From Rhodobacteraceae bacterium CG17_big_fil_post_rev_8_21_14_2_50_65_11 (GTDB lineage Bacteria > Pseudomonadota > Alphaproteobacteria > Rhodobacterales > Rhodobacteraceae): a stretch of 42,990 nucleotides of DNA. Both the position numbers and the translations under genes were made by a program. Positions 1 through 42,990 of the stretch are shown here, piece by piece. How positions within the stretch are numbered: position 1 is the stretch's first letter; every line of letters starts with the position of its first letter. The stretch is taken from positions 1-42,990 of the forward strand of contig PFEX01000236.1 in the NCBI GenBank assembly GCA_002783145.1. The letters run 5' to 3'. The notes beneath the pieces are model-generated. The model saw only the letters and a list, made by a program, of their open reading frames with translations, had not been told where the DNA came from and made no database searches.

Positions 1-360
1 GCACGGATATCACAGGAGGGCGTTTGTTCGACAAAGACTTCGGCGTCTTCGCGGTCTTGTGACCGGCGCGTGATCGGGGCCGGCTTGGGCCGGACTCTGC
101 GTGGCGGATTTCGGGGTGCACGCTTGGCGATCCTGCCGCAGGGCCCGGTGGAGACAGGGCACCGGCGCTTTTTGCGCCCCGCGCCGGGTGCGACGGCGCG
201 CCCCGGCGCCATCGGTCGAGCCATCATTTTCCCTTCCCCTCGCCGGGCTATCCCCTTATACCGCTTGCGACCTCCCTTAAAATGAGGACACGCGAGGGCC
301 AGACCCCGCGAGCCGATTCCCGGCGCCGAGGGAGACGTGCTTTCGAAGGAGCCTGCGAGA

Positions 361-1112
361 TGAACAAACCGATCATGGCCAAAGCCACCGCCGTCTGGCT
401 GGTCGACAACACCACGCTCAGCTTCAAGCAGATCGGGGATTTCTGCGGCCTGCATGAACTGGAGGTGCAGGGCATCGCCGATGGCGACGTCGCTACCGGG
501 GTGAAAGGGTTCGATCCGATCACCAACAACCAGTTGACGCAGCAAGAAATCGAGGCAGGCGAAAAGGACCCGGGCCACAAGCTGAAGCTGAAATTCAACC
601 CTGCCGCCGCCGGTGAGGAAAAGCGCCGCGGTCCGCGTTACACGCCGCTGTCCAAGCGGCAGGACCGGCCCAATTCGATCCTCTGGCTGGTGAAGTTCCA
701 CCCGGAACTGACCGACAGCCAGATTTCCAAGCTGGTCGGCACCACCAAGCCGACGATCCAGTCTATCCGCGAGCGCACCCACTGGAATATTTCCAGCATG
801 CAGCCGATCGACCCGGTTGCGCTTGGCCTGTGCAAGCAGTCCGAACTTGACGCCGTCGTGCAGAAAGCCGCCATCAAGGCTGCCAGCGAAGGCGGTTCAA
901 TGACCGATGATGAACGCCGCAAGCTGGTCTCGACCGAGCAAAGCCTCGGCATGGACTCCGAATCGCGCATGCCGACCGCGATTTCGGGGCTGGAGACATT
1001 CTCGCTGTCCGAACCCGATGACGACGAGAAGGAGACCGACGTAAGAGACGCCGACAGCTTCTTCAACCTGCCGGACGACGACGATGAGGATGATGAGGAC
1101 GATCGCCGCTGA
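361..1112 (+). CDS. trcR: DUF1013-family cell cycle transcriptional regulator (TrcR-like), acidic C-terminal tail
   Basis: Internal ATG (MNKPIMAKATAVWLVDNTTLSFKQIGDFCGLHELEVQGIADGDVA...) matches the DUF1013/TrcR alphaproteobacterial family as I recall it; Asp/Glu-rich C-terminus (DDDDEDDEDD). Confidence 0.85.
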
Positions 1113-1140
1113 TTGCGCGCCGATGACATGCTGAAATGCC

Positions 1141-1171
1141 CCCGGTTGCGCGGAACGCGGTCGGGTTTTTT
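1141..1171 (+). terminator. Probable rho-independent terminator after trcR
   Basis: CCCGGTTGCGCGGAACGCGGTCGGG imperfect stem (with G-U pairs) followed by TTTTTT. Confidence 0.55.
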
Positions 1172-1253
1172 CGTAGCCGGGGCGCAAGGCTTTTGCGGCG
1201 CCGTGAAAATACGGTTAATCTTGGCTTGCCTTCGTGTCGCCCGGACGTGAGCC

Positions 1254-1835
1254 ATGCCTCGATTGATTGCCACATTCCTTCTTTTGCTGACCGTATCGCC
1301 GGCGCTGGCGAATGATCCTTACTGCGAACGGCCCTGGTTCATCCGAAACCTGATCTTCGACCGGGCGGGATACTGCTTTTCCTCGGCGCTCGGGCAATCG
1401 GTCTTCGACAATTCAGACTGCACCGGAACCGATGTCGCCCTCTCCGATCGCGATTCGCAGGCGGTCGCGCAGATCCGGGAGCTGGAGGCCTGGATGGGCT
1501 GCAAGATGGATACGGGCGTTCGGCGCCTTGAAACCTTGCCGGAATTGCAGGATCTGCGCCGTTTCGCCGTGCTTCCGGTGCCGATTGACGAAGGCAGTTA
1601 CGGGTGTATCGGCTATCTTGGCCCGGACCTTCCGCTTTACACGGCACCGGGGGCTATCACTGGCCCGGTCATGGGCACGATCCGCGTGGGCAGCAGTATC
1701 CTGTTCGAATATATGCCCGAGCGCGGTTGGGATTTCGTGACTGCCTACGCTGACGGCTGGAAAGGTCCGCCAAGTGCGTCGGGCTGGCTGGACATGCGGT
1801 TCGGCGAACCGGAGTGTCAGGACTATGCCGGTTGA
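1254..1835 (+). CDS. Secreted YARHG-like / DUF4453-type protein with C-terminal SH3-like region
   Basis: Signal peptide MPRLIATFLLLLTVSPALA; PWFIRNLIFDRAGYCF resembles the YARHG 'LRNeIFArhGyiF' motif; C-terminal segment resembles a bacterial SH3-like fold. Confidence 0.65.
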   Translation: MPRLIATFLLLLTVSPALANDPYCERPWFIRNLIFDRAGYCFSSALGQSVFDNSDCTGTDVALSDRDSQAVAQIRELEAWMGCKMDTGVRRLETLPELQDLRRFAVLPVPIDEGSYGCIGYLGPDLPLYTAPGAITGPVMGTIRVGSSILFEYMPERGWDFVTAYADGWKGPPSASGWLDMRFGEPECQDYAG

Positions 1836-1843
1836 TGCGCCGC

Positions 1844-2653
1844 TTAATGCGCCGCCGTTGCCACCCCGTCCAGTAGTGTGCGCCCGCCATCCACGGTGAT
1901 CACCTCGCCGGTCACGAACGCCGCGCCTTCCGAACACAGGAACTGCACCGCGCCGGTCACCTCGCGCGAGGCGGCGATGCGGCCCATCGGGGTGCAATGC
2001 TTGATTTCCTCGCGCAGGCCCCGGTTGTCCTTCAGCGTTTCCTTCAGGCTGTTCGACATGAGCGAGCCGAAGGCGACCCCGTTCACGCGGATCCGATACG
2101 GCGCAAGCGCAACGGCAAGGCTGCGCGTCGATTGGTCGAGGGCTGCGGAACTGATCGAATAGGCCAACAGATCGCGATGCGTCACGCGTGCCGCGATGGA
2201 GGACAGGTTCACGATTGCGCCGATGGGCCGATCCTCGCCGCCATCTTCCTTCGCCTGCGCAATCATCCGGTTGGCGACGGTCTGGCTGAGGCGCAGGGCG
2301 GTATACATGTTCTGTTCCATCAGCATCTCGACCGTCTTGTCGGACGGATCCAGCGGATCGGATTCCAGCACCTGCCGTGACGCATTGACAAGGATATCGA
2401 CCCGGTCGAACGCGTCGATCGTGGCCGACAACAGGTTGGCGATCGTCAGCTTTTCGCGCAGGTCGCCGGCAAAATACCGCGCTTGCCCCTTTTCATCCTC
2501 CGCTTGCCCGACCTCGTCGGCCAGCCGGGCCTCATCCCGGTCGGCCATCATCACGTTGGCTCCGCGTTCGATGAAGTGCCGTGCGATGGCCAGCCCGACG
2601 CCGTTCGCCGCGCCGGTGATGATGGCGGTCTTGCCCTGAATGCTTAGCGACAT
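1844..2653 (-). CDS. SDR family oxidoreductase
   Basis: TGxxxGxG-type motif (ITGAANGVGLAIA), NLSS and YSISSAALDQ active-site-like motif. Confidence 0.9.
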   Translation of the reverse strand: MSLSIQGKTAIITGAANGVGLAIARHFIERGANVMMADRDEARLADEVGQAEDEKGQARYFAGDLREKLTIANLLSATIDAFDRVDILVNASRQVLESDPLDPSDKTVEMLMEQNMYTALRLSQTVANRMIAQAKEDGGEDRPIGAIVNLSSIAARVTHRDLLAYSISSAALDQSTRSLAVALAPYRIRVNGVAFGSLMSNSLKETLKDNRGLREEIKHCTPMGRIAASREVTGAVQFLCSEGAAFVTGEVITVDGGRTLLDGVATAAH

Positions 2654-2685
2654 GGCTCGTCCTCTCGCTCTCGCTCTCGCGCCGA

Positions 2686-3693
2686 TCAGCCGCGCGGTGC
2701 GCCCTTGGGCTTGCCCGCGTGATAGAGTTTGTACCCCGCGATCTCGGCCAGCAGGGTGCCGGTCCCGAAATGCGCCTTCAGCGTCGTTTCATAGGGCAAA
2801 TGCCGGTTGGCGACCATGAAGAACTGGCCCGAGCGTTTCAGCATCCGCGCCGCAGACACGATGAAGCCCTGCCCGAGCGTCGGATCCGCCGCGCGGCCGG
2901 TGTGAAAGGGCGGGTTGGCGATGATCGTGTCATAGGGCGCGTCGGGGGTGAACCGTTCAGCATCGGCCCAGTGGAAGGCGGCGCGCGGGTCGGTCACGTT
3001 GGCCCGCGCCGCTTCAAGCGCGGCCCAGTCGGCCTCCACCAGGTCGAGCGCGGTGATATCCGCGTGTTCTGCCAGCAGAACGGCTGACATGTAGCCCCAC
3101 CCGGCCCCCAGATCGGCCACCCGACCGGTCAGTTGCGGCACCAGAGCAACCAGAAGCTCCGACCCCTGATCGGCACCATTGGGCGAAAACATGCCCGGCG
3201 CGGTGGCAAATCCATCGGCGTTCGGTTCGGGCGTGGCGCGCCAGCCCATCACCGCTTCCGGCAGGGCGTCGGGCCGGGTCAGCCAGAAAAGCTTGCCATG
3301 CGATTTTGACAGGACACCATCGACGGGCAGGTGTGTTCTTACCGCCTTGAGAATCGATTCGATCCCCTCATCCTTTTGCCCGTCCACGGCGACAATGCCA
3401 CCGGGCGGCACATGGACAAGCGCCTCTGCCACCAGCGACAAGCTTTCGGTCTTGCTTTTGACGATCTGCACGATGGCGGCGGTATAGTCGCCCTCCGGGG
3501 CCACTTCGACGGCCAGGCCGCGCGCCGCCAGCCGGTCATGCGCGGGGGCAAAGCCCTGAACCGCCACCAGCCTGTCGGGCCCGAGCGCGGAAAAATCGGC
3601 CTCCGCCTGCGCCCGCGGCACCAGCACGCGGCCATCCTGCGGCCACGTCATTTCGCCGTTTTCCAGCGCGAGGGTCCAACGATTCTGGGTCAT
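2686..3693 (-). CDS. Class I SAM-dependent methyltransferase, RsmC-like (16S rRNA G1207)
   Basis: VADLGAGWGYMSAVLL and IIANPPFHTGRAAD (NPPFH motif of RsmC/RlmG-type enzymes). Confidence 0.85.
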   Translation of the reverse strand: MTQNRWTLALENGEMTWPQDGRVLVPRAQAEADFSALGPDRLVAVQGFAPAHDRLAARGLAVEVAPEGDYTAAIVQIVKSKTESLSLVAEALVHVPPGGIVAVDGQKDEGIESILKAVRTHLPVDGVLSKSHGKLFWLTRPDALPEAVMGWRATPEPNADGFATAPGMFSPNGADQGSELLVALVPQLTGRVADLGAGWGYMSAVLLAEHADITALDLVEADWAALEAARANVTDPRAAFHWADAERFTPDAPYDTIIANPPFHTGRAADPTLGQGFIVSAARMLKRSGQFFMVANRHLPYETTLKAHFGTGTLLAEIAGYKLYHAGKPKGAPRG

Positions 3694-3717
3694 GCGGGGG
3701 GGAGGGGGCAGCCGGCC

Positions 3718-4065
3718 CTATTCCTCTTTCTCCATCGTGCATTGCAGCGGGTGCTGGTTGCGTCGGGCAAAATCCATCACCTGCGCCACCTTGGTTTCCG
3801 CGATCTCGAAGGAAAACACCCCGACAACGGCCAACCCCTTCTTGTGCACTGTCAGCATGATCTCCACCGCATGGCTGTGGCCGATGCCGAAGAAGCGTTC
3901 CAGAACGTGCACGACGAATTCCATCGGGGTGTAATCGTCGTTGAGCAGCAGAACCTTGTACATCGGCGGCCGCTGTGTCTTGGGCTTGGTCTTGGTCAGC
4001 AGGTCGCTTCGAGAGCCGGGATCGCCCTCGTCCGTCATGAATATCGCGTATTGCTGTGCCATCAC
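3718..4065 (-). CDS. clpS: ATP-dependent Clp protease adaptor ClpS (start may be the downstream ATG at about 4038)
   Basis: [61 protein letters not shown] is diagnostic of ClpS. Confidence 0.95.
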
Positions 4066-4169
4066 ATCTTTCGAGGGGTCGAAGGGGGTCGCTTACGACC
4101 AATATATAACCCGCACCCATTGTCAGAAAAGGGGAAGGATGTCACGACCTGCCCTATCGAAAGAACAGG

Positions 4170-4874
4170 GTGGCGATGAATTTGCAGACAATTGGCTTCG
4201 ATGCAGACGACACGCTGTGGCAGAACGAGCAGTTCTTCCGCCTGACGCAGGATCGCTTCGCCGACCTTCTGGCCGATTACGCCGTGAGGGATCACCTCAT
4301 GGATCGCCTTCTCGCGGCGGAGCGGCGCAACATCGGGCACTACGGGTTCGGCATCAAGGGCTTCGTGCTGTCGATGATCGAAACCGCCATCGAAGTCACG
4401 GACCGGACGGTGCCCGCCCCCGTCATCGCCGAGATTCTCGCCGCCGGACAGGACATGCTGAGCCATCCCATTCACCTCCTGCCACACGCGCAAGAGGCGC
4501 TGGAAGCTCTCGCTGAACGGCATCGCCTTGTGCTGATCACCAAGGGCGATCTGCTGGATCAGGACCGCAAGCTGGCGCAGTCGGGGCTTGGCGACCTGTT
4601 CGATGCGGTCGAGATCGTGTCGCAAAAGACATCGGCGGTCTATGCGCGCGCCTTTGCTTCGCATGGGGATGGGCCGGGGCGGGCGATGATGGTCGGCAAT
4701 TCGCTGAAATCTGATGTGATCCCGGCAATCGAAGCGGGGGCGACGGGCGTTTACGTTCCGCATCACCTGACATGGGAGCTCGAACACGCGCCCCTACCGG
4801 TGGCCAATCCCCGCTTTCACGAAATCCCGGATCTGTCGTATCTGCCCGCGCTCGTGGCGCAGATTTCTTCCTGA
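4170..4874 (+). CDS. HAD family hydrolase
   Basis: GFDADDTLW (DxDxT), LVLITKGD, MVGNSLKSDVIPA motifs. Confidence 0.9.
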   Translation: MAMNLQTIGFDADDTLWQNEQFFRLTQDRFADLLADYAVRDHLMDRLLAAERRNIGHYGFGIKGFVLSMIETAIEVTDRTVPAPVIAEILAAGQDMLSHPIHLLPHAQEALEALAERHRLVLITKGDLLDQDRKLAQSGLGDLFDAVEIVSQKTSAVYARAFASHGDGPGRAMMVGNSLKSDVIPAIEAGATGVYVPHHLTWELEHAPLPVANPRFHEIPDLSYLPALVAQISS

Positions 4875-4942
4875 CGGGATATGGGGACGGGGATCTGTCG
4901 CCTTCACGGCGCGCGATAGAGCGCGCTGCGTGAAGACGGGGT

Positions 4943-5036
4943 GAGAGGTTGGACATCGACCCAAGCGGGGCTCGTTGTGGCTGCTACCTTCCGGTCCTGA
5001 CCAGGTTGGCGAGGCGCCTGCCCGCGCCAACCCCTC
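4943..5036 (-). ncRNA. ffs: Signal recognition particle RNA (4.5S, small bacterial SRP)
   Basis: Minus strand contains CTGGTCAGGACCGGAAGGTAGCAGCC (conserved SRP domain IV core); ends pair GAGGGGTTGG / CCAACCTCTC, giving a ~94-nt rod-like RNA. Confidence 0.92.
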
Positions 5037-5084
5037 AGCGCCGACATAAGGGATGCGTCGGGCGTCCGCAAGGGGTCGATCGGG

Positions 5085-6911
5085 TCACAGGGGCAGCGCG
5101 CAGCGCAGGAATCCGGCGTCGGTCCGGTCGAGCGGGGTCAGGCCAAGCACCTCCATCCTGGCCTTGTGCCGCAGGGCGCCGGGGCCGGTCTCATAGATCA
5201 CGGATGTGCCGGGAACGGGCACGAACCGCCATGTGTCATCGGTTTGTGGGGTCAGAGGCGAGGCTTGGGTGATATGGCGTGTCAGCACGTCGCGCACCGT
5301 GTCGGGGCTGGCGAGCACCGTTTCACTGCGCGCGGCTGCCGCGAAATGTCCGCCGCCCGCGGCGCGGTAGCTGTTCGTCACCACCAGAAATTCGTCGCCG
5401 TCATCCAGCGGGCGGCCCATGTGACACAGGTCTCGAATGCGGCCTTCGCCCGGAAAGGTCTGTGCGCCATCTGCGCTGTAGCGGGCCGGGGCAGTCACGT
5501 CGATACGGTAGGTCAGCCCGTGGATCACGTCGAAATTATAGCCCGAGAAATCCGGGTCGAGCAGGCTTTGTCCGTCCCGCCCCGGCTCGATCCGGTGAAA
5601 GGCGCTGGCCGCCCGGTCGAGCCAGTCGCGCAGATCGGCACCGGTGACGCGCAGCACGTGCAGGCCGTTGGGAAACCCATAAAGATCTGCGACATGGCGG
5701 ATCGACAACGGGCCTGCGGGAATGTCGGTGTAATAGCCCGGCCCGGCGCGCCCTCCCGCCTTGAACGGAGCAACAGCGGATAGCAGCGGCAGATGCGCAA
5801 GCGGGTGCCCGTCGAGTTGATGACGCGCAGCCGCCGCCGAGGCTTGCGCGATCAGGGTCAGGGCCGGGCCGTCGCCGGCCAGCGAAAAATAGGTTTCCAG
5901 CGGCACGTCCGTTGCGCCGAGCGGGCGGCGCACATGGGCCAGCGTGGCGGCGTGGCTGTCGGCGGACAGGTCTTGCAGCACGGGGTCCGGCGGGGCCTGG
6001 TCGCCCCGGTGCAGCCGTACCTCGGAGGTCGCAACCCGCCATCGGCCATCGTGGATCAGGTCGAACCGAATCTGTCCCAGATGCGACCCGAAGAAACCGG
6101 GCTGCACCACCGGCACGCCGTGGACCCGACCGGGTTGGTCGGGCGCCGGCAGGGTCTTGTGGGAGTGGCCGGCGATGATGGCATCGACCGCGCCGCTTGC
6201 GGCAAGCGGCAGAACCGCATTCTCCAGATCTGGGGTATCGACCTCGGCACCGACACCGGAATGGCACAGCGCGATCACCAGATCGGCGCCCCGGTCGTGC
6301 AACTCGGCGGCCTCGGCCCGCGCGCTGGCCACGATCGGGTGGGTTTGGACATGGCCGGTCAACAGGCGCGCGTCCCATTGCGTGATCTGCGGCGGCACGA
6401 CACCCAGAATCCCGATGCGAAGCGTCTGCGGCGTGCCATCCTCGGCGGTGAACACACGCGTCAGCACGCAGGAGCGGGGCAGCAGGCTTTCGCCATCTGC
6501 GCGGTCGAGATTGGCGAGCACGACCGGGAACGCCGCGTCGGCCAGCATCTCTTGCAGGAAGTCCAAACCGTAGTTGAAATCGTGATTGCCCAGCGTTGCG
6601 GCGTCATAGCCAAGCGCGTTCATTGCCGCGATCATCGGATGCGGCCTGCCAAGCCCGCCTTCGGCCGCGAGATCGCCCAGCGGCGACCCTTGCAGCGTAT
6701 CGCCGTTATCCAGAAGCAGGCAATTTCCCGCTTCGGCCCGCAGCTTGCGCACAACGCTGGCGACGCGGGCAAGGCCGGGATCGCCGCCCTCGGCATCGAG
6801 GTAATAGTTGTAAGACCGCAAATTCGCGTGCAGGTCCGTCGTTGCCAAAACCACGAAGGTCAGGCGCTGCCCATTCGCAAAGGCAGCGGGGTCTGCTGTT
6901 TTCGTCCCCAT
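5085..6911 (-). CDS. Bifunctional 2',3'-cyclic-nucleotide 2'-phosphodiesterase/3'-nucleotidase (5'-nucleotidase family, CpdB-like)
   Basis: TTDLHANLRSYNYY, DNGDTLQGSPLGD, LGNHDFNYGLDF, AGHSHK, and C-terminal VTNSYRAAGGGHF motifs. Confidence 0.9.
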   Translation of the reverse strand: MGTKTADPAAFANGQRLTFVVLATTDLHANLRSYNYYLDAEGGDPGLARVASVVRKLRAEAGNCLLLDNGDTLQGSPLGDLAAEGGLGRPHPMIAAMNALGYDAATLGNHDFNYGLDFLQEMLADAAFPVVLANLDRADGESLLPRSCVLTRVFTAEDGTPQTLRIGILGVVPPQITQWDARLLTGHVQTHPIVASARAEAAELHDRGADLVIALCHSGVGAEVDTPDLENAVLPLAASGAVDAIIAGHSHKTLPAPDQPGRVHGVPVVQPGFFGSHLGQIRFDLIHDGRWRVATSEVRLHRGDQAPPDPVLQDLSADSHAATLAHVRRPLGATDVPLETYFSLAGDGPALTLIAQASAAAARHQLDGHPLAHLPLLSAVAPFKAGGRAGPGYYTDIPAGPLSIRHVADLYGFPNGLHVLRVTGADLRDWLDRAASAFHRIEPGRDGQSLLDPDFSGYNFDVIHGLTYRIDVTAPARYSADGAQTFPGEGRIRDLCHMGRPLDDGDEFLVVTNSYRAAGGGHFAAAARSETVLASPDTVRDVLTRHITQASPLTPQTDDTWRFVPVPGTSVIYETGPGALRHKARMEVLGLTPLDRTDAGFLRCALPL

Positions 6912-7086
6912 GGTTTTCTTTGCTTTTCCCTTGTCCCGGAACCAGTTAGATCATTCGGACAGTGAAAACACCAGTGGCGGGCGATCACAGTTTCGGCGTG
7001 AAATGCAGATTCGCGATTGTGCGACATTCCTGCCATAGATTTGTTAAACAAGGTTAATTCCTTGGTGCCGGAAAGGCGGGGCGACC

Positions 7087-8058
7087 ATGAAGCTGGCGGA
7101 AACAGTGACATTCGGGGGCTCGGGCCTCGACCGGGCGGCGTGGATGCGGGGCGATGGTCCGGCACTTGCTGCCGCGCTTGCGGATGGCCGCGGCGCAGTG
7201 TTGCCGATCTGGCGCGGCAAGCCGTTGATGGAGGCGGACGGAGCGGGCCAAAGGCTCGTCTGGCTGGCGGGCGATCACCCGATGCTGGCGGATGCGCCAA
7301 ACGAGCGTTTGTTCCTTGGCGATGACGATGGCATGCTGCGCTTTGCCGCCGACCTGTCACGCTGGAATCCGGAGATCGCGGCGTTCGCCCCGCTGGACAG
7401 TTTCACCGATGACACCCTTCAGGTGCACCCGGCTGCTGCTGATGGGCAGGCGTTTGGCGAATTGCGGCTGGCGATGGCGATGCTAAGCGCGCGCGACGCG
7501 GAATTGGCGGCAACGGCCAAGGCGATGCTGGGCTGGCACCGGTCGCATCGGTATTGTGCGCGCTGCGGCACCGAAAGCCGGAGGGTGCAGGCGGGCTGGC
7601 AACGCATCTGTCCCGATTGCGGCGCGTATCACTTCCCGCGCACCGACCCTGTCGTCATCATGCTGATCACCGGTGGCAACGACGCGCTGCTTGGCCGCTC
7701 GCCGGGTTGGCCCAAAGGCATGTATTCGCTGCTTGCCGGCTTCGTGGAGCCGGGCGAAACGATGGAAGCCGCCGTGCGCCGCGAGGTGATGGAGGAAACC
7801 TCCGTAGCGGTGGGGCGCGTCGGCTACCTTGCCAGTCAGCCATGGCCCTATCCCTCGTCGCTGATGCTCGGCTGCCAGGGAGAGGCGCAAAGCCGGAAGA
7901 TCACGCGCGACCCGGTGGAGCTGGAGGATGCGCTGTGGATCAGCCGCGAGGACCTGGCCGAGGCGCTTGCAGGGCGGCACGCGACGCTTCTGCCCGCCCG
8001 CAAGGGGTCGATTGCACGGTTTCTGATTGAAAACTGGCTTGCGGACAGGCTCGACTGA
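7087..8058 (+). CDS. nudC: NADH pyrophosphatase NudC (Nudix hydrolase)
   Basis: Zn ribbon CARCGTES...CPDCGAYHFPRTDPVVI and Nudix box GFVEPGETMEAAVRREVMEET followed by SQPWPYPSSLMLG. Confidence 0.95.
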   Translation: MKLAETVTFGGSGLDRAAWMRGDGPALAAALADGRGAVLPIWRGKPLMEADGAGQRLVWLAGDHPMLADAPNERLFLGDDDGMLRFAADLSRWNPEIAAFAPLDSFTDDTLQVHPAAADGQAFGELRLAMAMLSARDAELAATAKAMLGWHRSHRYCARCGTESRRVQAGWQRICPDCGAYHFPRTDPVVIMLITGGNDALLGRSPGWPKGMYSLLAGFVEPGETMEAAVRREVMEETSVAVGRVGYLASQPWPYPSSLMLGCQGEAQSRKITRDPVELEDALWISREDLAEALAGRHATLLPARKGSIARFLIENWLADRLD

Positions 8059-8106
8059 CGGGCAAGGTCTCGCTCGGGCGGGCGCAACAGGAAAGGGCAG
8101 ACCAGC

Positions 8107-8583
8107 ATGATCTTCGAGACACGGGAAGAGGTGGACGTTCCGCGCGACTTTGCCTTCTGGCGATTTGCCGATTTCACCCGCTATGAACAGGCGGCGCGCG
8201 GCTACGGCGCCGAGATTCGCCGCGTCAACGGCTTTACCGAGATGACCGAAGGCGTGTCGTGGCGCGGCTCCGTCGTCGTGCGCGGCAAGACGCGCGGTGT
8301 CGAGGCGACAGTGACCGTCCTGAACCCGCCCGAACGCGCGCAGATGCAAACTGTCGTCGGCGGGATGCGCGTCGATGTGGACCTGACCTTCGAGGAATTG
8401 GCGCCGGAAAAGACGCTGGTGCGTGCCTCGGCGCAACTCAAGGCGACAACGCTTGGGGCGAGACTGATCCTTCAGACGGTGAAACTGGCGCGCAAGAAGG
8501 TTCAGGGGAAGATCGACTCGCGCATTGTCGCCCTCGGCAATCAGTTTGAAAACGACTACCGTCGGCAGCAGAGGCGCGGCTGA
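8107..8583 (+). CDS. SRPBCC (START-like) family protein
   Basis: N-terminal MIFETREEVDVPRDFAFWRFADF typical of SRPBCC polyketide-cyclase-like proteins. Confidence 0.7.
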   Translation: MIFETREEVDVPRDFAFWRFADFTRYEQAARGYGAEIRRVNGFTEMTEGVSWRGSVVVRGKTRGVEATVTVLNPPERAQMQTVVGGMRVDVDLTFEELAPEKTLVRASAQLKATTLGARLILQTVKLARKKVQGKIDSRIVALGNQFENDYRRQQRRG

Positions 8584-8586
8584 TGG

Positions 8587-9438
8587 TCAGTCGCGCATCG
8601 GGTCTGCCGGATAGGAGCCGAGAATGTGGATATGCGAGGTAAAGTAGTTTAGCTCGTCCATCGCCAATCGCACGTTGTGGTCGTTCGGGTGGCCCTCGAT
8701 ATCGGCATAGAACTGGGTGGCGGTGAAACTGCCGCCGACCATGTAGCTTTCCAGCTTGGTCATGTTAACGCCGTTGGTGGCAAAGCCGCCCATCGCCTTG
8801 TAAAGCGCGGCAGGGATGTTGCGCACCTGAAAGACGAAACTGGTCATCATGTGATCGGCGCGGCGGGTCATGTCGGGGGTGCGCGACATGATCAGGAAGC
8901 GCGTGGTGTTGTTATCGTGATCCTCGATATGGCGCGCCAGCAGGTCGAGCCCGTAGATCTCGCCCGCCAGTTCCGAGGCCAGCGCCGCCTTCGTCCTGTC
9001 GCCCCTTGCCGCCACGTCGCGCGCGGCGCGGGCGTTGTCGGGGCTGACCCGGCCGCGAATGTCATGTTTGCGCAGGAACGACCCGCATTGCGGCAGCAGC
9101 ACAAGATGGCTGAACGCCTCATCGACATCGGCCAGCGTCGCGCCGGGAACGCCGAGCAGGTTGATATGGACCCGCACGAACGCCTCATCGACGATATGTA
9201 GCCCGCTGTCGGGCAGAAGCCGGTGAATATCGGCCACCCGGCCATAGGTGGAGTTTTCCACCGGCAGCATTGCCTGGTCCGCCGCGCCGCTGCGCACCGC
9301 CTCGATCACGTCCTCGAAATTGGCGCAAGCCAGCGCCTCCAGGTGCGGGCGCGCCTCACGACAGGCCTGGTGCGAATAGGCGCCGGGTTCCCCCTGGAAT
9401 GCGATACGCGCGGTCATTTGATCGACTTTCTTCGACAA
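8587..9438 (-). CDS. pheA: Prephenate dehydratase (start possibly the internal ATG of MTARIAFQGEPGAYS)
   Basis: IAFQGEPGAYSHQA, PVENSTYGRV, NNTTRFLIMSR, and C-terminal ACT domain (NIPAALYKAMGGFATNGVNMTKLESYM). Confidence 0.93.
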   Translation of the reverse strand: MSKKVDQMTARIAFQGEPGAYSHQACREARPHLEALACANFEDVIEAVRSGAADQAMLPVENSTYGRVADIHRLLPDSGLHIVDEAFVRVHINLLGVPGATLADVDEAFSHLVLLPQCGSFLRKHDIRGRVSPDNARAARDVAARGDRTKAALASELAGEIYGLDLLARHIEDHDNNTTRFLIMSRTPDMTRRADHMMTSFVFQVRNIPAALYKAMGGFATNGVNMTKLESYMVGGSFTATQFYADIEGHPNDHNVRLAMDELNYFTSHIHILGSYPADPMRD

Positions 9439-9524
9439 GGGCGTTCTGTCGCGCTACTACACCTTGAAAGCAACGCCGAAAAGCCGATACATACCCGGCA
9501 AACCGAATTGTGGATGGGATAACC

Positions 9525-10046
9525 ATGTTTGACACGATGACCCTTACCAAGGCCGTTGGCAGCATCTGCGCCGCCTTGCTGATTCTGCTTCTGGGTGTTT
9601 GGGCCGCCAATGGCCTGTTCAACGTGGGGGGCGGCCACGGCGAAGATCATCTCGCCGGCTACGTCATCGACACCGGCGAGAACGAAGCGGCCGGAGAAGA
9701 CGTCGTCGAAGAAGTGGCGTTCTCGGAAATCCTTGCCGCCGCCGACCCGGCGGATGGCGAAGGGCTGTGGCGTCAATGCCGTGCTTGCCACGTGGTAGAC
9801 CCGGGCGTTCACGGCGTCGGTCCCTCGTTGCATGGTGTGGTTGGCCGCGATATTGCCTCTGCCGAAGGGTACAGCTATTCCAGCGCGCTTCTGGCTCTGG
9901 AAGGGGGCTGGACGCCCGAAGCGCTGAACGCCTGGCTTGAGAATCCGCGCGGCTACGCGCAGGGCACAGCGATGTCCTACGGCGGGATGCGCAGCGTCGA
10001 AGACCGCGCCGCGATGATCGCCTATCTCGACTCGCTTGATGAATGA
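9525..10046 (+). CDS. Membrane-anchored class I cytochrome c (CycM/c552-like)
   Basis: N-terminal TM segment; CRACH haem motif; GVGPSLHGVVGR; C-terminal MIAYLDSL. Confidence 0.9.
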   Translation: MFDTMTLTKAVGSICAALLILLLGVWAANGLFNVGGGHGEDHLAGYVIDTGENEAAGEDVVEEVAFSEILAAADPADGEGLWRQCRACHVVDPGVHGVGPSLHGVVGRDIASAEGYSYSSALLALEGGWTPEALNAWLENPRGYAQGTAMSYGGMRSVEDRAAMIAYLDSLDE

Positions 10047-10067
10047 TCTTGCGCCGTGCGCATCATG

Positions 10068-10093
10068 GGCCGCCCCTTCCGGGCGGCCTTTTT
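10068..10093 (+). terminator. Rho-independent terminator downstream of cytochrome c gene
   Basis: GGCCGCCC-CTTCC-GGGCGGCC followed by TTTTT. Confidence 0.9.
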
Positions 10094-10204
10094 CGTTTGG
10101 GCGATCACGAAGGCTTTATTCGTCTTGAACCGGGGCGGGGCTGGTCCTTACGATACCGACACCCATAACGAAAAACAGACCGACCTTTCGCAGGGGAGCC
10201 CCGA

Positions 10205-12091
10205 ATGACCCGCACCCGAGTTTCGACGCGCCCGCCCGGTTCGTGGTGGATGGCCATGCCACTGCTTGCTGCCACACTTCTTGCGACGCCCGGTTTCGGG
10301 CAGGATGACACCGGTCCGCTGACGGTTGCGCACGGCATTTCCACATTTGGCGATCTGCGCTACGGGCCGGATTTCGAGCATCTCGATTATGTCAATCCGG
10401 ATGCGCCGCGCGGTGGCGAACTCTCTTTCCCGTGGTCGGGGTCTTTCGATTCGCTTCACCCCTACACGCGACAGGGCCGGTCGGCGTTGCTGGCGTCGAT
10501 GCTCTTCGAGTCGATGCTCGAAGGCACCGACGACGAGGTGGGCAGTTTCTACTGCCTGCTGTGTGAAACCATCGCATACCCCGAAGACCGGTCCTACGTC
10601 ATCTTCACCCTGCGCGAGGAAGCCCGGTTTTCCGACGGCACGCCGGTCACTGCCGATGACGTGGTGTTCAGCTACGAGATCCTGCGCGACGAGGGGCTGC
10701 CGTCCTTCCGCGCGTCGATCGGGCTGACACTGTCCGGGGCGGAGGCGCTGGACGACCGCCGGGTGCGGTTCGAATTCAACCCCGACGCGCCCATTCGTGG
10801 CCGCATCGACACGGCGGGCGGCCTGCCGGTGTTCAGCCGCGCCAGCCACGAGGCATCGGGCCTCGATTTCGAGGAAAGCCGGCTGGAGCCGCTGATCGGA
10901 TCGGGGCCCTATGTTGCCGATACCGTCGAAGTCGGGGAGCGCATCGTCTATCGCCGCGATCCCGATTACTGGGGCGATCACCTGCCGATCAACCAGGGGC
11001 GGCACAATTACGAGACCATCCGCATCGAGTATTACGGCGATTCCATCGCCTCCTACGAGGGGTTCACCGCCGGGCAATACACGTTCCGCAATGAATCAAG
11101 CTCGAACCAGTGGGCCACGGCCTATGATTTCCCGCGACTGCAACAGGGCATCGTGGTGCGCGAGGAAATCCCCGATGGCACCATTTCCTCGGGCCAGAGC
11201 TTCGTGATGAACCTGCGCCGACCGCAGTTTCAGGATGTGCGGGTGCGCGAGGCGGTTTCGCTCATGTTCAATTTCGAGTGGACCAACCAGACGCTGTTCC
11301 ACGGTCTTTACAGCCCCAACGTGTCGTTCTGGGAAAACACCCATCTGGCAGCGACCGGTCTGCCATCGGAGGGCGAGTTGGCGCTGCTGGAGCCGCTGCG
11401 CGACCAGTTACGCCCAGAGATTTTCACCCAGGAGGCCTACGCGATCCCGCCGACCAATCCCGACCGGGCCTACAGCCGGGGCCGTGCACGCCAGGCGCTG
11501 CGGCTACTGGCAGAGGCCGGATGGGAACCGGGCGATGACGGAATGCTGCGCAACACGGCGGGCGAAAGGCTGAGAATCGAGTTTCTCAACACCTCGCCGC
11601 TGTTTGACCGGATCATCAACCCCTACGTCGAAAACCTTCAGGCCATCGGCATCGACGCCCGCCTGAACCGGATCGACAACGCCCAGTTCACGCAGCGCGA
11701 GCGTAACTATGACTTCGATATCATTACCGACCATTTCCCGATGGGTTATGAACCGGGGTCGAGCCTGCGGCAGTATTTCGGATCGGCCACGGCGAACGAT
11801 TCCGTGTTCAATTCCGCCGGTGTGGCCGACCCGGCCATCGACGCGCTGGTCGAGGCGGTGGTCGACGCCGAAACGCAGGAAGACCTGACCACCGCAGTGC
11901 AGGCGCTTGACCGGGTGCTGCGCTGGGAACGTTTCCGGGTGCCGCAATGGTATAACCCCAACCACTGGGTCGCTTATTACGACATATATCGCTACCCGGA
12001 AAACCTGCCGCCCTATTCGCTCGGCTTTCTGGATTTCTGGTGGATCGACCCGGATGCGGAGGCCGCGCTTGAAGATGCCGGCGTTCTGTAA
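10205..12091 (+). CDS. yejA: Extracellular solute-binding protein, family 5 (microcin C-type peptide transporter YejA-like)
   Basis: Signal peptide; HGISTFGDLRYGPDFEHLDYVNPDAPRGGELSF is typical of YejA; adjacent YejBEF. Confidence 0.9.
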   Translation: MTRTRVSTRPPGSWWMAMPLLAATLLATPGFGQDDTGPLTVAHGISTFGDLRYGPDFEHLDYVNPDAPRGGELSFPWSGSFDSLHPYTRQGRSALLASMLFESMLEGTDDEVGSFYCLLCETIAYPEDRSYVIFTLREEARFSDGTPVTADDVVFSYEILRDEGLPSFRASIGLTLSGAEALDDRRVRFEFNPDAPIRGRIDTAGGLPVFSRASHEASGLDFEESRLEPLIGSGPYVADTVEVGERIVYRRDPDYWGDHLPINQGRHNYETIRIEYYGDSIASYEGFTAGQYTFRNESSSNQWATAYDFPRLQQGIVVREEIPDGTISSGQSFVMNLRRPQFQDVRVREAVSLMFNFEWTNQTLFHGLYSPNVSFWENTHLAATGLPSEGELALLEPLRDQLRPEIFTQEAYAIPPTNPDRAYSRGRARQALRLLAEAGWEPGDDGMLRNTAGERLRIEFLNTSPLFDRIINPYVENLQAIGIDARLNRIDNAQFTQRERNYDFDIITDHFPMGYEPGSSLRQYFGSATANDSVFNSAGVADPAIDALVEAVVDAETQEDLTTAVQALDRVLRWERFRVPQWYNPNHWVAYYDIYRYPENLPPYSLGFLDFWWIDPDAEAALEDAGVL

Positions 12092-12097
12092 AGCAAG

Positions 12098-13255
12098 ATG
12101 AGCGCCTATATTCTCAGACGGATCTTGCTGATGATCCCGACGCTGATCGGAATCATGGTGATCAACTTCGCCCTCGTGCAATTTGTGCCCGGCGGGCCGA
12201 TCGACCAGATCATGGCGCAGCTGGAGGGCGAAGGCGATGTCTTTGCCGGGATATCCGGCGGCGGGTCCGAGACCGGCGGCAGCGGCGAGCTGGGCGGCGA
12301 GGACAGTTACCTGGGCGCGCGCGGCCTGCCGCCCGATTTCATCGCGGAACTGGAGGTGGAATTTCATTTCGCCCGGATTGTCTGCGACGCGGGCTATGAG
12401 GGTGAGCCGACGCTTGCCGCCGAGGAATGCGCGACCGAGACCATCCCGGTGCTGGAACGGTTTTTCCTGATGATGTGGGATTACATGCGCTTCGATTTCG
12501 GGGAAAGCTATTTCCGCTCCATCTCGGTCGTCGATCTGGTGGTCGAAAAGATGCCGGTTTCGATAACGCTGGGCCTGTGGTCCACGGTGATTGCCTACCT
12601 GGTGTCGATCCCGCTGGGCATCCGCAAGGCGACGCGCGATGGCACCAAGTTCGACACCTGGACCAGCGGCATGATCATCGTCGCCTATGCGATCCCCGGC
12701 TTCCTGTTCGCGATCCTGCTGCTGGTGCTGTTCGCGGGCGGATCCTACTGGCAGTTCTTCCCGCTGCGCGGTCTGACCTCTGACAATTGGGAGGAGTTGA
12801 GCCTGATCGGCAAGGTGCTGGATTATTTCTGGCACATCACGCTGCCGGTGCTGGCCTCGACCATCTCGGCCTTTGCCACGTTGACGTTGCTGACCAAGAA
12901 CAGTTTTCTGGACGAGATCAAGAAGCAATACGTGATGACCGCCAAGGCCAAGGGGCTGGGCGAGCGCCGGGTGCTGTATGGCCATGTCTTTCGCAACGCG
13001 ATGCTGATCGTGATCGCCGGGTTCCCGGCGGTCTTCGTGTCGGTGTTCTTCGGCGGTTCGCTGATCATCGAGACGATCTTCTCGCTCGACGGGCTTGGCC
13101 GTCTGGGGTTCGAGGCGGCGGTCAGCCGCGACTACCCGGTGATCTTCGGCACCCTCTTCGTCTTCGGGCTGATCGGGCTGGTCGTGGGGCTGTTTTCGGA
13201 CCTGATGTATGTCTGGATCGACCCGCGCATCGACTTCGAAACGCGGGAGACCTGA
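12098..13255 (+). CDS. yejB: Microcin C-type ABC transporter permease YejB
   Basis: [72 protein letters not shown]-type permease loop. Confidence 0.93.
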
Positions 13256-13258
13256 GCC

Positions 13259-14380
13259 ATGGCCCTTGTCACCCTGTCGCCGCTCAACCGGCGCCGTTTG
13301 CGCAACTTCAAGTCCAACCGGCGCGCCTACTGGTCGCTGGTAATCTTCGCCATCCTCTATGTCCTGTCGATCGGCGCGGAACTGATTGCCAATGACCGAC
13401 CGTTGCTTGTGCAATACCGGGGCGAGTATTTCACCCCGATTGTCAGCTTCTATCCCGAAACGGCCTTCGGCGGCGATTTCCGGACCGAGGCGGTCTACCG
13501 CGATATCGAGGTGCAATGCCTGATCATTTCCGGCGGGCTGGACAGGTGCTGGGACGATCCCGAGGGCGTGATCGCGGCGGCGCAGGACGGCTCGCTGGCC
13601 GAACGCGCGCCGGATTTCCACCGGGGCTGGCTGATCTGGCCACTGGTGCCCTATGCCTATAACACGGTGAACGATATCGGCGGATCGGCCCCCTCGGCCC
13701 CGGATGAAACGCATCTGCTGGGCACCGACGATACCGCACGCGATGTTCTGGCCCGCGTGATCTACGGCTTTCGCCTCAGTGTGACCTTTGCGCTGATCGT
13801 GACGGTCCTGACCTCCGTCATCGGCATTGCGGCGGGTGCGGTTCAGGGCTTTTTCGGCGGGTTGATCGACCTTCTGTTCCAGCGGGTGATCGAGCTTTGG
13901 GGCGCGACGCCAAGCCTTTACGTCATCATCATCGTTGCCGCCATTTTCCGCATGGATTTCTGGCTGCTGGTGTTTCTGATGACGCTCTTTGGCTGGACCG
14001 CGCTTGTCGGCGTCGTGCGGGCGGAATTCCTGCGCGCGCGCAACTTCGAATACGTCCGCGCCGCCCGCGCGCTTGGGGTCGGCAACGGCACGATCATGTT
14101 CCGCCATGTCCTTCCCAACGCGATGGTGGCGACGCTGACCATGCTGCCGTTCATCGTGACCGGCACGATCGGCGGGCTGGCAGCGCTCGATTTCCTCGGC
14201 TTCGGGCTGCCCTCCTCGGCGCCGTCGCTGGGCGAGCTGACCTTGCAGGCCAAGAACAACCTGCAGGCGCCATGGCTCGGCTTTACCGCGTTCTTTGCCT
14301 TTGCCTTCATGTTGTCGCTGCTGGTCTTCATCTTCGAAGGGGTGCGCGACGCGTTCGATCCCAGAAAGACGTTTCAATGA
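13259..14380 (+). CDS. yejE: ABC transporter permease YejE
   Basis: SPLNRRRLRNFKSNRRAYWSLVIF; HLLGTDDTARDVLARVIYGFRLSVTFAL; operon context. Confidence 0.93.
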   Translation: MALVTLSPLNRRRLRNFKSNRRAYWSLVIFAILYVLSIGAELIANDRPLLVQYRGEYFTPIVSFYPETAFGGDFRTEAVYRDIEVQCLIISGGLDRCWDDPEGVIAAAQDGSLAERAPDFHRGWLIWPLVPYAYNTVNDIGGSAPSAPDETHLLGTDDTARDVLARVIYGFRLSVTFALIVTVLTSVIGIAAGAVQGFFGGLIDLLFQRVIELWGATPSLYVIIIVAAIFRMDFWLLVFLMTLFGWTALVGVVRAEFLRARNFEYVRAARALGVGNGTIMFRHVLPNAMVATLTMLPFIVTGTIGGLAALDFLGFGLPSSAPSLGELTLQAKNNLQAPWLGFTAFFAFAFMLSLLVFIFEGVRDAFDPRKTFQ

Positions 14381-15978
14381 GCTTGCTCAAGGTCCGCAAC
14401 CTGTCGGTCAGCTTCACCCAGGACGGCGCGCGCACCGAGGCCGTGAAGGGCGTCAGCTTCGAGGTTGGTGAGGGCGAAACCGTGGCGATCGTCGGCGAAT
14501 CCGGCTCCGGCAAGTCGGTGACGGCGCTCTCTACCGTGTCGCTTCTGCCCGGTAGCGCGGAGGTGTCGGGGTCTGTCACCTATGACGGGCGCGAGATGAT
14601 CGGCGCGGCGGAGGCGGATCTGCGCAAGGTGCGGGGCAACGATATCAGCTTCATCTTCCAGGAGCCGATGACATCGCTCAACCCGTTGCACACGCTGGAA
14701 AAGCAACTGGGCGAAAGCATTGCTCTGCACCAGGGCGTGACCGGCGCGGCGGCGCGGGAGCGAATCCTTCAATTGCTGGACCGGGTCGGCATCCGCGACG
14801 CGGAAACCCGGCTGACGGCCTATCCGCACCAATTGTCGGGTGGGCAGCGGCAGCGCGTGATGATCGCCATGGCGCTTGCCAACGGCCCAGACCTTCTGGT
14901 TGCGGATGAACCGACGACGGCGCTCGATGTGACCATTCAGGCGCAGATCCTCGATCTTCTGGCCGACCTCAAGCAGCAGGAGAACATGAGCCTTCTGTTC
15001 ATCACCCATGACCTGACCATCGTGCGCCGCATCGCCGACCGGGTTTGCGTGATGAAAGACGGCGAGATCGTGGAAACCGGCCCGACCGAGAAGATCTTCA
15101 CTGACCCGCGCCACCCCTATACGCAAAAGTTACTGGCGGCCGAGCCGCAGGGCGCGCCCGACCCGGTGCCGCACAGCGCCAAGGAGATCGTGCGCACCGA
15201 AGGGTTGCGAGTCTGGTTCCCGATCCAGCGCGGTTTCCTGCGCCGGACGGTGGGCCATGTGAAGGCGGTCAACCAGGCGGACCTGTCGGTGCGGGCGGGC
15301 GAAACGCTGGGTATCGTGGGTGAATCCGGGTCCGGCAAGACAACGCTGGCACTGGCGATCCTGCGGCTCTTGTCCTCCGAGGGGCGGATCGTGTTCCAGG
15401 GTCAGGACGTGCAGGGCTGGCATTCCACCAGGCTGCGGCCGCTGCGAAAGCACATGCAGGTGGTATTTCAGGACCCCTTCGGGTCGCTTTCACCGCGGAT
15501 GACGGTGGAACAGATCGTGTCGGAGGGGCTGTTGATCCATGATCCGGTGCGCGCGGAAGACCGCGTCGCACGCGTTGCCGATATCCTGACCGAGGTCGGC
15601 CTCGACCCGGACATGATGCACCGCTACCCGCACGAGTTTTCCGGTGGCCAGCGGCAGCGTATCGCCATCGCCCGCGCGATGATCCTGAGCCCCCGCCTTG
15701 TGGTGCTGGACGAACCGACAAGCGCGCTCGACATGACGGTGCAGGTGCAGATCGTGGAACTTTTGCTGCGGCTGCAAAAGCGGCACAACCTTGCCTACCT
15801 CTTCATCAGTCATGACCTGAAGGTGGTTCGGGCGCTAAGCCACAAGGTGGTTGTGATGAAGACGGGCGATATCGTCGAAACGGGGACGACCGCCGAGATC
15901 TTCGACAACCCGAAATCCGCCTATACCCGCGAATTGATGGTGGCGGCTTTCGGAACGGCAGAGGGCGGGGCGGCCTGA
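14377..15978 (+). CDS. yejF: ABC transporter ATP-binding protein YejF (two ATPase domains)
   Basis: ATG at 14377 overlaps yejE stop (ATGA); two Walker A motifs ([17 protein letters not shown]), two [16 protein letters not shown] signatures. Confidence 0.95.
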
Positions 15979-15991
15979 ACCGCCCGCCGCC

Positions 15992-17347
15992 TCAGATCGC
16001 GGAGCTGTGCCCCTCCGCCTGCATTTCATAGGCATCGAAGGCGCGCGCGATCAGGCGGGCAAGCGGCCGCCCCTCGGGCCGGATCGAAAAGCCCGCCGCG
16101 TTCCAGTCCACCATGTCCGGGAAGGCCTCGGCCGCTTCCTGGCAGAGCGCGGCAAGCTGTGCCGGCGACACGCCGAAACTGTCCACGATTTCGGCGCTGT
16201 CGATGCGAAAATCGCACATCAGGGCCTCGATCAACCGGGCACGCAGCTTGTCCTCGCCCTTGAAGACGTGACCGCGCCCGGTCGAGAGTTGCCCGGCGCG
16301 GACGGCCTTCTGGTAGTCGGCGGTTCCGGCGGCATTCTGGGCAAAGCCCTGCGGAAATTTCGAAATCGAAGACGCGCCAAGCCCGATCAGCACGTCGCAG
16401 GTGTCATCGGTATAGCCCTGGAAGTTCCGCCGCAGGCGACCGCCTTGCGCCGCCCTGGCCAAGCTGTCGCCCGGCCTTGCGAAATGGTCGATCCCGATCT
16501 CGTCGTAGCCGTCCCATTTGAACAGGTCGCGGGCCGTTTCGAACAAATCCAGCCGTTCTTCGGGGCGCGGCAGCATCTCCGTCGGGATCATCGCCTGCCG
16601 CTTGGCCATCCATGGCACATGCGCATAGCCGTAGAGAGCGACCCGGTCGGGGACGAGCGAGAGCAGCATCTGCACTGTGTCCGATATCTTTTCCTGCGTC
16701 TGGTTGGGCAGGCCGAACAGGATATCGGCGTTGAGCGAGGTGATGCCGCGCGCGCGGAGATCTTCCACTGCGTTGCGCGTGATCTCGTAGCTTTGCATGC
16801 GGCCGATGATCTTCTGGATGCCGGGGTCGAAATCCTGAACCCCGATCGAGGCACGGTTGAGCCCGGCGGCGGCGAGGGCGTCAAGCCGGGCGGGGCCGAT
16901 TTCGTTCGGGTCGATCTCGACCGAGAATTCCATGTCGTCGGAATAGGGGAAGGACCGCGCCAGTTCCGTGGTCAAATCGGAGATCATCGTATCTGACAGC
17001 AGCGTCGGCGTGCCGCCGCCCCAGTGCAGCCTTGCCACCTCCACCCCGCTGGGCAGCATCCCGGCGACCAACCGGATTTCCCTCTTCAGGGTTTCAAGGT
17101 AAGCCTGTACCGGCGCGTCGCTGCGCACCCCTTGGGTGCGGCAAGCACAGAACCAGCATAGCCTGCGGCAGAACGGCACATGCAGATAAAGCGATACCCG
17201 CGTTCCGGCGGGGATCGTGCGAATCCAGTCCTCGAATACACCAGAATCCACGTCGTTCGAGAACTTCGTGGCAGGCGGGTAGCTGGTGTAGCGCGGGACC
17301 TTGGCCTCGAAAAGTCCGAGGCGACGAAGTTGCGCAAGATTTTTCAT
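15992..17347 (-). CDS. hemN: Oxygen-independent coproporphyrinogen III oxidase (radical SAM)
   Basis: PRYTSYPPATKF; LYLHVPFCRRLCWFCAC radical SAM cluster motif; HWGGGTPT. Confidence 0.95.
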   Translation of the reverse strand: MKNLAQLRRLGLFEAKVPRYTSYPPATKFSNDVDSGVFEDWIRTIPAGTRVSLYLHVPFCRRLCWFCACRTQGVRSDAPVQAYLETLKREIRLVAGMLPSGVEVARLHWGGGTPTLLSDTMISDLTTELARSFPYSDDMEFSVEIDPNEIGPARLDALAAAGLNRASIGVQDFDPGIQKIIGRMQSYEITRNAVEDLRARGITSLNADILFGLPNQTQEKISDTVQMLLSLVPDRVALYGYAHVPWMAKRQAMIPTEMLPRPEERLDLFETARDLFKWDGYDEIGIDHFARPGDSLARAAQGGRLRRNFQGYTDDTCDVLIGLGASSISKFPQGFAQNAAGTADYQKAVRAGQLSTGRGHVFKGEDKLRARLIEALMCDFRIDSAEIVDSFGVSPAQLAALCQEAAEAFPDMVDWNAAGFSIRPEGRPLARLIARAFDAYEMQAEGHSSAI

Positions 17348-17382
17348 TGAAGTAGAATTACACAGCGACGAACAGGATGTAT

Positions 17383-17396
17383 TTGATCGAGATCAA
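17383..17396. promoter_or_regulatory. FNR box (perfect TTGAT-N4-ATCAA) between hemN and fnrL
   Basis: TTGATCGAGATCAA read directly; perfect match to the FNR/FnrL consensus. Confidence 0.9.
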
Positions 17397-17432
17397 AGCG
17401 ACGGCTCTTGGTCAGCACTCAAGGAAACACTT

Positions 17433-18179
17433 ATGCCCCAAAAATCCTTGGCAGTGTCGGATTTCGCGTGTTCGGATTGCCCGATAAGACACCGGGCCGT
17501 CTGTTCGCGCTGCGAGTCCGGTGAAATGGAACAGCTTGACGCGATCAAGTATTACAGGCGTTTCGAAGCCGGGCAGGCGATCGTCTGGGCCGGAGACAAG
17601 ATGGATTTCGTCGCGTCGGTGGTCGAAGGCGTGGCCGCCCTCACCCAGACGATGGAGGATGGCCGGCGCCAGATGGTCGGCCTGTTGCTGCCAAGCGATT
17701 TCCTTGGGCGCCCGAACCGCGAATCGGTCACCTATGATGTGACGGCGACGACGGAAGTGACGTTGTGCTGCTTCCGGCGCGTTCCGTTTCAGGGGTTGAT
17801 CGAGGCGACCCCGCATCTGAGCCAGCGGTTGCTGGAAATGACGCTGGATGAACTGGATGCGGCGCGCGAATGGATGCTGTTGCTCGGGCGCAAGACCGCG
17901 CGGGAGAAAATTGCCAGCTTCCTGTTCATCATTGCCCGGCGGGATGCCTCGCTCAAGAACTTCGGCGGATTGGAGTCGTTGTCCTTCGATCTGCCCCTGA
18001 CGCGTGAGGCGATGGCCGACTATCTTGGCCTGACATTGGAAACCGTCAGCCGACAGATGTCGGCGCTGAGGCGGGATGGTGTGATCGAATTGCAGGGCAA
18101 GCGCCATATTCTTGTCCCCAGTGTCGAAGCGCTGATGGACGAGACAGGCGACGACGCGGATGGTGGCGTCTATTCCTGA
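17433..18179 (+). CDS. fnrL: Crp/Fnr family anaerobic regulator FnrL
   Basis: N-terminal Cys cluster FACSDCPIRHRAVCSRC, central Cys, C-terminal HTH (LTREAMADYLGLTLETVSRQMSAL); synteny with hemN/ccoN. SD AAGGAAA upstream. Confidence 0.95.
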   Translation: MPQKSLAVSDFACSDCPIRHRAVCSRCESGEMEQLDAIKYYRRFEAGQAIVWAGDKMDFVASVVEGVAALTQTMEDGRRQMVGLLLPSDFLGRPNRESVTYDVTATTEVTLCCFRRVPFQGLIEATPHLSQRLLEMTLDELDAAREWMLLLGRKTAREKIASFLFIIARRDASLKNFGGLESLSFDLPLTREAMADYLGLTLETVSRQMSALRRDGVIELQGKRHILVPSVEALMDETGDDADGGVYS

Positions 18180-18440
18180 TCCGTCCTGAATATTCAGATG
18201 CTGGCCCAGTCGGTGAAGACCTGACCGGGCTTGCGGGCAGGGTTTCCCTGTGCGCGAACGCGGCGGTCGTGATGGTGCGGGACGCCGGTGGTGGCCAGGG
18301 CGGGGCGGTGTATGGGCGGTGCAGAACATGGTTTGGGGCCTCATCGGGTTGATGGGATCATCTGCGTTTCATATTAGTGTAATATAAACACTTATGCAAG
18401 GATATTCCGTGGCGTGTTCGCGGCCTTGAGGGCCGCACCG

Positions 18441-18468
18441 AAAAAGGGCGCCCGCACGGACGCCCTTT
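18441..18468 (-). terminator. Rho-independent terminator for the uspA-family gene
   Basis: Minus strand AAAGGGCGTCCGTGCGGGCGCCCTTTTT. Confidence 0.85.
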
Positions 18469-18496
18469 GCTTCGGCGATGATCGTCTGACGAGGCG

Positions 18497-19336
18497 TCAA
18501 TGCGCCATCAGCACCGGAATCTCCGCCTGTTCCAGCAGGTTGCGTGTGGCCCCGCCCAGGATCGCCTCGCGGAACCGGGAATGCCCGTAGGCGCCCATCA
18601 CCAGAAGATCGGCGTTCTGGTCGCTGACATGGCGCAGGATCATGTCAGAGATCCGCGGCATGGTGCAGGCGACGATCGACACCTCGACATTGGCACCGTG
18701 GCGGGTCAGCATCTCCGACAACTCGGTTCCGGGATCGGCGGTTTCGGTGCCGTGGCGCTGTGGGTCGATGATCAGGATCTCGACCTCCTTCGCCGCCAGC
18801 AACAAAGGCATCGCGCGGCGCACGGCGCTTAGCGCCTCGGTGCTTTCGTTCCACGCGATGACCACGCGCGATGGCCGAGTGTCGGGCGCCTTGTCGCCCG
18901 GCAGGACCATGACCGGCGCCTGCCCCTGGAACATGGCCGCTTCGATGATGACGGGCGCGTCCATTGTGCGGCTTTCACCATACGGTCTTGGCAGCATCAC
19001 GAGGTCGGAAAACCGGGCCCGCCTGGCGACCAGCCCGGCGACCGATGCGGTCTGCGCAATGACAGCATCGACCCCCCAACTGATTTCGCTGTGCCCAAGC
19101 CTGTCGCGCACGGATTGTTCAAGCGCCTTTGCCTCGTTTTGGGCGTAGAGCAGGGTTTCTTCATGCATCAGTGCGGTCGCGCCGGCAAAGTAATACCCCG
19201 TTTGCGTTCGGTCGATCCCGAGGCAGAGAACATCCAGATGCGCGCCCTCGGCGCGAGCGAAGGGAATTGCGGCCTCCAGAACGGGACTCACGTCCTCTTG
19301 GTCGGTGATGACGGTGAATATGCTCTTATAGGCCAT
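18497..19336 (-). CDS. Universal stress protein (tandem Usp domains)
   Basis: Ends with DLLVMGAYGHSRFREAILGGATRNLLEQAEIPVLMAH, the Usp ATP-binding-type motif. Confidence 0.92.
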   Translation of the reverse strand: MAYKSIFTVITDQEDVSPVLEAAIPFARAEGAHLDVLCLGIDRTQTGYYFAGATALMHEETLLYAQNEAKALEQSVRDRLGHSEISWGVDAVIAQTASVAGLVARRARFSDLVMLPRPYGESRTMDAPVIIEAAMFQGQAPVMVLPGDKAPDTRPSRVVIAWNESTEALSAVRRAMPLLLAAKEVEILIIDPQRHGTETADPGTELSEMLTRHGANVEVSIVACTMPRISDMILRHVSDQNADLLVMGAYGHSRFREAILGGATRNLLEQAEIPVLMAH

Positions 19337-19390
19337 GTGCGTCCTCCGTAGCTGCTGCGCGATTAATACGAACGTAGATTGAGCGACACA

Positions 19391-19404
19391 TTGACATGCA
19401 TCAA
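19391..19404. promoter_or_regulatory. FNR-like box 1 (TTGACATGCATCAA), usp-proximal
   Basis: One mismatch from TTGAT-N4-ATCAA; in divergent usp/ccoN intergenic region. Confidence 0.85.
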
Positions 19405-19423
19405 GCCGCCAGATGAGACTACA

Positions 19424-19437
19424 TTGACATAGATCAA
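19424..19437. promoter_or_regulatory. FNR-like box 2 (TTGACATAGATCAA), ccoN-proximal
   Basis: One mismatch from TTGAT-N4-ATCAA; 33 bp centre-to-centre from box 1. Confidence 0.85.
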
Positions 19438-19529
19438 AGCCGGATCGTGTCGCCTGCGCGATCTGGAGGAAGATGGAACCGTTCCGGGCGGCTTACGAGT
19501 CGCGCCGGGGCACGATAGAGGGACGATCA

Positions 19530-21134
19530 ATGCTTGATTACGTGAAGCTCCTGATCCTTGGCCTGGTCGCGGTGCTCGCCGCGATCGCGGCAAGCTACGC
19601 CCGGGACATGTTGTACATGGTTCACATGATCCTGGTCATGGTGACGGCATCCGGGCTTTTTCTGTGGCAGTTGCGCCGCACGGATGAACCGGTTCCGGCC
19701 GAGGTGCTGGAAACCGAATACATGGACGGTCCGGTTCGGGTCGGTGTAATCCTGACAGCCTTCTGGGGCGTTGTTGGTTTCCTCGTCGGGGTCTGGATCG
19801 CATTTCAGCTGGCTTTCCCGCAGCTCAATTTCGATTGGGCGCAGGGATACATGAACTTCGGTCGCCTGCGTCCGCTGCACACCTCTGCGGTGATCTTCGC
19901 CTTCGGGGGGACCGGTCTGCTGGCATCGTCGTTCTACGTTGTGCAGCGCACCTCGGCGGCACGCTTGTGGGGCGGTGGCCTGGCGTGGTTCGTCCTCTGG
20001 GGCTACCAGTTCTTCATCCTGCTGGCCGCGACCTCCTATATCCTCGGCGGGTCGCAAAGCCGCGAATACGCCGAACCCGAATGGTATATCGACCTGTGGC
20101 TGACCGTGGTCTGGGTGGCTTACCTGGTGCTGTACATGGGCACGCTGATCAAGCGCAAGGAACCGCATATCTACGTCGCCAACTGGTTTTACCTCAGCTT
20201 CATCGTCACCGTGGCGATGCTGCACGTGGTCAACAACCTTGCCGTGCCGGTGTCGATCTTCGGGTCGCGCTCCGTTTCGCTGATGTCCGGTGTGCAGGAC
20301 GCCATGACGCAGTGGTGGTACGGCCACAACGCCGTGGGCTTTTTCCTGACCGCGGGCTTCCTGGGCATGATGTATTACTTCATCCCGAAGCAGGCCGAGC
20401 GCCCGGTCTATTCCTACAAGCTGTCGATCATCCACTTCTGGGCGCTGATCTTCCTCTACATCTGGGCCGGTCCGCACCACCTGCACTATACCGCGCTGCC
20501 GGATTGGGCCTCGACCCTCGGCATGGTGTTCTCGATCGTGCTGTGGATGCCCAGCTGGGGTGGCATGATCAACGGCCTGATGACGCTGTCGGGCGCGTGG
20601 GACAAGCTGCGCACAGATCCGGTGCTGCGGATGATGGTGACCTCGGTGGCGTTCTACGGGATGTCGACCTTCGAAGGTCCGATGATGTCGATCCGCGCGG
20701 TGAACTCGCTGTCGCATTACACCGACTGGACCATCGGCCACGTCCATTCCGGCGCGCTTGGCTGGAACGGAATGATCACCTTCGGGATGCTCTACTACCT
20801 TGTGCCGAAACTGTGGAACCGTCAGGCGCTGTACAGTCTGCGGATGGTCAGTTGGCACTACTGGCTCGCCACGATCGGTATCGTGCTCTACGCCGCGTCG
20901 ATGTGGGTGAGCGGCATAATGGAAGGATTGATGTGGCGTGAGGTGGATGCACAAGGCTTCCTTGTGAACAGCTTCGCCGACACCGTTGCCGCCAAGTTCC
21001 CGATGTATGTGGTCCGTGGCCTCGGCGGGGTTCTCTACCTCACGGGCGCGCTGATCATGGTTTATAACCTGTGGATGACCGTGCGGAAGGGTGTTGCCAG
21101 GGCAACCACCTCTGCTGCGGCGCCGGCTGAATAA
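19530..21134 (+). CDS. ccoN: cbb3-type cytochrome c oxidase subunit I
   Basis: Haem-copper oxidase subunit I with conserved His residues ([63 protein letters not shown]). Confidence 0.97.
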
Positions 21135-21147
21135 GGAGGGCTGAACA

Positions 21148-21870
21148 ATGGCTGCTCTCGACGGACACGCTAAAATCGAGAAGAACGCGACCCTGCTTCT
21201 GGCGCTCAGCTTCGCTGTCGTCACCGTGGGTGGGGTCGTGGAAATTGCGCCGCTTTTCTACCTCGACAACACGATCGAGGAGGTGGAAGGCGTGCGCCCC
21301 TACTCACCGCTGGAACTGGCCGGGCGCGAGATCTACGTCCGGGAAGGCTGCTACGTGTGCCACAGCCAGATGATCCGGCCGATGCGCGACGAGGTCGAAC
21401 GCTATGGCCACTACAGCCTCGCGGCGGAATCGATGTATGACCATCCGTTCCAGTGGGGATCGAAGAGAACCGGGCCCGACCTTGCCCGCGTCGGCGGTCG
21501 TTACTCGGACAACTGGCATGTCGATCACCTGACCGATCCGCAGTCGGTGGTGCCGGAATCGGTGATGCCGGCCTACGGATACTTTGCAAACCGGGTCATC
21601 GACCCGGAGTATATCGGCGACCTGATGTCGACGCACCGGCTGGTGGGCGTGCCCTATACCGACGAGATGATAGAGCAGGCGCAATATGATTTCGTCCAGC
21701 AGGCCACCGATTTCGGGGATGACGTGGTTGCCGAACGCTATCCGGGGGCGCAGGTCCGCGACTTCGATGGCAACCCGGCGGTGACGGAGATGGATGCGGT
21801 GATCGCTTATCTGCAAATGCTTGGCACGTTGGTCGATTTCTCGACCTTCACGCCGGATGAAAGCCGCTGA
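21148..21870 (+). CDS. ccoO: cbb3-type cytochrome c oxidase subunit II
   Basis: [39 protein letters not shown]. Confidence 0.97.
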
Positions 21871-21880
21871 GGGGGTAACG

Positions 21881-22099
21881 ATGGAAGATAGCTATACCAT
21901 CATGCGGGTATTCGCAGGCACCGGGGGGCTGCTGTTCATGTTCCTCGCGTTTATCGGCGTGGTCCTGTTCATCTTCCGGCCCGGAAGCCGGAAGGTCCAC
22001 CAGGACAGTGCAAATATCCCGTTTCGCCATGACGACAAACCGGCCCGACGCCAATCTGGCACCGACCGGGACGCCCATCTGACGGAGGCGCGGCAATGA
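21881..22099 (+). CDS. ccoQ: cbb3-type cytochrome c oxidase subunit CcoQ
   Basis: Small single-TM protein MEDSYTIMRVFAGTGGLLFMFLAFIGVVLFIFRPGSRK between ccoO and ccoP. Confidence 0.93.
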   Translation: MEDSYTIMRVFAGTGGLLFMFLAFIGVVLFIFRPGSRKVHQDSANIPFRHDDKPARRQSGTDRDAHLTEARQ

Positions 22100-23004
22100 C
22101 CGGAAAAGAACACTCAACAGACTCGAAGCTTCTTGAAGGGGATCCCGAAACCACGGGTCATTCCTGGGACGGCATCAAGGAATTCAACAATCCGCTGCCC
22201 CGTTGGTGGTTGTGGACGCTGTACGGCTGCATCGTCTGGGCCATCGGCTACAGCGTGCTCTATCCGGCATGGCCGCTGGTTAACTCCGCGACCTCCGGGA
22301 TCCTCGGCTATTCGACCCGCGGCGAGGTGGCTGCGGATATTTCCAGTTTCGAGGCGATGAACGCCCCGATCCGGGCCGAGATCGAAGAGGTCGAGCTTGC
22401 CGCGATCAACCCCGACGACAACCCCCATCTCTACAACTACGCCCAGCAGGGCGGGCGGGCGTTGTTCATGACATGGTGTTCGCAATGCCACGGGTCCGGC
22501 GCCGCAGGGGTTCAGGCCTCTGGCTATCCCAACCTGCTGGATGACGATTGGCTCTGGGGTGGCTCACTGGAGGATATCCACTATACGATCAGTCATGGGA
22601 TCCGGAACGAGGATGATTTCGACGCCCGCTATTCCCAGATGACGCCCTTCGGTGACATCCTGACCGACGAGGAAATCGACAGCGTCGTGCAATACGTGCG
22701 CAGCATTTCCGATCAGGATCACGACACCACGCTGGCGAGCGCAGGTGAAGAGGTGTTCCTGAACAACTGCGCCGCCTGCCACATGGATGATGGTACCGGG
22801 GATCGCTTCCTCGGGGCCCCGAACCTGACAGATGCGATCTGGCTCTACGGCGGCGACGTGGACACGCTGGAACAGACCGTGCGCTATGCCCGCTTCGGCG
22901 TCATGCCGCCATGGTCCGCGGAGGCGTCCGATACCGGGCGCCTGTCCGAGGCCGAGGTGCGCTCGCTCGCGGTTTACGTCCACTCGCTGGGCGGCGGGGA
23001 GTAA
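22096..23004 (+). CDS. ccoP: cbb3-type cytochrome c oxidase subunit III (dihaem)
   Basis: GHSWDGIKEFNNPLPRWWLWTLY; two CxxCH motifs (CSQCH, CAACH). Confidence 0.97.
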   Translation: MTGKEHSTDSKLLEGDPETTGHSWDGIKEFNNPLPRWWLWTLYGCIVWAIGYSVLYPAWPLVNSATSGILGYSTRGEVAADISSFEAMNAPIRAEIEEVELAAINPDDNPHLYNYAQQGGRALFMTWCSQCHGSGAAGVQASGYPNLLDDDWLWGGSLEDIHYTISHGIRNEDDFDARYSQMTPFGDILTDEEIDSVVQYVRSISDQDHDTTLASAGEEVFLNNCAACHMDDGTGDRFLGAPNLTDAIWLYGGDVDTLEQTVRYARFGVMPPWSAEASDTGRLSEAEVRSLAVYVHSLGGGE

Positions 23005-23042
23005 TCCCCGACAAGAATTCCGGTGGCCCTTCACGGCCGCCG

Positions 23043-23098
23043 GAAAAGGTGCCGGCCCTGGTCCTGTTCGCGCGTTTCCTGCGGGGCCGGCATTTTCC
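23043..23098 (+). terminator. Possible terminator-like hairpin between ccoP and ccoG
   Basis: GGAAAA(GG)TGCCGGCCC ... GGGCCGGCATTTTCC; long stem with a ~24-nt loop followed by TTTT. Confidence 0.55.
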
Positions 23099-23244
23099 TT
23101 TCGGATTCCTTGACATGTTGCCCAACATCGACGCCGACTCTGCCAAGGGTCGGCATTCCGCGTTTCGGATCGGGTATTTCGACGCACCCCCTGTCAAAAC
23201 CTATTCCTGCAACTCACCTTTTACGTATCAAGCGGCAGAGACTT

Positions 23245-23258
23245 GATCCACGTCAAGG
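23245..23258. promoter_or_regulatory. FNR-like box upstream of ccoG (TTGATCCACGTCAA)
   Basis: One mismatch from TTGAT-N4-ATCAA. Confidence 0.75.
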
Positions 23259-23275
23259 TTGCCCTGCCGTGCGGC

Positions 23276-23311
23276 ATCTACACCACGATCACGATCTACA
23301 CCACGATCACG
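23276..23311 (+). repeat. Exact tandem duplication of an 18-mer (ATCTACACCACGATCACG x2)
   Basis: Read directly: 23276-23293 and 23294-23311 are identical. Confidence 0.97.
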
Positions 23312-23345
23312 CCAAGGTAATCCGACTCGAAAGGTAACTCCGGCC

Positions 23346-24773
23346 ATGAGTTCCACAGAAGAACCGCAAAAGCTCTATGCCGCCCGCGAACCCGTGTTTC
23401 CCAAGCGGGTCAGCGGGGCATTTCGCAACCTCAAGTGGATCATCATGATCGTGACCCTTGGCATCTACTACCTGACGCCATGGATCCGCTGGGATCGTGG
23501 CCCGTCGCTGCCCGATCAGGCGGTGTTGATGGACCTGGCCAGCCGACGCTTCTTCTTTTTCTGGATCGAGATCTGGCCTCATGAATTTTACTTCGTCGCC
23601 GGTCTTTTGATCATGGCGGGGCTTGGCCTTTTCCTGTTCACCTCGGCGCTTGGCCGGGTCTGGTGCGGTTATGCCTGCCCGCAGACCGTGTGGACCGACC
23701 TCTTTTACACCGTCGAACGCTGGATCGAGGGCGACCGCAACGCGCGCCTGCGGCTTTGGAAACAGAAATGGGACGCCAAGAAACTGCGCCTTCGGATCAC
23801 CAAGTATATCATATGGTTCCTGATCGCGGTCGCCACTGGCGGTGCCTGGGTGTTCTACTTCACCGATGCGCCGACGCTGGCGATGAACCTCGTCACCTTC
23901 AATGCGCCCTACGTGGCCTACGCCACCATCGGCATCCTGACCGCGACGACCTTCGTTTTCGGCGGCTTCATGCGCGAACAGGTCTGCATCTACATGTGCC
24001 CATGGCCGCGTATCCAGGCGGCCATGATGGACGAGGATTCGCTGACCGTCGCCTACCGCGAATGGCGTGGCGAACCGCGTGGCAAGCACCGCAAGGGCGC
24101 TGATGCGGACCAGCTTGGCGATTGCATCGACTGCATGGCCTGCGTCAATGTCTGCCCAGTGGGCATCGACATCCGCGACGGCCAGCAACTGGAATGCATT
24201 ACCTGTGCGCTGTGCATCGACGCCTGCGACGACATCATGGACAAGATCGGCAAGCCGCGCGGGCTGATCGACTACATGGCATTGACGGACGAGTCGAACG
24301 AACGCGCCGGCAAGCCGAAGATCCCGGTGTGGAAACATATCTTCCGTGTGCGCACCATCATGTATACCGCGCTATGGTCCGCCATCGGCATCGGGCTGGT
24401 CGTGCTGCTGTTCATCCGATCCGATATCGACATGACGGTGTCGCCGGTGCGCAACCCGCAATACGTCACTCTCTCGGACGGAACGATCCGCAACACCTAT
24501 GACGTTCGGGTGCGCAACATGCAGCACGATGAAACCACGTTCGCCTTTTCTCTGACGTCGGAGACGCCGCTGGATATCGAGGTGGAAGGCGCGAACGGCC
24601 TGTTGGTGGCGGTGCCGCCTGACAGCATCGGGTCGCATCGTATCTACGTGACGGCGGCCCCCGACAGCCTGGCCGCGAACCGTGAGCGGACGGAGTTCCG
24701 GCTCTGGCTGGAAGACGAGACCAGTGGCACGCGCAGCTATTCCGACACGGTGTTCAATGGACGGGACAACTGA
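23346..24773 (+). CDS. ccoG: Cytochrome c oxidase accessory protein CcoG/RdxB (polyferredoxin)
   Basis: CIDCMACVNVCP and CITCALCIDACD ferredoxin clusters; WCGYACPQTVWTDLFY; start at MSSTEEPQKLYAAREPVFPKR. Confidence 0.95.
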   Translation: MSSTEEPQKLYAAREPVFPKRVSGAFRNLKWIIMIVTLGIYYLTPWIRWDRGPSLPDQAVLMDLASRRFFFFWIEIWPHEFYFVAGLLIMAGLGLFLFTSALGRVWCGYACPQTVWTDLFYTVERWIEGDRNARLRLWKQKWDAKKLRLRITKYIIWFLIAVATGGAWVFYFTDAPTLAMNLVTFNAPYVAYATIGILTATTFVFGGFMREQVCIYMCPWPRIQAAMMDEDSLTVAYREWRGEPRGKHRKGADADQLGDCIDCMACVNVCPVGIDIRDGQQLECITCALCIDACDDIMDKIGKPRGLIDYMALTDESNERAGKPKIPVWKHIFRVRTIMYTALWSAIGIGLVVLLFIRSDIDMTVSPVRNPQYVTLSDGTIRNTYDVRVRNMQHDETTFAFSLTSETPLDIEVEGANGLLVAVPPDSIGSHRIYVTAAPDSLAANRERTEFRLWLEDETSGTRSYSDTVFNGRDN

Positions 24774-24774
24774 A

Positions 24775-25263
24775 ATGGCCGAGGAAAACGACTTCACCCC
24801 GCGCGGCCGTGAGCTGACCGGCCGAAAGATGCTGATGATCTTCGGCGGCGGCTTTGCCGTCATCCTCGGGGTGAACCTCTTCATGGCATTCAGCGCGATT
24901 CGCACCTTTCCGGGGCTCGAAGTCTCCTCGTCCTACGCCGACAGCCAGGATTTCGACGTGCGGCGTGATGCACAGGAGGCGCTTGGCTGGACGGCCGAGG
25001 TGTCGCTGGACGAGGAGGCCGGGATTCTGACCCTGCATCTTCTGGATTCGGCCGGCAATCCTGCGGTTCCGGCGGAGTTTCAAGCGCTGCTGACCCGGCC
25101 CACCAACCGCGAGCATGACCAACTGCTGGACCTGACGCGCAACAGCGGGGCCTTCGTGGCTCCCGTCGATATCGCGCCGGGACGCTGGCGCCTGCGCCTG
25201 ACGGGGACGGCACGCGACGGCACCGACTATCGCCACAACATCACCTTCAGCGTGCAGGGGTGA
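24775..25263 (+). CDS. ccoH: FixH/CcoH family protein
   Basis: MAEENDFTPRGRELTGRKMLMIFGGGFAVILGVNLFMAFSAI; position between ccoG and ccoI. Confidence 0.93.
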   Translation: MAEENDFTPRGRELTGRKMLMIFGGGFAVILGVNLFMAFSAIRTFPGLEVSSSYADSQDFDVRRDAQEALGWTAEVSLDEEAGILTLHLLDSAGNPAVPAEFQALLTRPTNREHDQLLDLTRNSGAFVAPVDIAPGRWRLRLTGTARDGTDYRHNITFSVQG

Positions 25264-25269
25264 CAGCGC

Positions 25270-27456
25270 ATGGCGTCCACCTTCGAGCATAGCAGCCCCG
25301 CCGTCTGCCCCGCCTGTTCCGTTGCCCCGGCAGCGGAATCGCTTGCCGAGGTGCCAAAGGATGCACGGCTGATGCTGTCATTGCCGGGCATCCATTGCGC
25401 GGCCTGCATCTCGACCGTCGAAAACGCGCTTGCGAAAGCGCCCGGCGTTCATGAAGCACGGGTGAATCTGACGCTGAAACGCGCCTTGGTGGAGGCCGGG
25501 CCGGAGGTGACGGCGGAGGATCTGGTCAAGGTCGTCGAGGCCGTCGGCTACGAGGCGCATGAGCTTGACCCCGGCGTTCTGGCCACCACCGCCGCCGATC
25601 GTGCTGCCAAGGACCTTCTGATGCGGCTGGCCGTTGCCGGGTTCGCAATGATGAACGTCATGCTTCTGTCGGTCGCCGTCTGGTCGGGGGCCGAGGGCGT
25701 GACCCGCGACATGATGCACTGGATTTCGGCGGCCATCGTGCTGCCCGCGATCGTGTTCACCGGCAAGCCCTTCTACATAAACGCGTGGTCGGCGCTGCGC
25801 CACGGGCGGCTCAACATGGATGTGCCGATCACGCTGGCGATCTGGCTGGCCGTGGGCACATCGCTTTACGAAACGATCCATTCCGGCGAGCACGCCTATT
25901 TCGACGCCGCGATTGCGTTGACCTTCTTCCTGCTGGCGGGCCGTTACCTCGATTACCGCACGCGCGCCTCTGCGCGCTCCGCCGCGCAGGAACTGGCCGC
26001 GATGGAGGTGCCCCGCGCCCTGCGACTGACCGGCGACGGCTCGCCCGAAAGCGTTGGCGTGGCCGACCTGGTCGTGGGGGACCGTGTGCTGGTGCGCCCC
26101 GGCGGCAGGGTGCCGGTCGATGGCACGGTGCTGGAGGGCACCTCCGAGATTGACCGCGCGCTGATGACGGGCGAAAGCCTGCCCGCCTTCGCCGGACCGG
26201 GCACAGCAGTCTCTGCGGGGGAGGTCAACCTGACCGGCCCCCTGACCGTGGAGGTAACGGCGGCGGGCGAGGACACTGCCCTGCACCGGATCGCCGACCT
26301 GGTGGCGATCGCGGAATCGGGCCGCAACAACTACACCTCGCTGGCCGACAAGGCGGCGAAGCTCTACGCGCCCGGCGTGCATATCCTTTCCGCGCTCGCC
26401 GCGATCGGCTGGTATCTTCATACCTACGATCTGCGCCTCTCGCTCAATATCGCCGCGGCTGTGCTGATCATCACCTGCCCTTGTGCGCTTGGCCTCGCCG
26501 TGCCGGCGGTGACGACCGCCGCCTCCGGTCGCCTGTTCCGCAAGGGTATGCTGATCAAGGACGGCACCGCGATGGAACGGCTGGCCGAGGTCGATACCGT
26601 CGTTTTCGACAAGACCGGCACCCTGACCATGGGTGCCCCGCATCCCGTGGGGCTGGAGGATCTGGCCGAGGACGCACAGGGCGTCGCCCTGTCGCTGGCC
26701 ACCGTGTCGAGCCACCCGCTGGCCGAGGCCCTAACCGGCGCCTTGCGCGACCTGGGCCGCCTGCCCGCGCCGCTGACCGACCTGCGCGAAGTGCCGGGGT
26801 ATGGCGTTGAAGGCCGGTGGAACGGTCAACCCGTTCGCCTTGGGCGTGCCAGCTGGATGGGGGCCGAGGCGCCTGCGCTGACCGCGACCTTCCTTCAGAT
26901 CGGGGATCAACCGCCGCAAGCGATCCCTTTCACCGACACGATGCGCCCCGGCGCGGCAGAGGCGGTCGCGGGGCTGATGGCAAGCGGGTTGCGCGTGATC
27001 CTGATATCCGGCGACACCAAGGGCGCGGTGGACCGTTTCGCCGCCGAGATCGGCATTGACGAGGTGATGGCCGAGGCGTTGCCCGACCAGAAGGCCGCCC
27101 GCGTGACGGACCTTGCCGGGGAAGGCGCCCATGTTCTGATGATCGGCGACGGGCTGAACGATACGGCGGCCCTGTCGGCGGCGCATGTCTCGATCTCGCC
27201 GGCCTCGGCGCTTGACGCGGCGCGGGTGGCCTCTGACATGGTGTTGCTCGGCAACGATCTGGCGCCGATTGCCGACGCGTTCAAGACTGCCGTGAAGGCG
27301 CGCGCGCGCATCCGCGAAAACTTCACCATCGCCACCGTCTACAACATCGTTGCGGTGCCTTTCGCCATCGCCGGTCTGGCAACGCCGCTGGTCGCGGCCT
27401 TGGCGATGTCGTCGAGTTCCATTACCGTGTCGTTGAACGCGCTGCGGCTGCGTTGA
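25270..27456 (+). CDS. ccoI: Cu-translocating P1B-type ATPase CcoI/FixI
   Basis: HMA-like GIHCAACISTVE; CPC motif (IITCPCALGLAVP); DKTGTLTMG; GDGLNDTAAL. Confidence 0.95.
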   Translation: MASTFEHSSPAVCPACSVAPAAESLAEVPKDARLMLSLPGIHCAACISTVENALAKAPGVHEARVNLTLKRALVEAGPEVTAEDLVKVVEAVGYEAHELDPGVLATTAADRAAKDLLMRLAVAGFAMMNVMLLSVAVWSGAEGVTRDMMHWISAAIVLPAIVFTGKPFYINAWSALRHGRLNMDVPITLAIWLAVGTSLYETIHSGEHAYFDAAIALTFFLLAGRYLDYRTRASARSAAQELAAMEVPRALRLTGDGSPESVGVADLVVGDRVLVRPGGRVPVDGTVLEGTSEIDRALMTGESLPAFAGPGTAVSAGEVNLTGPLTVEVTAAGEDTALHRIADLVAIAESGRNNYTSLADKAAKLYAPGVHILSALAAIGWYLHTYDLRLSLNIAAAVLIITCPCALGLAVPAVTTAASGRLFRKGMLIKDGTAMERLAEVDTVVFDKTGTLTMGAPHPVGLEDLAEDAQGVALSLATVSSHPLAEALTGALRDLGRLPAPLTDLREVPGYGVEGRWNGQPVRLGRASWMGAEAPALTATFLQIGDQPPQAIPFTDTMRPGAAEAVAGLMASGLRVILISGDTKGAVDRFAAEIGIDEVMAEALPDQKAARVTDLAGEGAHVLMIGDGLNDTAALSAAHVSISPASALDAARVASDMVLLGNDLAPIADAFKTAVKARARIRENFTIATVYNIVAVPFAIAGLATPLVAALAMSSSSITVSLNALRLR

Positions 27457-27474
27457 ACCGTCGAAAGGTCCTTC

Positions 27475-27633
27475 ATGGACGTGCTTGTCATTCTCATCCC
27501 CGTTTCCCTGTTTCTCGGGGCAGTGGGGCTTGGGGGGTTTTTCTGGCTTCTCAAGCGTGGCCAGTTCGATGACCCGGAAGGCGATGCCAACCGGATCCTG
27601 AACGGCGATTACGACGACAAGCCCAAACGCTGA
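27475..27633 (+). CDS. ccoS: cbb3-type oxidase assembly protein CcoS (52 aa; absent from the supplied ORF track)
   Basis: Translated by eye: MDVLVILIPVSLFLGAVGLGGFFWLLKRGQFDDPEGDANRILNGDYDDKPKR; canonical CcoS single TM plus 'GQFDDPEGDA' motif, immediately after ccoI. Confidence 0.95.
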   Translation: MDVLVILIPVSLFLGAVGLGGFFWLLKRGQFDDPEGDANRILNGDYDDKPKR

Positions 27634-27677
27634 CGCAGCTTGGAAGCGGCAGGCGCCCGGCGCGTCACCTTTTGGCC

Positions 27678-28427
27678 TTATCGCTTCACGCTGGTGGTGA
27701 CGTAGTTCACGCTCAGGTCCCGGTCCGAGATCCGCCAACGCCAGCTAACGGGATTGAAGACAAAGCCCTTGCGATCCACCGGGTCGAGTCCCGCTTTCGT
27801 GAGAAGGGCGAAAAGCTCTTCCGGCGTGATGAATTTCGCCCAGTCATGCGTGCCCTTGGGAAGCCAGTGCATCACGTATTCCGCGCCGACGATGGCCATC
27901 GCAAAGCTCTTCGGGTTGCGGTTCAGGGTGGAAGCAATCATCAGCCCGCCGGGTTTCAGCAAATGCCGGCAAGCGGTCAGGTAGGCCAGCGGGTCGGCGA
28001 CGTGTTCCACCACTTCCATGTTCAGCACCGCGTCGAACTGTTCCCCGTCGGCGGCCATAGCCTCGGCGGTGGTGTAGCGGTAGTCGATGTCCAGCCCCGA
28101 TTGCTCGGCATGGATCCGGGCGACGGGAATGTTGCGCGCGGCGGCATCTGCGCCCACCACGGTTGCCCCGAGGCGCGCCATGGGTTCTGACAGCAGACCG
28201 CCGCCACAACCGATATCCAGCAGCCGAAGCCCGAAAAACGGTTTCCCGTCACGCAGGTCGCGCCCGAATTCGGCGGCGATCTGGGCGGTGATGTAATCCA
28301 GCCGGACCGGGTTCATCCGGTGCAGCGGGGCGAACTTGCCCTTCGGATTCCACCAATCCGCCGCCATCGCCTCGAATTTTGCGATTTCGGTAACGTCTAC
28401 GGTATTGGCCGTGCTGTTCATGGACAT
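27678..28427 (-). CDS. ubiG: Bifunctional 2-polyprenyl-6-hydroxyphenol methylase/3-demethylubiquinol 3-O-methyltransferase
   Basis: [62 protein letters not shown]-type motif. Confidence 0.97.
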
Positions 28428-28492
28428 CCCTCGTCGAAGTTGGCATCGTCTGGGTCTGGCCGACCCGTCTCACAGGGATATATAGAAGAGCA

Positions 28493-29482
28493 ATGGATAA
28501 ATTCCCCGGCCAAAAGCGCGCAGGCTCCTATCTTTACCCGCCGATCGAGCCGTTCGATCAGCGGATGCTGGATGTGGGCGACGGTCATCAGGTCTATGTC
28601 GAGCAATCCGGCAACCCCGACGGCGCACCGGTGGTGGTGTTGCATGGTGGCCCCGGCGGCGGATGCAGCCCGGCGATGCGGCGTTATTTCGACCCCGAGG
28701 CTTTCCGGGTGATCCTGTTCGATCAACGCGGTTGCGGCCGGTCTCGCCCGCACGCGACGACCGATGCGAACACGACATGGCATCTCGTGGCCGATATCGA
28801 GCGGATTCGCGCCGCCCTCGACATCGACCGCTGGGCTGTCTTTGGTGGCAGTTGGGGCGCGACGCTGGCGCTGATCTATGCCGAGACACATCCGGAGGCG
28901 GCAGCCTTCCTCGCGTTGCGCGGCGTTTTCCTGTCCACGCAGCGCGAGCTTGACTGGTTCTACGGCGGCGGCGCCGGGCAGTTCTGGCCGGAACAATGGG
29001 CGCGCTTTATCAGCCTCGTGCCAGAGGATGAGCGCGATAACATGATCGCTGCTTACCACCGGCGGCTCTTTTCCGGCGATGCGATGATCGAGACCCGCTT
29101 CGCGCGGGCCTGGTCGGCATGGGAAAATTCGCTTGCTTCGGTCGAGAGCGACGGCAATCCCGGTGAAGCCCCAGCCGACTACGCGCGCGCCTTTGCGCGG
29201 CTGGAAAACCACTATTTCGTCAACAAGGGCTTCCTTGAGGAAGACGGCCAGATTCTGCGCGACGTGGGCCGGATCAACCATATCCCCGGCGTCATCGTGC
29301 AGGGCCGGTATGACATGATCTGCCCGCCGAAATCGGCGCATGACCTGGCGGCGGGCTGGCGCGCCGGGCGGCTGCACATCGTGCGCACGGCCGGCCATGC
29401 GCTGTCTGAACCGGGGATCAGCGCCGAGCTTGTCCGGGTCATGCAGGCGGTTGGTCGGAACCGGGGGACTTACGGGCTTTAG
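28493..29482 (+). CDS. pip: Proline iminopeptidase
   Basis: LHGGPGGGCSPAMRRYFDPE, DQRGCGRS, GGSWGATLAL; alpha/beta hydrolase S33 family. Confidence 0.96.
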   Translation: MDKFPGQKRAGSYLYPPIEPFDQRMLDVGDGHQVYVEQSGNPDGAPVVVLHGGPGGGCSPAMRRYFDPEAFRVILFDQRGCGRSRPHATTDANTTWHLVADIERIRAALDIDRWAVFGGSWGATLALIYAETHPEAAAFLALRGVFLSTQRELDWFYGGGAGQFWPEQWARFISLVPEDERDNMIAAYHRRLFSGDAMIETRFARAWSAWENSLASVESDGNPGEAPADYARAFARLENHYFVNKGFLEEDGQILRDVGRINHIPGVIVQGRYDMICPPKSAHDLAAGWRAGRLHIVRTAGHALSEPGISAELVRVMQAVGRNRGTYGL

Positions 29483-29573
29483 GGTTTGACACCCGACAAT
29501 GGGCCCCGGTGTGCACCAAGGTCCGCAATGCGCTCCAAACCGCGATCGGGCTTCTTCTGTCAGGCGGCGACCA

Positions 29574-30062
29574 TTACGGCGCGCTGCAGCGCCGTTCGGC
29601 CATGCAGTCGGTGATCTGCTCAAGGTCGTCCCGCGTCGGGGCGCTCATCAGCGTAGTCGGGCAGGGTTCGACCTCCAGATAATAGTCGCGGTTGTCGTCG
29701 ATCCGCAGGAAGGCCAGCACCTCTTGCCCGTCCTCGGGCGGGGTTCCGCACCAGATCGACATGCAGGCCACCGCCACCGTGACCTCCAGTTCCGCCGGGG
29801 TGTGAAAGCCGACGCGGCTGGCGATATCGCCGTAAAAGAGTGCGTCAAAGAAATAGGGCACCGGGGTGTCTCCCTCGGTCTCGACCGGCAGCGGTCGGTC
29901 CGGGCCGTCGCGCAGGAAGGCCCCCCGCACGATGACATGGCGATGCTCCGACGCGGCGGCGTGTCGATACATCGCCGCCGCGTCAGGCGGCGCGCAGCGC
30001 AGCGCGTGGACCGGACTGGCCGCCAACGTGAAGCAAAGCAAGATTGCGACCGCTCTCGGCAT
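29574..30062 (-). CDS. Secreted Cys-rich hypothetical protein
   Basis: Signal peptide MPRAVAILLCFTLAASPVHA; several Cys residues in the mature part; follows rppH in an operon arrangement. Confidence 0.7.
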   Translation of the reverse strand: MPRAVAILLCFTLAASPVHALRCAPPDAAAMYRHAAASEHRHVIVRGAFLRDGPDRPLPVETEGDTPVPYFFDALFYGDIASRVGFHTPAELEVTVAVACMSIWCGTPPEDGQEVLAFLRIDDNRDYYLEVEPCPTTLMSAPTRDDLEQITDCMAERRCSAP

Positions 30063-30089
30063 CCATTCCCTCGCTTCGTGGCCGGGCGG

Positions 30090-30572
30090 TCAGATCAGCC
30101 CGAACTCTTCCATCACCTTCTGATAGATCGGGCGTTTGAACTCGACGATCACCGTCAACAGATCCTGTGCCGCCATCCAGCGCCAATCCGAAAACTCTAC
30201 GTCCTTATGGGCAAGGTCGATCACCTCGTCCGACGCGTCCATCCGCATCAGCACCCATTTCTGTTCCTGGCCACGAAACTTGCCGCCCCACCGCGTCGCG
30301 GCGATTTCCGGCGGGAAGTCGTAGGGCAGCCAGTTGGCGGTTTCGCCCAGAACGGTGACATGTTCCGCCTTGATACCGGTTTCCTCGCACAATTCGCGCA
30401 AGGCGGCATCGCGCTGCGTCTCGCCGGCCTCAACGCCCCCCTGCGGCATTTGCCAGGCGGGGCTGTCCATGTCGGCGCGCTGGCCGGCGAAGATCCGCCC
30501 CTCGCCGTTCACCAGAACGACGCCGACGCAGGGCCGGTAGGGGCGGTCATCGGGGTCCACCCCGGCACCCAT
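30090..30572 (-). CDS. rppH: RNA pyrophosphohydrolase (Nudix)
   Basis: YRPCVGVVLVNGEGRIFAGQR, Nudix box GGVEAGETQRDAALRELCEETGI. Confidence 0.95.
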   Translation of the reverse strand: MGAGVDPDDRPYRPCVGVVLVNGEGRIFAGQRADMDSPAWQMPQGGVEAGETQRDAALRELCEETGIKAEHVTVLGETANWLPYDFPPEIAATRWGGKFRGQEQKWVLMRMDASDEVIDLAHKDVEFSDWRWMAAQDLLTVIVEFKRPIYQKVMEEFGLI

Positions 30573-31891
30573 CAGCGCGGTCTGAGGGCGCGCAGCCCGT
30601 GCAGGATGTCGATGGCATAGGCCAGTTGGTAATCTTGCGCGCGCAACTCCGCCATTGCCTGCGCCTGTTCGCGTTCCTCTTGCAGCAAGCGCAACTGGTC
30701 CTCCGTCAGGGTGGAATTCGACAGCGCGCCGCGCAGGGATGCCTCGGTGCGGGCAGGGCCGAGGGGCTCCTCGACCTCGCCGATGTCGCGCTGTTCGACA
30801 AGAATGTCGGGCGCCACGCCAAGCGCCTGGATCGAGCGGCCCGACGGCGTGTAATAAAGCGAGGTGGTCAACCGCATGGCCCCGTCACCCTGCACCGGCA
30901 TCACCGATTGCACCGATCCCTTGCCGAAGCTGTTGGTGCCGACGACGACCGCTCGGTGGTGATCCTGAAGCGCGCCGGCGACAATTTCCGACGCCGACGC
31001 CGAACCGCCATTGATCAGCACCACCAGCGGCAATCCCTCGATAAGGTCGCCCGGCGTGGCGTTGTAGCGTTCGCCGTCGCCTTCGTTGCGGCCACGGGTG
31101 GACACGATTTCCCCCTGTTCGAGGAACGCGTCGGAGACCCGGATTGCCTACGTCAGCAGCCCGCCGGGATTGTTGCGCAGGTCCAGCACCAAGCCTTCGA
31201 GGTTCTCGATCCCGCCAACCTCATCAATCATCTCCTCGATGCCGTCGCGCAGGTTGGGATAGGTCTGTTCCGAAAAGCTGGCTATGCGCAGGATCGCGGT
31301 GTTGCCTTCCAGCCGGTTGCGCACGGCAGTCAGCTCGATCCGGTCACGCACGATGGCGATGTCGAAGGGCTCGTCCTCGCCCTCGCGCACCACGGTGATC
31401 ACGATTTCCGATCCGATTTCGCCGCGCATCAGGTCAACCGCCTGTTCCAGCGTCAGGCCAAGCAATGACTGGCCATCGACATGGGTGATGAAATCGCCCG
31501 CCTCGACGCCTGCCTCCATCGCCGGTGTGTCATCCATCGGGGTGATGACCTTGACGAAACCCTCTTCCTGCGTAACCTCGATGCCGAGACCGCCGAATTC
31601 GCCACGGGTCTGGGTCTGCATCGCCTCGAAATCGCGCGGCGGCAGGTAGGAACTGTGCGGGTCGAGCGAGGTCAGCATGCCGTTGATCGCGGCCTCGATC
31701 AGCCGGGCCTCGTCGACGTCCTCGACATAGTAGGTCCGGATGCGTTCGAAAACGTCGCCGAAGAGGTCAAGCTGTTCGTAGACCGACGTATTGCGCGCGT
31801 TCTCCTGTGCGATCAGCGGCCCGGCAACCTGCGTAGTCAGCAGAATCCCCGCTGCGGTGCCGCCGAGCGCCGCCATGATGAATCTCTTCAT
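30572..31891 (-). pseudogene. ctpA: C-terminal processing peptidase (S41, CtpA) interrupted by an in-frame amber codon at 31148-31150
   Basis: ORFs 31148..31891 (PDZ region, ...LDLRNNPGGLLT*) and 30572..31105 (GGSASASEIVAGALQ...SFGKGSVQSV catalytic part) are in the same frame; intervening codons read TAG GCA ATC CGG GTC TCC GAC GCG TTC CTC GAA CAG, i.e. *AIRVSDAFLEQ, where family members have Q-A-x-x-V-[SA]-D. Confidence 0.85.
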
Positions 31892-31903
31892 TCGTTCAAA
31901 TCC

Positions 31904-33046
31904 TCACTGATCTTGTGGCATGAACCAGTCGGTCGGGTCCACGGGCTCTCCAGCCTGTCTCAATTCCATATAAAGCGTTTGCGACAGATCTTCACTAGCC
32001 GCTTGTGGGTCTGCGACGATCAATTCTTCGCGGCTGGGGGTCTGACCGGGCATCAGCCCAACCGGATCGCCCGCGGATACGAGGTCACCGGCGCGCACGA
32101 ACATCTCTCCCATGCCGGCGAAAATCAGCAGATGGTCGCCCTGCGGTTCCAACAATGCGACATTGCCGTAGTCCAGGAGCGGCCCGGCATAGCGCACCGT
32201 CGCGTGCCACGGCGCGGTGACGAGCGCCCGCGGCTCGGCGATCAGGACCAGCCCCGGCCGGGTGATCCCTGCGGCATCGGCCTGACCATAGCCGTGTAAC
32301 ACACGGCCCCGAACCGGCAGCGGCAAGGCACCGCGCTGATCGGCGAAATCCGGCAGGCTGTTCATGCCGTCGCCCTGCACGTCGAGCGCCCGGATCGCGG
32401 TCGCGAAGCCGTCCAGCGACTCGGCGCTTTGGGTAAGGCGCATCAGCGCCTCGGTATCGGCGGCGACGCGGGGGGGCAGCGTTCGGCGGTCCGCCATCGC
32501 CTGGCTCAGCGCGACGCGCGCCTCCTGCACGCCGGTCAGCCCGTCGGAAAGCTGCCCCATTGCGCTGTCCTGAAGCGCGCGCAGCAGCGCCAGTTCTTCC
32601 AGCTGGCGACGCAATTCGCGCGCCTCGGCGGCAACGGCGGGGGTCACGTCGGACACGATCATGCCGGCGCGCGCGGTGCCAACCGGGCCTGTCGGGTGGA
32701 TCAGCAACAGCGGCGCGGGCACGGATTGCATGGATTGCAGCACACCCGTCAAACGGCCGAGCCGGCCCTGCTGCGCCTCGAACACGGCGGTGATGGATCG
32801 TTCGCGGATCGCCGCGCGCCGGATCCCTTCGCGCAGCGCGGCAAGCCCTTCCTCATAGGCGCGGATGGTTTCGGTCAGGGCATCGACCCTGTCCTGCGCG
32901 TCGGTGGCCTCGGCCATCGACAGTGTAGCGCGCTCCAGCATCTGGGCGGCGCGCTGCGCCGTGAGCGCCGGGTTCTCCGTCTGGGCCGGGGCCATGGCGG
33001 CGGCAAGGGTGCCAAGAAGGGCCAGAACCAGCGCCAGCCGCCTCAT
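31904..33046 (-). CDS. Murein hydrolase activator EnvC-like protein (coiled coil plus degenerate LytM/M23 domain)
   Basis: Signal peptide MRRLALVLALLGTLAAAMAPAQ; long coiled coil; C-terminal LytM-like fold VTAPWHATVRYAGPLLDYGNVALLEPQGDHLLIFAGMG; start inside the gpmI stop region (ATGA overlap). Confidence 0.85.
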   Translation of the reverse strand: MRRLALVLALLGTLAAAMAPAQTENPALTAQRAAQMLERATLSMAEATDAQDRVDALTETIRAYEEGLAALREGIRRAAIRERSITAVFEAQQGRLGRLTGVLQSMQSVPAPLLLIHPTGPVGTARAGMIVSDVTPAVAAEARELRRQLEELALLRALQDSAMGQLSDGLTGVQEARVALSQAMADRRTLPPRVAADTEALMRLTQSAESLDGFATAIRALDVQGDGMNSLPDFADQRGALPLPVRGRVLHGYGQADAAGITRPGLVLIAEPRALVTAPWHATVRYAGPLLDYGNVALLEPQGDHLLIFAGMGEMFVRAGDLVSAGDPVGLMPGQTPSREELIVADPQAASEDLSQTLYMELRQAGEPVDPTDWFMPQDQ

Positions 33047-34560
33047 GCAAAGAGGCACTTTCCGGTCATCGCTTCGGGCTGCTCCAGCCCCATCAGCCGC
33101 AGAACCGTGGGCGCCAGATCGGCCAACCGCCCGTCCTGCATCGCCACGCCGTCGGGCCCGCCGAACAGGATCACCGGCACCGGGTTCAGCGTGTGCGCGG
33201 TGTGCGCCCCGCCCGTTTCGGGGTCGATCATCATGTCGCAATTGCCGTGGTCGGCGGTCACGATCATCGCGCCGCCCACCTTTTCCAAAGCCGCCATCGC
33301 GGCGCCAAGCCCGTTGTCCACCGCTTCGCAGGCGGCGACGGCGGCGGGGATCACGCCGGTATGGCCCACCATGTCCGGGTTGGCGAAGTTGACCACGATG
33401 AGGTCATATTGCTTTTCGATCGCGCCGACGAGGTGCGTCGTCACTTCACCCGCCGACATTTCCGGCTGCAAATCGTAGGTCGCCACCTTGGGCGATTGCG
33501 GCATGTAGCGATCCTCGCCTGTCACCGGTTCCTCCTTGCCGCCGTTGAGGAAGAAGGTGACATGCGGGTATTTCTCGGTTTCGGCGATGTGGAACTGGGT
33601 TCGGCCATGGTCGGCGACCCAGTCTGCCAGCGTGTTGGCGATGTCCTGCTTGGGAAAGATCGCGCTGAGGAAGTCGTTGTGATGGGTGGAATATTCCACC
33701 ATCCCGCAGGCGGCGGTCCAGTCGGGGCGCGGCGATGGATCGAACTCCGCGAAGCCGGGATCGACGAGGGCCGCGAGGATTTCGCGCGCTCGGTCGGCGC
33801 GGAAATTGAGGAACAACAGCCCGTCGCCATCCCGTGGCGGGCGGTAACCGTCGATGCGGGTGGCCGCGATGAACTCGTCGTTCTCGCCCCGGTCGTAGGC
33901 CGCGCGGATGGCGGCCTCGGCGCTTGCCGCGCCGTGACCTTTGCCTTCGATAACAAGGTCGTAGGCCTGTTGCACGCGGTCCCACCTGTTGTCGCGGTCC
34001 ATCGCGAAGTAGCGCCCGATCAGCGTGCCGATGCGGGCCCCGTCCGGCAGGGCCGCTTCGAAGGCGGGCACCGTTTCGACAGCGGAGCGGGGGGCGACAT
34101 CGCGCCCGTCGGTGACGGCGTGGATCTGGACGGGGATGCCCGCCCCGGCGAGCACCTTGGCGGCGGTCAGGATATGGCGTTCGTGGCTGTGCACGCCGCC
34201 GGGGCTGGTCAGCCCTGACAGATGCGCGGTGCCGCCGCTTTTCTTCATCTTTTCAATGAAATCCAGCAAGGCGGGGCGGGTGGCGAAACTGCCGTCCTCG
34301 ATCGAAAGGTCGATCTGGCCGAGGTCCATCGCCACCACCCGGCCGGCGCCGATATTGGTGTGTCCAACCTCGGAATTACCCATCTGCCCGGTCGGCAGGC
34401 CGACATCGCGGCCATGGGTGACAAGGGTGGCATGGGGGCAGGTTGCCATGAGCCTGTCGAAATTCGGGGTATCGGCGAGGGACGGCGCGTTGCCGGGGCC
34501 GTCCGGGGCCAGGCCCCAGCCGTCGAGGATGCAAAGCACTACGGGTTTGGGCACGGTCAT
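33043..34560 (-). CDS. gpmI: 2,3-bisphosphoglycerate-independent phosphoglycerate mutase
   Basis: VVLCILDGWGLAPDGPGNA; GNSEVGHTNIGAGR; TADHGNCD. An alternative start lies 9 nt upstream (34569). Confidence 0.97.
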   Translation of the reverse strand: MTVPKPVVLCILDGWGLAPDGPGNAPSLADTPNFDRLMATCPHATLVTHGRDVGLPTGQMGNSEVGHTNIGAGRVVAMDLGQIDLSIEDGSFATRPALLDFIEKMKKSGGTAHLSGLTSPGGVHSHERHILTAAKVLAGAGIPVQIHAVTDGRDVAPRSAVETVPAFEAALPDGARIGTLIGRYFAMDRDNRWDRVQQAYDLVIEGKGHGAASAEAAIRAAYDRGENDEFIAATRIDGYRPPRDGDGLLFLNFRADRAREILAALVDPGFAEFDPSPRPDWTAACGMVEYSTHHNDFLSAIFPKQDIANTLADWVADHGRTQFHIAETEKYPHVTFFLNGGKEEPVTGEDRYMPQSPKVATYDLQPEMSAGEVTTHLVGAIEKQYDLIVVNFANPDMVGHTGVIPAAVAACEAVDNGLGAAMAALEKVGGAMIVTADHGNCDMMIDPETGGAHTAHTLNPVPVILFGGPDGVAMQDGRLADLAPTVLRLMGLEQPEAMTGKCLFA

Positions 34561-34663
34561 GACAGGCATCCTTTCGAAACGACTATCCGCATTTTAGGGG
34601 TCGGGTCGGGCAAGAGCAACCGGCAGTCCGGCTTTGCCGTGGTCGTGAGCGCGCAAATCCACT

Positions 34664-35461
34664 CTACCGCCTGGCGTGCCCCTCTTGTGTGCCTCGCCGC
34701 GCCATGAGGGCGCTGTGCAGCATCTCCGAGGCGACGATGATACCGGGCAGGAGCGGTTCACGATTGTTGAAGCGAAGGGCGGCCCCGTCGCGGTCGGTGA
34801 CATGGGCGCCCGCCTCGGACGCGATCAGGCTACCGGCGGCGATGTCCCATTCCCAACAGCCATGAAAGCCCACCATCCCGTCGAAGCGCCCCTGCGCCAC
34901 CAGCGCCAGCCGGTAGGCGAGCGAGGGCCGGAAGCTGCGCCGCACCGGGGGCACGCCGCCGGGCCAATGCGCCACGTCAAGCGCATGGCGGGTCGCCAGG
35001 AGCGTTGCCGCCGCTTCCGTCGCGGTCGTCGAGGCGGCTATCGGCACCCCGTTCAGTGTCGCGCCCCGCCCGCGTTCGGCGATGTAAAGCCGGTCGAGCA
35101 TCGGCAGGAAGACAACCCCGGCCTGCACCTGCCCATCGGCTGCCACCGCCAGCGAATGGGCGAAGTTCCGCTCCCCTGCGATGAAGGACCGCGTGCCGTC
35201 GATGGGATCGACGATGAAGGTGGAACCGCGGCCAAGGCGCGTGGTGCCGTCCTCGGTTTCCTCCGACAGCCAGCCGTAATCGGGGCGCGCCGCGGTCAGC
35301 GTGTCGCGCAGCATCCGGTCGATTTCGATGTCGGCCTCCGTCACCGGGCCGTGGCCGCCGGGCTTGTCCCACTTGCGCGGGCTGCGGTCCCAGTAGTGCG
35401 CGGCGATCTTGCCGGCCTTTCGCGCCGCGTCGATCAGCAGTGACAGGTCACGACCCGGCAA
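34664..35461 (-). CDS. Inositol monophosphatase family; 3'(2'),5'-bisphosphate nucleotidase CysQ-like
   Basis: VTEADIEIDRML, WLSEET, VDPIDGTRSFIAG, WEWDIAAGSLIASEAGAHVTD. Confidence 0.88.
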   Translation of the reverse strand: MPGRDLSLLIDAARKAGKIAAHYWDRSPRKWDKPGGHGPVTEADIEIDRMLRDTLTAARPDYGWLSEETEDGTTRLGRGSTFIVDPIDGTRSFIAGERNFAHSLAVAADGQVQAGVVFLPMLDRLYIAERGRGATLNGVPIAASTTATEAAATLLATRHALDVAHWPGGVPPVRRSFRPSLAYRLALVAQGRFDGMVGFHGCWEWDIAAGSLIASEAGAHVTDRDGAALRFNNREPLLPGIIVASEMLHSALMARRGTQEGHARR

Positions 35462-36794
35462 GCGTCAGCCCCTCTACCAGAAGCGAGGGCACCACGCGCG
35501 ACAGGTGCGGGCGGGCGTCGTTGGCGGGCACGAGGCTGGCCAGCATGTCGCGCAGGTTGCCGGCGATGGTGCATTCGTTGACCGGGTAGGCGATGGCGCC
35601 GTTTTCCACCCAGAAACCCGACGCGCCGCGCGAATAGTCGCCCGTGTTGGGGTTGACCGACGACCCGATCAGCCCGGTGACCAACAGGCCGGTGCCCATC
35701 CCGGCGATCAGGTCCGCGCGGCTGGCCTCGCCTTGGGTCAAAGCGACGTTGGAGACCGAGGGCGAGGGCGGCGCGGACAGGCTGCGGCTGGCATTGGCGG
35801 TCGACTCGAGGCCAAGCTTGCGCCCGGTGGCAAGGTCGAGCACCCAGCCTTGCAGCACGCCGTCCGCGACGATGGCGCGCTCGGCGGTGGGCAGGCCCTC
35901 GGCGTCGAAGGGGCGCGAGCCGGCGGCGCGCGGGCGCAGCGGCTGTTCGGTCAGCGACAGGCCGGTGGGCAGAACCTGCTGCCCCATCGCGCCGCGCAGC
36001 CACGAAGCGCCACGGGCGATGGCACCGCCGTTTACCGCTTGCAAAAGGTGGCCGACGAGGCTGGCCGCGATGCGTTCGTCGAACAGCACCGGGTAGGCGC
36101 CGGTCCTGGGTTGCCGCGCGCCCTTGCGGGCGACGGTGCGCTCGGCGGCGCGGCGGCCGATCTCCTCGGGCGGCAACAGGTCGGCGCGGTGCAGGCGCAT
36201 ATCGCCGTAATAGTCGCGCTCCATCCCCGTCCCCTCGCCGGTGATGGCGACGCAAGAGAGGCCGTGGTCGGTGCGCGCGTAGCCCCCGGAAAAGCCGTTG
36301 GTCGCGGCAAGGTGACGGGTCTGGCGGCCATAACCCGCGCTGGCGGACTGGACCAGGCTGATGCCCTCGACGGCGCGCGCCGCTGCCTCGGCCCGCAGGG
36401 CGGCGTCCTGCAAGGCGGCGGGGTCGGGTTCCGGGCCTGCGTCCACCATGTCGAGCGCGGCGATATCCCAACCGGTGGCCAGCTGCGACGGATCGGCAAG
36501 GCCGGTGGTGGGATCCTCGGGCGCGACGCGGGCCATGGCGACGGCGCGGTCGGCCATCTCGCGCATCGTCTCGGGCCGTGTGTCGGAGGCGGAGACGCAG
36601 GCCTGCCGCTGCCCGACCATGACGCGCAGGCCGATCTCGGCCTCGTCCGCGCGTTCGGCCTGTTCCAGCGCCCCGTTGAGCACCCCGATCGACAGCGACG
36701 TGCCGGCAACCGCGATGGCATCGGCGGCGTCGGCCCCGGCGGCGCGGGCGGCATCCAGCAACGCATGGGCGAGGGTTTCCGGGCTGTCAGTCAT
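35448..36794 (-). CDS. pmbA: TldD/PmbA family metalloprotease-like protein
   Basis: Modulator-of-gyrase family features; C-terminal GxxxxxNPNTGDYSRGASGFWVENGAIAYPVNECTIAGNLRDML. Confidence 0.93.
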   Translation of the reverse strand: MTDSPETLAHALLDAARAAGADAADAIAVAGTSLSIGVLNGALEQAERADEAEIGLRVMVGQRQACVSASDTRPETMREMADRAVAMARVAPEDPTTGLADPSQLATGWDIAALDMVDAGPEPDPAALQDAALRAEAAARAVEGISLVQSASAGYGRQTRHLAATNGFSGGYARTDHGLSCVAITGEGTGMERDYYGDMRLHRADLLPPEEIGRRAAERTVARKGARQPRTGAYPVLFDERIAASLVGHLLQAVNGGAIARGASWLRGAMGQQVLPTGLSLTEQPLRPRAAGSRPFDAEGLPTAERAIVADGVLQGWVLDLATGRKLGLESTANASRSLSAPPSPSVSNVALTQGEASRADLIAGMGTGLLVTGLIGSSVNPNTGDYSRGASGFWVENGAIAYPVNECTIAGNLRDMLASLVPANDARPHLSRVVPSLLVEGLTLAGS

Positions 36795-36869
36795 GGGCTG
36801 TCCTTGTTGGCGTCATAGGGGGTGAGAGGTAGCGCCCCGCCACCCTGCGCGCAAGCGCGCGCGGCCATG

Positions 36870-36901
36870 AAAAACCCCGGACCGCGCGCGGCGGTCCGGG
36901 G
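36870..36901 (-). terminator. Rho-independent terminator for the DUF2125 gene
   Basis: Minus strand CCCCGGACCGCCGCGCGCGGTCCGGGGTTTTT. Confidence 0.9.
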
Positions 36902-36921
36902 TGATCGCGCGGGCGCGCGGC

Positions 36922-38517
36922 TTATTGCAGCGGCACGCCGTTGGCGGTGATGCTGCCACCCGGGCCAAACTCGATGGACGAGGTGAAGCTGTCGGCGCTG
37001 GCACCGGGAATGGCGAACATGCCCAGCATGCCACGCGCCATGCCGGCCTGTTCGGGGGGCAGCAGGCCGCCATTGCTCAGCGACTGGATCAATCCGTTGG
37101 CGCCGGTCAGGCGCAGATCGACCGAGCCGACGGGCATCGGCATCATCTGTCCGGGGGCAAAGGTCACGTCGCCGGTGCCGGTCAGGTCGGCGCCGCCAAA
37201 CGACACCTGCAATTCGTTCAACGTCATGCTGCGCAACTCACCCGGCGGGGCGGTCATGTCCTCCGGGTTCAGCAACATGATGTCGACGAAAAGCTGCACC
37301 ATGCCGGTCAGGTCCACCACCACCGTTGCAGGGGTGCGCGGGACCGCCCGGCCAGGATCGACCATGGCCCAGAGGGACTCGTCTACCGACACGCCGCGAT
37401 AGGCGATGGCGGCGGCGAACGGCGACGGCTGATCCTGCCGCGACAGCGGAATGTCGATGGTCATCCCGGTCGACTCTGCCGTGGCGGCGATGGGGAAGGG
37501 CAGATCGGCGGCCGCGACAGACATCGACACGCCGTTGGCCGCGAGTGCATAGCTGATCGCGTCATTGGAGAAACCGAAACCGATGGAGCCGCCCTCGTTG
37601 GAGGCGCTGACGTCGATCATATCGCGGCCGTCCTGAAACATGAAGGCGACGTTGGCGGAGGTGTAGGACATTTCGCCGTTGACGCTGGTGCCGGCGGGCA
37701 GGCTTTCCAGCGTCGTCGAGACCACGCCACGCGGAATCGTCCCTGCGGCGGTGGCGTCGAGGTTGGCAAGGTCGATGTCGAGGTGGGCTTCGCCGTTACC
37801 ACCGCCGCCACCGCCCGAAGTGGGGGCCGGCGCCTCGGTCACTTGCTTGCCCGGCGCGGGTTGCTGGGGCACGGGCTGCGCCGGCGTCGCGCCGCTGCTG
37901 CCGGCTGGTTCGAACGCGTCAAGCGCCAGCGTGAAGGCGCCAAGCGACGCGGAGCTGGTAAAGCCGGTTAGCGCCGGATCGGTGAAATCGTAGGTCGCCG
38001 TGGTGTTGTAGCCGTCGAGCGTCAGGGTGTAATCCATGTCGGGGACTTCGGACGGGTCGATGCCGTCGAAGCTGATGTCGGTCAGCGCGATCTGGTCGAA
38101 GCCGCTGGTCAGGGTCAGGTTTTGCGCACTGCCCGACGCGGTGCCGCTGAACCCGGCGATGGCGAAACGCAGGGTGACCGCATCGGGGGCATCGCCGCCC
38201 TCGATCCCGGTGACCCGGTAGGTCAGCCCGTCGGCCACGGTGATTGCAACGCTGCCGTCGGGCTGGTTGGTCATCGTGACCTCGTCGATGATGCTGGTCA
38301 GCGTCACCGCCTCGATCGAGAACGAATTGGTGATGTTGGTCAGGGTCAGGCCGGTGCCGGTCGAAATCGCCTCGGCACTGATCGAATTGCCAAACTGGGT
38401 TGCCTGGTTCTGCCAGACCGACCAAAGCTCATCGGCGGTGATATCGGCCATCGCCGGGCTTGCCACAGAAAGCGCGAGCGTGGAAAGGGTGAGGGAAAGG
38501 CATTTCGTCTTTGACAT
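36922..38517 (-). CDS. DUF2125 domain-containing secreted protein
   Basis: Signal peptide MSKTKCLSLTLSTLALSVASPAMA; DITADELWSVWQNQATQFG typical of rhodobacteral DUF2125; Pro/Gly-rich linker in mid-protein. Alternative ATG 9 nt upstream. Confidence 0.75.
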   Translation of the reverse strand: MSKTKCLSLTLSTLALSVASPAMADITADELWSVWQNQATQFGNSISAEAISTGTGLTLTNITNSFSIEAVTLTSIIDEVTMTNQPDGSVAITVADGLTYRVTGIEGGDAPDAVTLRFAIAGFSGTASGSAQNLTLTSGFDQIALTDISFDGIDPSEVPDMDYTLTLDGYNTTATYDFTDPALTGFTSSASLGAFTLALDAFEPAGSSGATPAQPVPQQPAPGKQVTEAPAPTSGGGGGGNGEAHLDIDLANLDATAAGTIPRGVVSTTLESLPAGTSVNGEMSYTSANVAFMFQDGRDMIDVSASNEGGSIGFGFSNDAISYALAANGVSMSVAAADLPFPIAATAESTGMTIDIPLSRQDQPSPFAAAIAYRGVSVDESLWAMVDPGRAVPRTPATVVVDLTGMVQLFVDIMLLNPEDMTAPPGELRSMTLNELQVSFGGADLTGTGDVTFAPGQMMPMPVGSVDLRLTGANGLIQSLSNGGLLPPEQAGMARGMLGMFAIPGASADSFTSSIEFGPGGSITANGVPLQ

Positions 38518-38634
38518 ATCATCCATCCAAATGTGAATTTGCGGCGCAATGTTCTGCCGCGCGGCGGCTTGCGTCAAGGCCTCGTCCACACGACCTTGGC
38601 CAGAGACACCCTTTTGACAGGAGAGAGCGATCCA

Positions 38635-39390
38635 ATGGGCCAAATCAACGGAAAGGTTGCCATGATCACCGGCGCAAGTCGCGGCATCGGCGCCGCGACC
38701 GCGCGGCTTTTTGCGGAGGAGGGCGCGAAGGTCTGTCTTCTGGCACGGTCGCGCGATGAGATTGCGCAGCTTGCGGGCGAAATCGGCGAGTCCGCGCTTG
38801 CCATTCCCTGCGACGTCAGCCGCTTCTGGGAAGTGGAGGCCGCGGTTGCTGCCTGCATCGAGACCTTCGGCGGCCTCGACATCCTGATCAACAATGCCGG
38901 CGTGATCGAGCCCATTGCGATGCTGGCCGACTCCGACCCCGAGGGCTGGGGGCAGGCGATAGATATCAACCTCAAGGGGGTTTATCACGGGATCCGCGCG
39001 GCAATGCCGGCGATGGTGGCGCGCGGTGGCGGCACGATCATCACCATCAGTTCCGGCGCGGCGCATAATCCGCTGGAAGGCTGGAGCCATTACTGCGCCG
39101 CCAAGGCGGGCGCGGCGATGCTGACAGACTGCCTGCACCGCGAAGGCGCCGGGCAGGGCATCCGTGCCATGGGCCTGTCGCCGGGTACCGTCGCCACGCA
39201 GATGCAGCGCGAGATCAAGGCCAGCGGCGTCAACGCGGTCAGCCAGATGGACTGGTCCGACCACATCCCGGCGGAGTGGCCCGCGAAATGCCTGCTATGG
39301 ATGTGCGGGCCCGAGGCGGATGATTACCTCGGCGCGGAAATTTCGCTGCGCGATGAGGCCATTCGCGCCCGGATCGGGCTGGACGGGTGA
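38635..39390 (+). CDS. SDR family oxidoreductase
   Basis: MITGASRGIGAATARLFAEEGA, NNAGV, SSGAA...YCAAKAG motifs. Confidence 0.93.
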   Translation: MGQINGKVAMITGASRGIGAATARLFAEEGAKVCLLARSRDEIAQLAGEIGESALAIPCDVSRFWEVEAAVAACIETFGGLDILINNAGVIEPIAMLADSDPEGWGQAIDINLKGVYHGIRAAMPAMVARGGGTIITISSGAAHNPLEGWSHYCAAKAGAAMLTDCLHREGAGQGIRAMGLSPGTVATQMQREIKASGVNAVSQMDWSDHIPAEWPAKCLLWMCGPEADDYLGAEISLRDEAIRARIGLDG

Positions 39391-40013
39391 TAGAGCTGGC
39401 AAAGGAGGGCGGTCTGTGGACCGTCACGCTGAACCGGCCCGACAAGGCCAATTCGCTGACGCCGGCGATGCTGGAGGAACTGGCGGAGATCGCCGAGGCC
39501 GGGGCCGCGGCGGAAAGCCTGCGCGCCCTGATCCTGACCGGCGCCGGGACCCGCGTGTTTTCCGCCGGCGCGGATCTTGACGCGGCCAGGGCGGGGCTGG
39601 CGACTTCGCCGTTGTGGGAGCGTCTGTCGGGCGCGATTGCCGCGCTGCCTTGCCTGACCATCGCGGCGCTCAACGGGACGCTGGCGGGCGGCGCCTTCGG
39701 CATGGCGCTCGCCTGCGATCTGCGCCTTGCTGTGCCGGACGCGCGGTTCTTCTACCCGGTGGCGCAGCTTGGCTATCTGCCGCAACCCTCCGATCCCGGC
39801 CGGCTGGCGGCGCTGGTCGGGCCGTCGCGCGCCAGGATGATCCTGCTGGCCAGCCAGAAGATCGCCGCCGATGAGGCGCTGGCATGGGGCCTTGTCGATC
39901 GCGTCGCCCCGCCCGAGGCGCTGATGGCAGAGGCGCACGGGCTGGCCGCCGCCGCGCTGTCGGGTGATCCGCAAGTGCTGCGCGGGATCAAGGCGATGTG
40001 CAGCGGCGCATGA
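39387..40013 (+). CDS. Enoyl-CoA hydratase/isomerase family protein (GTG start overlapping SDR stop)
   Basis: VTLNRPDKANSLTPAMLEEL; AGTRVFSAGADLD; LNGTLAGGAFGMALACDLRLA. Confidence 0.9.
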   Translation: MIELAKEGGLWTVTLNRPDKANSLTPAMLEELAEIAEAGAAAESLRALILTGAGTRVFSAGADLDAARAGLATSPLWERLSGAIAALPCLTIAALNGTLAGGAFGMALACDLRLAVPDARFFYPVAQLGYLPQPSDPGRLAALVGPSRARMILLASQKIAADEALAWGLVDRVAPPEALMAEAHGLAAAALSGDPQVLRGIKAMCSGA

Positions 40014-40091
40014 TGCCTCTGCGCCCGCGCAGGTGGTGAGATGGTCTTGGTTTGCTATCTTTTCGGGAACCGCAAACAGGAGGGTTCCCCG

Positions 40092-41081
40092 ATGGGATTG
40101 CTGGTAGACGGCGAATGGCACGACAAATGGTATGACACCAAATCCACTGGCGGCGCGTTCAAGCGTAGCGCGGCGCAGTTCCGCAACTGGGTCACACCCG
40201 ATGGCAGCCCCGGCGCCTCGGGCGAGGGCGGCTTCAAGGCCGAAAGCGGGCGCTATCACCTCTATGTCAGCCATGCCTGCCCCTGGGCCAACCGCACGCT
40301 GATCTTTCGTCAACTCAAGGGCCTGACCGGGCATATCGACGTGTCGGTGGTGCATCCCGACATGCTGGATGACGGCTGGACCTTCGTGACGGATTTCCCC
40401 GGCGCCACTGGCGACAGGCTGTTCGGGTCGCGCTTCCTTCGCGATGTCTACCTGCGCGCCAAGCCCGACATGACCGGCCGTGTCACCGTGCCAGTGCTGT
40501 GGGACAAGAAACGCGACACCATCGTGTCGAACGAAAGCGCCGAGATCATCCGCATGTTCAACAGCGCCTTCGACGGCATCACCGGCGACAGTCAGGACTT
40601 CTACCCCGAACCGCTTCGCGAAGAGATCGACCGCCTGAACGCCCGCATCTACAACGACATCAACAACGGCGTCTACAAGTCGGGCTTCGCCACCACGCAG
40701 GAGGCTTATGACACCGCCGTTCACGCGCTCTTTGACGCGCTCGACCGGGTCGAGGATATCCTGTCGCGCAATCGCTACCTGACAGGCGCGCGCGTGACCG
40801 AAGCCGACTGGCGCCTGCTGCCGACGATCCTGCGCTTCGATGCGGTCTACCACCTGCATTTCAAGTGCAACCGGCGGCGGATCATCGACTATCCCAACCT
40901 GTGGGGTTGGGCGAAGGAGCTTTACCAATGGCCGGGTATCCGCGACGTGGTGCATTTCGACCATTTCGTGCGTCATTATCACTACAGTCACGAGACGATC
41001 AATCCGCACCGTATCATCCCCATCAACCCGGTGATCGACTGGGATGCCCCGCATGACCGGGAGGCATTGCAGGCGGCCTGA
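40092..41081 (+). CDS. Glutathione S-transferase, Xi class (glutathionyl-hydroquinone reductase-like)
   Basis: YHLYVSHACPWANRTLIFRQLKGL with CPWA active-site motif; VPVLWDKKRDTIVSNESAEIIRMFN. Confidence 0.93.
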   Translation: MGLLVDGEWHDKWYDTKSTGGAFKRSAAQFRNWVTPDGSPGASGEGGFKAESGRYHLYVSHACPWANRTLIFRQLKGLTGHIDVSVVHPDMLDDGWTFVTDFPGATGDRLFGSRFLRDVYLRAKPDMTGRVTVPVLWDKKRDTIVSNESAEIIRMFNSAFDGITGDSQDFYPEPLREEIDRLNARIYNDINNGVYKSGFATTQEAYDTAVHALFDALDRVEDILSRNRYLTGARVTEADWRLLPTILRFDAVYHLHFKCNRRRIIDYPNLWGWAKELYQWPGIRDVVHFDHFVRHYHYSHETINPHRIIPINPVIDWDAPHDREALQAA

Positions 41082-41123
41082 AAATCGGGTTCAACCGGTG
41101 CCGCATGGCATGGGGCGGCGAGG

Positions 41124-42065
41124 ATGACGAGGGTGGCAAAACGCGATCACGGCGGCGGCCTCGACGGGGCCGTGGCGCGGTACGGCGGTGCGCGGGGGGA
41201 TTGGCTGGATCTGTCCACCGGCGTCAACCCGGTGCCCTACCCGCTTCCGGCGCTTGACGGGGAGGTCTGGGCGACGCTTCCCGATGAGGGCGCCCTTGCC
41301 GCGTTGACGGAGGCGGCGCGCATGGTCTGGCAGGCGCCCGAAGAGGCCGCCGTGCTGGCCGCTCCGGGGGCCTCGGCGCTGATCGCCCGGCTGCCCGCGC
41401 TGGCGCCCCCCGGCATGGTGGAGATCCCCGGCCCGACCTACAACGAGCACAGGGCCGCCTTCCGCGCCGCCGGTTGGCAGGCGGGGGCGGGCGGCGCGCT
41501 CGTCGTCGTGCATCCCAACAATCCTGACGGGCGGATGTGGTCGGCGGCGGATCTGTCGGGCGACCGGCCGCTGACGGTGATCGACGAGAGCTTTTGCGAC
41601 GTGGCGCCTGCGGAAAGCCTGGTGCACCTGTCGACGCGGCCCGGCGTGGTGGTGCTGAAAAGTTTCGGCAAGTTCTGGGGGCTCGCGGGGCTGCGGCTGG
41701 GCTTTGCCATCGCGCGGCCCGAGACCATTGGGCGGCTGTCCGAGATGATCGGGCCTTGGGCGGTTTCCGGCCCCGCGCTGGCGATCGGCACGGCCGCGCT
41801 GCGCGATGCAGGCTGGGCCGAGGCGACGCGGGCGCGTCTGGCGCGCGATGCCGACCGCCTGGACGGGTTGTTGACCGGGGCGGAGGTCGTGGGTGGCACG
41901 ACGCTGTTCCGGCTTTACGAGGTGGATGACGCGGCGGCGTGGCAGGACCGTTTGGCGCGCGCCCGTGTCTGGTCGCGGGTCTTTCCCTATTCGACCCGCT
42001 GGCTGCGCCTCGGCCTGCCGGGGGCTGAATGTGACTGGACCCGGCTGGAGGCGGCGCTGGCATGA
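41124..42065 (+). CDS. cobC: Threonine-phosphate decarboxylase (cobalamin biosynthesis, PLP aminotransferase fold I)
   Basis: DHGGGLDGAVARYGGARGDWLDLSTGVNPVPYPLP; PNNPDGR; KSFGKFWGLAGLRLGFA. Confidence 0.92.
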   Translation: MTRVAKRDHGGGLDGAVARYGGARGDWLDLSTGVNPVPYPLPALDGEVWATLPDEGALAALTEAARMVWQAPEEAAVLAAPGASALIARLPALAPPGMVEIPGPTYNEHRAAFRAAGWQAGAGGALVVVHPNNPDGRMWSAADLSGDRPLTVIDESFCDVAPAESLVHLSTRPGVVVLKSFGKFWGLAGLRLGFAIARPETIGRLSEMIGPWAVSGPALAIGTAALRDAGWAEATRARLARDADRLDGLLTGAEVVGGTTLFRLYEVDDAAAWQDRLARARVWSRVFPYSTRWLRLGLPGAECDWTRLEAALA

Positions 42066-42970
42066 CCGCATGGCTGCTTTTCGGGGCGTTGACCCTCGAC
42101 GCCCTGGTCGGAGAGCCGCGCTGGCTTTGGTCACGAGTGCCGCATCCGGCGGTTCTGATGGGGCGCCTCATCGCCTGGTGCGACGGGCGGTTCAATACCG
42201 GGCCGCGCCGCGACAACGGGGTGCTGGTGGTCATGGGCCTTGTCGCGGCAAGCGCCCTCATTGGCGTGATCATCGAGGCGCTGCCGTTGGGCTGGCTGTG
42301 GTCGATGCTGGGGGCGGCGGTGCTGTTGGCGCAGAAAAGCCTTGTGCAGCATGTGCAGGCGGTCGCCGACGCGCTGCGCTATGGCCCGGGCGAGGGGCGG
42401 CGCGTGGTGGCGATGATCGTGGGGCGCGATACGCGCGACATGGGCGAGGCGGATGTCGCCCGCGCCGCCATTGAAAGTGCTGCCGAGAATTTCAGCGATG
42501 GCGTCATAGCCCCTGCCTTCTGGTATCTGGTCGGCGGGCTGCCCGGCATCGTGATTTACAAGGCGATCAACACCGCCGACTCGATGATCGGCTACCGCAC
42601 GCCGCGGCACGCCGATTTCGGCTGGGCAGCGGCGCGGCTCGACGATGTGCTGAACGTGGTGCCGGCGCGCATCACCGCCGGGCTGATCGCGCTCGTCGGC
42701 TGGTCGGCCCGCGCGCTGGAGGTGATCCGCTGCGACGCACGGCTGCACCGGTCGCCCAATGCCGGCTGGCCTGAGGCGGCGATGGCGGGGGTGCTGGACG
42801 TCGCCCTGTCCGGGCCGCGCAGCTACCATGGCGAGACGCGGGACGACCCTTGGGTGAACCGCAGTGGCGACCACGCGATCGGCGGTGCGCATGTCGAGCG
42901 CGCCATCGCGGTGCTGTGGCGCGCCTGGGCCGTGGTCCTTGGTGGCACGCTGCTGCTTGCCCTGTTCTGA
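42062..42970 (+). CDS. cobD: Adenosylcobinamide-phosphate synthase (CobD/CbiB)
   Basis: LDALVGEPRWLWSRVPHPAVLMGRLI; ESAAENFSDGVIAPAFWYLVGGLPGIVIYKAINTADSMIGYR. Confidence 0.95.
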   Translation: MTAWLLFGALTLDALVGEPRWLWSRVPHPAVLMGRLIAWCDGRFNTGPRRDNGVLVVMGLVAASALIGVIIEALPLGWLWSMLGAAVLLAQKSLVQHVQAVADALRYGPGEGRRVVAMIVGRDTRDMGEADVARAAIESAAENFSDGVIAPAFWYLVGGLPGIVIYKAINTADSMIGYRTPRHADFGWAAARLDDVLNVVPARITAGLIALVGWSARALEVIRCDARLHRSPNAGWPEAAMAGVLDVALSGPRSYHGETRDDPWVNRSGDHAIGGAHVERAIAVLWRAWAVVLGGTLLLALF

Positions 42971-42990
42971 TTGCGTGCTAGGCTGCCGCT

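Follow-up and report, generated by a model that had tools for sequence, protein, structure and literature searches.

How does a gene shared by nearly all members of a bacterial family come to carry a stop codon ahead of its own catalytic residues, and does the cell obey that stop, read it as an amino acid, or not possess it at all? The window, by which we mean the whole stretch of 42,990 nucleotides analysed here (contig C85), raises this question in the gene for the cell-wall-related S41 C-terminal processing protease CtpA. On the minus strand, positions 31150..31148 read TAG at codon 248 of 439, preceded by ...DLRNNPGGLLT and followed in the same frame by AIRVSDAFLEQGE..., and the sequence is CtpA-like on both sides, so that the claim of the initial annotation, an in-frame amber that splits CtpA upstream of its catalytic residues, is borne out. 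TAG aside, the frame is continuous from an ATG at 31891 to a TGA at 30572. The two open reading frames in question, 31148..31891 (247 aa) and 30572..31105 (177 aa counted from a GTG, the frame being open from 31147), do lie in the same frame, and in a Pfam profile search a single S41 domain (PF03572) is divided by the stop, with positions 2-46 ahead of it and 48-165 beyond it. The 5' part of ctpA (31151..31891, minus strand, 247 codons) encodes an N-terminal hydrophobic signal, judged from the sequence, followed by a CtpB_N-like domain (PF22694), a PDZ domain matched by PDZ families, and the start of the S41 domain; the 3' part (30572..31147, minus strand, 191 codons plus TGA) encodes the remainder of the latter (E = 1.3e-36). 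The combination of an S41 domain and an N-terminal PDZ that marks a CtpA gene is therefore present and spans the stop. The gene aligns with those of relatives over residues 1-439, at up to 93%, with this one stop inside.

The residues of the Ser-Lys(-Gln) catalytic apparatus are all present in the gene frame, and all of them are located 3' of the stop. Ser299 (codon at 30995..30997, minus strand) was placed through the motif GGSASASE, the 25-residue Ser-Lys spacing and an alignment to 7rpq, Lys324 (30920..30922, minus strand) through the motif SFGKGSVQ and the spacing, and Gln328 likewise by motif and spacing. The frame of an active enzyme would run through these residues without interruption, and here it is broken at codon 248. 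The earlier statement that the N-terminal product keeps the PDZ domain and lacks the Ser and Lys can thus be refined to the loss of Ser299, Lys324 and Gln328. The closest solved relatives of the window protein are the carboxyl-terminal proteases 7rpq and 8sxe, with homology over residues 39-437. These two and the CtpA of P. aeruginosa share its domain order over near full-length homology, and the window's downstream half contains the SASAS and FGKG motifs, whereas its frame is cut by a TAG ahead of the catalytic residues. Stops within strongly coding frames were very rare when 1.48 Mb of the window's assembly was scanned by codon usage, and the two frames are therefore not a chance juxtaposition.

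Comparison with relatives, which the initial annotation had proposed as a check, identifies what the codon replaced. Among 109 aligned relatives, drawn from named and unnamed collections with some genomes in both, codon 248 is CAG in 87, CAA in 20 and GAA in 2 (Gln in 107, Glu in 2, a stop in none), and TAG is found in the window only; this pattern fits well with one nonsense substitution in a codon for Gln, as first suggested. Relatives of the same genus, the named ones being Nioella species and isolate W635, have CtpA proteins 88-93% identical to that of the window, and all of their genes are intact. A ctpA match was found in 390 of the 397 Rhodobacteraceae genomes surveyed, and among the matches listed in this survey and in two follow-up searches the window genome is the only one with a stop inside the gene. 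Interrupted ctpA genes of any kind number three where placements were listed, which was for part of the survey, and all three are in drafts 76-85% complete. Besides the window, these are G027 (L145, G027:C193), with a frameshift-like split at residue ~264 near locus position 1175, and G360 (L205, G360:C230), where a frameshift or indel falls somewhere in residues 80-105 (between locus positions 2517 and 2579). Like the window's, these two genes are otherwise intact, with one interruption in a draft less than 90% complete; their lesions are a frameshift or small indel elsewhere in the gene, whereas the window's is a nonsense codon. No other S41 gene is recognisable in the window's draft. We give a probability of about 92% to the reading that a lone nonsense point change interrupts a single-copy ctpA gene with no other damage.

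No further damage is seen around the stop. Near ctpA, the genes gpmI, envC, NUDIX, methyltransferase and pip run without interruption in comparison with relatives, among them the intact envC-like M23 gene immediately upstream (31907..32989, minus strand) and the intact NUDIX (RppH-like) gene downstream (30090..30572, minus strand). Changes assigned to the window lineage by polarisation with two outgroups amount to 20 synonymous and 4 nonsynonymous 5' of the stop, and to 29 and 5 3' of it. Judged from these counts, purifying selection on ctpA persists 3' of the stop. The relaxed selection or further decay past the stop that would characterise a pseudogene was not seen, given the ratio of 29 to 5 and the absence of a second lesion. 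An intact 3' frame without further damage implies that the stop is either recent or an artefact absent from the organism.

The quality of the draft bears on this choice. The assembly, probably a metagenome-assembled genome of Nioella, consists of 244 contigs with 81.9% completeness and 4.35% contamination. A codon-usage scan with orientation-corrected training, which detects stops and not frameshifts, covered 1.48 Mb, or about 48% of the draft, and returned two clear stops within conserved frames, in ctpA and in a DUF5930-M23 gene, plus one in a gabD remnant. The second internal TAG is at 5742..5740 on the minus strand of L183 (G000:C179), in a gene at 4888-6291 encoding DUF5930 and Peptidase_M23; Glu occupies this position in the closest relatives. 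Of 60 genomes tested for DUF5930, 54 contain it, and a full-length match interrupted by a stop occurs solely in the window's draft; this draft has four M23 matches, and the second amber falls in one of them. The third TAG, at 1796-1798 on the minus strand of L286 (G000:C75), lies in a truncated gabD-like N-terminal remnant that is fused to unrelated sequence and has no match in five genomes of the genus. The remaining candidates were set aside as true gene boundaries by their surrounding sequence, for example L191:734, directly before a gene starting MKLYSYWRS. A control scan of the same kind with stricter thresholds, over 1.53 Mb of loci from 80 relatives, gave no internal stop, its five candidates all being ordinary gene boundaries. 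Under the draft's codon usage nonsense changes make up ~2.5% of random substitutions, and two nonsense codons would correspond to ~80 random changes in the scanned stretch, or ~6e-5 per base, by our own arithmetic and with wide Poisson limits. The draft seems to carry an excess of nonsense codons.

Amber suppression or partial reassignment, by which the cell would decode TAG as an amino acid and make full-length CtpA, might be suggested by the intact and conserved 3' half of ctpA, by the internal TAG in a second conserved gene, and by the ~18% of the genome that is missing from the draft, where a suppressor tRNA gene could sit. Yet the proposed search for such a tRNA came back empty in the draft, with a CUA anticodon in none of 33 tRNA genes; 32 of these anticodons were read by ARAGORN, and the last tRNA, truncated at the end of its contig, shows the anticodon loop of tRNA-Asn (GTT) on visual inspection. 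A 95-base tRNA-Leu(caa) reported by ARAGORN at 2979-3073 of the window lies antisense to an ORF, has no counterpart among the RF00005 matches and was judged a probable false positive. Reassignment should leave internal TAG codons in numerous conserved genes and few genes ending in TAG, whereas two clear cases and one remnant are found in 1.48 Mb, and TAG terminates 57 of 506 strongly coding segments, in some cases with the next gene directly after. The window's own pip ends in TAG, as had been pointed out. RF2 is complete. Loss of RF1 was considered, since a full-length prfA was not found in the draft, but its C-terminal fragment sits at a contig edge, which cuts the gene. Moreover, relatives differ between the two amber sites, with Gln at one and Glu at the other, and TAG is expected in 57% of random nonsense changes with the draft's codon usage. 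The initial annotation's view that general amber reassignment is unlikely agrees with all of this, and suppression or reassignment of this TAG is unsupported; an 82% complete draft leaves it a very small residual probability. Programmed or structure-driven readthrough conserved in the lineage would profit from the open frame 3' of the stop, but is already contradicted by the lack of a stop in all 109 aligned relatives, and the local RNA fold is no stronger than that of shuffled sequences (z = -0.02); it is the least credible of the readings weighed here.

Two polypeptides that jointly form a working protease, made either by a restart at GTG 31105 or from a genuine split gene, are hardly more credible. 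The GTG (31103..31105, minus strand, Val 263) is the closest potential restart codon and is preceded by a purine-rich stretch, AGGGGGAA. This stretch, however, consists of codons for a conserved Gln-Gly-Glu, and the start is not conserved, the Val being encoded by GTG, GTC or GTT in relatives, with GTC or GTT in several close ones. In addition, a restarted product would have no signal and so would not get to the periplasm. As for a split gene, two separate proteins divided at codon 248, which the initial annotation had regarded as a sign against a simple nonsense change, occur in none of the relatives listed. Of the four options that it left side by side, suppression and two-polypeptide reinitiation gain no support, and an artefact and a recent nonsense mutation both remain.

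The feature is thus an ordinary nonsense codon, and what is left to weigh is whether it exists in the organism. An erroneous base in the consensus, or one taken from a minor strain in a mixed and incomplete bin, has somewhat better than an even chance. It is slightly favoured by the 81.9% completeness and 4.35% contamination, together with a second amber in a near-universal gene and none in the control loci, and again slightly by the fact that the ctpA genes of G027 and G360 are likewise interrupted in drafts less than 90% complete; the apparent excess of nonsense codons in the draft points slightly in the same direction, over a fixed null. A recent real null of ctpA is a serious contender, if short of an even chance. 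The stop lies well inside the 43-kb contig, away from its edges, and ctpA is dispensable in the alphaproteobacterium Zymomonas mobilis (PMC13101528), which makes a real null quite possible. If the TAG exists in the cell, translation would stop after residue 247, and the exported truncated product would retain the PDZ domain without the Ser-Lys-Gln catalytic residues; in the absence of these residues the allele would be a CtpA null. Peptidoglycan hydrolases would then be likely to accumulate.

Known CtpA systems offer a measure for such a loss. In Z. mobilis a truncated CtpA arose under salt selection (PMC13101528), and the salt-evolved gene resembles that of the window in the loss of its C-terminal half, residues 289-459 there and 248-439 here. 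The effect of the Z. mobilis truncation was confirmed by deletion and complementation (PMC13101528), whereas the window allele is known from a draft consensus base alone. In P. aeruginosa CtpA degrades the M23 endopeptidase MepM, and deletion of mepM suppresses several, not all, of the ctpA phenotypes (PMC6050968); MepM is also a CtpA substrate in Z. mobilis (PMC13101528). One may guess that CtpA also acts on the DUF5930-M23 protein. Were both ambers real, the lineage would have lost CtpA together with one of its likely targets, a DUF5930-M23 peptidoglycan endopeptidase, in a natural counterpart of the Pseudomonas genetics, which we regard as improbable. The match between the ctpA and M23 double amber and the Pseudomonas epistatic pair is one pair noticed post hoc, and we treat it as a coincidence. 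Co-loss of CtpA and DUF5930 across genomes is confounded by incompleteness: the 97% complete family member G166 has a match to neither, G027 with its broken ctpA keeps DUF5930, and the other drafts without ctpA are incomplete.

The amber in ctpA should accordingly be taken neither for recoding nor for a split protease; its main value lies in cautioning users about the annotation and quality of the draft bin. If both ambers are real, the lineage would offer a natural case of the loss of CtpA and a peptidoglycan endopeptidase, in which the relation between CtpA and M23 enzymes could be tested in Rhodobacteraceae.
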